Position numbers and translations under genes: made by a program. The notes below the pieces were generated by a model. That model made no database searches. It was not told the DNA's origin and saw only the letters and a program-made list of their open reading frames with translations. Shown one piece after another: positions 1 to 64,000 of a stretch of 64,000 bases of DNA. Numbering within the stretch: the first letter of the stretch is position 1; each line of letters opens with the position of its first letter. The stretch comes from Mytilus galloprovincialis (Eukaryota > Mollusca > Bivalvia > Mytilida > Mytilidae): assembly GCF_965363235.1 (NCBI RefSeq), contig NC_134841.1, positions 36,237,440 to 36,301,439 on the forward strand. The letters run 5' to 3'.

Positions 1-60
1 TGAAGATTTTATAGATTTAGATCATGCAACAAACAAATAAACAATGCATAACATGTCTAC

Positions 61-1604
61 CTTATCTGTTTTACTGCTCGGCTTCAAAATGGCTGGTATC
101 TTTCTCTCCACACATTTTCGAATCCAGTTCAAACTACTATAATATATTAAAACAACAGATTTAGATTATTCTAAAAAATATTAAACTGGGGAGCTTAATG
201 ACATATTTTGTAAACTGCTACTATATAGTAAAATCTGCTCTAATATCATGCAAATGTCCCGCAACAAATTTATCAATGTGGCTCCTCCATCATGCATAAT
301 TTTGTGAGAAAAAAAAATCAATACAAAAAAATGTCCATTCTCCAACAAAAACAAGTGATATAGTATTTAAAATTAATAGTTGAAAAGTTACTCTGTAAGT
401 GATGTGCTGAATAAAATTTGTATAGCACAAAAAAACAGATTATAGTTTTTTTGTTATTGATTAAATGAAATACTATTAGTTTTGATACATTGAATGTCAC
501 ATTTAGCTTCAGGTTTTACCCTGTCCCGTAAATTTTAATAATCACATCAAGCAAACAGTTGAGTAAATCAAGTTTTAAAATGAGCAAAACTTAGAGGACT
601 TTAGGCCATTTTATTACCTTAATGAATCCTCTGGCTCTGCCTGAGAGGTAGCTTTAAATGTTGCTCCTGCTAATGACTGAGTAAAATGAGCATATGGTTG
701 AGTGAAACAGTAATGGTACAGTCCAGGTTTGACATTCCCTGTCAGTCTTGTGGCCTTTCCAGGTTTATGTGAAATGTTTGGTAGTTGCTGAGGTTCCCAC
801 TGACTTACTATGTTTGTTCCAAATAAGCCTTTTAGCATCTGCAACACAGAAGAGAGAAAACAATGGTAAAAAAAGACAGACAAATCTAATTCAATGTCAA
901 TATCATTAGGTTAATAGATAAAAGAAATTGTATGAGAGTGTGACATGTAGTACCAAATATAGTTAGACAAACTAAAATTTCTTTTTTTCCCATTACAATA
1001 TTTTACTATTTAAAATAGCATGTGTGTATACTATGGAAACATAAAATACAAGACTAAAGTCATTTTGAAAATAAAGTACAAATTATACCTTTCTACCTTC
1101 ATCAAGTTGTTCAAAAGTCATTGTCCATAAACCAGAAATTTCATTTAACATGGTCTTAGAATGAGATAGCTTATTGAATTTTAAAGTTTGAGAAACCAAA
1201 TTTAGGACAATTGTATGATAAATGGTTTAGATATAGATTTTCAATATCCCTGCTAGATATAAGCAGTAAATCAGACTTTGTTTTTTAGTAATATTCCCTC
1301 CTCCTTTTGAGTTATTGAATTTTAGTATAACTAAATAAGCAACAGCTTAACCTCTGTTCTAGTTTTGCAAATCTTACATTTGGTAATGTGTTTCCAATTA
1401 ATATGAAAAGAACTATACCTGTTGTACACAAAGGATGGAGACAGTAGGCTCCAGAGAAACAGTCACTCTCAAGTATCCTAAGAACTCCTCTGTAGACTTC
1501 CCTATATCTGATATCGTCGATATTTCTAAAATCTGTGACAGTACATCTAATGCTGTCTTTAATATTGTACAAAACTTGTCTGTAGAACTCAGGTCTAAGG
1601 ATCG
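61..1604 (-). CDS. HTT: HTT exons 20-22 (last exons in window)
   Basis: Exons 1419-1604, 618-838 and 61-136. Exon 20: [11 protein letters not shown] and [19 protein letters not shown] (human [30 protein letters not shown]). Exon 21: [13 protein letters not shown] and [20 protein letters not shown] (human [33 protein letters not shown]). Exon 22 is short and less conserved ([16 protein letters not shown] then KTDK); its phase and splice sites fit, and it corresponds to human WFDVLQKVSTQLK through NRADK. The gene continues leftward outside the window. Confidence 0.93.
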
Positions 1605-4600
1605 CTATGAAAGAGAAGTTTAGGAATGATTATGTAACATAAACACTGTCAATGCACTAAACAAAGTGAGCTTTACTCATCATAAGATCTGTCAACCCAG
1701 CAAGAATTCTTCAAACAATACAGAAGGCTCCAGATAAAAAATTCAAATGTTTGCGTGGCTCAGTCTTCAGTTTTCTATGTTGTGTTTTGCGAACTGTTGT
1801 CCGTCTTTTTATTTTTTCCATTTTTGAGTCATGGGTTTGTCAGTTTATTTTGGCCTTATGAGTTAAAATGCCCCTTTGATATTTTTTGCCTCTATTTTCA
1901 AACTGTATAAATATGTACTAATTGCATCTACTTGTAGTTTTTTAATACTAAAAAATCAGTACTTTTAATACCTATAATTCAAACAATGCAACAGTGGACA
2001 CTTTGTACTTTGCATTTAAATCATAACAGTAAATTAATTTTAAAATCTGTCATATAACTGGATGTACAATGTAAATGAGAGTGGATACCAATATTGTATC
2101 AGAGTACTTATTCTAGAATGGCCCAATCAGATAACTTAACATTTGATGCTGATGACCCTGATACTGTTGTCTGAAAAGTAAAAGCTATTCAAAAAGTCTA
2201 CACAAAACACCATTTTAAAGAAAGAACATTTACCTGATAATTTGAGTAAGCTCCCTTGAACACTTCATATAATTTCATATAATGAGGAGTATTATAAAAT
2301 AATCCTATTGCATCTTTCTTATTCTTTTCTTTATCTGGTTCTTTATCTTTTTCTGTAATAAAAACAATATTATTTACAACAATGATGAGTTTTTTTTATG
2401 CAGATACTTGCTGTGTAAAATTCTCAATAACATGTTCCTAAATGGGAAAACATAAAAGACCTACAACAAATTAAAGTTTTGAGTTATAAATATTTTATGC
2501 AGTAAATGGTCTTTACATTAACTTTTTCAGGTTTTAAAAAAAAACATGCAATAAGAAATACTTTACATTGAGTACACAATTTTCAATTAATTTACTTTAT
2601 TCTTTCTTCAATGGCTCACATTGTATGTTATAAATTCAATTTTGAACATGAATTAGAAGATCTCATGAATTAGAAGATCTAATTGATTTATTGACTAAAT
2701 GTGCATCTCAACACATTTCTCATTTATTATACTTATATACATGAACATTATACCTTTGGTTTGTTTCTGAGGTGTTGATTTATCTGGCGTAGTAGTGGTG
2801 CCACCTGGTGAGTTCTCTACCTTAGATTTACGTTTAATTGGACTCAAAGAAGGAGCATTTGGTAAAGAGGGTAAGGTTGGTTTCATCTGTGGAGGACCAG
2901 GCACATTTTCTTCTATTACATGAGTAAATATGTTCAGCAACCTGAAAAAAAAGCATTGCCAATTATATTCTAATTAGTCAAAATATACATTAACTGGATT
3001 TGGTGTTGACGGCAGATCATTGATAGTCTATGTTTTTCAGTTAAAAAAAAAATCCTCAAATTAAGTGCTTGAAATATTGCAAATACATGTTTATTGTTAA
3101 AGTTAACATATTGAACTTAAGATATAACTTGGTAACTTGGTTTGAATTGTTGGGTTGCTGTCTCATTTACTCTACATATCTTTTTGTCATCAAAGATTTA
3201 AAGAACTCTAATATTTACTATACTTTTAAAGTCTTTTTATAACGAATACAGAATTCAGCGGTTGCTAAAGATTCTTGATTATTCTGTCGACATTAAATGA
3301 AGATCAAGTGATTTTAATAATATTACACATCAACTTGAACATTACATTTTCTAGGTTCAAGTTCTTGTTATACCAATAAATATTGATATTAAACCCATCG
3401 TATTTCTGCCTTTGACTACAGCAGATACAATACAAAAGCTGTTCCTTATTGCAATTGATACTATTGATTTTGCTATCAAGCAGCAGATATTTGTGTTTTG
3501 TTCCAATTGACATTTCAATATAATGTAATACCAGTATTTTGCAATCATGTACATATGAATATAATCAGTTTTATCTATTTCATCAGCAATTCTGATAGAC
3601 AGTAATAGAGTGTGTTAAAGAAAACATCTGTAATCAAAGAAACCATGATTCTATCAAACAGAATACCAGGTATGAAATAACTGACCTTGCTATATGAGTA
3701 AACAGTTGATCTATTAGTGGAACCAGTACTCTGTCAGAGATTGCTGCCCATTTAGTTTCAGGATGTTCTTCTGTATGATGACTATCATCTATAACTTTTA
3801 AGGACTTATATGTAGCTCCTGAAAAAAGAGATTTAGATTGGTTGATTAATTGATTTTTTTTTTCATTGAATTCTTGAACAGATTTTGCATGAAATCATCT
3901 TCATTATAATATCTTTCCAAATCAATATGTTACTTTAAATACAAAGGATATAAAGTAAATATTATAATTTCTTGACGAATGTTAACATTTTCGACTAAAT
4001 TTTTATGTATTATACAATAATTTTTGTCAGAAAAATACCCCTTGATGGATTGACATTTTTTGATTGTGTCAAATTCTAATTTGTGGAATATATTAAATTG
4101 AAAGTATTAAACTAAGATCATATTTTACATCATGTTTTTACATTTTTACAGTATAATGCTGTTTGGTAAATCTTTGCACTGTCATCCATATGAAAACCGA
4201 ATTATCTTTATATAAATTTATTGTATAAATGATATGATTTTTTTGGGGGGAAATTGGTCCAACGTATATCAGAGGCAATCACAAACTATGAATAGTTTTG
4301 ACAGATAGGAATATATTTGGAGGGTGGATTTACAAGTCTATTGAATTATATGGAATAGACTGTATACAAACCAGCTACTAAATTTCCTGCCAGCTTCAGA
4401 GCATCACTATGAGCTTTAATGTCCAGACTGACCATGTGTGAGGTAAGCAAGGACAGGACAATGGTCAAAAGTCCACCACCAGACCCTGTGGTCATCTCAT
4501 CTATACTATGGGTACTGCAAATAAATAATATAGTCTGAGTATGAATTTATCAACAAAGGCAAACCAATAGTCAACCTGATCGAGTGGCCATATTTTAGGT

Positions 4601-7600
4601 TATTTCAATATAACATCAAGAATAGAAATTAGGAGTTAAATCACCATAAGTTTTACCCTGACACAAAAATCTGTGTATGTCTGAAGCTAGGAACTTTGTC
4701 AGTAGGAATGGGAACTTTAAAATGTAATAGATTACATTACAATAACAATGAAATTCAAATAATAATTACACTTGTATTTTACATGGTAATGGATTAAATT
4801 ACGATTACATATAATCAGATATTGCAAAGTGTAATCGATAAAAGGTGGTAACGATTACTGATCAAGATTATACCCTATGACTGTTTGTCAGTGATTGGCT
4901 TATCTCATATCTTAACATTTTTTGGTTATTTGGAGGCCTAAGCATTTATGCAAGATATTTAATGACTGTTTCTGTTGAGTTTATTCACTTCTTTTTATAT
5001 TCTGAATCATTTTAATACAGCTTGAGATATTGTATAGACATCTATCTATAGTTAAAGACTGTGTTGACCTCTAAATGTCCTTCGGTTATTTGTGTAATTT
5101 AACATGTACTCAAAATCTAATTTTATTCAAAAATGAACTTGATCGAGAACTTTGTCAGGTTTGTCAATGACTTATTATAAGTATTAGTTGTGTAGGTAAA
5201 ACAAATTAACATGAGTGGCAGAAGTCAGGATAGAGTTACTCATCTTGGTAAATAATTTTTTGGTGTTTTTTTTTTTTAAGAAAGTTATCTTGTTAATCCG
5301 TTATCCCTTAAACTACTACAATGGTGAGTGCAAAAAAACTTGATGGTTGAAATTACACTCACTAACCTGCATGAACTTAGTGACCTTGATGGAGGACGTT
5401 TACCAGTTTGTTTGGCTGTACTATCTTTAGGTACCAATGGTGTAGGTGGACCACAACACCATGAATGGCAGTAGACTGTAGCTGGGTAGGTCTCAGATAG
5501 TAGACATAAGGCATGACAACACCCATACTACAATAAAGGAAAAAATAAATACAAACTAAGCACAATATTACAGAGATATTTTGTTCCTTTACCGCTTGCT
5601 TAGGTGGAATAGCATTGGTAGTATCAGGTAGTCATATAAAAATGGTTTATTAATTTGTTATTATTGGTGGGATATTACTTTTTTGTGGATTTTGTGGTCA
5701 AAGGTATCAGTAAACCACAAATTTAAATGGTTCTCTGTGCCCAAAACCAAAAAATCTTTAATGCAAAATAAATGAAAATGGTAGTCTAGTCAACAATAGT
5801 TTTACACAAAAATTTAAACAAATTGGGTCCTTTGTATTTTTCTAAAATTTATTTAAATGTCTCTACGATCAGAGAGAGACTGGAAAACCATGAAGAAAAT
5901 TCAGAAATTTTTGAGAGGTTTTTTATTAAAGTGAATAATGCGGCTTGGTGATTATTGCAATAATAAATTCTCACAAACTTTTATCTGATATACAGATTTT
6001 CCTGAAATAACAATAATTGAACTAACTTTTTTGTCCATTTTTCAAAAACTGCAATAATAAATGCACGCAATACTTTCTGAATTATAGTATCAACTATGAT
6101 ATTCTAAAATCGTTTTCCATCTGAGTAAACTTACCGTCAACTGCTTGGAATCTGACATATTTAGGATATGTAGTAAGTTCATTACAACTCTTGATAAATT
6201 ACTCTCTACATCAGACTGTACAGGCACATGATTTATCACATGGTATGGTTTGACTAGACCCAGAACAAGGGGAGGTAAATCTAGACTGCTATCTTTTGTC
6301 ACATGACACATCAGTCCCTCCACTTGGAATCTGGATTCTGTTATAATAGGATCATGTTGGGAATGATCAACAGGAAAGAACAGGTTGGGAATTAATCTGA
6401 AAAATAATAACATATTCCAATTGAGCAAGTAAATAGTTAAAGTTTATGTTTTAGCTTTTGTTGTTACTTTACTTCCAAACAAGATTGCACAAAAACTTCT
6501 GCAGCAAAGATGTATCAAATTCAGAGTAATTTAAAATTATGTTGAAAATTAAGAAATCATTCTATGGACTTCCAATAGTCTTTTGGATAACAGATTTTAA
6601 ATACAATACAATCTAAAATGTCCTTACTTAAGTTGTTCCATATGATCCTGTAATAAATGAAGACCAAGATTAAATGTAAGTGTTAGATCTTAGACTTGGT
6701 TCTGAGTATGTTCAGAGCCTGAATACTGTGTTATGGCATCTTTAAAACTCAGGAAAAAATCTCTGAATAGCAGGACAATACTATCACAAGTGTCTGTGCA
6801 GCATTATGACATACTCATTTTTCATAAGAACTTACTTGACAAGTGTCTGTGCAGTATTGTGTCGCACTCTAATGTCATCTGAACCAAAATAGGCCATGAT
6901 GATATCTGATACAACTCGCTTTTGTAAATTTAATTTCTGAAGAAAAAATTTACAAAATATTAGATTTATCAATGGAAAATCATCTAGAATTATGAAGACA
7001 ATCACTTTTTATATTCAACATAGTCAAGACAACATTTCATTGGCATTTCTACATTTTACCTTTGTTCCTTCTGTCATTATCTTTTTCAATGGTAGACTCC
7101 CCAAAAAATGTGAATTGCTTAGGTATTTCTTTAGTCTTTTGTTACTGATAAAATCCTCTGGTAATTTGTTAATGATTGATAAAATGAGAATGGAAATATG
7201 GAATATGTCAAAGATACAATAACCTGACCAAATATCAGATAACAGCCGCAGGTCACCAATGGGTCGGCAACTGATTCTGTTTTCACTTGTGTACTTACTC
7301 CTAGGTAGTGGTTGTCTCCCTTCTGTACATCATCACAACACGATTCTAGATGTGTAACCACTCTGAAGTTGATAGAGCCAATCAAATCTAATATCTCTAC
7401 CTAGAAAACAATACAATTTTTCATAGTTTACGTTTTTCTAAAATTGTTTAACATTTCACAGCAGTTTTATAATTTTACTTTAATCATCCTGTATTTTTTT
7501 ATATCAACTATGTATTTAAATTGTATCACAGATCAATTTTAAAATGTGTTACTACGTTTTTTGATTGAGTTAGGTCATTCCAATTGATATTTTATAGTCT

Positions 7601-10600
7601 ATCTTTCTATGTTGTGATGTTATACTATTGTTTCAGAAAATGGAGAAGGTTTGGTACCATTAAAACATATAATCCCACTGCAATTGTTTGCACCTGTCCT
7701 AAGTCAGGAATCTGATGTTCAGTGGTTGTTATCTGTTTATGTGGTTCATAAGTGTTTCTTTTTTTGTTTTTACATACATTAGACTGTTGGTTTTCTCATT
7801 TAAATGGTTTTACACTAGTAAGTTTTGGGGTCCTTTATAGCATGCTGTTCGGTGTGAGCCAAAGGTCTGTTTTGAAGGCTGTATTCTTGACCTCTTATGG
7901 TTTACTTTTATAAATTGTTATTTGGATGGAGAGTTGTCTCATTGGCACTCATACCACATCTTCCTATATCTATGTAACAATCAATACATTATTGCATCAT
8001 ACAACAAAAGTCTTCTATATCTCTAATATTTGCTGATGTACATTAAAAATTTAACATTCAACCAATCGTTCTATATCGCCATAGACATGTGGTATTATTG
8101 TTCATCAATTTTCTGTTATCTGAGAGAAGAATTAGCTGGACTGTCTAGTACAAATCTGCTCTTCTCTTATCTCACTTGTGAACTTCCAAGTGATTTGGTC
8201 TGTGGTGGGGAGTTGCCTAATTCGCAATCATACCACATCTTCTTATTCTATATTACCTTCATTAATCAGTACAATTTTTTTTTCTTTTCTGAGAGTAGAC
8301 TTACCTTGACTAACCAGTATGGATTTTCTCTGATTTCCAGTAACTTAAGCAAAGCTTGTAAACCTATGTTACTGTCCACACTTAGTAACAGATCATGGAT
8401 ACATAGTTGTAAGGCTGATAATGCCAGTCTGACAGCAACAGAGGAACTGTCATCTAACACACCAAGGATCGTTTCTAACAATGTGGAAATTGTAAGAGCT
8501 GAAAAAATAATAATATATCTTTTGATTAAAGAATGGAATACATGTACCTGTCTACAAAAATAAGATACAAAATTTACTTCTCTATGATTATTAGAATACT
8601 TAAAACCCACTATCCCTCTACAAAATGGTTAAAATAAAAACAAATTAAATTAAATTTATTCTAGATGCCCTTTGTGAGGTACACTACAGCTTGGGTGGAT
8701 TTTGCTTTGTCCACCGGCCCATCATATTGTGTTTTTTTAATTAAATCAAGTCACAAAAAAATATTAAAATCTTTTCAATAATTTTTTTAATTTTGTGTAT
8801 ATTAATCAAATTCAATGTAGCCTATCACCCCTTCAAAAGTGGTTTAACTTTGATTCTTGATCTAGTCAACCATAAAAATGAAAATAAAAGTGAACTTTAT
8901 CGTCATCCAATTCATCTACATATAGACCTGACCAGCCTACAATCTTATCTATATCAAATGAATAATAGCTTATATATAGGAGATGTTGCATGATTGTAAA
9001 TGAAAAAAAAAGTAAAATCACAAAAATACTGAACTTAGAGGAAAATCAATTTCGGAAAGTCCATAATTACATGGCAAAATCAAATAACAAAACGCATCAA
9101 AAACGAATAAACAAGAACTGTCATATTCCTGACTTGGTACAGGCATTTTCAAATGTAGAAAATGGTGGATTAAACCTGGTTTTATAGCGCTAACCCTCTC
9201 ACTTTGATGACAGTCTCATCAAATTCCGTTATATAATGAAACACCTATCCTCCAAAGTTCAAATGAAGTGGATATAAGCAGTTATAGGTAACTGTATGGC
9301 TTTGGTTAACTATGGAACATACCTTTAACATCATAACCAAGAGTGACAGTCCACTTGTTAAAGTTGCCTTTAGCTGCCTTCAAGGCTGAACGAACAAAGT
9401 TACCAATCAGCAATGTCACATTGCCCTTTAACTGTGGGTCAAGGTGACTAGCATATATCATAACATCTTGTATCAACTGATAATGTTCTGAAAAAAATGT
9501 GATCACTATATGTCATGACATAAAAATAATTCTATTAAAGGCCTTCATTGATGAAATATTATTTTTTCAATACCCAATATTATTCTGACTTTGAACAAAT
9601 TGAAAGGTGCTACAAAAATTTTAATACATGATTTTTTTTAAGGTCACAAGAGTGTTCTAACAACTATCAAAATATAAAGACAATCATAAGGATTGATACA
9701 CGGACAGTATACATTGTGATCATCTGAAATTGCTTTTCACTAGATTTAAACAAAAATCCTTTACTACTTCCAACAAAATGTCAGTAACGCTTGATCAAGG
9801 TTGATATTAAATAAATTTACTACACTTACCAGTATCTACATCTTTGAACACATTATGGAAGAAGATTTCTGGTAAAATGTTAAGTATACAACTGATACAT
9901 CCCAAGGCTAAGGATTTGATACTGACACGAACTTTCCTGTCGGTAATTATCTCTCCTTTATCTCCAGCTAGTAAAAATTTACGACAAATATATCTAGCAA
10001 AGAAAACGATAGGTTTTTCATCATCGGTTAAAGCTCCTATATGATCTAAGGGAATGTCTGTATCTTTCAAACTATTTTCTGGTTGTTCTGAGGAAACTTC
10101 TATTTCAATTTCAGGATTTCCATTCATATCCTGTATAACAGACAACTGAGGTTGAGTTTGATGTGTTGGACTAAGACTCTGGACACTATCTAATGTCTCC
10201 TGACTACCAGTTCTCATTTGTGATAAATTGGACCTTTCAGATTTGTCATCGTTCAAATCACCGATCGTAAGACCAGAATATTCTGTGTCTGATGTAGTAA
10301 ACACAACCTGATTGCTGTCACTATTTATTTTCACATTCTCTGATTTCTGCGCCTTTCCATCATCTTCATCCAATATCTTGTCAGGTAAAACATTTTCAAA
10401 TTCTGTCATGAGATGTGATTGGTCAACAAGTTCGTCTGCTATGGATTCAGAAATATCTGTATCATCATCTACAGAAATGTCGTCTTCTAATTTAGACATA
10501 CTTGGTACAGCATTCATCCCTATGAAGAAGAAAAAACATCATTTCTATGAGTTTTCCTAATTTTGCTGGGAAAAAATGCTAACCAGGACCTAAGCATAAA

Positions 10601-13600
10601 ATTAATATTTTGTTCAACCTGTTAAATTAGTTGCTCTGCCTTTACTTTTTGTGCTTTTTTAACATTGATTCGATAACTGACACATCAAAACCTTACTTTA
10701 TGTTAAATTTGTTTATTCCCATAGCTAAATTTGTTTTAATTATTTTTTGTTTAGATGTATTAAAATCATTCGAACACAAAGTACAAGAAGTTATGATTTT
10801 TTACTTGAACAGACAAAGTCTGTACCACTATTTTACAATAAATTATTTATACTATTGTTTATAATGTTGCTGTGTTTCAGTTATCAGTCATTGAAAAAGT
10901 GAAGTGCTTTATAAGGACTGATTTTAAGTGTGGTAATTCTTGTGCCACATTATTCATGGCATAACATTTTTTTTCTTTCTTCCTAGATACTTGTCAGTGT
11001 TTTTATTTATTGTTTTGGTTTTAAGTGTATATCAAACAATTCCTATAAAGAAAGATTTAACATGGCTGTAAAATGCAAGCCTTTTTATTCATCTATAAAA
11101 ACCTTACAGCAATTTATAAATGATTAACTGCTGTGCAACAGTGCTAATACCTCCATATCAACATTCTTTTTGCTATAATCTACTATTTCATGGAAATATT
11201 ATCTCATGTACTGCCATTTAGTCAACTGAATACTAATATTTAGGGCAACTATAAATAACTTTTATCTTTAAGAAACTATAAATATCTTTTATTTAAGCCA
11301 ACTATAAATAAGTTTTATTTTAGCCAACTAAAAATCACTTTTTACTTCAGCCTTATTTAAGCCAACTAATAACTTTCATTGTCAATAAAAATACCCAACA
11401 TGACTATTGAATAAAACAATTGCACAATGTACCTAGGTCAGTTGTTTGTGATAAGACATCCACCTTGTACACAGTTGTCTTTTTAATACTCCCTCTAGTG
11501 TTGAGTATGGACAGTAACACTGGTGTGGGATGTTTAAATAACTGCTGACATACTTCTAAAGCAGCATTCACAACGTTGTGGTCTTTATGGTTCATCATGA
11601 ACACCAATATTTGTAAAACCTACATGTAGGAGATAAAAAAAAATATTATAGTGACCTCTTAAAATTACCCTAATTTTTATTATTTTTAAAAATACTCAGG
11701 ATGTTGATTAGGTTTAGAGAACTCACAAAGACAATCGAGTCATATACTCACTTGGAAACAGCCGATTCATGCAAACATGCTTTAAAAAGATCATTTTATT
11801 TAGTGTATATTGAAAAGCTTTTTAATCAGAAGCTGCACTAAGCTTGATTTAAAAAGACAGTCACATATTCTGTTCTGATTTGACAACATTTTTTTAATAA
11901 TGTACATATCTACAAATCCTTTTATTTGATTGTTTCTTAAGAATTTCTTTAATTGGTCTACACTTTGACAGACCATTTGCTATAACTACATTTGTAACCT
12001 ATGTCAACATTTTGTCAACTGATGTGTAAACTGAGTAAATGCACTCACAATCTTTCCATAAAAGTTTGAATAGAAAATTAAATTGTATTCGTTAGTATGT
12101 TACCTTTATCAGCTGTTCTTTGTTTCCTGTATCCTCTTTATCTTTAGCTGTATTCCCAAAACTTCCCTTCATTCCATGATCTTGATTGGCAGGGTCAGAC
12201 AAATGGGGGATCAACGTTCTTAGACACAACAGAATACCAAGCAACAGATATTGTGGCTGGTCACCATCGACTGGTATTACATAATCTGTAAAATCAAATA
12301 TAACATACTGTGGATTCATTATTATTCGTTGGATACCAATTTTCGTGGATTTCGTGGGAACAGGTAACCACGAATTCAAATGTTCTACGAATTGCAAGTT
12401 GTCTATAGGGTTGTATGCATATTTTGACAAAACCACGAAATCAAATATACATGAAATGAAGGTTTTTATCAATCCACGAAAATTGAAACCCACGAAAATA
12501 AATGAATCCACAGTAAATTGTCTTACTTATGTCAGGTAGGTTAGTCAACGTTCTTAGACACAGTAGAATACCAAGCAATAAGTATTGTGGCTGATCACCT
12601 TCAACTGGTATTACATAATCTGTAACATCAAATACGACATAAATTTACTAGCTCATGTCAAATAGGTTTGATGGGAACCTGCTCATGATGCATTTACAAA
12701 GCTTACTGTTCCGTGTGAGCCAAGGCTGTGTGTTGGAGACAGTACTTTGACCTATAATTGTTAACTTTTTTATACATGTGACTTGGATGCAGAGTTGGGC
12801 TATTTTTTGCTCTTTTGTCGGGTTGTTGTCTCTTTGACACGTTTCTGTTTCCCTTCTCAATTTTGCAATAAAGACGCTAAGTAGATTCAAAACAAAACCA
12901 TATTGAAAGAAAAACCCTTCCCATATTTAGAATATTTAACTTTATTATATTTTATATGCCATTCGAATATTAAATGAAAATCAAAAAGAAGAAAAAATAT
13001 AATTTCGATTGATAAATGCTTTTATACCACAAATTTCCTAACTAACTTACCAACAAGTATTCCTAGTAAGTATTTAAAGAAAGAGCCTGGACTCCTACTA
13101 TAACGACAGATCAATACTAAACTAGACGCAGCATTCCTTCTACATGATGCAAGGTTTGACCGCAGGTTTGGTAAAAAAGCTTTCAGGAGGGCCTACAATA
13201 ATATATATATATCAAAACAAGTAATGGATTTAATTCACCCTTCACTATTGCATATTTGTTAACAGTCATCAGCACTACACCCTTGTATAACAAGTTTCCA
13301 TGCATTCAGAATATAAAAAGACTAACAAGAATGTCCAAGTTCTCAAAAAGACCATTTAACATCATGGTAATAAGATGTTATATTGCTTGAATGTGATGCT
13401 GTCAAAGATTTTCTTTTAGGATTTTGTTATAGATGTGTTACTATTATTTTGGAAAAAAAATCATTTTACTAGAATAATGTTTGGTTTTGGGATATTTATT
13501 TTAATTGTCTCCCTTTGAAAGACTTTAACTTAATGTTTGAATCAAGGGTAATTTTTATAAAATATGAGTAAATTTGAACAGTTCCATTACACCAATAATC

Positions 13601-16600
13601 TGCAATAGGAGACATCATTCAAAGCAAAAGTTAAGCAAGAAAACTCTGATAACTACAACTGCACACAAATCATGTTACCAGGTATATGGACATTTATCAT
13701 GTAAGTGAAGGAATATGGACTGTCAGAAGCCTGTTGTTCAGTAGTTGTTGTTTGTTAATGTGGTTCATAAGTGTTTCTTTTTTCTCGTTTGTTATATACT
13801 AGAACATAAGCCGAGGCTCTATGTTAAAGGCTATACTTTGCCCTTTAATAGTAAACTATATATACATTTTGACTCGGATGGAGAGTTGTCTCATTAGCAC
13901 TCATACCACATCTCCTTATTTATATTTAACATGTACAAGTAAGTAAAATAATGAACCTTACCTTAACCTCTGATTCTGTTGCAAAGCTCATCAATGGAGG
14001 ACAGATTTTCTGCATGGCTATTGACAGTGTTTCTTGGATAGCTTCATCTTCTCTCTTGCATATCCTTGCCAAACATGGTAATAAGTTCACTATGTATGGT
14101 CTGTAAATATAGAGATAAGTTAAAAGATACACATGTGTGTATGGTTAGGTATCAAAATTCATAATCAAAGAACAAAAAATATCATAACTGAAAAGTGAAA
14201 GAAAACAAATAAGTTTTGTATAATAAATTGTGAACACTAATTATTTCTATGGTGCTCATATAATATATAGAATTTTGGCATTTTTATTTTTGATACTGGC
14301 TTTATCAGCAAGAATATCAAGCGAGCCCACTATGAGAAGCTGATATTCAAGGTGATAAAGTCAGTATCAGAAAATAAAATGCCATTATTTTTTTTATCCA
14401 CAAATTGTCTTCACTGAATTTATTTTTTTCGGCTAAGAAAATAAAATAAATTGAAATAGCTTGTAAAACTTCTTTTTTAAGAGTACTAAACATTGGGATA
14501 GATGCTTGATTTTATGAATAAAATTGTGTGCATTACATTCATAAATTGATGCTGTGATGTTGCTGCATTGATACATGAAGTCTTTGCCTAATATTTTCAA
14601 CTATCAAGCCATGTCTGTAATCTTTAAAATATTTTGCAGTAAGATCAAATGAAAAGTATACAAATTGCTGATAATTTACAATATGAATTAAATGAAAACC
14701 AGATAATCGGTACAGTCCATAAGATTTTATCTATAATTACAAAACAAATTACCAATAAAACAAATTGTGTCATACCTGCTTTTCTGTGGTCTGATCAGAT
14801 GTGCCATGTCAGCAAATCTCCACACAGCTGCTCTTAAACTTCTAGATGCACCATTCTTCTTTATCTCTTTATATAACTCTACCTGTAATCTTCCTAAATT
14901 TGTCTCTAACAGGACCTAAATATAATTTGAATAATCAATTAACACAGAGATTTGTCTCACCTTTTTGTTATTTTGATAGTTAAATGCAAATGTAGAAATT
15001 GAAATAGCAGCAATATTTTTACATGTAAGTTATGTCACTAGACCATGACTGAGGGGGCAGGGTCTAACACTCTGACAGACTAATCAGTATTTCATATTTT
15101 TTGCATTCAAAAAATAAATAAATCATGTTTATTCACGAGAGGGATGTCTAATGTAAAGATTGTGTAGCAGTGTTTATATTTGGCACTCTGACATTCAGCC
15201 TCATTATCACAAAGCAGTAGAATTCTATAAAGGAGGTAGCTGAGCTTAAAAATCTTCCACACTACTATACCTCCTTACAAAGTAGGGCCAAAGTGGGTAA
15301 ATATTGAATACACCTGAAAGCCACAAACTCAGGATTATGAAAATAGTTAGCTAAATGCAAGCAAGAGGAGAACAAAACCAAGGCTGCAAAAACAACCTGC
15401 AGGAATCAGGTATTTTACATGGCTTTTCACCAGGCTGAATAATACCTAAGATGACAGAAATGCAACATACATTGGGATGACAGTAGGATACTAGCCTTTA
15501 GCTCTAAGGTTATTCTCACTAGTGGAAGACAGCCTAAGGAATGTTTAATAATCAAATGACATCTTTACATACACTAAAAGACAAATTGAATATAGAAAGT
15601 TTGAATATCAGAACAATTAGTGTCACAGAAAAAAATCCAGATTGACAAATATCTTACTAGATCTGATTCTTTCATTTCATACATCTCTGATTTTTTTTTC
15701 ATTAAATAGACCTAAAAATGTCTCCATGACGACCCTCACCTTTATTGATCTGTTAATGCATTCATCTCCTACCATTCGTACATCTGACTCAGCATCATCA
15801 CATAGACCTAGAAATGTTTCCATGGCAATTCCTAGGAATTTGGGAAAATCTGTGATTGCTCTGGTAATATAAAATAATACTTCAGTGAAACAAATATTAT
15901 GGAAATTATTTCATTTTTGACTTCTATCTTTCAATTATTTATGCAGTTATTAGAAACAAAAACAGCCTAAAAGCAGAAGAATTAAATCATTAAGTATAAT
16001 GTATACATATACTGATTAAATTATTGATAAATTTGTTGGGGAAAAAAATTAATTTATTATAATTGGGGTCTATATCAAATGTTCAATTTGATTGCAGTGT
16101 TATTTCAAACAGTAAATTATAGTTGTTTCTTTATTCAACAAGACATGCAAGAGAAGCTATTAAAGCATCCACTATAAATAATTCTGACCATTTATTTTAA
16201 CATAATCTATTCTGACAACATGATTTTTTATTTCTTTTCAAAAGAAATACAATTTCAATAGTTCTTATTATACTATTTAAGACATGTGTTTAATTTTCAT
16301 TGCAGTAAATATATTTGAATGCCTGGATATAAATTTAGCATTTCTGTGAAACAAAGCATGTTCACAATTTATTAAGAATGTTACTTCAGGTATCAAAGTT
16401 TTTCTAATTATGTTTTAGCATATCTATTTTCAAGGAATTTGTGGGTGCCACGAACATTATTTGCATTTATATATTATTACATCTCAATTCACCCTTTCAG
16501 AACCTAATGTATTCTCGGTAATATTTTCAAATGCACATACCAAATTGTTGTGATTGGCATAGAACATAATAAACAAAGAAAATTCAACCAATGATGTAAC

Positions 16601-17525
16601 AGTATTTTCATTTTGGTGTACTAACCATGAAAATACCCATAGTCCTTCAGATTCTGAATAGGCAAATAAATAAAGTACCTCATGTTTGTTGCACAAATGC
16701 AATCTGCTACTATGTTGCAGTTTAATATCTTATCTTTCTTTGTAACCACAACATCTTTCTTCCTAAAAAAAGAAAAATGTTATAGTAGTACTTGAGGTAT
16801 AAAAAGTAAAGTAAAAGGACATACATGTATCTTTATTACCATTAAAATAAAATCTTTTCACATACCCAACAACACCAAATAAATCTTGTTTGAATGTGTT
16901 AAAGAGTAGCTACCTCATCTCTCATGTTATTCTTAATGTTAAAGTAGATTTGTAATTTGTATGTCATTTTTAAAGAAACTGTTTTACTATCTTAAATAGA
17001 AAATTAAAAGAATAGGTTAAAAATACGGGTTTTGCTCATTGTTGAAGGTTAAATAGAATTTAAAAGGTCCAAGTGAATAAACTACACAGAGAACAGTAGC
17101 TATTGTATTCATCCAATAGGACAAGTGAACTTACAACAGTTTAAATAGCCTGGTAAGATAGTTATCATATTGGGTTCGCAATAAAACTGTTTAAATATGG
17201 AATAAGTCCAAAAACTAGCACAATAAAAAGATAATCCTTTTTTTTCACGTATAGATATCTAAAAAATATACATAAACACTCATATTTCTATCATATCTGA
17301 ATGATTTATTTTATTTGCCTCCTAATGGTCTGATATACCTTTATTAGTAAGGATAATAGAAGTCAATTAATGGTAACAGATGTAAACTTCTCAGCATGTA
17401 AATTTGACCATACAACAAAATTGACAAGAGTTAACTCACTTAGATGATTCCTCTGTAGCTGTCCCTTGTGGATGAAAGACTTTTAAGGCTTCAAATGCCT
17501 TGATTAACTTCTCTATAGTCGCCAT
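61..17525 (-). CDS. HTT: Huntingtin, N-terminal part (22 coding exons, continues beyond window)
   Basis: Huntingtin is a large HEAT-repeat scaffold used in vesicle transport, autophagy and transcriptional control. Exons in transcript order: 17440-17525, 16679-16762, 15740-15860, 14776-14915, 13962-14100, 13051-13192, 12104-12285, 11433-11619, 9830-10519, 9323-9487, 8305-8498, 7299-7400, 6836-6936, 6135-6396, 5367-5527, 4372-4514, 3686-3818, 2754-2941, 2234-2352, 1419-1604, 618-838, 61-136. All have AG/GT borders and phases add up to 1,274 codons without a stop. Matches to human HTT, recalled from memory, run collinearly along the whole length, for example [18 protein letters not shown] in exon 21 and [16 protein letters not shown] in exon 3. 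The start has a good context (G at -3, G at +4). An AG acceptor-like site lies only some 11 bases upstream of the ATG, so a 5'UTR intron is likely. The last ~60% of the protein lies outside the window. Confidence 0.97.
2234..2941 (-). CDS. HTT: HTT exons 18-19
   Basis: Exons 2754-2941 and 2234-2352. Exon 18 contains the highly conserved [11 protein letters not shown] motif (human NPPSLSPIRRK), preceded by [20 protein letters not shown] lysine-rich disordered stretch then spans the junction into exon 19 ([14 protein letters not shown]). Exon 19 ends with [20 protein letters not shown] (human [20 protein letters not shown]). Confidence 0.94.
3686..6396 (-). CDS. HTT: HTT exons 14-17
   Basis: Exons 6135-6396, 5367-5527, 4372-4514 and 3686-3818. 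Exon 14 carries HYVINHVPV-type loop sequence and [15 protein letters not shown] (human MENNLSRVIAAVSHEL). Exon 15 carries [20 protein letters not shown] (human FGCCEALCLLSTAFPVCIW). Exon 16 carries [20 protein letters not shown] and [12 protein letters not shown] (human [32 protein letters not shown]). Exon 17 carries [18 protein letters not shown] (human LGDRALVPMVEQLFSHLL). Identity is secure from collinearity. Confidence 0.94.
4690..4870. repeat. TAATTACATT-rich dispersed repeat in HTT intron 15
   Basis: Degenerate reiteration of TAATnnATTACA-type words. A second stretch of the same style is at 45060-45240 in AMACR intron 4, also ending near a GGGAAC/GACCC-like flank. Probably one dispersed family. 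Confidence 0.4.
5935..6092 (-). mobile_element. MITE relative (TACTGTAAATTCAG family), inverted copy
   Basis: Contains the GCAATAATAAATGCACGCAAT end and CTTTCTGAATTATAGTA terminus, matching in reverse the element at 43791-44660. Diverged and noncoding, in HTT intron 14, its right end about 40 bp before exon 14. Confidence 0.5.
6836..9487 (-). CDS. HTT: HTT exons 10-13
   Basis: Exons 9323-9487, 8305-8498, 7299-7400 and 6836-6936. Key matches: [17 protein letters not shown] with human [36 protein letters not shown] and RENPYWLVK with human LKDESSVTCKLACTAV and [19 protein letters not shown] with human [29 protein letters not shown] with human LLGDEDPRVRHVAAASLIR. All four are HEAT-repeat segments. 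Introns hold dispersed repeats at 7189-7275, 7603-7973, 8177-8252 and 8988-9240. Confidence 0.94.
7189..7275 (+). repeat. Dispersed mussel repeat fragment
   Basis: Contains GGAATATGTCAAAGATACAA and CCACCAATGGGTCGG-like words shared with 34003-34135 (same orientation) and, inverted, with 12775-12860 and 34225-34330. Lies in HTT intron 12, immediately downstream of the exon 12 donor. The track-length open frame across exon and repeat is an artefact of intron read-through. Confidence 0.45.
7603..7973 (+). repeat. Dispersed repeat family A, long copy
   Basis: About 370 bp, closely similar to 27062-27434 in NGLY1 intron 2. It runs from CTTTCTATGTTGTGATGTTA to CATACCACATCTTCCTATAT. Shorter 3' pieces are at 8177-8252, 13721-13926, 22222-22300, 25198-25276 and 54585-54640. 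No open frame. I recognise it as a common mussel repeat but cannot assign a superfamily. Confidence 0.65.
8988..9240 (+). repeat. Dispersed repeat with a short open frame (…[21 protein letters not shown])
   Basis: In HTT intron 10. The open frame at 8990-9187 ends [17 protein letters not shown] plus three residues, wording that I recall from many bivalve loci, so I call it a repeat and not an HTT exon. There are no splice borders in HTT phase. Role unknown. Confidence 0.5.
9830..10519 (-). CDS. HTT: HTT exon 9: acidic disordered linker and return to HEAT repeats
   Basis: The largest exon found here (690 bp). The first ~170 residues are rich in D, E, S and N (for example [19 protein letters not shown]) and correspond to the long disordered loop of human huntingtin where caspases cut. 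The short block [14 protein letters not shown] parallels human NQYLGLQIGQPQDED. The exon closes with [20 protein letters not shown], matching human VRVSVKALALSCVGAAVAL. The loop is clearly shorter than in human. No caspase site is claimed. Confidence 0.95.
11433..11619 (-). CDS. HTT: HTT exon 8
   Basis: Encodes [20 protein letters not shown] then [19 protein letters not shown], matching human YELTLHHTQHQDHNVVTGA and LELLQQLFRTPPPELLQTL. It ends with a short serine/threonine-rich stretch that leads into the disordered exon 9. Acceptor ATGTAG, donor GTACAT. Confidence 0.93.
12104..12285 (-). CDS. HTT: HTT exon 7
   Basis: Acceptor TTTACAG, donor GTAACA. Encodes [19 protein letters not shown] followed by [14 protein letters not shown] and [15 protein letters not shown]. 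It matches human [26 protein letters not shown] and SLKGSFGVTRKEME in order. A second copy of its first 26 codons lies about 240 bp upstream in the transcript direction (12527-12619). Confidence 0.93.
12306..12515. mobile_element. MITE with TA target site, between HTT exon 7 and 7'
   Basis: 210-bp element bounded by near-perfect inverted ends (CTGTGGATTCATT and its reverse complement) with TA on each side, as expected for Tc1/mariner-derived MITEs. The interior has repeated GTGGATTTCGTGG-type stretches. Diverged or partial relatives are at 5668-5790, 41340-41503 and 46850-47046. Confidence 0.7.
12527..12619 (-). CDS. HTT: Candidate duplicated/alternative HTT exon (exon 7')
   Basis: Copy of the first part of exon 7 inside intron 6. 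It has an acceptor (TGTTACAG) and a donor (GTAAGA) and is exactly 93 bp, so it could be included in frame: the incoming base G from exon 6 gives 31 whole codons plus one base, and that base joins exon 7 to give N-YVIPVDG. Across the 26 comparable codons there are 8 base differences; 7 are silent and 1 gives D to E. The similarity extends about 20 bp into the intron beyond the acceptor, so this is a DNA duplication. The last six codons (TNLPDI plus one base) are not shared with exon 7, and the donor lies five bases from the end of a MITE at 12306-12515. Use as an exon is inferred and not shown; it may be an inert remnant. Confidence 0.5.
13051..16762 (-). CDS. HTT: HTT exons 2-6: start of the N-HEAT domain
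   Basis: Five exons (16679-16762, 15740-15860, 14776-14915, 13962-14100, 13051-13192). They encode [65 protein letters not shown] and [16 protein letters not shown]. Each corresponds in order to the first HEAT repeats of human huntingtin ([67 protein letters not shown]). Exon edges fall where phases stay open, which supports the splice assignments. Introns contain dispersed repeats (see separate entries) but no other gene. Confidence 0.94.
13721..13926 (+). repeat. Dispersed repeat family A, partial copy
   Basis: Shares GTAGTTGTTGTTTGTTAATG, the GTGGTTCATAAGTGTTTC block and the GAGAGTTGTCTCATTAGCAC end with 7603-7973. In HTT intron 5. Confidence 0.55.
17440..17525 (-). CDS. HTT: HTT exon 1: N17 helix without polyQ
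   Basis: Encodes [17 protein letters not shown], matching the human N17 amphipathic helix at 13 of 17 positions, then [12 protein letters not shown]. There is one glutamine where vertebrates carry a polyglutamine tract, and no polyproline region. K6, K9, K15 and T3 of human N17 are kept. The phosphorylation sites S13 and S16 are A and V here. The donor is GTGAGT after 28 codons plus two bases. The ATG is fixed by this conserved N-terminus; an upstream in-frame ATG has no similarity to huntingtin. Confidence 0.95.
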
Positions 17526-18250
17526 TTCTAAAGGACCTAAACCTAAAATGGAAAAACATAACAGCGGATTTAAATAATTACCGGTAGCAATTGATTCAAT
17601 TTCAGAAACAATATATATATGCAAATACTATTCTGTGAAAAGAAGACAGTAAAATATCCTTTGTAATTAAATTAATACATGAAAATGCAACTGAACTATT
17701 TCAGGAACCATAAAATCACAAAGGATTGTTAATTTAAATGCTTAATACAATTTTTTATCAGAGTTAAGGTTGTGTATAGCCAGTTTAGACAATTCTAATT
17801 TCTTTAGTGATCACTTAAGTTGGCATAGCTCAAAGTATTCCTTCTTCACTGGCCAAGGGTTACGATCCACTCCCCTCCTCTGCACCCTAGGAGGATTAAG
17901 AGAGAATGACTGATCCAGTAGGTAAAATTTTTCATTGATTGCAGTCGTAACTAGCAAAAATGATGGAATGTCACTTAAAATATATTTTCATTTCCTGCTG
18001 CACCAAGTTTGTAGAATCTATATGCTACTGTATTTTCATCTCCACACTGAAGAGCGTTCAAGTGCTTCCATTGGCCAAAAATAATGGGTGCGACTTTAAT
18101 CAACCGATAAATGTTATCACAAATGTTGGCATAATTTGAAAAGGGTCGAGAGGAGGGCAGGGGATCCTTACCTTTCAAATTTTTATAAAAAGAACAATTG
18201 TCAAGATTATAGAGGGATAAAGCCTTCTTTAGTTTGTACTTAGCCATTGG
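17526..18250 (-). other. HTT upstream region with an unrecognised 90-aa open frame
   Basis: Holds the presumed HTT 5'UTR or promoter side, but no TATA box or initiator could be fixed. An ATG-started open frame at 17975-18247 (minus) encodes a basic, aromatic-rich 90-residue peptide starting MAKYKLKKALSLYNL. I do not recognise it. It is on the HTT strand, 450 bp upstream, and could be chance, an upstream exon, or a small gene. Confidence 0.2.
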
Positions 18251-18544
18251 TTTTTAGTTTGTGACTTTAGTCAAGTCACAGGGATGCCTTATTTACATGT
18301 AGTTGCATTGTTATTGTTGGATATGTGACATCACAGATGTCAAGTTGAAGTATTTTCTGGCACATGGTATGCAACCATATAAAACTACAGGCAGCAAGAA
18401 GGTTGATAAGGCTAGCATTAAGTGTTCTCTGTGAAAATATGAAATAATTTACTATTTACTTTATTGGTAGGAATTTACATATGATTCTGACAACAGAAAT
18501 ATTGGTGTGTTTTACTCAATTTTGTAGATTTATGACATATATAT

Positions 18545-19655
18545 AACAAGTTTGAGTGCTCTAGAGGAAAGGTCAATAGGTGGTGGATTGCTAGCTTCCT
18601 GTCACATCCGACACAAGCAGTAGTAGTGGATGGAGAGAGCTCATCACATATTGATGTAGAATTTTGGGTATCCAAAAGCTCAGTCCTTTGGCCCTCCCTA
18701 TCCCTGTTCTACATCAACAAAATGACTGATGATATTAAATCCATCATGCAGATGACACCATAGCATACCTGACAATATCAAACTACAAAGATTTGAACGA
18801 CCTACAAACAGATCTTGATAAACTAGCTACATGGGCAACCAAATAGAAAATGGCCTTCCACCCAGACAAGTGCAATGTACTTACCATCAGCCGGAAAAAC
18901 AATACCATTGCAACATACTACAAACTACATTGTCACACTTTAGAACCTGTCAAAAGTGCCAAATACCTAGGCTGCACATTCACATCCCAACTGAAATGGA
19001 ATGTAAATAACCTAGTTCAGCAACAAAGCCAAAAGAACAAGCTGCTTCCTAAAACGAAACTTGAATATAAGATCTAATTCTGTAAAGAAAAATGCCTATA
19101 AAACACTAGCAAGACCAATCACAGTTTCGACAGTCAGTCCGGTATGGGATCCATACAATAAAACTGAGATTGACTGACTAGAGATGGTCCAGAGAAGAGC
19201 AGCCCAATATGTGATGAACAAACATCATAATCACTCAAGTGTAAGCAAGATTATTAATTATCTTGATTGGAGATTCCACGAAAAAAGGCAAAAAGATGCA
19301 AGACTCACCATGCTCTTCAAAATTTTAAATGAAAAAGTTGCAGAGACAAAGGAAGATCTTCTGATGCAACCTAAATGATTGTCAAGAAATATGCATGACA
19401 GAAGCTTCAAAATTCCATCAGCTACAAGTGATTACTGGAAATATTCTTTCCGCTAAACATCAAAGATTTCGGGACGTCGGGATTTACTTTATTTAAATTC
19501 AGGACCTCGGGATTTCGTTTTTTTAAGTCTGAGATTTCGGGATCAGGACCCCTCCTAGTCCTATCCCCTCAAGATTGGAACTCTCTCCCTCCTGGGGTTG
19601 TATCAGCACCGTCAGTCAAGGCTTTTAAAGCCTCAGTGACAAAGCTGAACTAAAT
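18545..19655 (+). mobile_element. Decayed LINE (CR1/Jockey-like), reverse transcriptase C-terminal half
   Basis: Fragments in shifting frames, in the right order for a non-LTR retrotransposon ORF2. Around 18625 there is VVDGESS-like text, then LFYINKMTDDIKS with ADDT/IAYLTIS-type palm remains, then MAFHPDKCNVLTISRK (18850), YKLHCHTLEPVKSAKYLG, MVQRRAAQYVMNKHHN (19184) and DWNSLPPGVVSAPSVKAFK (about 19570-19640). At least three frame changes and several stops are present, so it is dead. It lies between HTT and NGLY1. A foreign repeat splits it at about 19465-19565. Confidence 0.85.
19465..19565 (+). repeat. CGGGATTTCGGGAT repeat inserted in the LINE
   Basis: Reiterates CGGGATTT and GGGACCTCGGGATTTCG and ends GGGATCAGGACCCCTCC, the same ending as the copy at 36086-36264. 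It interrupts the LINE between its IPSATSDYWKYSF and DWNSLPP segments. AAGAT-like sequence on both sides could be a target duplication. Confidence 0.55.
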
Positions 19656-19679
19656 TAAAATAAAATGGGGGGAGGGGGT

Positions 19680-20860
19680 GGGGCCTGTATGCGCAAAATA
19701 TTCAGTTAGTTGATTGTGGCCATTATCCGACGGAAGTAGACGACAACCGTGGAATGAAATAATTTTTTTATCAGGGACAAACTCAGGCTATCCACTTGCA
19801 ACACCTGTTGTTGCCAATGCAAATAAGAATCCAGTGATGATGGTTCATCTGGCAATGTCAAATCGAGCAAACGATGGCATTTTGGTTTCGACAATTGGGG
19901 AAAAATGTAATATGTCCGTGTTCGTGAAATAATTTATCATGGTCATAAGGCTGGTATGATTACTGATCTTGACAAGAAATGGGTAAAATTTAACCTTTCT
20001 TGTTCGGACGTGGATCACCAAAACGTCAGATAAAAGGCTGGGGCTATCGAAAATGTAGGAACGACTGCTGTCATTGTAGCTTTCACTATGTTTTTCTTTC
20101 AGTAAGTGGTCAGGTTGATCAATATCTTACACCGGAAGTTTAATTTTACGGTCACTAATCTATGTATTTTCGACCCAAATTTTAGTTCGTCGTGAATGTG
20201 GTTTCGTCCCCGATTTAAATTCGCCACAAGCATTTTATCCTTACCGAAATGGTTTAGAAAGAATACTACCAAGTATTATTTTATACATGATGGCATTTTC
20301 AAAAGCATCATTGCTAGTTAACAAATGTCACTTACTCAGATTTTAATAAACAGATTATTTTCATTGAAAAAGTTTCACTTAATCTTATCAATTTTATTGA
20401 TAGTTGAAGTATGCTTTAACCAAGCAGGAATTTGATAGATTTTTTTTTACATCAAAATTTTCCCGATATATTGTCTATTAAGCTTACACAAGTAGAGAAA
20501 GTGTCCTTCTAAACTCTCTTTGACAAGATAGACTTTTTGATAGAGGTTATAAATAAGTTGTTGTTCAATGATTCAGATATTTGTTTGGAATCCATGAACA
20601 TCAATTTGCAGATTCATATTGTGTCTGTATTGGTTAATCTGCTTTAAAATTTTATTGTTTGTTTTTTCAAAAGAAAAAGATCTTGTATTCCTGTACTGTG
20701 TGTGGCATTGCTGCAAGGCATCTTCAATGTCTTTGATATGTATAACATTGTTAAATATTTTCTGCGTTATTTTTTTACCTGTATTTTATTTTCAGATATT
20801 TGGTTTTCCTGCACTCAATTGTTATTGGTTAGTTTTATGTATCTTTTGCTGGTCCACTGA
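19680..20860. other. Intergenic stretch, no assignable gene
   Basis: Contains a 72-codon ATG open frame at 19714-19932 (plus) whose product I do not recognise, and less AT-rich sequence to about 20240. No splice-consistent exon chain or repeat identity was found. Confidence 0.3.
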
Positions 20861-20864
20861 TCAA

Positions 20865-20940
20865 GACTTCATTTAATAAGGGAGGGTTGAAATATCAAAC
20901 CAGACTTCATTTAATAAGGGAGGGTTGAAATATCAAACCA
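20865..20940. repeat. Perfect 38-bp tandem duplication
   Basis: Two adjacent identical 38-bp units (20865-20902, 20903-20940), each beginning GACTTCATTTAATAAGGG. Identity suggests a very recent duplication or an assembly artefact. Confidence 0.85.
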
Positions 20941-21139
20941 AAGCCTCAGGAAAAAATTGTCATTCCTAGTATGAGGAATAGGTTGACAATTTTGGCAATA
21001 TTGACTGATGCAAAGTGCTGAACATTTTTGCCAATTACAGTTTCTTTCTTTTTTTAAGTTTTAGCAACAACACAAAAAATACAGGTTGAAAATCTTAAAT
21101 ATAAAATTGTTGTGTAAACATCATATAGCATAAAAGATG

Positions 21140-21390
21140 GACGAAAGATTTCAGAGGGAGAGACAAACTCATAGATAGAAAATAACCTGACGCCATGGCT
21201 GAAAATAAAAAGACAAACAGACACAACATAGAAAACTAAAGACTAAGCAACATGAACCCAACCAAAAACTTGGGGTGATATCAGGTGCTCCGGAAGGGTA
21301 AGCAGGTCCAGCTCCACATGTAGCACCTGTCGTGTTGCTTATGTTATTACAAATCCGGTAAATAGTCTTATTCGGTAGGTCACATTGACA
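21140..21390. repeat. Dispersed bivalve repeat (GGTGCTCCGGAAGGGTAAGC)
   Basis: Contains GGTGATATCAGGTGCTCCGG, CTCCACATGTAGCACC and CAAATCCGGTAAATAGTC, wording I recall from many bivalve sequences. No coding capacity. The following 21391-22220 shows nothing I can name. Confidence 0.5.
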
Positions 21391-22453
21391 TGTTCATATG
21401 AAGCTTGATAGCAAATTTCAGGATGCTCTAATCTGTAGATCATGAGAAATCTGTAACAGATATTCATGGGAGGGATGGGCAGACATACAGAAAGGGGAAA
21501 AACAGTGTACAACCTCCTTCACAGCAAGGTTTAATAATATACTTCTGAAGATAATGTTGTGCTTGCAAGAAGATTTTTTTTTTTAAATTACAATTGATGG
21601 CAATAGCTCGCTTGACCTCTTGGGCAAGATAAGCTACATATTTTTATGGCATAATAATGAGCCTTACAAAAGTGAGGAACCTTGTTAGCAGTATTTTTTT
21701 CACATCATAAAGTGTGTTTTTCATTTTAGAGAATAAGATGTTGGAAACAGTTTGATAGCATCTGTTATTCCTTATCTGTATTTACCTTGGGGTGGATTTA
21801 GAGTGTATTGACACCAATTTATCTTGTAAGACCAGAACATTTTGTGTTGTTTTTTGTGTTGTGTTGCTGTTCCATTGAAGTTAAGCCCATTCATTCATAT
21901 TAATTACTGGGCATCACCCTTCATACACATTCCAGCAATCTTGCATAAAAGGTTATTTTTAAGAACATTGTATGTGCCTATTTAGAGTCTCAACTGAATA
22001 TGATTGCTTACAGGGTATATGATATCTACTTTCTCAAGATTAAGATCTGCTGTGGGAACAATAATATTGCAAGAATAAATGTCTAGGTTCACAGAATCAA
22101 GTGTTCAGTATTGAGCAGCAGGTCAAATTGTTAGAATGACCTATTACAAACAGCCCATCATTTAAACTCTCCATTTGTTCACAACTTCGTTCCATGTAAA
22201 ATTTGAGCTAACAAGTGGACAGTGTAGTGAGCTTCTGTGTCATTTGGTCTCTTGTGAAGAGTTGTCTCTTTGGAAATCATACCACATCTTTTTTTTATAT
22301 TGTGTTAAAATTGTAGAGATGAAAAATAAATTACCATACAAAGGATTAAACCAAAAACTTGCAGCTGTTATAATTATATGACTCTCACGTCACTGGATAG
22401 CGCTGTGAGGTGCATGTATAGAAATGAAGACAAATATTAGCTATGATCTTTCA

Positions 22454-22459
22454 TTTATT
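22454..22459 (-). terminator. NGLY1: Possible NGLY1 polyadenylation signal (AATAAA)
   Basis: First exact AATAAA on the minus strand downstream of the NGLY1 stop, about 1.46 kb away. It would imply a long AT-rich 3'UTR (22440-23920), a stretch that otherwise holds nothing recognisable. ATTAAA variants occur closer, so this is only a candidate. Confidence 0.3.
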
Positions 22460-23920
22460 ATGTTGTCAAATGCAGAAAAAAAAACAATTTGATCATTGAC
22501 AATAACACAGATTTTTTAGTATTACAATAACACTATAATAATCCTTATTTAATAATAATTAAAAAAAACATACCTTATAACAGCCATACACTTATTTATA
22601 TATCTTTAAGAAGGCAGCTTTAGACAAAGTTCAGTAGTAAATTTGAAGTTTTTTCATGAAAAACAAGAAAGATAGCATGCCCTTGAAAATGCTTTAAACT
22701 TTATAATTCAGCTGTATAAAATCAAAATTTGTTTAAATCATTGAAAAAAGTCTTTTCCCTTCAATTGTAAGAAAATTATACAAATTTATGAATTTCATCA
22801 GAGGATTCATTTCCCAATTTCAATCATTCATACACATTAATTTCAACAAATTTAAGATGAAGCTATGGTAGCTTTCCAATGTACATTAAATTATAAAGGT
22901 ATTTATACAGACAATCTCATATATAGCTTTTTTTTGGTCAAACACACATAAATACACATTGTCAGATGAAAGACTAATTCAATAATAGAAAAAGTACAAA
23001 AAAGTAAAAATGTTGACCAGAATTACATCACAATGATTGTTCTTCCAATGCTCCTTTTAAAGCTTCCTTTTCAGTAAGAAAAAACTTCAAAATAAACAGG
23101 AATGTGGAATAATGATAATTATATAACATCTAAAAATTGTATGTGTACATTCACCCTCACATTAAGAGGGTTTTTTTTCCACTACAGGATAATTGTCTGA
23201 TTATGTTCCCCAAAAATAAAATGAAAATTGAATGTCTGAGTAAGTTTTGAAATTAAAAATCCAAATAACATTTATATTAAATTAAATCTTAAACTAAAAT
23301 GTGTAAGTATTATATCTTAAAAAAATTGCCAGATCCCTTCCCATGGCCTCAAAATCAATGGCCCCCTTAAAACTATTAAAGTCATGAATCAGTATTACAA
23401 ATATAACATTTATGATATCAAGCAATCTTTTTCTATTGAAAAAAACATGATTATAAACATCAATCATAAGATTTTCAAGCTTCTGTAGTATAAATATCAC
23501 TTTCATATTAGGAAAAATTTGTAAAAGTAAACATTTTGAAAATATAATTCTAATAAATAATGACCATATTTATAAATAACTTTTTACATATATAACCATT
23601 CACAGGCAAAAAATGAACCATTCTAAACTTTAATATCATTGCACAATGATTATCTGAAGGATCACAAAATTAAGCAGCACTTTGTAATAAATTGAAGATG
23701 CTAAAATGTTAGCTAATTATATATTGTCTTCTTATTGCACATGATAATACTTTCATAAATTTCAAATCAGCAATTCCAGTTTAACTATGTTAGATCTATG
23801 AATTTATGTTTGAAGAAAAATTGAAAGAAAACTACCAAATTTGATTTTTTTTTTCAATATCTCCCATGCAACAACTTCAAAAAACTTTGAAAAACAATAA
23901 TACTATTCATAACAAAACAC

Positions 23921-24970
23921 TTATGCAAAATGTACTTTGACTTCAAAAGGACAGAATTCCAAATCAGTATTAGACTGTCTGAATAACTGGGTATGTTGCC
24001 ATGCATTATCTCCCTTCCCTCCACTCAGATCAGCTGTGATTGTCATACCATCTTCTCCTTCAAGGTCATGTACTGTCTGAAACTCGTTACTTCCTGAAAA
24101 AGAATATTAAGAACTATAAAAAAAAATCCATTTAAACAAAATTCAAATGGAAAACTAAATTGCTTATCAATTTATTTAATTTGTACATAAAAAGGCTGCA
24201 AGTTTTCTTGTTTGATATGTTTTACAATTGTCATTTTGGAGCCTTTTATAGCTGACAATGCAGTATGGGTTTTGCTCATTGTTTAAGGCTGTACTCTGAC
24301 CTATAGTTGTTAATTTCGGAGTCATTTTGTTTGTAATAAATATGTTTTACTGATTCTAACCCTATAAGAAATTAGAATAATGATATATTACATTCTTTTT
24401 CGTTAAACAATGTTAATCAAGCCACTTTCAGTCTTTTTCATTTTATGTAACAAATATTGTTTTGTTGAAATGGACATAAATGTAGTTGTGGAGTGATGAA
24501 TCTGAAAAAACACAGTATAAAATCCTGAACCAAATTTCAGAAATCTTTGTAATGTAGTTCGGACTAGTTCCTGAGAAAAATGTGAAGCAAATTTTCAATT
24601 TGTGTAAAATTATGTAAGTGTTCAGTAAACAGGAAGTTGTTGAATGATGAATCTGAAAACACATCATAGCTGACCCATATAAACCCTGAAACCAAAATTT
24701 CAGAAATTCTTGTAATATAGTTCCTGAGAAAGTTCAGAAAGAGGTAAATCCCTTTTTTAAAGAAGGGTATAAAGCTAGCTATTATAGGGTACAAAAATAT
24801 ACATGGTTTATCTGCAAGTAAATTTTGTTGGTACTTATTTAAATACACAATAACATGCATTTTACCTTTTAACATTGCACATGTGGAATCACTACATAGC
24901 AGCCAAGAGATCACACCATCTTCATAAACTGCACTACTAATTCTTACTTCTAGTTTGCTAATCTTTAGAC
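23921..24970 (-). CDS. NGLY1: NGLY1 exons 4-5: rest of PAW domain and stop
   Basis: Exons 24866-24970 and 23921-24093. [20 protein letters not shown] matches human [40 protein letters not shown] matches human [20 protein letters not shown]. The protein ends FEVKVHFA with a TAA stop. PAW binds high-mannose glycans. Confidence 0.95.
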
Positions 24971-27900
24971 CTGTAAAAACATTGTATCTTATTATAAAAT
25001 GAATCCATTCCATCATTCTCCATTGAATGGTTTTATATATGTTTTATATGAAATATTCACTGTATATTTGTATCCCGGGGCAAATACACAAATACTTTGA
25101 TAGCTGTTTAAAGTAAGTGAAAGCAATGTACCGCTACATGCACATTGAAAATCTTTTTTTTTTCATACATAATTGATGCTATTAAAAAATATATTCTGTG
25201 TCATTTGGTCTCTTGAGGAGAGTACTACATGTACATGTGTAGTTGTCTCATTGGCAATCATACCACATCTTCTTTTTCTTATATGTAAAGCAGAAATTTT
25301 AATATCTTTCTTCTTTAAATAAATAGATTTCTGCTATAAATCTCAACTTTATTTTGCATTTCCTTTTAAAAGAAATTATTATAGAAACTTTTAAAAGAAA
25401 ATATTATAGAAAAGTATGTTTAGAAATTGTCATAAAATTGAACAAAAGTACTATTTTCCATCTAGTAATCTATACCTTTGAAATCAAATTTCCATGTCAA
25501 TGATGATTTTGAGGACCCTTCTTTTCTAGCAAGGTAGACCATCTTCCAATCTTGTTCTTCTTTTCTAAACATTTTCTCACATTTAAACAGACATGAAGAA
25601 AAGCCTACAACTTTATCTGCATCCAAATCGCTCATTCGAACATATTCATCTTTGGCACAACTATATCTTATATGGAATGTTTTGGATTTTTTCTCGTCTT
25701 CTGTCAGATTGAACACATATTCAGGTTTGGATTCAGCAGAAGTTGTACCTACTTCCCCTCTAGCTTGACGCCATGCCAATGATCCAGTTGTCCTTCCCGA
25801 TAGATTCTGACCTTCGGTTGACTTAGGGGTGATGAATTCCACTAACTCTGTTAATAATCTATTAACCATTTCTTGTTTTCTAGTATCAGTTACACTAGAT
25901 AACTTGCCATTCCACAGCTTATGTAAGACCTGAACAAGCCATGTTTCTCTACATTCATGTCTCCTAGTTAATAACTCAGAATGTTTAGACGAATATCGCC
26001 ATGAGACATCTTGAACTTCATCAGCAGAAAAAGCAAGAACATAAGTTAACTGCTTACCCCATCCAGATTCATACAAAAGAGGTTTATCACAGATATTTTC
26101 ACAGGGATCACAATGTAACCAACGTTTTTGTGAAGGAGAATACACTTCTGTCCATACATGATCTGTCCAGTCCAGCACATATCTAGCTTCAAATCCCATT
26201 GCCCTACAACATAGTGTAAAACAATTTGCCCATTCTCCACAGCGTCCACATCTGGTTTCCAACAATTTCTCTGGACTGTTATATCGGGGAAATCGTATAA
26301 ACTTTTGACATTTTTCACATTTGTAATTTTCAACACGACCGGCTCCCCATCTAGTATCATCAGCAGTTGGAGTTGCCATTCCAACACTTGTTGGTTTGCC
26401 ACCACAAGTATCACATGGAGGTGCATCAACCCATTTAAAAAAGGAGTTTTTAAACCATGCTAAAAGTTCTAGGATCAAACAATCCCGTATTCCAATGTCA
26501 CCTACATTACCGGACTGTGCTAAAGCCTGAAATGATTTCTGGGCTTTCTCTATTAAATGCTGTGTTGGTATAACATGTCTTGCTTTGGCCTGAAGACCCT
26601 GATTTTCATATTTCAAAACATGAGACAAGTTACTCTCAATCTTCTGGAAAAACTGGCGTTCTAATTGCTGAAAGAAACAAGAGAGTATGTTATTATCAAA
26701 TGAATTTCAGTTGAATAATTGTAATACATTTGTACTAGCAAAACTGATACATGTATATGCACTAATTAAATCAGTTTGTTACACTTATATTTTTTAATTT
26801 CCTACATTTATTTTGTTGGCTTTTATAGTTTGTCATAATGTTGTATAGAATAGAATAATTGAAAGTTTTCAAATATGAGCAAATAAAAATTCTTAATTAC
26901 CGGATGATCTTATTTGAAGGGAGACAATTTCACCAAATCTCCCTACTAAATAAAGAATTAAACTTTATATACAGAGGAACAAATGTAACGCATGCTTCAG
27001 ATGCAAATGAAAATTGCAATGTATCATCAGCTGACCATTTTGAAAAAAGAAAATGTGTAACCTTTCTATGCTGTGATGTTACACTATTGTTTCAGATAAG
27101 GGAGAAGGTTTGGTACCTTTAAAACAATTAATCCCGCTGCAATTGTTTGCACCTGCCCTTAGTCAGGAATCTGATGTCCAGTAGTTGTTGTTTGTTTATG
27201 TGGTTCATAAGTGTTTCTCGTTCTTTCTATAGATTAAACTGTTGGTTTTCCAGTTTGAATGGTTTTACAATAGTAATTTTTTTGGGGCCCTTTATAGCTT
27301 GCTGTTTGGTGTGAGCAAAGGCTCTGTGTAGAAGATCTTACCTTGACCTATAATTGTTTACTTTTATAAATTGTGACATGGATATCGATGGAGAGATGTC
27401 TCATTGGCACTCATACCACATCCTCCTATATCTAGTTATATTATATTTTGACTTAATTAATGTTTATATACTTTTGACTTAAACTAAAAATCTTTAACAG
27501 CATACATGTATCATTTTTTTTAAAGAATGAACTATGACAGTTTATTTTAATTAAATTCACTTGAAGAAGTAAACAAATTCTTCTAGTCAAAAAATTATGT
27601 CTATGTCCATAAGTTAGCCATAATTGGAAATTTATTACTAGCATCACTATGCCATTATTGCAAAATGCAAATATATATTTCTTTCATGTAATCACTATTA
27701 TATTTATAAAGCAGTGACTTTTAGTGAAAGTAGGACTAGTCAGATGGACTATGGTACGAAAATGTATTTCACAACTTCATAATTTGATGGAAACTGTTTA
27801 CCAGTATAACAAGTTGTTGTTGATCTTGATTTATGATTTAAGTTTGTAAATGTATATGCATGTTACCTGATAATTTGGAAGTATAGCAGAAGTTGAAGGT

Positions 27901-30900
27901 CTTGGTTGAGAAATTGATCTGGTGGGCTGTACACTGCCACCTGCAGCTTGAGGTCCATTTACAGACACAGGTGAAACCTTCTGTATTTCCTGAATTAGAC
28001 TGTCTCGAATGGTCTTAACCTGAGAGATTGGAGAGGTTCTTGGCAATGTGAGATATTCTCCATCCTAAAAATAAATTAAACCTTAATGAACGCCGACACA
28101 TTCTTGTACTGATCATACAACAAAGGATGCAGAAATTGTTTCAAATAAAATTCATTAACTCTGATTTATCTCTAGTCAAACAGAGTAACTAACCTTTCAA
28201 ACATCTTGAGATTGGAATATTTAAAAACGATTAAAAACGGTACTATATATGCAGTGAAATACCCTACCAATTGGCATGGGCATTAGTTAAACAATGTTGT
28301 CAATGGACACAAGGCTTACCCAACTCTTCTTACCTGAGCTGCTCTAATAAGTAATAATCACTAAAATATACATGTACATACTTTTTATTCAACAATCAAG
28401 GGTCGCACTAGTTAGCGACAAGAAGACAAATCAAGCGACAAGAAAACAAATTTAACATTTCCCTAAGGCCTTGAGCTGTAAGAAGACAAAATTATGAAAA
28501 CAGTTACAACTGACAAACTTGAAAGGCTGTTATAATCAAGGATTCCAACAACAGTTACAACAGTGTGATAAATCACTGTGTAGATATTAAGGGCATAAGA
28601 TACTTTTTGATCCCATATTGAAATTTGGCTAACAATTTGCATATATAGGCTATTTTTTGCCTGATTAAATCATACATGTATGTAAGAAAAAATATACCTT
28701 CATATGATACTTTAAAAGTAAAATTAGGTCGAAATTTTATATATTTGCACAAAATTTGGATTTGTGTACGTATTTTTCCTTTCAACAGAGATACATAACT
28801 TTTTTGTTTTTAAAGATAAACACAATCTGTTTTTTGTTAAATTATTTGTAAATTCTGATTTATTTTGATGTCCTTTAAATTTGTGCATTTTTTTTCTTTC
28901 AAATAACTCACATTTATCAAAACATCATGAGTGTAGAAAAAAACATAATTTTTTGCTGTATAATTATCAAATTAAAAAAAATTGCACTATTTACGTTTTC
29001 ATGAAAATACACATAATCTTCTTACATAATCAAATCAAATGGCATTTTAAACAAGAGGGGTCCATGAACTCGTTTTCAAGTTAAATAAGTTTGAATGATT
29101 AAATCAGTAAAAAAAAAGTTGAAGTTAACTAATTTTGATAACTTATCGACTTGAAGGAGTCGATATTTGCAACTTTTTGATTCTGTTCAATTATTTCTCG
29201 CTTAACAATATTTGACTTATTAAAGTCGTATTTGTCTTGTATTAAAGAGAAAAAAAATTGGTTGATTATATAGAGAAACACTGAATCGTGACGGAAACGG
29301 GCCCCCTCTTAGCCAGCCAGTGGGCCCCCACTTATGAAAATTTCTAGGTCTGCCACTGTACTTGATAAAAGTTATTAATATCATGAATTTATTGAAAAAA
29401 AAACTTATAAAAACATCAGTCATAGAATGTTGGGAAAACTTTAAATAATTAACTTATGTATTCCAACTGCTTGATGCTTTTAAACAATGTAATGTATGCC
29501 ATGATAAAATCCAACCCCCCCCCCCCCCCAAAATACATGTAGATCATGAATTTATACATTTTTAGAATTATTTATATACAACTATTTTTGGATGCTGAAT
29601 TGACTTTAAATAGGTGCTGATTTAACCAGGTGCATATTTGACTTTTTCTGTGGATGCGGATTTGACCAGGTGACGATTTGACTTGTACCCTAATGCAGCT
29701 TACGTACGCTATAACAAGTTTCAAACTTTCTGTCATTTGTCAGTGAGAGACAATGTTCAGCAGTATAAAAATATAACAGAAATTCGACAATAGGTGACGT
29801 TTTTTTAGATATATGAGTTAGGTACATGTACCTTCTATCTGTTATAATCATGTTGAGGTATATACGGGTGCAGGTCGTTGTTTCGTAACTAGTCGATTCG
29901 TAACTTACTAGGTCGTTTCATATCTGAGATTTTTTGTACCTTATATCAATATATAATAATATAATAATATATAATAATAATATGAGTCGTAGGTTACTTA
30001 AAAAATGATATTTATTTTAAAAAAAAAAAAAAAAAAAACTATTACCAGTCTGGATGAAAAAAGGAGGGTTATGCAATTGCATGTAAAAGTGAGAAAAAAG
30101 TAAAAAATAATTATTTTTAGGTCGTGTGCCATAGGTTGTGTGCCATTAATAATCACTTAACACCTACTATAATTACTTTTTATTACCTGTCATTTAGTGG
30201 TCATAAAAACATTAAAGCTGTCACCCAGCCTAATTACCAATTAGCCAATAATTAAAAAGATTTAAGAAAGTTTTAAATTAAAAACATTACAATATTGTTA
30301 TTATTAAATGGACAATTTGATCATTTATAAATAATAACTTTAACTGTTTCATTTAAACTAATTAATTTAAACTAACACTTTATAACCATATATAATTACC
30401 AGGTACGAAACGTCTCAGTTACAAATCAACATAGTTACGAATTGACCAGGTTACAAAACAACATGCATTCGTATATATACATGTATGTATATTTTTCAGC
30501 CAAAATAATTATGTCCGACAGTGAAGTATGACACTGAAATGGGGATGAAGTCCCCAATAACAGTAGAAAAATCAATAAAAAAAAAAATTTTAAAATCGGG
30601 AAAATTTTCCTGAAATTTTCATTGTACTAATGAACTCAAAATCGTTCAATTTTTTTAGATGTCATGTTTTGAATTCCTGCATCTGCGCAGAAATCTATAA
30701 TTTACTTCCTTTTTCCGGTCTCGATTGTATGAAACTTTGAGTAAAATATATATTTATCAGTCTAGTATAAAATAGGAAGGAACGCAATACCAATTTCATT
30801 TCTAAAAATACCTTGATATATGAAAAAACGTTACCTGATGATAGCGTTTCTTTGTTTACATTGCATATGATGTCATAACATAAATAACGTCACAACTAAA

Positions 30901-32404
30901 ATCCCTAACAAAAGAACCAAAATCGGAAACGTTACGGTGTCACTATTTCCGTTTCTTTTTTTTAACAAATATTTAAGTTACAAAAAATAATTCATACAGA
31001 CTTCGTCCCCATTTACAGGTAATGCTAGTCCGAGATTACTCTGACGTCCAACGGCTGTTTTGCCAGACAAGCTGGGGCCGTGGGACGTCAGAGCTCGTCC
31101 CATATCAAAAAGTGGATATTTGCCCACCCAAAATAGATGCGCTGCTTCGTCGCTTCTGGTGCCGACTGACGGCCTTGGAATTATATAAATCGGGCATCAA
31201 TCTGTTCATTTTTCATTTATCTCTTCATTTATGTAAGTTTCACCTACCTGCCAACCTTTATTTTCTCATCATTAGACAGTTTTCACAGTGACCCATCGAT
31301 TTCGGTATTTTGCCTTTCATTTTCAAAGATTATCACGTGACCACGAGAAAACAGTGATGATTTATGCAAATGACCATAATGTAACACCTCGTTCATTTAC
31401 GATGTAAGTTATCTGAATGTCCGAGAGCTTCCGATTGTAACGTGGTCGGAACTAAATGCTTCATACCTATCTCCTGTAAAGGAGGTGAAAAATCATGGTT
31501 GGCTACTAAATATTAATCATCGATCTCATACAAAGGAGATGAAAAAATATAAATATTTGCATATTTTGAGTCTCGAGACCACGAACTCTCTCGTAACTTG
31601 ACGTCCATTTGAAAGTGAAAGTCAAAATGCCGAAATCGATGGGTCACTGTGAAAACTGTCTAATGATGAGAAAATAAAGGTTGGCAGGTAGGTAGGTGAA
31701 ACTTACATAAATGAAGAGATAAATGAAAAATGAACAGATTGATGCCCGATTTATATAATTCCAAGGCCGTCAGTCGGCACCAGAAGTGACGAAGCAGCGC
31801 ATCTATTTTGGGTGGGCAAATATCCACTTTTTGATATGGGACGAGCTCTCACGTCCCACGGCCCCAGTTTGTCTGGCAAAACAACTGTTGGACGTCAGAG
31901 TAATCTCGGACTAAGGTAATGCCTGCCTCATATTAGCAAGGACGTATAACTAACATCTAATATACGTCCTTGCTTATAGTGATACATTGTTAGACCGAAT
32001 AATCTGTCTCTTGTGTGGGTACACAAGAGACAGATTTTTCGGTCTAATACATTGTCATTGTACATTCAAACAAAAATTATTAGTCTGGAATAAACTGGAG
32101 GATTAATGGAATTCAAAAAAGTCAAATGACAAGACTGAATGGTTTACAATGTCGTGTTTTGATATTATTTCTTGGTAAATACCTCCTGAAATCCCATTTC
32201 AAAAATACATTCAAGAGCTCCGACAATCGGTAAAAGTTTGGTTTCCACAGTTGGATTTCCTAGTCTTATTTTGCGATATTTTTCTTCATTTGGGTTACTT
32301 AGTATGTTGTCTGCAAATTTCAAAATTATTTTAGCTGCCTGAACAAAATCGTCTTTAGGATTTTCAGTTGAAAGAGATATTATACTTGAAGGGGTCGGTG
32401 CCAT
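23921..32404 (-). CDS. NGLY1: Peptide:N-glycanase (PNGase), complete
   Basis: Cytosolic amidase that removes N-glycans from misfolded glycoproteins exported during ER-associated degradation, converting the Asn to Asp. Exons: 32183-32404, 27867-28064, 25476-26667, 24866-24970, 23921-24093; 1,890 bp, 629 aa (human 654). Order: PUB domain (about residues 15-75), a disordered linker, the transglutaminase-like core, and the C-terminal PAW domain. In the core, [29 protein letters not shown] and RWLHCDPCE are present, with the catalytic triad at about C283, H310 and D327. The two zinc CxxC pairs are CDTC (225/228) and CEKC (257/260). Start context AAGAATGG is good. No missing catalytic residue; it looks functional. 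Confidence 0.97.
24435..24760. repeat. Two-unit dispersed repeat in NGLY1 intron 4
   Basis: Two diverged copies (about 24480-24590 and 24635-24735), each with GATGAATCTGAAAA, CCAAATTTCAGAAAT-like text and TAGTTCCTGAGAAA. No coding signal despite an open frame that runs through from exon 4. Confidence 0.5.
25476..26667 (-). CDS. NGLY1: NGLY1 exon 3: catalytic core and start of PAW domain in one exon
   Basis: 1,192 bp. Starts [20 protein letters not shown] (human LEVLQSNIQHVLVYENPA). Contains both zinc-binding CxxC pairs, the whole Cys-His-Asp core, ISP/TPK-type hinge text ([17 protein letters not shown]), and then PAW strands ([39 protein letters not shown]). Vertebrate genes split this region into several exons, so the compaction is notable. 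Confidence 0.96.
27062..27434 (+). repeat. Dispersed repeat family A, long copy
   Basis: Second near full-length copy of the element at 7603-7973, here in NGLY1 intron 2. The two define the family ends. Confidence 0.65.
27867..28064 (-). CDS. NGLY1: NGLY1 exon 2: end of PUB and linker
   Basis: 66 codons in phase 0. It begins [20 protein letters not shown], matching the end of the human PUB domain ([20 protein letters not shown]). It continues as a Ser/Pro/Gln-rich linker ([17 protein letters not shown]) with no recognisable fold, as in human. Confidence 0.92.
29255..29352. mobile_element. Partial MITE of the CAGTGGCGGAT family
   Basis: Holds GGGCCCCCACTTATGAAAAT and ends CTGCCACTG, in reverse to the intact copy at 50012-50173; its other end is not evident. 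Confidence 0.5.
29859..30480. mobile_element. Imperfect inverted-repeat element in NGLY1 intron 1
   Basis: Left end has CAGGTCGTTGTTTCGTAACT and CGATTCGTAACTTA; the right end has the reverse-complement style GTTACGAATTGACCAGGTTA and CAAAACAACATGCA. Ends pair imperfectly over about 70 bp. The interior is A-rich. Confidence 0.45.
30533..31018. mobile_element. MITE-like element with GGGGATGAAGTC ends
   Basis: Left CTGAAATGGGGATGAAGTCC pairs with right GACTTCGTCCCCATTTACAG. No coding capacity. It abuts the foldback element at 31026. Confidence 0.5.
31026..31913. mobile_element. MULE-like foldback element with 9-bp target duplication
   Basis: 888 bp. Arms of about 300 bp (31026-31326 and 31608-31913) are near-perfect reverse complements, beginning TAGTCCGAGATTACTCTGAC. 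The bases AGGTAATGC occur directly on each side (31017-31025 and 31914-31922), a 9-bp target duplication. Long TIRs with a 9-bp duplication are the hallmark of Mutator-like elements. The roughly 280-bp centre carries no transposase, so it is non-autonomous. It lies in NGLY1 intron 1. Confidence 0.85.
31934..31975. repeat. Short palindrome (AGCAAGGACGTATA)
   Basis: Arms AGCAAGGACGTATA and TATACGTCCTTGCT around a short loop, in NGLY1 intron 1, between the foldback element and a second palindrome. Confidence 0.7.
31989..32048. repeat. 27-bp-arm hairpin near NGLY1 exon 1
   Basis: Arms beginning TTAGACCGAATAATCTGTCT and ending in its reverse complement, with one mismatch and a 4-base loop (GGGT). 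135 bp from the exon 1 donor. It may be a tiny MITE; a structured RNA is possible. Confidence 0.7.
32183..32404 (-). CDS. NGLY1: NGLY1 exon 1: PUB domain
   Basis: 74 codons. [20 protein letters not shown] and [18 protein letters not shown] match human [20 protein letters not shown] and IRIGNTAFSTRLLPVRGA. PUB domains bind p97/VCP and so couple PNGase to ERAD. Ends MGFQE at a GTATTT donor; the domain finishes in exon 2 (DGEYLTLPR). Confidence 0.95.
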
Positions 32405-33245
32405 TCTTTACCGGAAGTGTACGTGTAACCAAATGAAATGAATAAAGGAGAGATTTTTCTCGGACGACTCAACTTTCCGGGAAGCACGATCGTCGATCCT
32501 CCGAAGTTTCCCGACTGGACCAACATGACCAAGTGACACTATTTTGATGTCTGTGCAAATACACATGTTGGCTGATAGACATGATAATCTTCTAGGCGTT
32601 ATCAATGTCATAGAGCATGGCAGGATAGAATTATTTCGATTCTAATAGGAATATTTGAACGTTTTCACTTCGAAGCGGACCTATAGTAGACCTGGGAACA
32701 GTATATCTATATATATGTTCCTGAGTAGACGCTCGGAATGTCGCCATTTTGATTTCATGAACCAAAAACGTTATAGAAAATCAGCAGTTTATCAATAAAA
32801 AAAGAACAGAAACATTTAAACTTACTTTTAGAATATTTTCATTTAATTTCCTAGCGAGCAACACCAACAAAAATGTCCATTTTGATCCTGGCGTTGTTTA
32901 AAATTCATCTGACGTTGCAATTTCAATTGTTACGTCAATCACGTGCAGCCCATGTTCTATTTGAATTAGAACATGGCTTTGTACCCAAAGCTAAGAAGAA
33001 CGTCATATTAGAATAATGTACTATCAATATAATAATGTAAAAGTAGAACACTTTAAAGTCGGATATAGGAGGTACAGGAGGGGCTACATGTACATGGTTA
33101 TGCATAGACTTTTTCTAATCCTGTCCTAACGTTGTCTTGATGATCCCCGTTATACTTTTCAAAGTACCCCATCTGTGGAGTACCGAGTAATTTTAAATGT
33201 GTTAATTCATTGTTTAAAAAAAACCTAGAGGCTCCTGAATTTTAA
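32405..33245. other. NGLY1 upstream intergenic region
   Basis: Contains the NGLY1 promoter side. No TATA box or recognisable regulatory site could be fixed. No exon chain was found. Confidence 0.3.
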
Positions 33246-33249
33246 GTTT

Positions 33250-33790
33250 CAGAGATTTGTATTTTACCCCTGTGTTCTATTTTTAGCTATGTCGGCCATG
33301 TTGGTTAGCTGGCGGACATCGGACATATTTTTCAAACGAATCACCCCAATGATGATTATGGCTATGTTTTGTTAATTTTTTGTTTCAGAGGGGGAAAAAC
33401 TTGTAACTTGATTACAAAAATTTATGAAAAATGGTTACATATTGACTATAGCTAGCCCCTTAAGGGCAATAACTCCTTAAGAGGCCAATTGAATTTGATA
33501 ATTTTGGTTACGTTGACTTATTTTTGGATCTTGCAATGCTTAACAGTATGGCTATTTCCAGTGTATTTATTATCTTTAATAATGTTCAAGATAATAACAA
33601 AAAACTGCAAAATTTCCTGCATGGCTTTAAATTACCAAATAGTTAATAATCAAAGGTACCAGTATAATAATTTATTACGCCAGACGCACGTTTCGTCTAA
33701 ATAAGACTCATCCGAGTGACGCTCATATCAAAATATTTTTAAAGCCAAACGAGTAAAAAATTGAGGGACAGCAACCCACTGTGACAACCT
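33250..33790. repeat. Dispersed mussel repeat containing a hammerhead-like motif
   Basis: Includes TAGCCCCTTAAGGGCAATAA, CTCCTTAAGAGGCCAATTG, ATAATGTTCAAGATAATAAC and GGCAGCAACCC-like text, wording I recall as highly repeated in mussels. The hammerhead-like motif is at 33676-33726. Open frames in it are not coding. Confidence 0.5.
33676..33726 (-). ncRNA. Hammerhead ribozyme-like motif (minus strand)
   Basis: On the minus strand: GGATGA core text, then stem II (GTCT…AGAC closing a 5-base loop), GAAA, a short stem III (ACG…CGT) and a TA cleavage-site dinucleotide. This is the order of a small type I hammerhead with a minimal stem III, as described for animal retrozymes and Penelope-like elements. 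The core departs from consensus at one position and I see no clear stem I, so this copy may be inactive. Confidence 0.5.
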
Positions 33791-34002
33791 GTTGTCTGAT
33801 TTGTCTGAAAAGTTCAGGATGGATAGATCTCAACCTGATAAACATTTTTACTTAGCATATTCGGATTTGCTCTTAATGCTTCAGTTTCAAAGCTATAAGA
33901 AGCTTCTATTTATATGGATAGTCGACCTTCAAAAGGATAGAAACAAGTGCCTGTAGTTTTGGGGTTAAGTATGACATCCATTTTCACTGAAATAAAATTG
34001 AG

Positions 34003-34330
34003 AAAGGAAATGGGGAATGTGTCAAAGCGACAACAACCCGACCATTAAGCAGACAACAGCCTAAGGCCACCAATGGGTCTGCAATGTAGCGAGAAACTCC
34101 CGTACCCGTAGGCGTCCTTCAGCTGGTCCCTTAAAAAATATGTATACTAGTACAGTGATAATGGACGTCATACTAAACTCCGAATTATACACAAGAAACT
34201 AAAACTGAAATAGTACACATTTTTATTTAGGGGCCAGCTGAGGCCCCGGCTTATCCGGGTGGGGTATTTTCTCGTCGCGTCAGTTGAAGACCCATTTGTG
34301 ATATTCGGCTATTATCTGCTCTTTTGTCTG
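34003..34330. repeat. Two inverted copies of a dispersed mussel repeat
   Basis: Left copy (34003-34135): GGGGAATGTGTCAAAGCGAC, CAACAACCCGACCATTAAGC, CCACCAATGGGTCTGCAATG, ending CCTTCAGCTGG. Right copy (34225-34330) is inverted: GGGGCCAGCTGAGGCCCC through TTATCTGCTCTTTTGTC. Related pieces lie at 7189-7275 and 12775-12860. Confidence 0.55.
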
Positions 34331-34802
34331 TAACATGTTCCCCATAATATAATGATGATTTCCGCTATATTTTTTGTAGTCATAAATTATTTTTTTTACA
34401 AAGGTCCGTATACAGCGCGGCCCACCATTATTTTGGTCGTTTTCAAAAAATGTCGAATTTTCAGTACACCCATGCTAACTTTTTTATTTCTAATGGAAAT
34501 TTCAGTTGTAATGGTTTAAATGAATGCTTGTCGGATTTGTGATTCAGGACATTAATAATAAACACACCTTACATCTATTTTGATAAGATTAAACTGCATT
34601 TAAGACCCATTTTGGGGGTATTTGTCTGCGTACAGTGTCAGAAAAACACATTTCAAATGATTTTTTTGCGATTTTCTGATCGCCTTGATATCTACAAAAG
34701 GGACTTTTTAAGAACGTTAAATATTACTCTAACGAAAATTCGTAGCTTCTATATCATTGTATGTAACATATTATCTACAAACTAAATTGAATCTGCGTAC
34801 AG

Positions 34803-35777
34803 GAGGTTCATGTCTTTCCTGTTACCGCTACTTAAATCAGCAGTGAAATTATTCTCCCTATGAATATTAAATCAGTCAGTGTTGATTTCAAAAGTGCAAA
34901 GTAATCTTTACATTTAAAACGCCTCGTTTCTTGAACGACAGTGTAGAGAAAAGAAATTTCAAGACATTTACGGTGAAAAAAATATAGTGTACTTTTTTTT
35001 TTATGTCTATGCTGTTACCACCAATTTTGATTAAATACACCAACAGTATATTCGAAAAAGTGCAATAACGTGTTGGAAACCAAATTCACAATAGAAAAAC
35101 ATAATCACTTCACCAAAGGGAGTAGTTATTTCACAACAGCAATCAAAAACGAAGAAATTTGTCTATCCTGTTATGTCTATCCTGTTACTATGGTTGCTAT
35201 GGTTACAGTAACAGCATAGACAATTGTAGACAAAAACGTCGTTAATTTTTTTATCTTAACATATAGGTGCAAAACGAATGAAATATTTCGTTGTTTGAAG
35301 TCATCTTTTAAGGTTATAACGTCCTAATCTTCCCAATTAAGCATTCGCAGGTGCAATACTGATATCGGTAACAGGATAGACAAAAAGGTAACAGGATAGA
35401 CTTTTATATAGTAATATATCAGAAATGTACGTTCCTGTTACCAATGAAATATAGAGAAAAGTAAACTAACTTATGAGGGATTTACTTGATGTTGGGTTTA
35501 TTTGAAAGGGTGAAAAAATGCCGAACAATATAAATTGCTATCTTAGACTTGCATTACTGGTGGTAATTTTTACAACCTTTGAAAACCAATTTTTAGAGGC
35601 ATTTTTCAGTACAACCTGGAAAATTGGCAAATAATCTATTATATTACAGAATGAATATATATAGAAGTTTATTCTCTTGAAAACCATCTAATTGTCTACG
35701 TAAAACAAGCTTAACATTTTATCTAAACCTTTTCTTAATAACCCAAAATTTCTTTTGAAAATGGTAACAGGATAGAC
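34803..35777. repeat. Cluster of a GTCTATCCTGTTAC motif in both orientations
   Basis: The 14-mer or one-base variants occur at 35005-35018, 35161-35174 and 35175-35188 on plus, and inverted at 35208-35221, 35368-35381, 35388-35401 and 35764-35777. Looser matches lie near 34810 and 35436. The DNA between has no shared similarity that I can see. Not a simple tandem repeat. Function and family unknown. The stretch 34331-36080 has no supported gene. Confidence 0.7.
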
Positions 35778-36085
35778 AAAATAATGTACCACCGATCAAA
35801 AAGTGTTTCAACATATTCTTGTATGACATCATTAAGATTGCATCTTTTAATATGTTGTTCTTAAAGTATTGTTTGTTATGATTTGCTTATGTAGAGGGTT
35901 GTTTGAATAAGTAACTTTTAATAATTTTTTCAATTTCAAAATTTGACATTTTTTGAAAATGACCCATTTACATGAATCACGGACTATTATTCAATTCTAT
36001 AAAAGTCCCAGCATTAATCACATAAATAAACAAATTAAATTAGTTTGTAAACAACATAAACATATAAGAGGGCGGATAGGACCTT

Positions 36086-36264
36086 TATCGGGACTGCGGG
36101 ATCGGGTGTTTTTAAGCTCGGGATTTCGGGATTTCGGGATTGACCCTTTCGGGATCCAGGAATTCTTTTTTCCAATTTCGGGACCTCGGGATTTCGTGTT
36201 TTTAAGCCCGGGATTTCGGGATTTCGTGTTTCAAAGCCCGGGATTTCGGGATCAGGACCCCTCC
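36086..36264 (+). repeat. CGGGATTTCGGGAT repeat
   Basis: Same family as 19465-19565, longer here, with several reiterations of CCCGGGATTTCGGGATTTCG and the ending GATCAGGACCCCTCC. The TIR element at 36265 inserted into its right end. An open frame through it reads as a low-complexity FRDFVF…SPGFRDF repeat and is not a credible protein. Confidence 0.6.
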
Positions 36265-37685
36265 CACAGGCACTTGTCTCAGAAAAAAAAATTCCTATAT
36301 ACCTTAATATAACACAAGGTACTTAACTAAATTTTTTGAAAAATGACCCCCAGTCACGAATTCCCGTTATTTTTCGATTTCTCGGTTGTCAAACCTACTT
36401 AAACTTAATATGCCGTAAATCTAAATTGATTTATCTACACAATGGTATATGACACGACTGTCATTGTTGTCGGGATCATTAGTAGCAGGTCTCAGAAGTC
36501 GGTCAACGGGATTTTTTTTGCATTCGTCTCAAACTTTGGCAACACCCAGCCCGCAGTGATTGAATTATTATAAAAATTATTAAAATAAAAACTGTCAGCT
36601 TCCCTCTGACTATAAATTATTATCTTTATTGTAAATTCTTTACAGATTATGTGAAACAAACCCAAATAAGTGTTTTTTGAGGTCTGTCGAATGTGTCAGG
36701 AGTTTCTAATTTTAGAACTCAGATTTTCCCATTTTATTGACATCATTCAGACTCTCTCTGGACTTTACATAAGATATTGAGATAACTCCAAAAGGTTTGA
36801 AAAGCGAGAAATTTTGAAGTATCATGAAAAGATGTATTTAGCTAATAATGCTATTTGTTCATGGTATGTATATTTCTAATAACAGTTTGATATCATTTTG
36901 AGTAGGGAAAACAAAACAAAAACATTTGTCAATCCTTATTTGAATGGTAAATTGACATTTTTAAAATCCTAAACTTGCAGAACCCCTTGTATTTTCGAAA
37001 ATATTCATCAATAGTCAATTTTTGTAATAGTTCGTCATTTGAAAAATGACCATCTGCTATACCGGAACAGGAATGGACAGTAATCCCACCTATATTCAAG
37101 GAAGCCACTCCCGTTGTTCCTGTGACTGCGACCGTTCCCCCCCCCTTTTTTTTAGTTCTTGTTCTATAGTACAGACCAAATGGCTCTTCCCCGTTCCACT
37201 TTGCCCCAGAAGCAAAAGGTTATGACCATTTTTTACCTGATTCAATGCTATAAGCTGTTTGACATTCATTTTGTTATGAAACACACGTGTACACAACGAC
37301 ACTAATGTAGAGTTATAAATTGACCAAAATTTCCCACATTTATTTTTAGCCAGACGATCGACCAATGAGAAACCAGTATAAAATTACATGCGGACTGGGT
37401 GTTGCCAAAGTTTGAGACGAATGCAAAAAAAATCCCGTTGACCGACTTCTGAGACCTGCTACTAATGATCCCGACAACAATGATAGTCGTGTCATATACC
37501 ATTGTGTAGATAAATCAATTTAGATTTACGGCATATTAAGTTTAAGTAGGTTTGACAACCGAGAAATCGAAAAATAACGGGAATTCGTGACTGGGGGTCA
37601 TTTTTCAAAAAATTTAGTTATATATAAGTACCTTGTGTTATATTAAGGTATATAGGGAAAAAAATTTCTGAGACAAGTGCCTGTG
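36265..37685. mobile_element. 1.42-kb long-TIR DNA element with 8-bp target duplication and a P-loop fragment
   Basis: Terminal inverted repeats of about 290 bp (36265-36556 and 37389-37685), starting CACAGGCACTTGTCTCAG. ACCCCTCC is on both sides (36257-36264, 37686-37693), an 8-bp target duplication, and the host repeat can be read across it. 8-bp duplications are known for hAT, P and Zisupton-type elements; I cannot choose. The interior holds a helicase-like fragment at 37096-37365 and no transposase. The arms are highly similar, which suggests recent activity or gene conversion. Confidence 0.85.
37096..37365 (-). pseudogene. PIF1-helicase-like P-loop fragment inside the TIR element
   Basis: 89-residue open frame. 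VKQLIALNQVKNGHNLLLLG then QSGTGKSHLVCTIEQELKKR reads as a Walker A motif (GQSGTGKS) in the context usual for PIF1-family helicases (residue block before the P-loop, then an alpha helix). The frame then runs into a G/C tract and stops. No Walker B or later helicase motifs are present, so it is a captured fragment and not a working helicase. Confidence 0.6.
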
Positions 37686-37732
37686 ACCCCTCCGATAACT
37701 ACTGATCACCATTGTCATATGTTAGTATCATC

Positions 37733-38021
37733 AGAGACATATAAGAGGGGGAGGACAGGGGGGTACCCTTCTCCCTTATCCCACCCCTCTTCTCCTTTCT
37801 CCTACCCCTGTTCTCCTTTCTTCCATTAGAATAAAACATCTCCTTTTGAGATATTTTTTCTTGAAATATTAGAAAAAATTTTAAAAGGAGAGATATTTTA
37901 TTTTTTCTCCTTTCTCCAACTTTTTCTCCTTTCTCCCAGCCTTCCTCTCCTTTCTCCTACCCCCTTTCTCCCTGACCCCTGTCCTCCCCCTCATATAATA
38001 CATGTGTTATATGTCTCTGGT
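37733..38021. mobile_element. Inverted-repeat element with a polypyrimidine core
   Basis: Ends GAGACATATAAGAGGGGGAG and its partner CTCCCCCTCATATAATAC…ATATGTCTC. The centre reiterates TTCTCCTTTCTCC in several degenerate units. Noncoding. 38022-39240 shows nothing I can name. Confidence 0.6.
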
Positions 38022-39248
38022 ATCATCTTCCTAGCTAGATTAATGATTATCAGAATTACTTCCCTTTATACGGCTCTACAAAATTATGTTTACTTAAATG
38101 GACAAGTTCTGAAATACTGATAATGTTTATATTAAAAATTTTAATCAAATAATATTTGGTACCTTATGAAAATATGTCCCTAGCATAATTGTATTGTATT
38201 ATATTTCAATTTGAAGAAGTTTTATTGCAAAAATACCTTTTCACTTTATGAATTCTAGAAAATCCACTCCATTTTTATGTCCATTATTCATTACACATCT
38301 ATGATCATCTATGATCATGCATAGTAAAACTATGCACATCTACATAGGATTTTTGCAACCTGTCACTAATATTAGTGATCGTATGACAGTTCAATAAACG
38401 TCCTGTATAATCTGCAGCACTGAATCCTTTGTAGGGTTATTTGAAGCTCTCATTGTCCGCCTAAATAACAACGAAATTATCCATGAAAGCACACAAACAG
38501 CTACTCGATGACACATTTCAAGATAACAGACACAAAGCTGCAGTAACGATTGAATAAGGAAACAGTTTAATCTACAAACATTGTAGACAACAGTTGCTAT
38601 GGAATCCCCCCAAACAAGGAAAAAAATGCTGGAATGAAAGGCATTGTTGGAGTTTTGTTCCCCGTTTTCAGGAAGCAAATCAAATGGGATTTTTTTTTAA
38701 ATTTTGTCTTGCATAATGACATTTGAGCTTCAAAACACCTTTAATTTAATTCGATATAAAACTGCAAAAAAATGAATAGCCTTATTTTGAGATCATGCTT
38801 TGATATTTATGTTTAGATATCCACGACAGCTTTATTCAGAAAACGGCTTATTCACTAATCAATAAATTGCAGTACATTATTTATCTTTTGTAGTTTGCAA
38901 AACTTACCGGTATAGACATACACGTAAAATATTGGTAAAAATCGTCATTAAAGAGTCTTCCTTTTCATCAGTTTTGCTGAAAACTAGAGGTGACATGGTT
39001 ACTAAACTTGTACACAAGAAAAAGGGTAAAGATTTGATTTGTTTACTTCCAGTGATGATCGGTTTTTTTGTGTGCAATAATATGTTATGTGAGATTTTGT
39101 CTGTAGTTCTGGACAGGATAAAAATTTAATCATGGCAAGAATTTCGTTATTCGAAACAAAGATGAATTCTGCACATTTTTTTGAAAATTGAAAATTTAAC
39201 AAAGATCAATTGGGGAAAATCAATGTTGGTCATGATGCGGCTTGATCT

Positions 39249-39357
39249 GGAGTCGATTTCACCAAAAAACTTACGACTAAGATTGATCTACATTATACTG
39301 ATTTGTTCATGACTTAAGACCAATCTTAGTCGTAAGTTTTTTTGTGAAACCGACTCC
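39249..39357. mobile_element. Small MITE with about 45-bp arms
   Basis: Left GGAGTCGATTTCACCAAAAA, right its near reverse complement ending CGACTCC, with ACTTACGACTAAGATTG in both arms. A partial third arm (CTTACATTGATCTACATTAT) lies at 39385-39405. Confidence 0.7.
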
Positions 39358-39544
39358 TGGATTTTTCAAATAAAATGTCGTCTTACATTGATCTACATTA
39401 TACTAGATTTTTTTCACAAATTGATTATGATTATTGCTTAAAATAACCAGTATAACAACCATTTTGAGAGTATTGCATGGCAATACAAAGCCCCCTACCA
39501 GTTAAACATTCATTGTACTGGTTGATATATATATTGTCATGGTG

Positions 39545-39873
39545 TTAACCAAATAACAAATATCTAGTCAATATCTATAAGCATGGCGATAAAAGTGCAG
39601 AAAACCGATTATTTAAGTGAGTTTTATAAGTCCAAGGACAAGAACTCTGCTCAAAGTCATCAGACTGGAATACAATTTGAACCTGATCTGTAACTTGTCA
39701 TGATAAAATTATATACCCATTATGAAATCAATGTCTTCAAGCATAACAAAAAAAGTGTGAAATATTTGAGTTAATGTTCCAAGGACAATAACTGTACACA
39801 AAATCGTCAGACCGGAACAAAATTCGAACTTAATCTGCAACTTGTTATGATAAACAGACGGACGGACGGACGG

Positions 39874-39905
<32 letters not shown>

Positions 39906-39931
39906 GGACGGACGGACGGACACACACACAC

Positions 39932-39971
<40 letters not shown>
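39545..39971. repeat. Two-unit dispersed repeat ending in GACG/GACA, CA and GA microsatellites
   Basis: Two diverged units (39545-39710 and 39711-39850) share TCAATRTCT-AAGCAT, CCAAGGACAA-AACT and GATCTGTAACTTGTCATGAT-like blocks. They are followed by (GACG)n/(GACA)n, (CA)n and (GA)n to 39971. The minus-strand frames through the microsatellite are not genes. Confidence 0.7.
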
Positions 39972-39973
<2 letters not shown>

Positions 39974-40055
39974 CAACAGCAGTTATTTTATCAAAATATC
40001 TGTAATATATACAAGATAACAAAAAATTAACAATACTCATCTGTGTTGAGTGTAG

Positions 40056-40637
40056 AAAGGAGTAGGTCCGGTAAGGACCGATTTTGGCCTCAAATTTTAG
40101 GTTCATCTGACGAAAGATTTTGACCACTTTTTATACACTTAAGTGTCTATTTTATTCGATTCAATTAGTTTATGTGAAAGATTTTAACTGATTTAGTCAT
40201 TAAAATCGATCAGATTCAAGCTCAAATAAGAAAAATCTACCAAATGTGCCGAAAAATGTCACTTTTCGGATGGTTTTCGTCAAAAATGAAAGTGGCCGCA
40301 TCCGTGTTCATCCTAAACCTTTAAATATGTTTTGTATTATCACAAAATACAACTTACATTTCAATATTATGAATGAACATGAATGCGGCCACTTTCGTTT
40401 TACACGAAAACCGTCTAAAATTTAGCTAAAATGCTTGAATTGTGAAGATTTCAGTTATTTAGCACGGCTTAATGGTGCCAGTACCCGATATTTGTGCATT
40501 ATATTGTCAAAAACAGCCCATATTCATGTAGCAGAAGCATTCTACTGGCCAATAAATAACTAAAAGTTTCCATTTTAACAATTTTGTAAAACTGCTATAT
40601 TTTGGGGCCAAAAAGAGGTCTTACTGGACCTACTCCT
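40056..40637. mobile_element. MITE with AAAGGAGTAGGTCC ends
   Basis: About 580 bp. Left AAAGGAGTAGGTCCGGTAAG matches the reverse complement of right CTTACTGGACCTACTCCTTT with few mismatches. The interior has inverted GAAAGTGGCCGCAT/ATGCGGCCACTTTC. No clear target duplication. Confidence 0.75.
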
Positions 40638-41339
40638 TTACACAATATTACAATTCCTTCAAACACCCTTGAAATAATGTTTATAAGATTAAAGTCAATC
40701 CTGTACTTTTTGAAGAGGTTTTATTGTTTCTAAATATCAATGGGTAAAGGTTTTCATGTTACAGTTCAAATTTAAAACTTTAATCTGTTCACCTGCTCAG
40801 AAATAGTTGATGGGTATTAAGTAAGTGCTGCATGATATAAATGATCTTACCCTCCAATTTCAATGAAAAAAGAATGGAAGCATCTATTTATCAGACATAC
40901 TATAAACCAAGAGGCCCTTGTTTGTCTTTATTACTTACCTTGGGGAAAAGCCACTTGGCTAACCTAGATCAAATAACTTTCGAGTTATTAAAAAGCCAAA
41001 ATGACAAAACCATTAAAATTAACATTTCAGACCCAATAACTCAAAAAAAGAGTCCAAAAGTACCAGTAGATAGATCTTGTCATGCTGATTCATCAAAATC
41101 TTACATTTTTAGTCTTTTCAGAACAGCTAAAAAATGAGAAATTTTTAAGAAATAAAATATGCTCAATTCAGAGGAAACTCCAAAAACTAAATGTAAAACT
41201 GCTGTTGTTTATGTCACAGTAATATTGATATGCTCACATGCCCTACTGGTCATACTAATTATTTGGATGGCCAAGTTAAAGCTTTTGATTTATTTTTCTA
41301 TTTTACATAACATCAACATCTATTTTTTTGTGTATTAAG

Positions 41340-41503
41340 GAAAACTAAGATGTCCATGGATATCTGATGTCATGGATTGCTTAGGTCTGCATACAACCCC
41401 ATAGACAATGTGTTATTTGTTGACTATATAATTTTGTGGTTCATCTTTACCCACAAAATCTCCAAAAATTTGTGTCCCGTCAATAATTATGAATCCACAG
41501 TAC
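41340..41503. mobile_element. Partial copy of the TA-flanked MITE (see 12306-12515)
   Basis: Ends TTATGAATCCACAGTA and carries CAACCCCATAGACAA, matching the interior (CTATAGGGTTGTATGCA) in reverse. The upstream frame at 40841-41137 (98 codons) was not recognised and lies in repeat-like DNA. Confidence 0.5.
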
Positions 41504-41655
41504 ATAAACACATATATTTCTGCAAAGCCATTAATAAAATAATGAAACATACTGCCTTGATTTATATGTATAAAATTCAAACTCAACAAAGAAACAAGTA
41601 TGGATTGATTTAAATTAAACATTAATGTAAAACCTACTAATTTTTGCTTCCTCCA

Positions 41656-41775
41656 CAGGGGTGGATCCAGCCATTTTAAAAAGGGGGGTTCCAACTATAT
41701 GTCCCCATTGAAATGCATTGATCGACCAAAAAAAGGGGGGGGTCCAACCGCCGAACCCCCCTGGATCCGCCAATG
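41656..41775. mobile_element. MITE of the CAGTGGCGGAT family with 5-bp target duplication
   Basis: 120 bp, left CAGGGGTGGATCCAG, right CTGGATCCGCCAATG, flanked by CTCCA (41651-41655 and 41776-41780). Same family as 50012-50173 and 56687-56819. Confidence 0.75.
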
Positions 41776-42361
41776 CTCCACATATAAACACTGACTAGCC
41801 TCAACAGAATAGTCAATAATTCAGACAGTGGTGTTAAACAACAACAAATCAATAAATTAATCTACAAATTTATTCGGTGCAGTTTCTTCTTCTAAAATCA
41901 GTTAATCTTGCTTAGCGACTTAACTGAAGTCACCAAAGTATACTTTAAAGGATGTATGCTCCTCTGCTTCAAAATAACAAGCTTTTTAAAAGACTATTAA
42001 TAGATAGTATATAAATAACGGAACATGTGAAGTAGACAAATCTGAAAGGTAAATGAATGTCCCTTGTAAAAAAGGTGAAAAATTAATATATTTGCCATAA
42101 AAATATATTCTTTTTGATATGAATTAGTAAGATGACAACCGCTATTCAACAGTCTGCATTAACAATATATATTCTATAAATCAGCCTCTTGTGATTAGAT
42201 TGAGACATCTTTTCCATTTTCTATTTGTATATCCCCTACTGCACTATACAAAATTCAATATAATCTGTAACTGTATTCTGCATGATAATCATATCGAATT
42301 AAAAATTCAATTAATATTTAAGATATATCTATAACTGAAATATAACAGTTAAATCATTTTA

Positions 42362-42756
42362 TCATAATTTTGAATCTTTACTGTTTTGCTCTATCACACC
42401 AGATTGTAAGAGTTTTTCTATGACATTATCACTATATCCCATTTCTTTCATAATCATGAGAGTTTGTTGTCCAATCACAGGCTGAGGTAGGACCTTATCA
42501 ACTCCTGGTGTCCTTGACAATCTAGGTGCTGGACCGGGCTCATATCCTCCAGATTTATCTTGTAAAAATGTCTTATTATCCACATTGTGTAAATGTTCAG
42601 CTGCCTCTTTGGGTTCTAATACTGGACTTACACAAGCATCTAAATTCTGGAATTGGTATACCCATTCGTCACGAGACTTGGTAAGAAAAACTTCTTTAAA
42701 TAATTTCTTCATTTCTTCAGGATCATCTGTTTGATTAATATGTTCTAATCCAAGAC
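42362..42756 (-). CDS. AMACR: AMACR last exon with PTS1 (SKL)
   Basis: Encodes [38 protein letters not shown] and the C-terminal tail KDSKL. Human AMACR ends KASL, a weaker PTS1 form. The terminal SKL strongly predicts peroxisomal import. Confidence 0.95.
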
Positions 42757-45700
42757 CTGAATAGAAAAAAAATTAAAAAATAAAACTAAATTTATACATA
42801 AAGGATGGATTGTTCCGTTTAAACATACCTAAGAAAGGAAGCACATTATAGTATGATTTAAGATTAAAATTCATGTTTTGTATATATGTGGGGTAATACC
42901 ATTCATTCTTCGCTTAATAAATTTCTCCATTTTTAGCCTTAACCCTTTCCTCCATAATGACGCCTTTTGACACCACCCCTTTACTCCATAATGACACCTT
43001 TCGACGCCTGTGTAGTCCCTCAGTTGAAACGTATTGCCTACGAAAAAACTTTATCAGACTTTAAAAAAAAATTACATCTTATATAAAAAGGATGTTAATG
43101 AGAATATCTGACATGGATTTCATTGATGAAATATTTGTTTTCGCAATGCATTAATACTTTAAACTTAATGATTTTTTTTTAATGAAAAAATCTTATGCGA
43201 ATCAAGTTTGTAAAAAAAAAATCCATATTCTACAACAATCTTATAACTTACAAGGTACTTTTTTCCCCTCAAATAATTTTCTAATCCATAAAACATGTCT
43301 ACACTGAATCCTTAGAAAAATATTCCAATAAAGCAGAGTTTCTTTACTGCATGCTTGATAAAAAAAGTTCTATTTTTACAGGTTCTGGTTTTATGCAAGG
43401 TTTGTTATAGACAGATTTCATTGTATTAAAAGTTGCAAAAACTGAAAGTTTGAACTTAAAAATTCTAAAAATTATCAATGGTGTATAAATATTGGTGAGG
43501 TATTATGTTCTTTATTTTTAAAAATTGTCAACCATACCTTTTATCAATTCCTTAAAAAACTGTGGCTCCAATGCCCCAACTGATATATATTTTTTGTCTT
43601 TGGTTTCATAGACACCATAAAATGCTCTCCCACCATCTAATGTGTTATCTCCCCTTTCTCTGCCCCAAATATATGGCATTTTCTGGGAATTAGATAACCA
43701 ACTTCCTGCAAATGAAAACATTATGATAAATGACTTATTACAGATTTTCTAGACATGCAACTTATTATATATCATCTTTGGGTAACAGATTACTGTAAAT
43801 TCAGAAATAATTGCGTGCATTTATTATTGCGATTTTGTCATTTTAGACTTAAATGCGATTTAAATTTTTAAGATTTTGAGAAAAATATTTTAAAATGCAA
43901 GTTTATTATTGCGTTTACAACTCTGTCGCATTTTTTGCAATAATAAAAACATTGCACTAACTTCTGAAGGCTCGCTGGTATAAAATTTTCATAAAAAAAT
44001 ATAATATTTATTTTTCATTACAAATTTTTTTTATTACCTTTAGTATTTGCTACTTTATCATATGGTACAAAAATCTTACCAAAAAATCAATTCGTGTTGG
44101 CCCCAGGTGACTTTTAAAATGTAGATCATTGAAAAAGCTCCAAATTATCTCCCTTTGGTGCAAAAATGCCATTTTTTGGCATTAAAATTGGAAATATCTT
44201 TTTTAACTCATCGGTGACCTATATTTTTTATTGTTGTTTTCGAATAATTGTTAAATTTAAGCGATTTATGTAATTTAGTTCTTTTTTTATTCCGATATTA
44301 TCTCTATTTCTCCTATTAATTCAACAGAAAAAAAGGACATTAAGAAAAATGTATGCTTCTTTGGATGGCAGATTGTGAGCGTAAATGAACAGTGACCCCA
44401 TTTTTTTATTTCATTTTTCTATTAAGTATAAGATAAAGTTCATTTATAGAAAAATATAGCGAAATCCTATATCAAATAAAAAATTTGATTAAGACCCACG
44501 AGCCCCCTTAAATGTGATTTAAATTTTTTAAGATTTTGAGAAAAATCCTGTTTAATTCATATAAAATATTTCAAATTGCGAGTTTGAATTATTGCGTTTA
44601 CAACTCTGTCACATTTTTTGCAATAATAAAAACATCGCACTAACTTCTGAATTTACAGTATCTGACATACCCGTACATATAATGCATCTGTACAAGACTT
44701 TTCACTATGAAATTGTCTTCCCTTTTACTGTGTAATATGCTATGTCATGAAGCTTCTACTTCATTTTTGTAAAGGCAGTAAAAGTTAAAGTGTTGGTCTT
44801 GCTTTATCATATTTTAACAATAAGGAGAGCTGCACTTTTATTGTAATTTCTGGATATACTGCAAAAAAATGATGTTCTACAAATTCAAAATGCAAATTTT
44901 ATTTTAGAAAATTTTTTTTGCAGTTACTGATATATACTGACCTGGTAAAATAGATGAAGTTTGAAGTTAACATTTAGAATATATCGAACAAAATCCTTTT
45001 TAAAAAATTATACAGTTATATTAAACATTTAGTCATTCACATCATTCAAAATATGTGGTTTTTTTTAAATTCATTGTAATCAGATGTAATCATGATTACT
45101 TTACCAATGTAATCATTAATTTAATCAGACACTTTCAGAAATTATATAATCGTTAATTTAATTTGATCGTACAAATGACAAAGTAATTGTAATTTAATCA
45201 ATTACATTGAAAGTAATCAGACCCATCTCTGAATGACAATTCCCAAAATGATTCCATTTTTTCATACAGTTCATATATATATGTGTAATAGTTAATATAA
45301 TTTAAGTTTTGGTAAATTATGTAAAATCTTAATCTCCTTTATCTTGGGTAGTTTTCAATTATTTTTTTTAACTTACCTACATACGCTGAGCCTTCTACCA
45401 TACTATTATCAACAACTTGTCCTTTACCAGAAATATTTCTCTCATACAAAGCCATTACAATTCCTAAAGCACATGTTAGACCACCACCAGCAAAGTCAGC
45501 AAGTAAATTCACAGGATGCAATGGCGGCTCTCCTTTCTTCCCAAGATATGACAGCAAACCTGCAATTAAAAAAACATATCAGTCATATATGCTTGGAGTT
45601 TTCTGCTAATGGTGCTTTCTGTGTTTACCCATTATTCAAAATATGAGGAAAGATCATGTATATCATGTCATATGATATCTTAAACTTTTTTTCTTAATAT

Positions 45701-47898
45701 CTTATCTAATATATGTATCTAAAAAATTATAAGTAAATGGTAAATGGAGAGAATAGGTCTAAAGGTCAATTTTTTGCCAAAATTGTGAAAAATCTAATAT
45801 TGGGTACCGTATGCTCTGATTTGTCTCAGATATTCAACTATATTTTGTTGGTCAATATGCTCTCATACAGCTGAACTGCTTATTTAAAATTTGCTAATGG
45901 ATTCCACTATAGAAATAGTTGAAATATTAATTTTTCAGCAAAGAAATAAGTAAAATGTTTGTATCATAGATTTCTAGATAAGCCCCATAGTATAAAAATA
46001 CTTGATAGCAAAATGAAGTTAGACCAATTTCTTGTAATCATAAGCTCCTAACTTAGCTAACCTGACATTGATATATAGTTGATATCATGTCCTGCCTTTT
46101 TTGCAAGTGGTCCTTTCTGTCCAAATCCATTGATTCTTGCATACACCAATCTAGGGTTGTCAGCTAATAGTTTATCTGCACCTAGCCCTAATCTTTCCAT
46201 TACTCCTGTAATGAAAAACATCTAACATTTTTAACAGCTTAATGATATTTCATTTTTACCTGAGGTTTAAAATATTATTCTGTATTTATATTTTTAGAGG
46301 TAAAACTATTGTAAAATCTGCCCCAAAAAAATATTGTAATGTTTTTAAACCAGTTCGTTATAATTTGAAAAGCCTTTTTTATTTTCAACTTATAAATTAT
46401 GTACAAATGTTAATGTATTTGATTTCCTTAGAAATTTGATATAAATACTTGCAATTCTGCTATGTTTGTTTTTTGGGGTTTTTTTTATGCTCTAAATATT
46501 TTTAGTCTTGGTTTCTCAAATTTTTAATATTCAGACTACCTAAACAGAAACTTGTGTCATTTGCACTGCAATTTGTATCATATATCTATACTATACTCAT
46601 AAACCTTTTCTTCAGACCAGTTGCTTGGCATATTTTTTACATGGTTGCATGTACATTGTATTTACCAAATCAGACTCTGATTGTCACTGAAAATTTGCTG
46701 GTTAATGATGCTAAGATTGAAGAAAACTCTTTTACAATGGAGGGTTACTAAGAATTCTTTGAATGAGAATAATGTTCAGAACAAGTTAAAATTTTGATAT
46801 TTAGCTTGATTTTTACATTTAATGATTATTCCTAAACTTCTTTTAGTTCAGTATTCGTGGGATTCCAATTGTCATGGATTTCATGAGTATAAGTGAACCA
46901 CAAACTTCAATGTTCAACAAAGTACAAGTTTTCTATAGGAATATTTTCAAACTTAGGCAAACCACAAAACCAAATATCCATAAAATACAATTTTCCTCAA
47001 TCAAAAAAAAAAATTGGTATCCATAAAGATAAATAAATTCATAGTAATCCTAATCTCACCAGGTCTAAATGGTTCTATGAGAACATCTGCTTTGGAGCAC
47101 ATCTTATGTACAATATTTAAACCTTCTTTTTGTTTTAAATCAATGGCAATTGACTGTTTTCCTCTCCCCATACAATCTGTATCTGCAAAGGATTTTGTCT
47201 GAAAGTAAATAGAAAAACTCAAAGTTAATTCTTGAGAATAAGTGGTGTACAGTCATGACAACAAGCTTTGTTTGAAAAAAAACCCCAACATGTACATAAT
47301 TTATTAATTATTGGTTTTGGCTTGAAAACAAACTAATGTCAGGTAAAGATTCTAAACCAGATGTGTAATAGTGTGCTGCTTTTTATACATGTATATAATA
47401 TAATGTATCAATAATGTAGAATTTTGTTTAATGTATTTGCATATTCTGTGTGGTATTTTTTTTGCAATGTACAAATGTATTTGTCTTTTCTTAGGAGTAT
47501 TATGTGTATTGTATTTGTCTTTTCAGTGTAGTATTTTGAGTACTGTGTCTTTTCTGTTATTAAAATGTTGGTGTTTTTCAACTTGTGGTTTAAATTGCCG
47601 TTTAGGAATATTCTTACATCTTTTTAAACCTAAAAATATGTATAATCCATGTACAAATTCCCAAGTTCTTAAATACTTTTACAATCAACATATATTGAAC
47701 AAATCTAAAGAAACAATATCTTTCTTTGATTTTAATTCATCTCAAATTCTAAAATTTGCATAAATGTTGTACATTATCAAATAATCATACCCTGTCTATT
47801 CTAATCACATTAGCTCCGAAGTCAGAAAGAATCATTCCACAGAAGGGTACTGGAGCCAATCCACCAAACTCTATCACTCGGATACCTTTCAATGCCAT
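42362..47898 (-). CDS. AMACR: Alpha-methylacyl-CoA racemase, complete
   Basis: CoA-transferase family III enzyme that epimerises (2R)-methylacyl-CoAs so that branched fatty acids and bile-acid-type intermediates can enter beta-oxidation, in peroxisomes and mitochondria. Exons: 47791-47898, 47060-47198, 46062-46205, 45377-45559, 43538-43705, 42362-42756; 1,137 bp, 378 aa (human 382). Matches human throughout: [120 protein letters not shown]. The catalytic His (AGHD), Asp (LLADFAG) and Glu (GALEP) are present. Ends in SKL, the canonical PTS1. An AATAAA at about 41869-41874 may be its poly(A) signal. Confidence 0.97.
42935..43030. repeat. Short tandem pair (CCATAATGACGCCTTTTGAC)
   Basis: Two about 40-bp diverged units with CCTCCATAATGACGCC and CTCCATAATGACACC, in AMACR intron 5. 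Noncoding. Confidence 0.6.
43791..44660. mobile_element. Composite MITE in AMACR intron 4
   Basis: Outer ends TACTGTAAATTCAGAA and TTCTGAATTTACAGTA are perfect inverted repeats with TA borders. Inside are one near-full unit (43791-43968) and one partial unit (44508-44660), both with GCGTTTACAACTCTGTC and TTTTTTGCAATAATAAAAAC. They flank a second element (43969-44507) with GGCTCGCTGG/CCCACGAGCC ends. This indicates nested insertion plus duplication. Confidence 0.65.
45060..45240. repeat. TAATTACATT-rich dispersed repeat
   Basis: Reiterates GTAATCATTAATTTAATC-like text. Related to 4690-4870. AMACR intron 4, upstream of exon 5 and close to exon 4. Confidence 0.4.
46850..47046. mobile_element. 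Diverged TA-flanked MITE copy in AMACR intron 2
   Basis: Retains ATTCGTGGGATTCCAATTGT, CTATAGGAATATTTTCAAA and ATAAATAAATTCATAGTA from the 12306-12515 family. It ends about 14 bp before the exon 2 donor. Confidence 0.5.
47791..47898 (-). CDS. AMACR: AMACR first coding exon
   Basis: 36 codons, [11 protein letters not shown]…VIRIDR, phase 0 donor GTATGA. The ATG follows TTTACAG directly, so the coding part may begin right at a splice acceptor with the 5'UTR on an upstream exon that I could not locate. This start is chosen because it aligns with the human MALQGI start. Confidence 0.92.
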
Positions 47899-48040
47899 CT
47901 GTAAAAAAAAATGTTTTTTATACTAAATTCTGATTATAGAAAAATATATGCGTGTTCATTTGATTATTCAACTCATAATGTATAACTGTGCGAGACCCTT
48001 TCAGATGGAATGTCGGGACTTTTACAACTAGAATACATTT

Positions 48041-48130
48041 AAGAATTGAATGCTTCTTTTTGTAACTTCATTGGAGTGTAAAAGCTTTGACCGAAGTACA
48101 TTTAGTTACAAAAAGAAGCATTCAATACTT
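48041..48130. mobile_element. MITE with 27-bp arms
   Basis: AAGAATTGAATGCTTCTTTT plus TGTAACT pairs with AGTTACAAAAAGAAGCATTC plus AATACTT, one mismatch. 140 bp upstream of the AMACR start codon, so it may lie in the promoter or in a 5'UTR intron. Confidence 0.75.
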
Positions 48131-48189
48131 ATAATTACATTATAGCTAGGATCATGAAAAACGTTTTTTATCGATTTTTTATTTAATTT

Positions 48190-49060
48190 ACCTGTGCACT
48201 TTATTGTGGGACCTCGTGTCATCATGAATGATAAATTTTATTGTGTAATGCAATAGCTTAAGGAATAACGTGAGATTGCAGTGTAGCCAATCAGAATAAC
48301 GTATTATAATGAAACATACATCTAATGTAATTATTTGTAGGTAGAGTTTGACTACATTTCTCAATTGCATGATTTGGAACAGTTATAGTCTATGTCAGAG
48401 TGTAATACACATGCATTTTATATGTCTCTATATATATATATCTATAATGTCAAACCTGCTGTAGATCTATGTTCAGAGGTTTTGTGTATTTTGTAAATGT
48501 CTCTATGCAGTGCAGAAGTAAAAGATTACTAATCTCATGGCAACACTAAGAATATCAAAATCTGACAATTTTTTTATTGTGTAATTTTTAAACCATACTT
48601 AAAAAATGGCGAGCGGGATTTGGGGCGACACTACTCTGGGGCGAACTGGTCTGGTTAAAACTTTTCTCGATTCATTTGTTTTCTGTAACCTGTGTTTACT
48701 TAAATGTTGTGTGTGTAAATGTGTACATTTTTACTTTGATATGTTTACCTCTGCTCCTCGCAAGCCTCAAATTGTATGCAGAAAGAAAGAGTCTTCTCTT
48801 GAAAATGTCTAACTTTTGGACTTTGTTCATACCAAATACAATATACAAAATCATTATGGTGTAGATGATTATTTCCGGGAAATCTTTTTTTCTTCAAAAG
48901 TAAGATTTTTTCCTTAAATGTTTGTGAAGTATTGTTATTATATGGAGCCACCATTTAACTTGAAGTGGGGACGAGGTTACAGTTTTTAGATTGAGTCATA
49001 TTTGTCGGAGCAAAGCGAAAACAATATTATTTAGTTTTTTAACGCTATCAATCAAACTTC
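48190..49060. other. Intergenic, AMACR upstream, no supported gene
   Basis: A 68-codon frame at 48606-48812 (plus) opens in CGGGATTTGGGGCGACACTA repeat-like DNA and has no recognisable domain. The tract near 48961 (GTGGGGACGAGGTTACAG) is also repeat-like. Confidence 0.3.
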
Positions 49061-49063
49061 TTT

Positions 49064-49200
49064 CATAGGCGGATTTAGGGCCCCCTGCCCCCCTTTTCCG
49101 AAAAAAAAGTTGATTATATAGGGAATCACTGAAACATGACCGGAACGGGCCCCTGTTAATAGGCAGTCAATGGGCCCCCCACTTATGAAAATTTCAAGTT
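49064..49200. mobile_element. Partial MITE of the CAGTGGCGGAT family, inverted
   Basis: AGGCGGATTTAGGGCCCCCT, GATTATATAGGGAATCACTG and CCCCCCACTTATGAAAATTT match 50012-50173 in reverse. One end has decayed. Confidence 0.55.
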
Positions 49201-49849
49201 CTGAATTTAACACTATATATACGGTATGGAGGAAATCTGGATTCAGTTTATTTTTCCCCTCTTCTTGAAAATTACAAAAATAAAATATGACAATGTTACA
49301 TAAATTTCAAATAACTATTCAAAACTGTTTTCTTATTTAGCTACTGGTATATCATTTATTATGTTGCATGTTGACAGTGCCCGCGCATTTTGTTTCTTAG
49401 TACTTTTCAAAAGTAAATATTACATTTCACTCTTAACATTAAGAACAAGCAAAATAAAAGTATTGTATTCTATAGTAAATTAAATATATGTTAATTGGAG
49501 CCGGCAAAATAACATATCAATCCTATTTTGCCAGCCGGCAAAGTAGCATATTTTCTATTTTGACGGTGGCGGCTAAATAATCATTGCCTTAAAATGGAAG
49601 AGGCGGGGTTTTTTTTTAGGGAGAAAGGGTTCATCTTTTTTTGAAAGAAATATGTTGCCAAATATCGAAATGCGTAAATTTCCACAACTTAGTTTAAACT
49701 GAGACTTAATTATATTCTATGATAATTTCGCGAACATATCCATCTTTCATTAAGATAAAAAGCATTATGTGTACATATACATGATATAGATCAGGAGTGT
49801 TCACCGAATATTGTTTACAAGGAAATTAAACTGAATATATTTGTTATAG

Positions 49850-50345
49850 CAGTCATCATATCACTTATCTCTATGTGCATCGGACTACTAACACAAAGGT
49901 TCCTGGTTCGATTCCCGTCTGGGATGAAAATTTCAGGAACTGAATTTTCGGCTCTCCCTTGACACCATTTGCGAGTATGGTCTCGAGGAAACGATGATAG
50001 TCCGTCGGAAGCAGTGGCGGATCCAGAAATTTTCATAAGTGGGGGCCCACTGACTGACCTAAGAGGGGGCCCGCTCCAGTCACGCTTCAATGGTTCCCTA
50101 TATAAGCAACCAAATTTTTTCCCAAAAAGGGGGGGGCCCGGGCCCCCTGGGCCCCCCTCTAAATCCGCCTCTGGGAAGGGGACGATAAATGGCTGACCCG
50201 TGTTAAGAGAGAGCCATATCTCTTGCACGTTAAAGACACCCTTGTAGATTTCGAAAAAGAGCAGGCTAATGCCGCTACAAGGCAGCACTCGCACCCGCAA
50301 AGTGGAAAGGGATTAATATAAGTTGCAAAACTTGTTTCCCAATCC
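49850..50345 (+). mobile_element. tRNA-headed SINE (V-SINE/RUDI-like), interrupted
   Basis: The head has a B box (GGTTCGATTCC, 49905-49915). The body has TGACCCGTGTTAAGAGAGAG, CATATCTCTTGCACGTTAAA, GACACCCTTGTAGATTTCG and CGCTACAAGGCAGCACTCGC. This wording resembles the molluscan V-SINE RUDI as I recall it; the exact family is uncertain. A 162-bp MITE (50012-50173) splits it. Confidence 0.65.
50012..50173. mobile_element. Intact MITE (CAGTGGCGGAT family) nested in the SINE
   Basis: Left CAGTGGCGGATCCAG, right AAATCCGCCTCTG. Flanked by GGAAG on both sides (50007-50011, 50174-50178), a 5-bp target duplication; joining the flanks would restore continuous SINE text. Interior G/C-rich (GGGGGGCCCGGGCCCCC). 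Confidence 0.85.
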
Positions 50346-50666
50346 ACTATAAATAAATATGTTTAAACTAACTGATCTCTAAAAGTTCCGATATTTGACC
50401 AAACAAAATTAAATGCATGAAATAAGTTAAATTTACCACTAAGGTTGGTCAAAACATCCAAAAGATATAGCTTTAATTTCTCGCTTGGTGTGAGCCATTT
50501 GCCAGATTTTTTCATACGTTCTTGTGGTGATTTTTGATACGTCAGACCCTCCGTAGACTGATTGATATCAATATGTCTGTATACTAGTACATTAATTAAA
50601 GTAGGTTATCTAATGTCTGAGAATTGTGGTTATTAAAAGCAATTCACTTTAGTTCAAGAGTCCGAA

Positions 50667-51948
50667 ATGTTAATCCTTCTTCTGTTTGCGCTAATAGGTT
50701 GTAGCTATGGAATACAATTAGACAACACAAATAAAGGCAATACCGAGACTGAAATCCGACTGAAGAATTTGGAGACCTTGGTTTACAGACAATCATCGCT
50801 ACTGAGTGAACAAAGTAATCGTATTCAGAATCTTGAGACAACTGTTGCTTTTCAAAGAAGTGAAATCGAGGAACTAAAAACGAATTTGGATAGTGTCAAA
50901 CATAAACAATCTCGCCATGGAGAAAAAATATCAGTTTTAAAAAAGTTGTTGCAGAAGAAATCACTTGACAATGATTTCCTCAAAGAGAAAACACATCCTG
51001 AAACGCCAAATTATATGGATAAGACAGAAAGCAGAACAATCGAAGAAAATATTCCAGTGAATAGATGTACGTAATCTGTTATTTTTAATTTTGTTTTTGA
51101 TAACCTCTTGTCGTATATTGCTATCAATACAGTCAATAACTATACGATAGACTTTTTAGTATAACCCGACCTGGTACAGGCACGAAAAGTTTTACGTGCG
51201 AACATATACCAACTTTGCCTATACTTTCGACCTTGAAGGTAAAATACGCACTAGAAAATTTGCAGGCAATCTACAATTAGAATGACCAAGCCCTGATGTT
51301 TGCAGTATGCATCATCTACGCGTTAAAAAAATGATGATAGAATAATGTTTCACTTTCAAGTCAGTTGCTTCGCTCGCTCCGCCCCTTCCTAATGAAAATT
51401 AAAAAAATGCGTAGTAAATTACAAGCCAACATTATCTTAAATGAATGTTTCTCAGTATAACTGTCATTACTTAATAAAAAATATACATTTTTTCTTCTTC
51501 AGATCAGCGACTTTTGATTGGAAATCCATCATCTGATCGCCCTCCAGCCTTTTATGCTTACATGAGTAAAAATGAAAACAATCACGGTCCACATCATACA
51601 CTAAAATTTGACATCGTTGTTACAAGTACAGACCGTGCTTACAATCCTTTAACTGGAATATATACAGTAAAAACATCTGGTGTATACGTTTTTACATTTA
51701 ATGTTAGAATGGGGTGCCATTCTTATGGCTCTTTTGAATTGATACAGAACGCAGACGCAAAAGGGTCTGTTTTTCTTGAGACGAGCGATACGTGTGACAC
51801 ACAGCACGCAACAGCAGTTGTTGTTTTAGATACAAAGCAAGGTGATGTAATATATGTGCGAACACACTCATCTTACGGGGGATCTGGTGATATTGGAAGT
51901 GATGATAGAGGAAGAACCACATTTTCAGGGTGGCTTATTTCACACTAA
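50667..51948 (+). CDS. Secreted coiled-coil C1q-domain protein
   Basis: Exons 50667-51066 and 51503-51948 (donor GTACGT, acceptor TTCTTCAG); 281 aa. A signal peptide (MLILLLFALIGCSYG) is followed by a heptad-rich coiled coil (about 26-100, for example EIRLKNLETLVYRQ and RIQNLETTVAFQRSEIEEL), a short polar linker, and a C-terminal C1q domain (about 143-281). In the C1q domain AFYAYMS, LKFDIVVTSTDRAYNPLTG, IYTVKTSGVYVFTFNV and the closing TFSGWLISH follow the family pattern. No collagen repeat, as usual for bivalve C1q-domain proteins, which bind microbial glycans as trimers. Specific ligand unknown. The gene looks intact. Confidence 0.93.
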
Positions 51949-51960
51949 TAAAGTAATAAA
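51947..51960 (+). terminator. Poly(A) signals at the C1q gene stop
   Basis: AATAAA at 51947-51952 overlaps the TAA stop and another is at 51955-51960. A third at 52092-52097 is better placed for a normal 3'UTR. Which is used cannot be told. Confidence 0.5.
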
Positions 51961-52114
51961 TTATCTTGTGTCAAACTAAATCTTTTCAATTTATCATTTT
52001 GTATATGAACTTTTTAAAAGCATTTCAAGTATTCTGTTGACATTATCTAATGAATATTCATAAGATGGATTTTTCTGGCAAGACTGCATTAATAAAGACC
52101 TAACAAAAAAATCC

Positions 52115-53335
52115 ACACATTAATTGTTAAACAATAATTGACCAATTTGTTTGTCGTTCATTGGCAAACAATGGGCATTCAAGCATGCAGAAAATTTTAT
52201 TTTACTTCCACTTTATGTATTGTAATATTTCAAAAAACTGCTGACACAGAGACATGTCTCGCCAATCGGCAGGACATTCCAAGGCGGACAATCTAATGGA
52301 CAGCAGCATTGCTGATTAAATCAAAGTTTCTGGACCATAACAAAGAGATTTACTAATATAATGAACTTCATAGAAAATACCATATTTAATCATAAGCCGG
52401 TAGTTCCTATCAAACGTACTTCAGAAGAAAACTTAGCATTGAAAATTGGTTATTAATTGACTGTCACTGTACCATGACCTAGGGTGGCAGGGTCTCGAAA
52501 TAGTCGACAAACTGTTATGTACCCTGATACAACTTTAAAGAATGTATCATTGATCTATCACATGATCTATCTGACTTATGCAGAAAACTTAACAGTTGTT
52601 GGCACCACCAGCGGAAAAGCAACACATATTTCTCGACTTCCGCGACAAAAGCCACATGTGAGACAAAAACTGCAAAATTGATAGTTAGATTTCTCCGAAA
52701 ATTCACAGGAGACAGACCTTGGCCTCTTGATAAAAAATTCGTCTTCTCTATACTTTATGTTCCTAACATAGCAACACTTCTACCAATAAACAACTAAAAC
52801 ACAAACGTATGCTGCTTGTGTATTTTCTGAGCTGCCGGTTTTATTAAACAAATATGTACAAACATGTCACATCAATACGTACATTAAAAATTGTGGCAAT
52901 CATAATGCCTTCTAATACCTTCTACTAATATCTAATTGTTTCGTGGCCGTCCAGGAAAAACTGAAAAACTACTTTTAGAAACCTGTGTCCTTTTGCCAAT
53001 GCCAAGCGAAACCCCAAGTGTTGGACCGCACTTAATATAAGAATGTTCAAAAAACATTTAAGAAAACATTTAAATGCAAATAATCTGCTATCAGTCAAAA
53101 GACTGCGGCTAAATGAAAATAATTTGAAGACCGAAATGAGTCTGAAATAACCAAATCCGATTACGTTTGTATACCCATACCACCTATATATATAAAAGAG
53201 TTTTAACTTTAATGCTAATTTGAACATACTTATATACTTAATATTTAAAAAAAAAAACGTTTCTAAACGTACATGTTAGAAAATTTGATGTTCACTCAAG
53301 TATTTAAAGGCAGAGCTAGAAATGACCATATATAC
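52115..53335. other. Intergenic, nothing recognised
   Basis: AT-rich DNA with short frames only (for example 52515-52706 and 52925-53227 minus), without domains or splice-consistent chains. Confidence 0.3.
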
Positions 53336-53480
53336 ACCTATCATTTAATACAATACAATATACAATACAATATTTTTTTATTTTCCAAATTAAAGGGCCC
53401 ATTAAGAGCATACCATTAATTACAACATGACATAAACATTACAGAGTGATTAAAGAAACATAAAATAATAATTTAACACA
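53336..53480 (-). mobile_element. LINE 3' tail with TATTGTATTG microsatellite
   Basis: Reading minus: ATGGTATGCTCTTAATGGGC, CCTTTAATTTGGAAAATAAA and then ATATTGTATTGTA repeats. This is a typical end of CR1/L2-like LINEs. It may belong to the same LINE as 54940-55400. Confidence 0.5.
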
Positions 53481-54584
53481 ATAACTTTTCCCGCCAAAAA
53501 AAATCATACGCCTTCGAACTACTACGTGAGAAGACAATTAATTCCCGTTACACTACGTGCCACGGAAATTAGGAAGACCACAAAATCTTTGAAATTTACT
53601 AAAAGATTGACTTATCAGGATAAATGACTCCGAATTGGATTGTCCTATTTTTCTGAAAATCCTACAATTTCTGACCTGCTGATCATTCATGAAATGAAGG
53701 AACAGACATAAGTCAAGGCAAAATGCTATTTTTCCTTAAATTGATGGACTATCCCAACACTTAATTTCTAAACAAAACAGTCTTTTTCTACTCTCACTTC
53801 GTAAATTTCACAGTTCACTTTTAAAATTTGGAAAGTTTGACCTGGTATTCCAGTGATGCAGTGGAAGATGTACCAACCCACAGGAGGAACATTGCAGGTT
53901 TGAATCGTAAAGCCCAGAGGTACAAAAATAATTTCCTATATTAAAGGTGACTTTACTTAACTTTATTTATAGTCCCTAGTGTTGACAGTGGGTTACTTGC
54001 CATTAATTTTTATACCCCTTCCAAATTTATTTCTCCATGTTTAATGCCTCAAATTGCAAGTAGGGGGGTGAAATTACACTGTAAAAAAATTTGGGTACAG
54101 AATTTTAAAGGAAAGTAGTGATTTGGTCCAGCTGAAAAAGGTTTAAAATTAGCACTTCGGAAGCTGTCAAAAGATTTCAAGACGCCCTAAACATAAAATT
54201 GTCCATATTTTGAGTTAGAGACGATGAAGTTTTCTATAATTTTGATATAATTTGTCCCAAAAGTAGTACAACACACTGTAAAAGTTTCTTTGAGAAAGCG
54301 CAGGTGGGATTTTTTTTATTTTCATTTATGTTCTAAAAGAAATGCACTACGAAATAATTGTGGTCTCGGACCAGTTTTTGGCATTTTAATGATGTTCGCT
54401 ATTCCTGTTTTTGAATTTTTGTCAGATATTCTGTATCCTCTAGTTTTACCCATGTACTAGTGCCAATAAAAAATTTGTCCGCTAACCCTTTTCATAATTT
54501 TATGAAATTAAGTTTAAAAAGCCATTTTATTTTAAATCTTATATAATACCTGTTTTTTGGTTTGTTTTTATTTTTATAATTTGG

Positions 54585-54640
54585 ATGTAGAGTTGTCTCA
54601 TTGACACTCATACGACATCTTCCTATATCTATATAATATA
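54585..54640 (+). repeat. Dispersed repeat family A, 3' fragment
   Basis: GATGTAGAGTTGTCTCATTG plus CATCTTCCTATATCTAT, matching the end of 7603-7973. A short inverted piece (GATATGTGGTATGATGGCCA) follows at 54720-54765. Confidence 0.5.
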
Positions 54641-54939
54641 GAAAAGAAATATCAGTTCTATAAGAATGAACACATGGATAAAAATTGTATGACTTCTGCC
54701 CTCAATTCTTTTATTATAAGGATATGTGGTATGATGGCCAATGAGACAATTGTCCAACAAAGATCAAATATAGTTGATAACATCATGTAAGCAATTATAA
54801 TGACTGCTTTATAAAAGAGCAAATGTTTTAACATGTTACAAGATATAGGGGTTTAGCACTTTTTGTTCTTGGTTAAGAGTCATACAATTGTGAGAAGGTA
54901 AACAATTTTCAAATAGATTATCCTTATTTTTTTTTTAAC

Positions 54940-55400
54940 TTTTACATTCAAGGAGAAAGTGTTTTTCATCCTCCAACAAGTGACACAGTTTACATAGTCT
55001 TTCCTTTCTAGGAATTTTGTAATAGCTACTCTTTTCTATTTTTAAATTATGGTAATAAATTCTCAACTTAGTGAAGCATTATCTTATGGAAAATCCATTG
55101 CATAGAAGCTAAATAAAATTCACTATCCAAGCTAGGCCATGCAGTTTTGAATTTTTACAAAGTAACATTGTGATAATTACTATTTATTCTTTTTTCAAAA
55201 ATGTTTTTATATTTTTCTTTAAATTCTTAAATAGTAAAGGGTTTAATGAACATATGCCATAATAGTCCCTAAAATTTACAGGAATACAGCTGTTTTGAAT
55301 ATAAATGTCCCTCTTTAAGTTATGAATTTGATTTAATCTGATTTATATTTTCAGAATTCAGTCTTGCTAGGTAAGATAGGGGCAATGAAAATTAAATGTT
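54940..55400 (-). mobile_element. LINE fragment, C-terminal zinc-knuckle region
   Basis: Minus-strand frame at 54940-55070 reads KLRIYYHNLKIEKSSYYKI then PRKERLCKLCHLLEDEKHFL and LEC. This is the C-x2-C…H…C tail found at the end of several LINE ORF2 families. Upstream remains (LDSEFYLASMQWIF) are in a different frame. Decayed. Confidence 0.7.
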
Positions 55401-55480
55401 TACTTCCTAGCTCCACTATACGCGGACTGCTATATTTGAAGCGGGGTTTTTTGCCAAGCAGAAAATAACAAAAATAAATG

Positions 55481-55703
55481 AGGCCCCTCATGGGGGGTCC
55501 TAGTAATCACATAATCACCATTTTTTTGCCAATATAATCACATAATCATTAAATATTTGCTTATCTTTAGTAATCAAATAATCATAAACTAAAAATACAG
55601 TCCTAGGTAATCAAATAATCATGAAATATTTGGCTTAATAATCAAATAATCATTAAAAAAACGGCCAAGTAATCACATAATCAAAAACCCCATGAGGGCC
55701 CTC
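55481..55703. mobile_element. MITE with internal AATCAAATAATCAT array
   Basis: Ends AGGCCCCTCATGGGG and CCCCATGAGGGCCCT are inverted. The interior is a degenerate array of TAATCAMATAATCAT words. ATAAATG on both sides may be a target duplication. 55710-56500 shows nothing I can name. Confidence 0.65.
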
Positions 55704-56499
55704 ATAAATGTTAACTTGTTCAATGGAGTTATAATTATTACAGTTATATCAATGAAAATTAAATTTGATTAATTTTTTTTTTTTTTTTGTGTATTTCAGT
55801 GATGATCAGCTCCTCACTATTAAAGCACTGTATACATATCTTGTTAAATAGCTATCCGATCTATAACGATTATTTAAAACTGGTATGAATTAATGTATTT
55901 AAAAAATTTCCGTTTGGATGATTTTATGTATTCTACCCAAGAGTTATTTATAGTAATGGCACTCAAGTAGAACATGTAGAAACGAAACTTTAATATGGAA
56001 AATGCAACGTGGATTTTTTTAACGAAGACTCTCCGGATCACTTTATAAGGTAAAAAGTTAACCTCTAAGGATAATCATGCAAAATTGACAATAGATTGCA
56101 TAGTAATGTACTCATTTCAATCAATTCTGATCATTTTCAATCCACCATTATTGACCATTACTTTTGTAGACACAATTGGCAATCGATCACTGGACTTATG
56201 CGACCGTTTTTGATGAACATGTTTCAGAAAGTGAATTTAAACGGAAGACTACTTTTGTCTCACGCTCTGATTTGTGTAAAAAAATGGCACAGGTACTAGA
56301 CCATAGGAGACTGGAACCTTTTCTTTTCTTTGTTTATAAATCGGTATTCATTCTGTTGGTACAGAATAACAATGTAATCCTATGTAGGCTCCGCCCATAG
56401 GCCGGATGACTGACAACACAAAACAGTTTAAATGAAAATTTTAATCACCAAAGTGTGGTCATCATGAGTAGGACATACGTATCACAGACACTAACACGT

Positions 56500-56910
56500 C
56501 ACAGACAATACGAATTGAAACATACATCACACAGAGACACGTCACAGACAATACGAATTGAAACATACATCACACAGAGACACGTCACAAATCATATGAT
56601 TTAAAACATACGTCAAAGACAGACATGTCAAACAATATGATTTAAACCATACATCACACACAGACACGTCACATACAATATGATTTCAGTGGCGGATTCA
56701 GAATTTCTTTAGGGGGCATTGACTAACCTAAAGGGGGTCCGATCCAGTCATGCTTCAGTGATTCCCCAAATTTTCCCCATGAAAGGGGTACTGCCCCCCC
56801 TCCCCTGGATCCGCATATGGATTTGAAACATACATCACACACAGACACGTCACAAACAATATGAATTGAAACATACATCACACACAAACAATATGATTAA
56901 AATCTATTGT
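56500..56910. repeat. Minisatellite, about 43-bp unit
   Basis: Five to six units of CACGTCACAGACAATACGAA plus TTGAAACATACATCACACAG. The first units are nearly identical and later ones diverge. A 133-bp MITE (56687-56819) splits one unit. Confidence 0.85.
56687..56819. mobile_element. MITE (CAGTGGCGGAT family) inserted in the minisatellite
   Basis: Left CAGTGGCGGATTCAG, right CTGGATCCGCATATG, flanked by GATTT on both sides (56682-56686, 56820-56824). The minisatellite unit resumes exactly after the duplication. Confidence 0.8.
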
Positions 56911-59085
56911 GAGTGTGTCCTTCGACAATCTGTAAGAGACTGAGTGAACATGTGAATGGTGAAATTTCAATAGTTTTTTTATTTTCAAATATATCAAATA
57001 TTTTATACTTTCAGCCAATTCAGGATTGAAAAATGTTCTTTAATCTGTTTGAAATTACAGTTTTTATAGTAACAAAAATATTCATTGAAACTACAGGGGT
57101 GTCAAAAGATCTAAAATTTAATACTAGAGTACTCGGTCATGATACTCGAGAGTACTCGAATAAAATCTTTGAAGTATTGTGAATTAAAAGTCAATTTTTG
57201 TTATTTCATGCCTTTCATAAACCAAATGATAATATGACGACATCGCTTCACATCTTAACGAAAGTCGCGTATATTTGCAGATCTCAAACTGTAGGTCTAC
57301 AACAGGTCTACCGTCAACATATAACTTGATCCTTGGTTATGTGAACCGCTCCTTCTTCTTTTTTTGTCAATTGAACAAGATCTAGAATAACTGACCACCG
57401 TTTCTAAGAATAAATTTTCATGATAGCAGTTATTTTTGTTTGTTCATGTAATAAATCAAAAACCTGCCAATAAAGGCATTCGACATGTTAAAGTAAAGTT
57501 CGTATTAATAGCCAATCTGTATCATCTGTTCCCATGGAGGTAGTAATTTTGATATTACGACTTGTCCCATAATTTGTCAACGAAGTATTTAATTTCAAAT
57601 TTATTTTATACAAAACGATATCTAATTATAAATAAAAGAATAATACAGTTTTTTACAAACATTTATCACATTATATGTACATCTCATTCCAATCACGTGT
57701 ACAAAAAACTCATGATTAGCAATTAAAGGTAAGTTTACAGCTAATGAGTTATTGATCCACGAAAGTTTACGTACAAAAACTTTTACAAAAGTTTGAAACA
57801 TACTTATTGGATCTATTTAATATTTATTATCAGAATAGAATCGTGTTTCATTAATAAAAGAAGGAGGTATGCACTTTCATATGCTAATTAAGGTGAGTTG
57901 TGGTATGTGAAACTTTAAATGTCGATGGTCAGTTGAGGTCACTTTGTCCGTTTTTATTGGGTCATTTTAATCACTCGTATGTCCTGGGACTATTATATAT
58001 AGTCCCAGTGTATGTCCGAGTAGGGAAATCTAGTTGTTCTTTAAAAATATTCTTTTCGATTGTATTCAATATGAATGCAGACATTTTGATGTATTCACAA
58101 TCTATCATTTATATTCTGATGTCCATTTGAGGCTTAATACTCCGCTACTGTGATAGTCCAGATATGCCGTCTGATATGGGTATTTTTCGATTTTGACTTT
58201 TTATTGAATTCCACGATCATTGACAGTAAGGCGTCAAAGCCAAAAAAAAAAACATAACATAGCCTGTCTTGACATCATATTTCATTAAATTACTACTGTA
58301 TCTGACTGATAATATAGCCACCTGAATAGTTTTTCTGTCATTAAACTAGAAAAAATTAATCATAAGGAGGATTTTTTGTACAATCTGTATTTGTTGTTTT
58401 TTTAGCATTTGGGGGGAGGGGACACAATAGTTATAATGAGATAAATTAGATTAAATTTTAACCTACATACATGTTATTTCAAGATTGTGTCTCATAAGTC
58501 AATTCTATGGCTGTAGATTGAATGTCTTCACTGGTGGTATATATTGTGTATTTTACTCTGTCAATCAATACGAGACACTTTAATAAAATAAATTTATTAT
58601 TTATATTATTATAATTATTAATAATCCTTACTTTATATTCAAGTGTAATGATTAATGTTAACTTTGATTCCATCCCACGAAGAGATTAGATTGCTTTGAC
58701 CTTTGCATCACTGTATTGTGAGGCAAGCATTGACGGTTGGGTTTTACAGGTTTTGCTTTCAGTGCTCATTTTAGTATTGCCTTTTCTTCATTGTTTTGCT
58801 TTTGCTTAACATATTATATTATTTAGTTTCTTTCGTTTAGAATCATTATCTAGTTTTGTACGTAATATATTTTCAAGACATATTTTCATAATTGACAAGT
58901 GTGGACACAAATTAGTGTGGGCAGTATGTATGAATGTCAGTTGACAATTTACGATTTTTTTTAACGATTTATTAGAAAACACACATGCACATATAAATGT
59001 GTAATATGTGGTCAAATATGTAATGCAATTTATGTAAATAACATGACATAAGAATAATTTAACATGATTTAATCAATAAACATAG
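56911..59085. other. Intergenic, no supported gene
   Basis: AT-rich. Contains a stretch reiterating GAGTACTCG (57125-57165) and a small palindrome CTGGGACTATTATATATAGTCCCAG-type at about 57983-58008. Frames at 57900-58130 and 58806-59015 are not recognisable. Confidence 0.3.
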
Positions 59086-59089
59086 GTCA

Positions 59090-59748
59090 GCTCTTTAGCA
59101 TTAAATAGTGTGAAAGATTTGATGAATAAGGATAGCTTTTTGTATAAGTTCAGTATTACAATAAGACGGTAAACCTTCAAACTTGATAATGCTCGAATGA
59201 TCTGTGTAGTACATAGGTATGTACTTGTTTCTTAATGACACAATATTTTCAATTTCACTATTGAGCAAACCCATTTGAAGTTTGGTAAAATAGAACTTAA
59301 TCGAGTCTGGTTCTCGGATATAATATTCAGTTCATTTGCAAAAATATTCAGTCTAGTACTCATTATGGACGGAAAAGTTTCCCAAGGCAACTGATGAGAG
59401 TAATTGCTCTATAGCTAGGATCAAATTGGCATCACTTGTTTTTGAAAACTTGTTTAATAATTACCAGAAGTCCAATTTCCAGGTATTATACCTGTATTCA
59501 AAATGATATTGAACAATTTACAATAAATAGATACTAGACTAGGAGGCGAATATTTCAAACATTCGTTCAATATTTTGTCCAAGCCCGGTGCTTTATTATT
59601 TTTTAAATATTCGAAGGCTTTCAGTACAGTTATGACTCCGTTCAAGATCTCTACACAAATTTGGTTATTGCAAACAGCATTTATATCAAAGTCCTCCTAC
59701 TCCTCATCATCACCGACATAGTCACCTGACCATCCTTTAATTTAATTT
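59090..59748 (-). mobile_element. LINE fragment: reverse transcriptase N-terminal part
   Basis: Minus-strand frame 59454-59645 has VLKAFEYLKNNKAPGLDKIL, NECLKYSPPSLVSIYCKLFN and GIIPGNWTSGNY, the classic start of LINE RT (…KNNKAPGPDGI…). Downstream remains (LPWETFPSIMSTRLNIFANE, LNIISENQTR) follow in broken frames. Together with 60850-61130 it forms one LINE interrupted by about 1.1 kb of other repeats. Confidence 0.8.
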
Positions 59749-59807
59749 AAAAGTCTATAAAAACGACCAACCAGCAAATTTACTATGTACCGGATCGTCT
59801 AGAATAG
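59749..59807. repeat. 59-bp direct repeat, copy 1
   Basis: Identical to 60470-60528. Starts AAAAGTCTATAAAAACGACC and ends CGGATCGTCTAGAATAG. The SINE copy 59808-60060 follows directly. Confidence 0.85.
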
Positions 59808-60060
59808 AGCGCTGGACATGAGGCTAAGCGATTGGTGCTGTAGTGTATCAAAGGTGTGAGTTCGAATCCCGCTGAGGGACGGACAAAAATTTGTCAGTAT
59901 AAAATCTAACTCTAACACTGTTTGGTGTAATTTTCAGACTTATATAAATATTTGCATTAACCTTGTATCTATATCACTCTTAGATCCAGTGGACATGTAT
60001 ATTGTATGGTTTGTCACTTGTTTAGACTTGTTTGTAAAATATACTTATTTCTAGCGACTG
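59808..60060 (+). mobile_element. tRNA-derived SINE, 5'-truncated copy
   Basis: Shares AGCGCTGGACATGAGGCTAA, a B box (GTTCGAATCCC) and the CTGTTTGGTGTAATTTTCAG tail with 60260-60414 but lacks the A box. Confidence 0.65.
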
Positions 60061-60259
60061 TATAATGAAATGAATCATGATCCTATATGATATATAAAAA
60101 TTGTTGAGTTAGATTGCTGACAAATGATAAATACATTGTGTATGAAAATAATAATATAACATCTACACACGCTTAAAAAACACGTGTCTCATGTCTATCT
60201 CTAGATTCACCTTCCGTGACAAGGTAACACTACGACTATTGAAGTTATATTTTTATATA

Positions 60260-60411
60260 GCGGATGTGGTCGAGTGGTCTAGAGCGCTGGACATGAGGCT
60301 AAGCGATTGGTGCTGTAGTGTATCAAAGGTGTGAGTTCGAATCCCGCTGAGGGACGGACAAAAATTTGTCAGTATAAAATCTAACTCTAACACTGTTTGG
60401 TGTAATTTTCA

Positions 60412-60414
<3 letters not shown>
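60260..60414 (+). mobile_element. tRNA-derived SINE with both pol III boxes
   Basis: Head GCGGATGTGGTCGAGTGGTC holds an A box (TGGTCGAGTGG) and a B box (GTTCGAATCCC). The cloverleaf does not fold cleanly (weak T stem, no convincing anticodon arm), so it is a SINE head related to a long-variable-arm tRNA and not a tRNA gene. It runs into a TA microsatellite. Confidence 0.65.
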
Positions 60415-60462
<48 letters not shown>

Positions 60463-60470
60463 TATATATA
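60415..60470. repeat. (TA)n microsatellite
   Basis: Nearly uninterrupted TA dinucleotides; a second tract is at 60760-60790. Confidence 0.95.
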
Positions 60471-60528
60471 AAAGTCTATAAAAACGACCAACCAGCAAAT
60501 TTACTATGTACCGGATCGTCTAGAATAG
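60470..60528. repeat. 59-bp direct repeat, copy 2
   Basis: Identical to 59749-59807. Follows the (TA)n tract, so the pair brackets two SINE copies. Confidence 0.85.
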
Positions 60529-60550
60529 GCGATACTATGCAGATAAGACT

Positions 60551-60645
60551 AAGTTTTAACAATACTGATACATAATGTATAAGGTGTAAAAATGGTTATT
60601 GCAATTTTACACCTTATACATTATGTATCAGTATTGTTAAAACTT
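60551..60645. repeat. Hairpin with perfect 41-bp arms
   Basis: Arms 60551-60591 and 60605-60645, beginning AAGTTTTAACAATACTGATA, with a 13-base loop. Followed by CTTGAAGAAGGCCATTTGTT and GAGCCGAAATATTTG, text of the kind often seen near the ends of retroelements. Confidence 0.85.
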
Positions 60646-60757
60646 GTGACACTTGAAGAAGGCCATTTGTTGAGCCGAAATATTTGTCAGCACGATTTAA
60701 TAACAACATTTTCGTATTATAACATCTTATATCAGTACCGTTGTGCAAATCTTTAGA

Positions 60758-60793
<36 letters not shown>

Positions 60794-60849
60794 TGTATCT
60801 GGATTTTCTATTCGCCTACTAGAATATTTATGTAATGTTTTCAAGAATG

Positions 60850-61130
60850 GTTAAGTGTCTTATCTGGATTAAGACTCACTGGAACATCTCTCAGGATAAG
60901 CTTGCAAAGTTTTGTTCAGAACCTTTCGGTACTCCTTTAATTGCTTATCTATTCATGGCGTCTTTAATTTCACTTGTCTTGAGTTTTGAGTAAAAATTCC
61001 TGGCTTTCTGAAAATCATTACGCTTTATTTTACAGTCAGTATTAAACCATGGTTTACTATCACCTTGTTTTTCTTGCTTTATTTTTCTCGATCCAAAGAC
61101 AGAAGATGTGGTATTCACCAATATCATACA
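60850..61130 (-). mobile_element. LINE fragment: region between endonuclease and RT
   Basis: Minus-strand frame 60945-61127 reads SRKIKQEKQGDSKPWFNTDC then KIKRNDFQKARNFYSKLK. This is the KPWFNxxC…K..F.KA block that precedes the RT in many LINEs. Broken frames continue (KEYRKVLNKTLQAYPE). Confidence 0.75.
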
Positions 61131-61140
61131 GTATAATTAG

Positions 61141-61284
61141 ACAATATACGTATAGTGTCTTGAAATATGAAATTTATTTGTATGAGGCTTAGAAACGGGA
61201 AAATGCGAGGTTCTACCGAGCATTTTCCCGTTTCGTGCCGAATACAAATAAATTTCATATTTCAAGACACTATACGTATACTGT
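61141..61284. mobile_element. Foldback MITE, near-perfect 144-bp palindrome
   Basis: Arms of about 60-65 bp pair from ATACGTATAGTGTCTTGAAA to GAAACGGGAAAATGC with very few mismatches around a short centre (GAGGTTCTACC). It sits directly upstream of the LINE fragment. 61285-62080 shows nothing I can name. Confidence 0.8.
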
Positions 61285-62084
61285 TTTTATACTGAAATCG
61301 ATAAAAAAATAAAAAAATAATAAAAATATGAAACAAATATTATTAAAAAAAAGTGTTTGGAATTTCCCCCTTGGGGTACCATTTTAGGGTATTTCCCTAT
61401 GAGCGTAGTCTAGGCGGTAAGCATTGGCAATTTTTAAAAGGAATTAGAAAGGGAAAATGAATTTAATTAATAACATTTGATAAACATGGTATATAAATTA
61501 CCAATTTGAAGACATAACAGGTTTAAATTCATAAAAGTTTGACCATTGTTACTACACGTTGTCATGGTTGTGACGTGACGTTGTAAGTAGGCGGGGCTTA
61601 TAGGTGAGTTGAGGTCATTGACGTATAAAGCTAACGTTTATACGTATAGCTTTATCTGTATAGTAAAATAGCTGATTGCAGTATAAATACCGTTAAGGTT
61701 TATGACCCCTTCTGTATCCATGTATCCATATGAATTACGATTTTTCAAACTGCTATATAGTATCAAAACAGCAAAAATAATGATTAATAGATATGTGCCA
61801 TTTTATACATATACCAAGGGGAAACTTAGTGCAAAGCATTATTATTAATTTATTCGTAGCATTTAATAGAAAAGAGGGATTTTGTGGCAAATAAAACCAA
61901 GATTTTTGTAGAAAAAAACTCTTGTTTATCCACTTAGCCGAACGCACCCTAGAAGGTGTACTTAAAATGGTCAATATTTACTTGTTTTAAGGAAATCATT
62001 GCGAGCACTGCATGCAATAATCCTCCATCTATCAAGCACTGAATTGCCAAATATGAGAGTACAAGGGAGAAGGCTTTGGATTTT

Positions 62085-62339
62085 CTATAAAATTTCTATG
62101 TTTAGCCTTGAATCAACACAAGGGCACATAATCAATTCATTAATCTGTTCAGGCGTGACATCCTCAATATTCAATTGATCGAGTACACCGATCATCTGTT
62201 GTAATGCATGACCTGTGTCATCACTGTGAACATCTGTTCAAATTCGGTGCCTTTTGACGTAAGTATTACCTTTGATTTTATTTTGTTCCGTCTTAAGTGC
62301 AACTGGGGGTGCATTGTCAATCGAAAAATGTAATCGACA
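62085..62339 (-). pseudogene. Unidentified coding-like fragment
   Basis: About 85 codons in one frame with codon-like composition, interrupted once: SIDNAPPVALKTEQNKIKGN then DDTGHALQQMIGVLDQLNIE and DVTPEQINELIMCPCV, ending at a TAG. An AG acceptor-like site falls at 62224, so the last part (62085-62223) could instead be a terminal exon. I do not recognise the family. Could be a gene remnant or part of a mobile element. Confidence 0.3.
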
Positions 62340-64000
62340 CTACACATCAGTCATTCACAAAAAGTTCATGGGATTGAATTCAATTACCTCAAAATCTACA
62401 ATAAATTTGTTTATCATCAAATAAAATTAAATAGTCAACGAGGCTTAACTAGATAAAATTTATACATCAAGTTTGATATACTAGTTATTTATTTGAAATA
62501 TTTTCTTTTTTTTCTCCTCTCCTTTTTGTGATTATAAACACATATGTGGCAAAATACTTGACCCAACTGGTCAAATCTTGTTTTATTTTAGATCACCAGG
62601 TAATACTTTGAAAATTCGTATTGAGGAGCAATTCGTTAATAAATTCAATAACATCACTTGTGTTTTCGGTATGAATATAAATTGCATAACGAACTTGTAA
62701 AATATTTACTTTAAAGGTTATTAGTATTTGTTTTGATAAATCTAAAGTGACCGTTGTATAAAATGACCGAGTTTATGTATTAAGTTTCACAGCACAATTT
62801 GATAGTGAATTGTATGTTTTACTATAATCTATCAAAATTTATTCCCTCACACATAACCAATCAAATCAAGTATGCTCATTGTTGTCAATATGTGAAGCAA
62901 CACTGGAATTTTTTTAGTACAATACACCAAAGATTTAATACGTTTCTGGATATGAGGTCATTTAAGAAATGAAACAAAATCAACTTAAAAGCCTAAGATT
63001 GTCCTTAGAGATTTTACGGTGGTCGTTTTTTTCTCGTGCCAGAGGCTATCCAGACTTGGATATTCAAACCTCGTCTGGACATGATTTCTTTAAATCAAGG
63101 AAAATTTCATACTAGTAAGTTGTATTTTATTATATTTCATTCATCGTACTATTACTAATTTATCGTAGTATATGTAGAACAATCCGAACGTTCGGACATC
63201 AGTCAAGAAACCTATTTGTGAATGTGAAAATGTGAACCAAAAATCTTCCTGTGAAAAAGTGTCCGGTATATTTAAATGTGCCCAATGCGGTGAAAAAGTG
63301 TCCATTCAAATATGATGTCCTTATTATAAGTTGTGTTGAACTGTGACCATTTGACCGAAGTAGAGAAAATAAGCGATTGATATCCAGTCATTCTACATGT
63401 TCTAGAGGATGGTGTGCATTTTCAGCAATTTATACCAAGAATAAGTTCTAAAAAGGTCTCCCAACCACATTCAATGATATCCAGATTAACTATTATATAT
63501 TCTGATTACATTAAATACTTCGAGGGCAAACCCTGTTTAAAAAGGGAATTTGGAATGTGCCATGACATTAGTTTTTAAACAACATTTTATTCATTCAATT
63601 GTTTTAATGTTTTGCATTTATTTTATTATTTTGGAGTTAGTCGTAAAATTAGGCATACGTGTGTTACACGGATTATAATTTATATGTCATAATCTTGGAC
63701 AAAGGACCTAAATTCATTTGATCTATTCATTAAATTATTTATTCTTGTGACAATTTAGACAATAATTTAAAAAGACACTAATTACTCTTTTAATCTATTG
63801 TTTTTTTTTCCATCTGACATCTGTTAATCTGCATAATTCTTTAATTGCTAATATGTATGTGCTTTATATATATATATTGTTATGGTTTGTATATTACATT
63901 ACATTTAGTTTGGAGTTTGTTGTTCGGTTTTGTCGGACTGATAAAAATAAAAGTTTAAGGAGTGAAATATTCCTTCTTGATTTCCATATAGTCGGAACGC
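62340..64000. other. AT-rich intergenic DNA, nothing recognised
   Basis: No open frame of note, no repeat match within the window and no strong inverted repeat. Confidence 0.4.

Follow-up and report, generated by a model that had tools for sequence, protein, structure and literature searches.

A partial duplication of huntingtin exon 7, later interrupted by a MITE, as a candidate cassette exon in the mussel Mytilus galloprovincialis

Results

The huntingtin gene in the window

The window analyzed here, a stretch of 64,000 nucleotides from Mytilus galloprovincialis, carries on its minus strand the 5' part of the huntingtin gene (HTT), which runs in 22 exons and 21 introns from position 17525 to the low end of the window. 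This structure was obtained by spliced alignment to P0001, a huntingtin-like protein of 2984 residues from Mytilus californianus; the identity of the alignment pieces was mostly 88–100% and dropped where a piece overran an exon edge. The exons are collinear and encode huntingtin, which identifies the gene as a huntingtin orthologue. The piece comprising exons 6–8 matched human huntingtin with an E value of 1.6e-32 and scored 26 bits against the Pfam model Htt_N-HEAT_1, below the cut-off of 31.2 bits. Over the exons compared here, 6–8, the architecture of huntingtin is kept from molluscs to people, and no relative of these exons was confirmed in bacterial and archaeal genome contigs or in viral contigs. 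Exon 6 (13051–13192, minus strand) ends in phase 1 with ...TTG/GTAAGT in the alignment to P0001. Exon 7 is complete (12104–12285, minus strand; 182 nt), is entered in phase 1 and is left in phase 0, the phase in which exon 8 (11433–11619, minus strand) begins. The shortest of the 21 introns in the aligned part of the gene is 342 nt.

A second copy of the start of exon 7 in intron 6

Intron 6 contains, on the minus strand, a sequence (12619–12545) that repeats the initial 75 nt of exon 7, from which it differs at 8 positions. It is preceded by an AG acceptor at 12621–12620 (...TGTTACAG) and followed by a GT donor at 12526–12525 (ATAA/GTAAGA), and between these sites lies a candidate cassette exon of 93 nt (12527–12619), made up of the 75-nt exon-7 copy and 18 nt of sequence derived from the intron. 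The repeat extends over 97 nt without gaps at 89% identity, which is beyond chance. A previous sequence-only reading of this DNA had described the copy as spanning 26 codons of exon 7; the copy is present, but the two sequences share 25 whole codons. Direct comparison confirmed its count of 8 base differences in the shared codons, 7 of them silent and the remaining one an exchange between D and E; all 7 silent differences are transitions. When 151 bases around the copy were used to query the assembly (1.385 Gb in 331 contigs), two places stood among the best candidates scored, namely the copy and exon 7. Thus, two adjacent homologous exon copies lie in one gene, as in a tandem exon duplication, the second exon copy being partial, and on the sequence comparison we regard the origin of the copy by duplication as established.

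To the upstream side, a dispersed repeat in intron 6 (12700–12797, minus strand) adjoins the duplication; it matches sequences at 27296–27383, 7839–7936 and 13809–13888.

The duplicated unit

Beyond its 75 nt the copy continues as CTAACCTACCTGACATAAGTAAGACAATTTA, the terminal TA of which belongs to a 206-bp element. This continuation aligned without gaps to AACCTATTTGACATGAGCTAGTAAATTTA, the intron sequence immediately upstream of the copy, with 22 matches at 29 positions in the part used. The local score of 32 was equalled by none of 3000 dinucleotide shuffles (best shuffle, 30) and was reached by only 4 of 1826 segments of the window, all of them overlapping those two places. The unit duplicated in tandem and in frame is consequently 126 bp long and straddles the start of exon 7, with 51 nt from the end of intron 6 and 75 nt from the exon. 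The left unit occupies 12545–12670 (minus strand; 51 nt of intron end and 75 nt of exon-7 start). The right unit is split into its first 29 nt, an intron part at 12516–12544 (minus strand) that is homologous to 12670–12642 and carries the putative donor, and the remainder at 12211–12307 (minus strand), made up of the final 22 nt of the intron and 75 nt from the start of exon 7. Excision of the element together with one TA (208 bp) places the two units exactly 126 bp apart and leaves a 42-codon read-through open.

These boundaries alter the picture of the intronic part. The shared intron sequence, previously put at about 19 bases, measures 51 nt, part of it lying beyond the element, and 10 of the 49 positions compared differ. 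Over the 20 bases that directly precede the copy and exon 7 there are 3 differences, the copy having CG where the exon-7 side has TA, and G where it has T. An acceptor and a donor had also been ascribed to the copy. Both the AG and the GT are present, but the donor and the last 18 nt of the candidate exon are intron-derived. The idea of a simply duplicated exon that brings its own donor was rejected, because the donor sits in the intron part of the right unit.

A MITE in the right unit

The element that splits the right unit (12308–12513, no strand assigned) comprises 206 bp between TA flanks and has inverted ends, TACTGTGGATTCATT with the TA included, that form exact inverted repeats of 15 nt counting the TA. 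The whole insertion amounts to 208 bp including the TA target-site duplication. Two long, diverged relatives in the window lie at 46852–47046 (72.6% identity) and 41325–41502 (71.5%), each without one end of the match, and a further match of 77 nt lies at 5658–5734 (72.7%). The element is therefore short, has terminal inverted repeats and a target-site duplication, and, counting relatives within the window, is dispersed, as a MITE would be. Because it interrupts the right unit only, the duplication preceded it. On this sequence evidence the duplication, the boundaries of its units and the later insertion can be taken as established.

The MITE lies 22 nt upstream of exon 7 (12308, minus strand), and this position suggests that the expected branch-point region of the constitutive exon 7 is now element sequence. 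The 241-nt intron between the candidate donor and exon 7 had a predicted RNA folding energy of −77.7 kcal/mol (z = −8.1), and none of 200 shuffled sequences was as stable; such stability is unsurprising given the inverted ends of the element. In the folded interval (12286–12526, minus strand), the hairpin of the element reaches into the flanks, and the minimum-energy form pairs the putative donor with the acceptor region of exon 7 at its base. According to this folding model, the hairpin could influence the splicing of exon 7 itself.

Reading frame and splice sites

Joining exon 6, the copy, exon 7 and exon 8 gives a message that reads through, with 31 residues added in frame. The candidate exon is entered and left in phase 1 and contains no stop codon, so that the frame is kept on skipping and on inclusion alike; this bears out the proposal that a 93-nt length would be neutral to the frame before exon 7. 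The sequence-only reading had left the choice between a cassette and a mutually exclusive exon. Cassette use is possible with respect to frame, donor and a workable intron, but mutual exclusion was rejected: the copy has phases 1–1 and exon 7 has phases 1–0, the acceptor of the copy was duplicated with it whereas the donor is intron-derived, and the copy in place of exon 7 breaks the frame, so that exon 8 is read for 10 whole codons before a stop.

The element changes what can be spliced or read at this place. The intron from the candidate donor to exon 7 measures 33 nt without the MITE, which is shorter than animal introns are generally known to be, and 241 nt with it. If the element is removed, use of the upstream acceptor yields an in-frame insertion of 42 residues with no stops; with the element in place, read-through from the copy meets a stop inside it. 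The site in the left unit that is equivalent to the donor reads GCTAGT, and a GTAAAT follows four bases further on. For comparison, hypothetical frame-length duplications were generated at the 21 introns of this gene, and 7502 of 23247 were stop-free; including the one-in-three chance of keeping the frame, an in-frame and stop-free layout is expected in about 0.11 of hypothetical duplications of similar size.

Splice sites were scored with position weights derived from the 21 introns, real sites being scored on a leave-one-out basis. The donor of the copy scored 6.1, above 7 of the 21 real donors, a value attained by 27 of 676 decoy GTs. The acceptor of the copy scored −1.8 in a model from which exon 7 was left out, where the exon-7 acceptor scored 6.6; with exon 7 added to the model, the score of the copy rose to 2.9. 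In this admittedly crude acceptor model, 1 of the 21 real acceptors lay under −1.8 and 4 under 2.9, and 188 of 636 decoy AGs, scored in the model that includes exon 7, reached −1.8. The donor score thus argues for a usable exon, whereas the acceptor score argues against one.

Substitutions between the copy and exon 7

The two copies differ at 7 of 18.3 silent sites (pS 0.38) and at 1 of 53.7 replacement sites (pN 0.019), which corresponds to a Ka/Ks of 0.035 over 24 codons. Gene conversion is not supported, as the silent sites diverge more than the shared intron (10 of 49). Exon 7 is under constraint whatever the copy does, and the null model therefore combined a constrained exon 7 (omega 0.02) with a freely evolving copy; it was stopped at 8 differences and run 3000 times in each of eight settings that varied transition bias and base bias. 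In all eight settings, only 0.0023–0.0207 of the free-copy runs ended with a stop-free copy and no more than one residue change, as against 0.88–0.94 of the runs in which the copy was constrained. A free branch would be expected to show 6.4 residue changes at the intron rate (Poisson P = 0.012) and 14.3 at a rate taken from Ks (P = 9e-6).

The silent pattern had been read as a sign of selection on the protein sequence. The bias outlasts a fair null and is suggestive of such selection, but it comes from one short stretch that was picked for looking odd, and present and past constraint are indistinguishable in it. The changes are differences between the two copies within this one genome, and each may have arisen in the copy or in exon 7. 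At the one replaced position, 18 mollusc-like rows of the alignment (17 named, and the unnamed P0017) have D in 15, E in 2 and G in 1, and human huntingtin has E; this distribution indicates that huntingtins accept E there.

Related proteins

An insert at the border of exons 6 and 7 was absent from P0001, the Mytilus californianus representative of a cluster of 11 of which one member is visible, from 17 other mollusc-like full-length proteins (16 named, and P0017) and from the 3 insect proteins aligned. A search with the spliced peptide of exon 6, copy and exon 7 gave 3 hits from 983 candidates, none of them with the insert; two of these, P0002 and P0003, resemble genomic exon-7 frames close to the mussel sequence. 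The protein database is clustered at 90%, which makes these absences weak negative evidence on the insert.

Discussion

Origin and present state of the copy

The explanation that fits best, to which we give a probability of roughly 0.55, is that the duplication was followed by the MITE and left a copy that is now skipped or included at a low level. Its starting point is the 126-bp in-frame tandem duplication across the border of intron 6 and exon 7 (51 nt of intron, 75 nt of exon); the order of the sequences then places the entry of the MITE later, at a TA that lies 22 nt before the true start of exon 7. Before that insertion, the upstream acceptor would read both units as a 42-residue insertion, and may have been used in this way. 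A separate exon at that stage is unlikely, since splicing from GTAAGA to exon 7 would have removed an intron of 33 nt. The MITE would have widened the interval to 241 nt and added a stop to the read-through, so that today the copy should enter a full-length protein only as the 93-nt cassette, through the intron-derived donor. Given an acceptor weaker than the one of exon 7, the copy is at present most likely left out in splicing or included at a low level; the acceptor together with the database evidence suggests that present use is probably minor or none. The silent bias would then stem from selection, either past or weak and still acting, on an in-frame isoform that is tolerated, and could date from the state before the MITE, when the duplication could be translated as 42 in-frame residues extending exon 7.

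A different balance of the same evidence would make the copy a functional cassette under present selection, which adds 31 repeated and probably helical residues to the N-terminal HEAT region in some tissues or stages. The open frame, the donor that beats 7 of 21 real HTT donors, the Ka/Ks of 0.035 and the free-copy null (P = 0.0023–0.0207) all agree with such use; the weak acceptor and the lack of the insert in the Mytilus californianus representative (1 visible of 11 cluster members), in the three spliced-peptide hits and in the 17 other mollusc-like proteins do not, and a stop-free in-frame layout, at about 0.11 of hypothetical duplications, is weak evidence for it. We consider this reading possible but doubtful. 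We hold it unlikely that the MITE made an unspliceable duplication into a working cassette, such that some mussels have an isoform whose N-terminal HEAT solenoid carries an additional helical segment and which selection now maintains. Slightly less credit still is due to the opposite idea of a dead relic, in which the duplication was never used and the 7 silent differences of 8 are the outcome of luck, the constraint on exon 7 and transition bias. It draws on the weak acceptor, on exon 7 adding mainly silent changes however the copy evolves, and on the transitions, which make up all 7 silent changes and of which about 40% are silent in this leucine-rich stretch; its difficulty is that the null with a constrained exon 7 and a free copy already allows for that constraint and still gives 0.0023–0.0207, and the intron rate gives a Poisson P of 0.012.

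The copies might also have differed from birth, through unequal exchange between divergent haplotypes or through an assembly join, with both allelic histories under purifying selection. Mytilus galloprovincialis is indeed described in two reports as highly heterozygous and hemizygous (PMC7653742, PMC11183127), with heterozygosity given as 1.73% on average in the one (PMC7653742) and 3.27% in the other (PMC11183127). However, 18 differences in 124 bp far exceed the average of 1.73% (Poisson P ~2e-11), the clean 126-bp unit, into which an element with its target-site duplication came later, resembles natural history, and no third place for the copy appeared among the best assembly candidates scored. 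Such a beginning is hence highly improbable, and the divergence makes an assembly or allelic origin as the sole cause very unlikely.

Comparison with known systems

Three published systems offer parallels. In the oyster Crassostrea virginica, the alternative oxidase gene has a tandem duplicated exon 10 whose copies are interchangeable and both expressed (PMC5589949). The mussel gene resembles it as a bivalve tandem exon duplication with two possible splice forms; it differs in that the copy takes in no more than the initial 75 nt of the exon's 182 nt, that a swap breaks the frame, and that the mussel copy is a candidate exon predicted from sequence, in contrast to the two expressed oyster forms. 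Human HTT itself has a hominid-specific exon 41b between exons 41 and 42, which adds 30 residues, is ascribed to an Alu insertion and is backed by RNA-seq and PCR (PMC4444280). Both are lineage-specific in-frame huntingtin exons associated with a transposable element, of 30 residues in human and 31 in mussel; unlike 41b, the mussel candidate is predicted from genomic sequence and has a coding part that is mostly a copy of exon 7, with the element beside it. The short intermediate intron that separates duplicated exons in OGDH is restricted by distant branch points, which prevent the insertion of transposons (PMC7969005). There as here, the splicing of neighboring duplicated exons hinges on the length of a short intron, but OGDH exons 4a and 4b are mutually exclusive, whereas the mussel element is proposed to permit the joining of both exons.

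Among open-licence papers with both huntingtin and Mytilus, none was on mussel huntingtin by its title, and none of the matches listed for HTT exon duplication named that subject; a search for bivalve huntingtin HEAT repeats gave only an unrelated title. If the candidate exon is used, it would be a natural in-frame insertion in the N-terminal HEAT region and a gauge of how far the solenoid tolerates change; if it is unused, it would be an ordinary duplication in a repeat-rich genome. In either case, the locus lays out stepwise how the copying of part of an exon, together with a small transposon, can prepare a new exon.

Another gene in the window

Elsewhere in the window, an open frame of 388 amino acids on the minus strand (25462–26628) matches the Pfam PNGase PAW, transglutaminase core and Rad4 domains, and these matches point to a peptide:N-glycanase gene with a single long exon, or to a retrocopy, as its probable identity.
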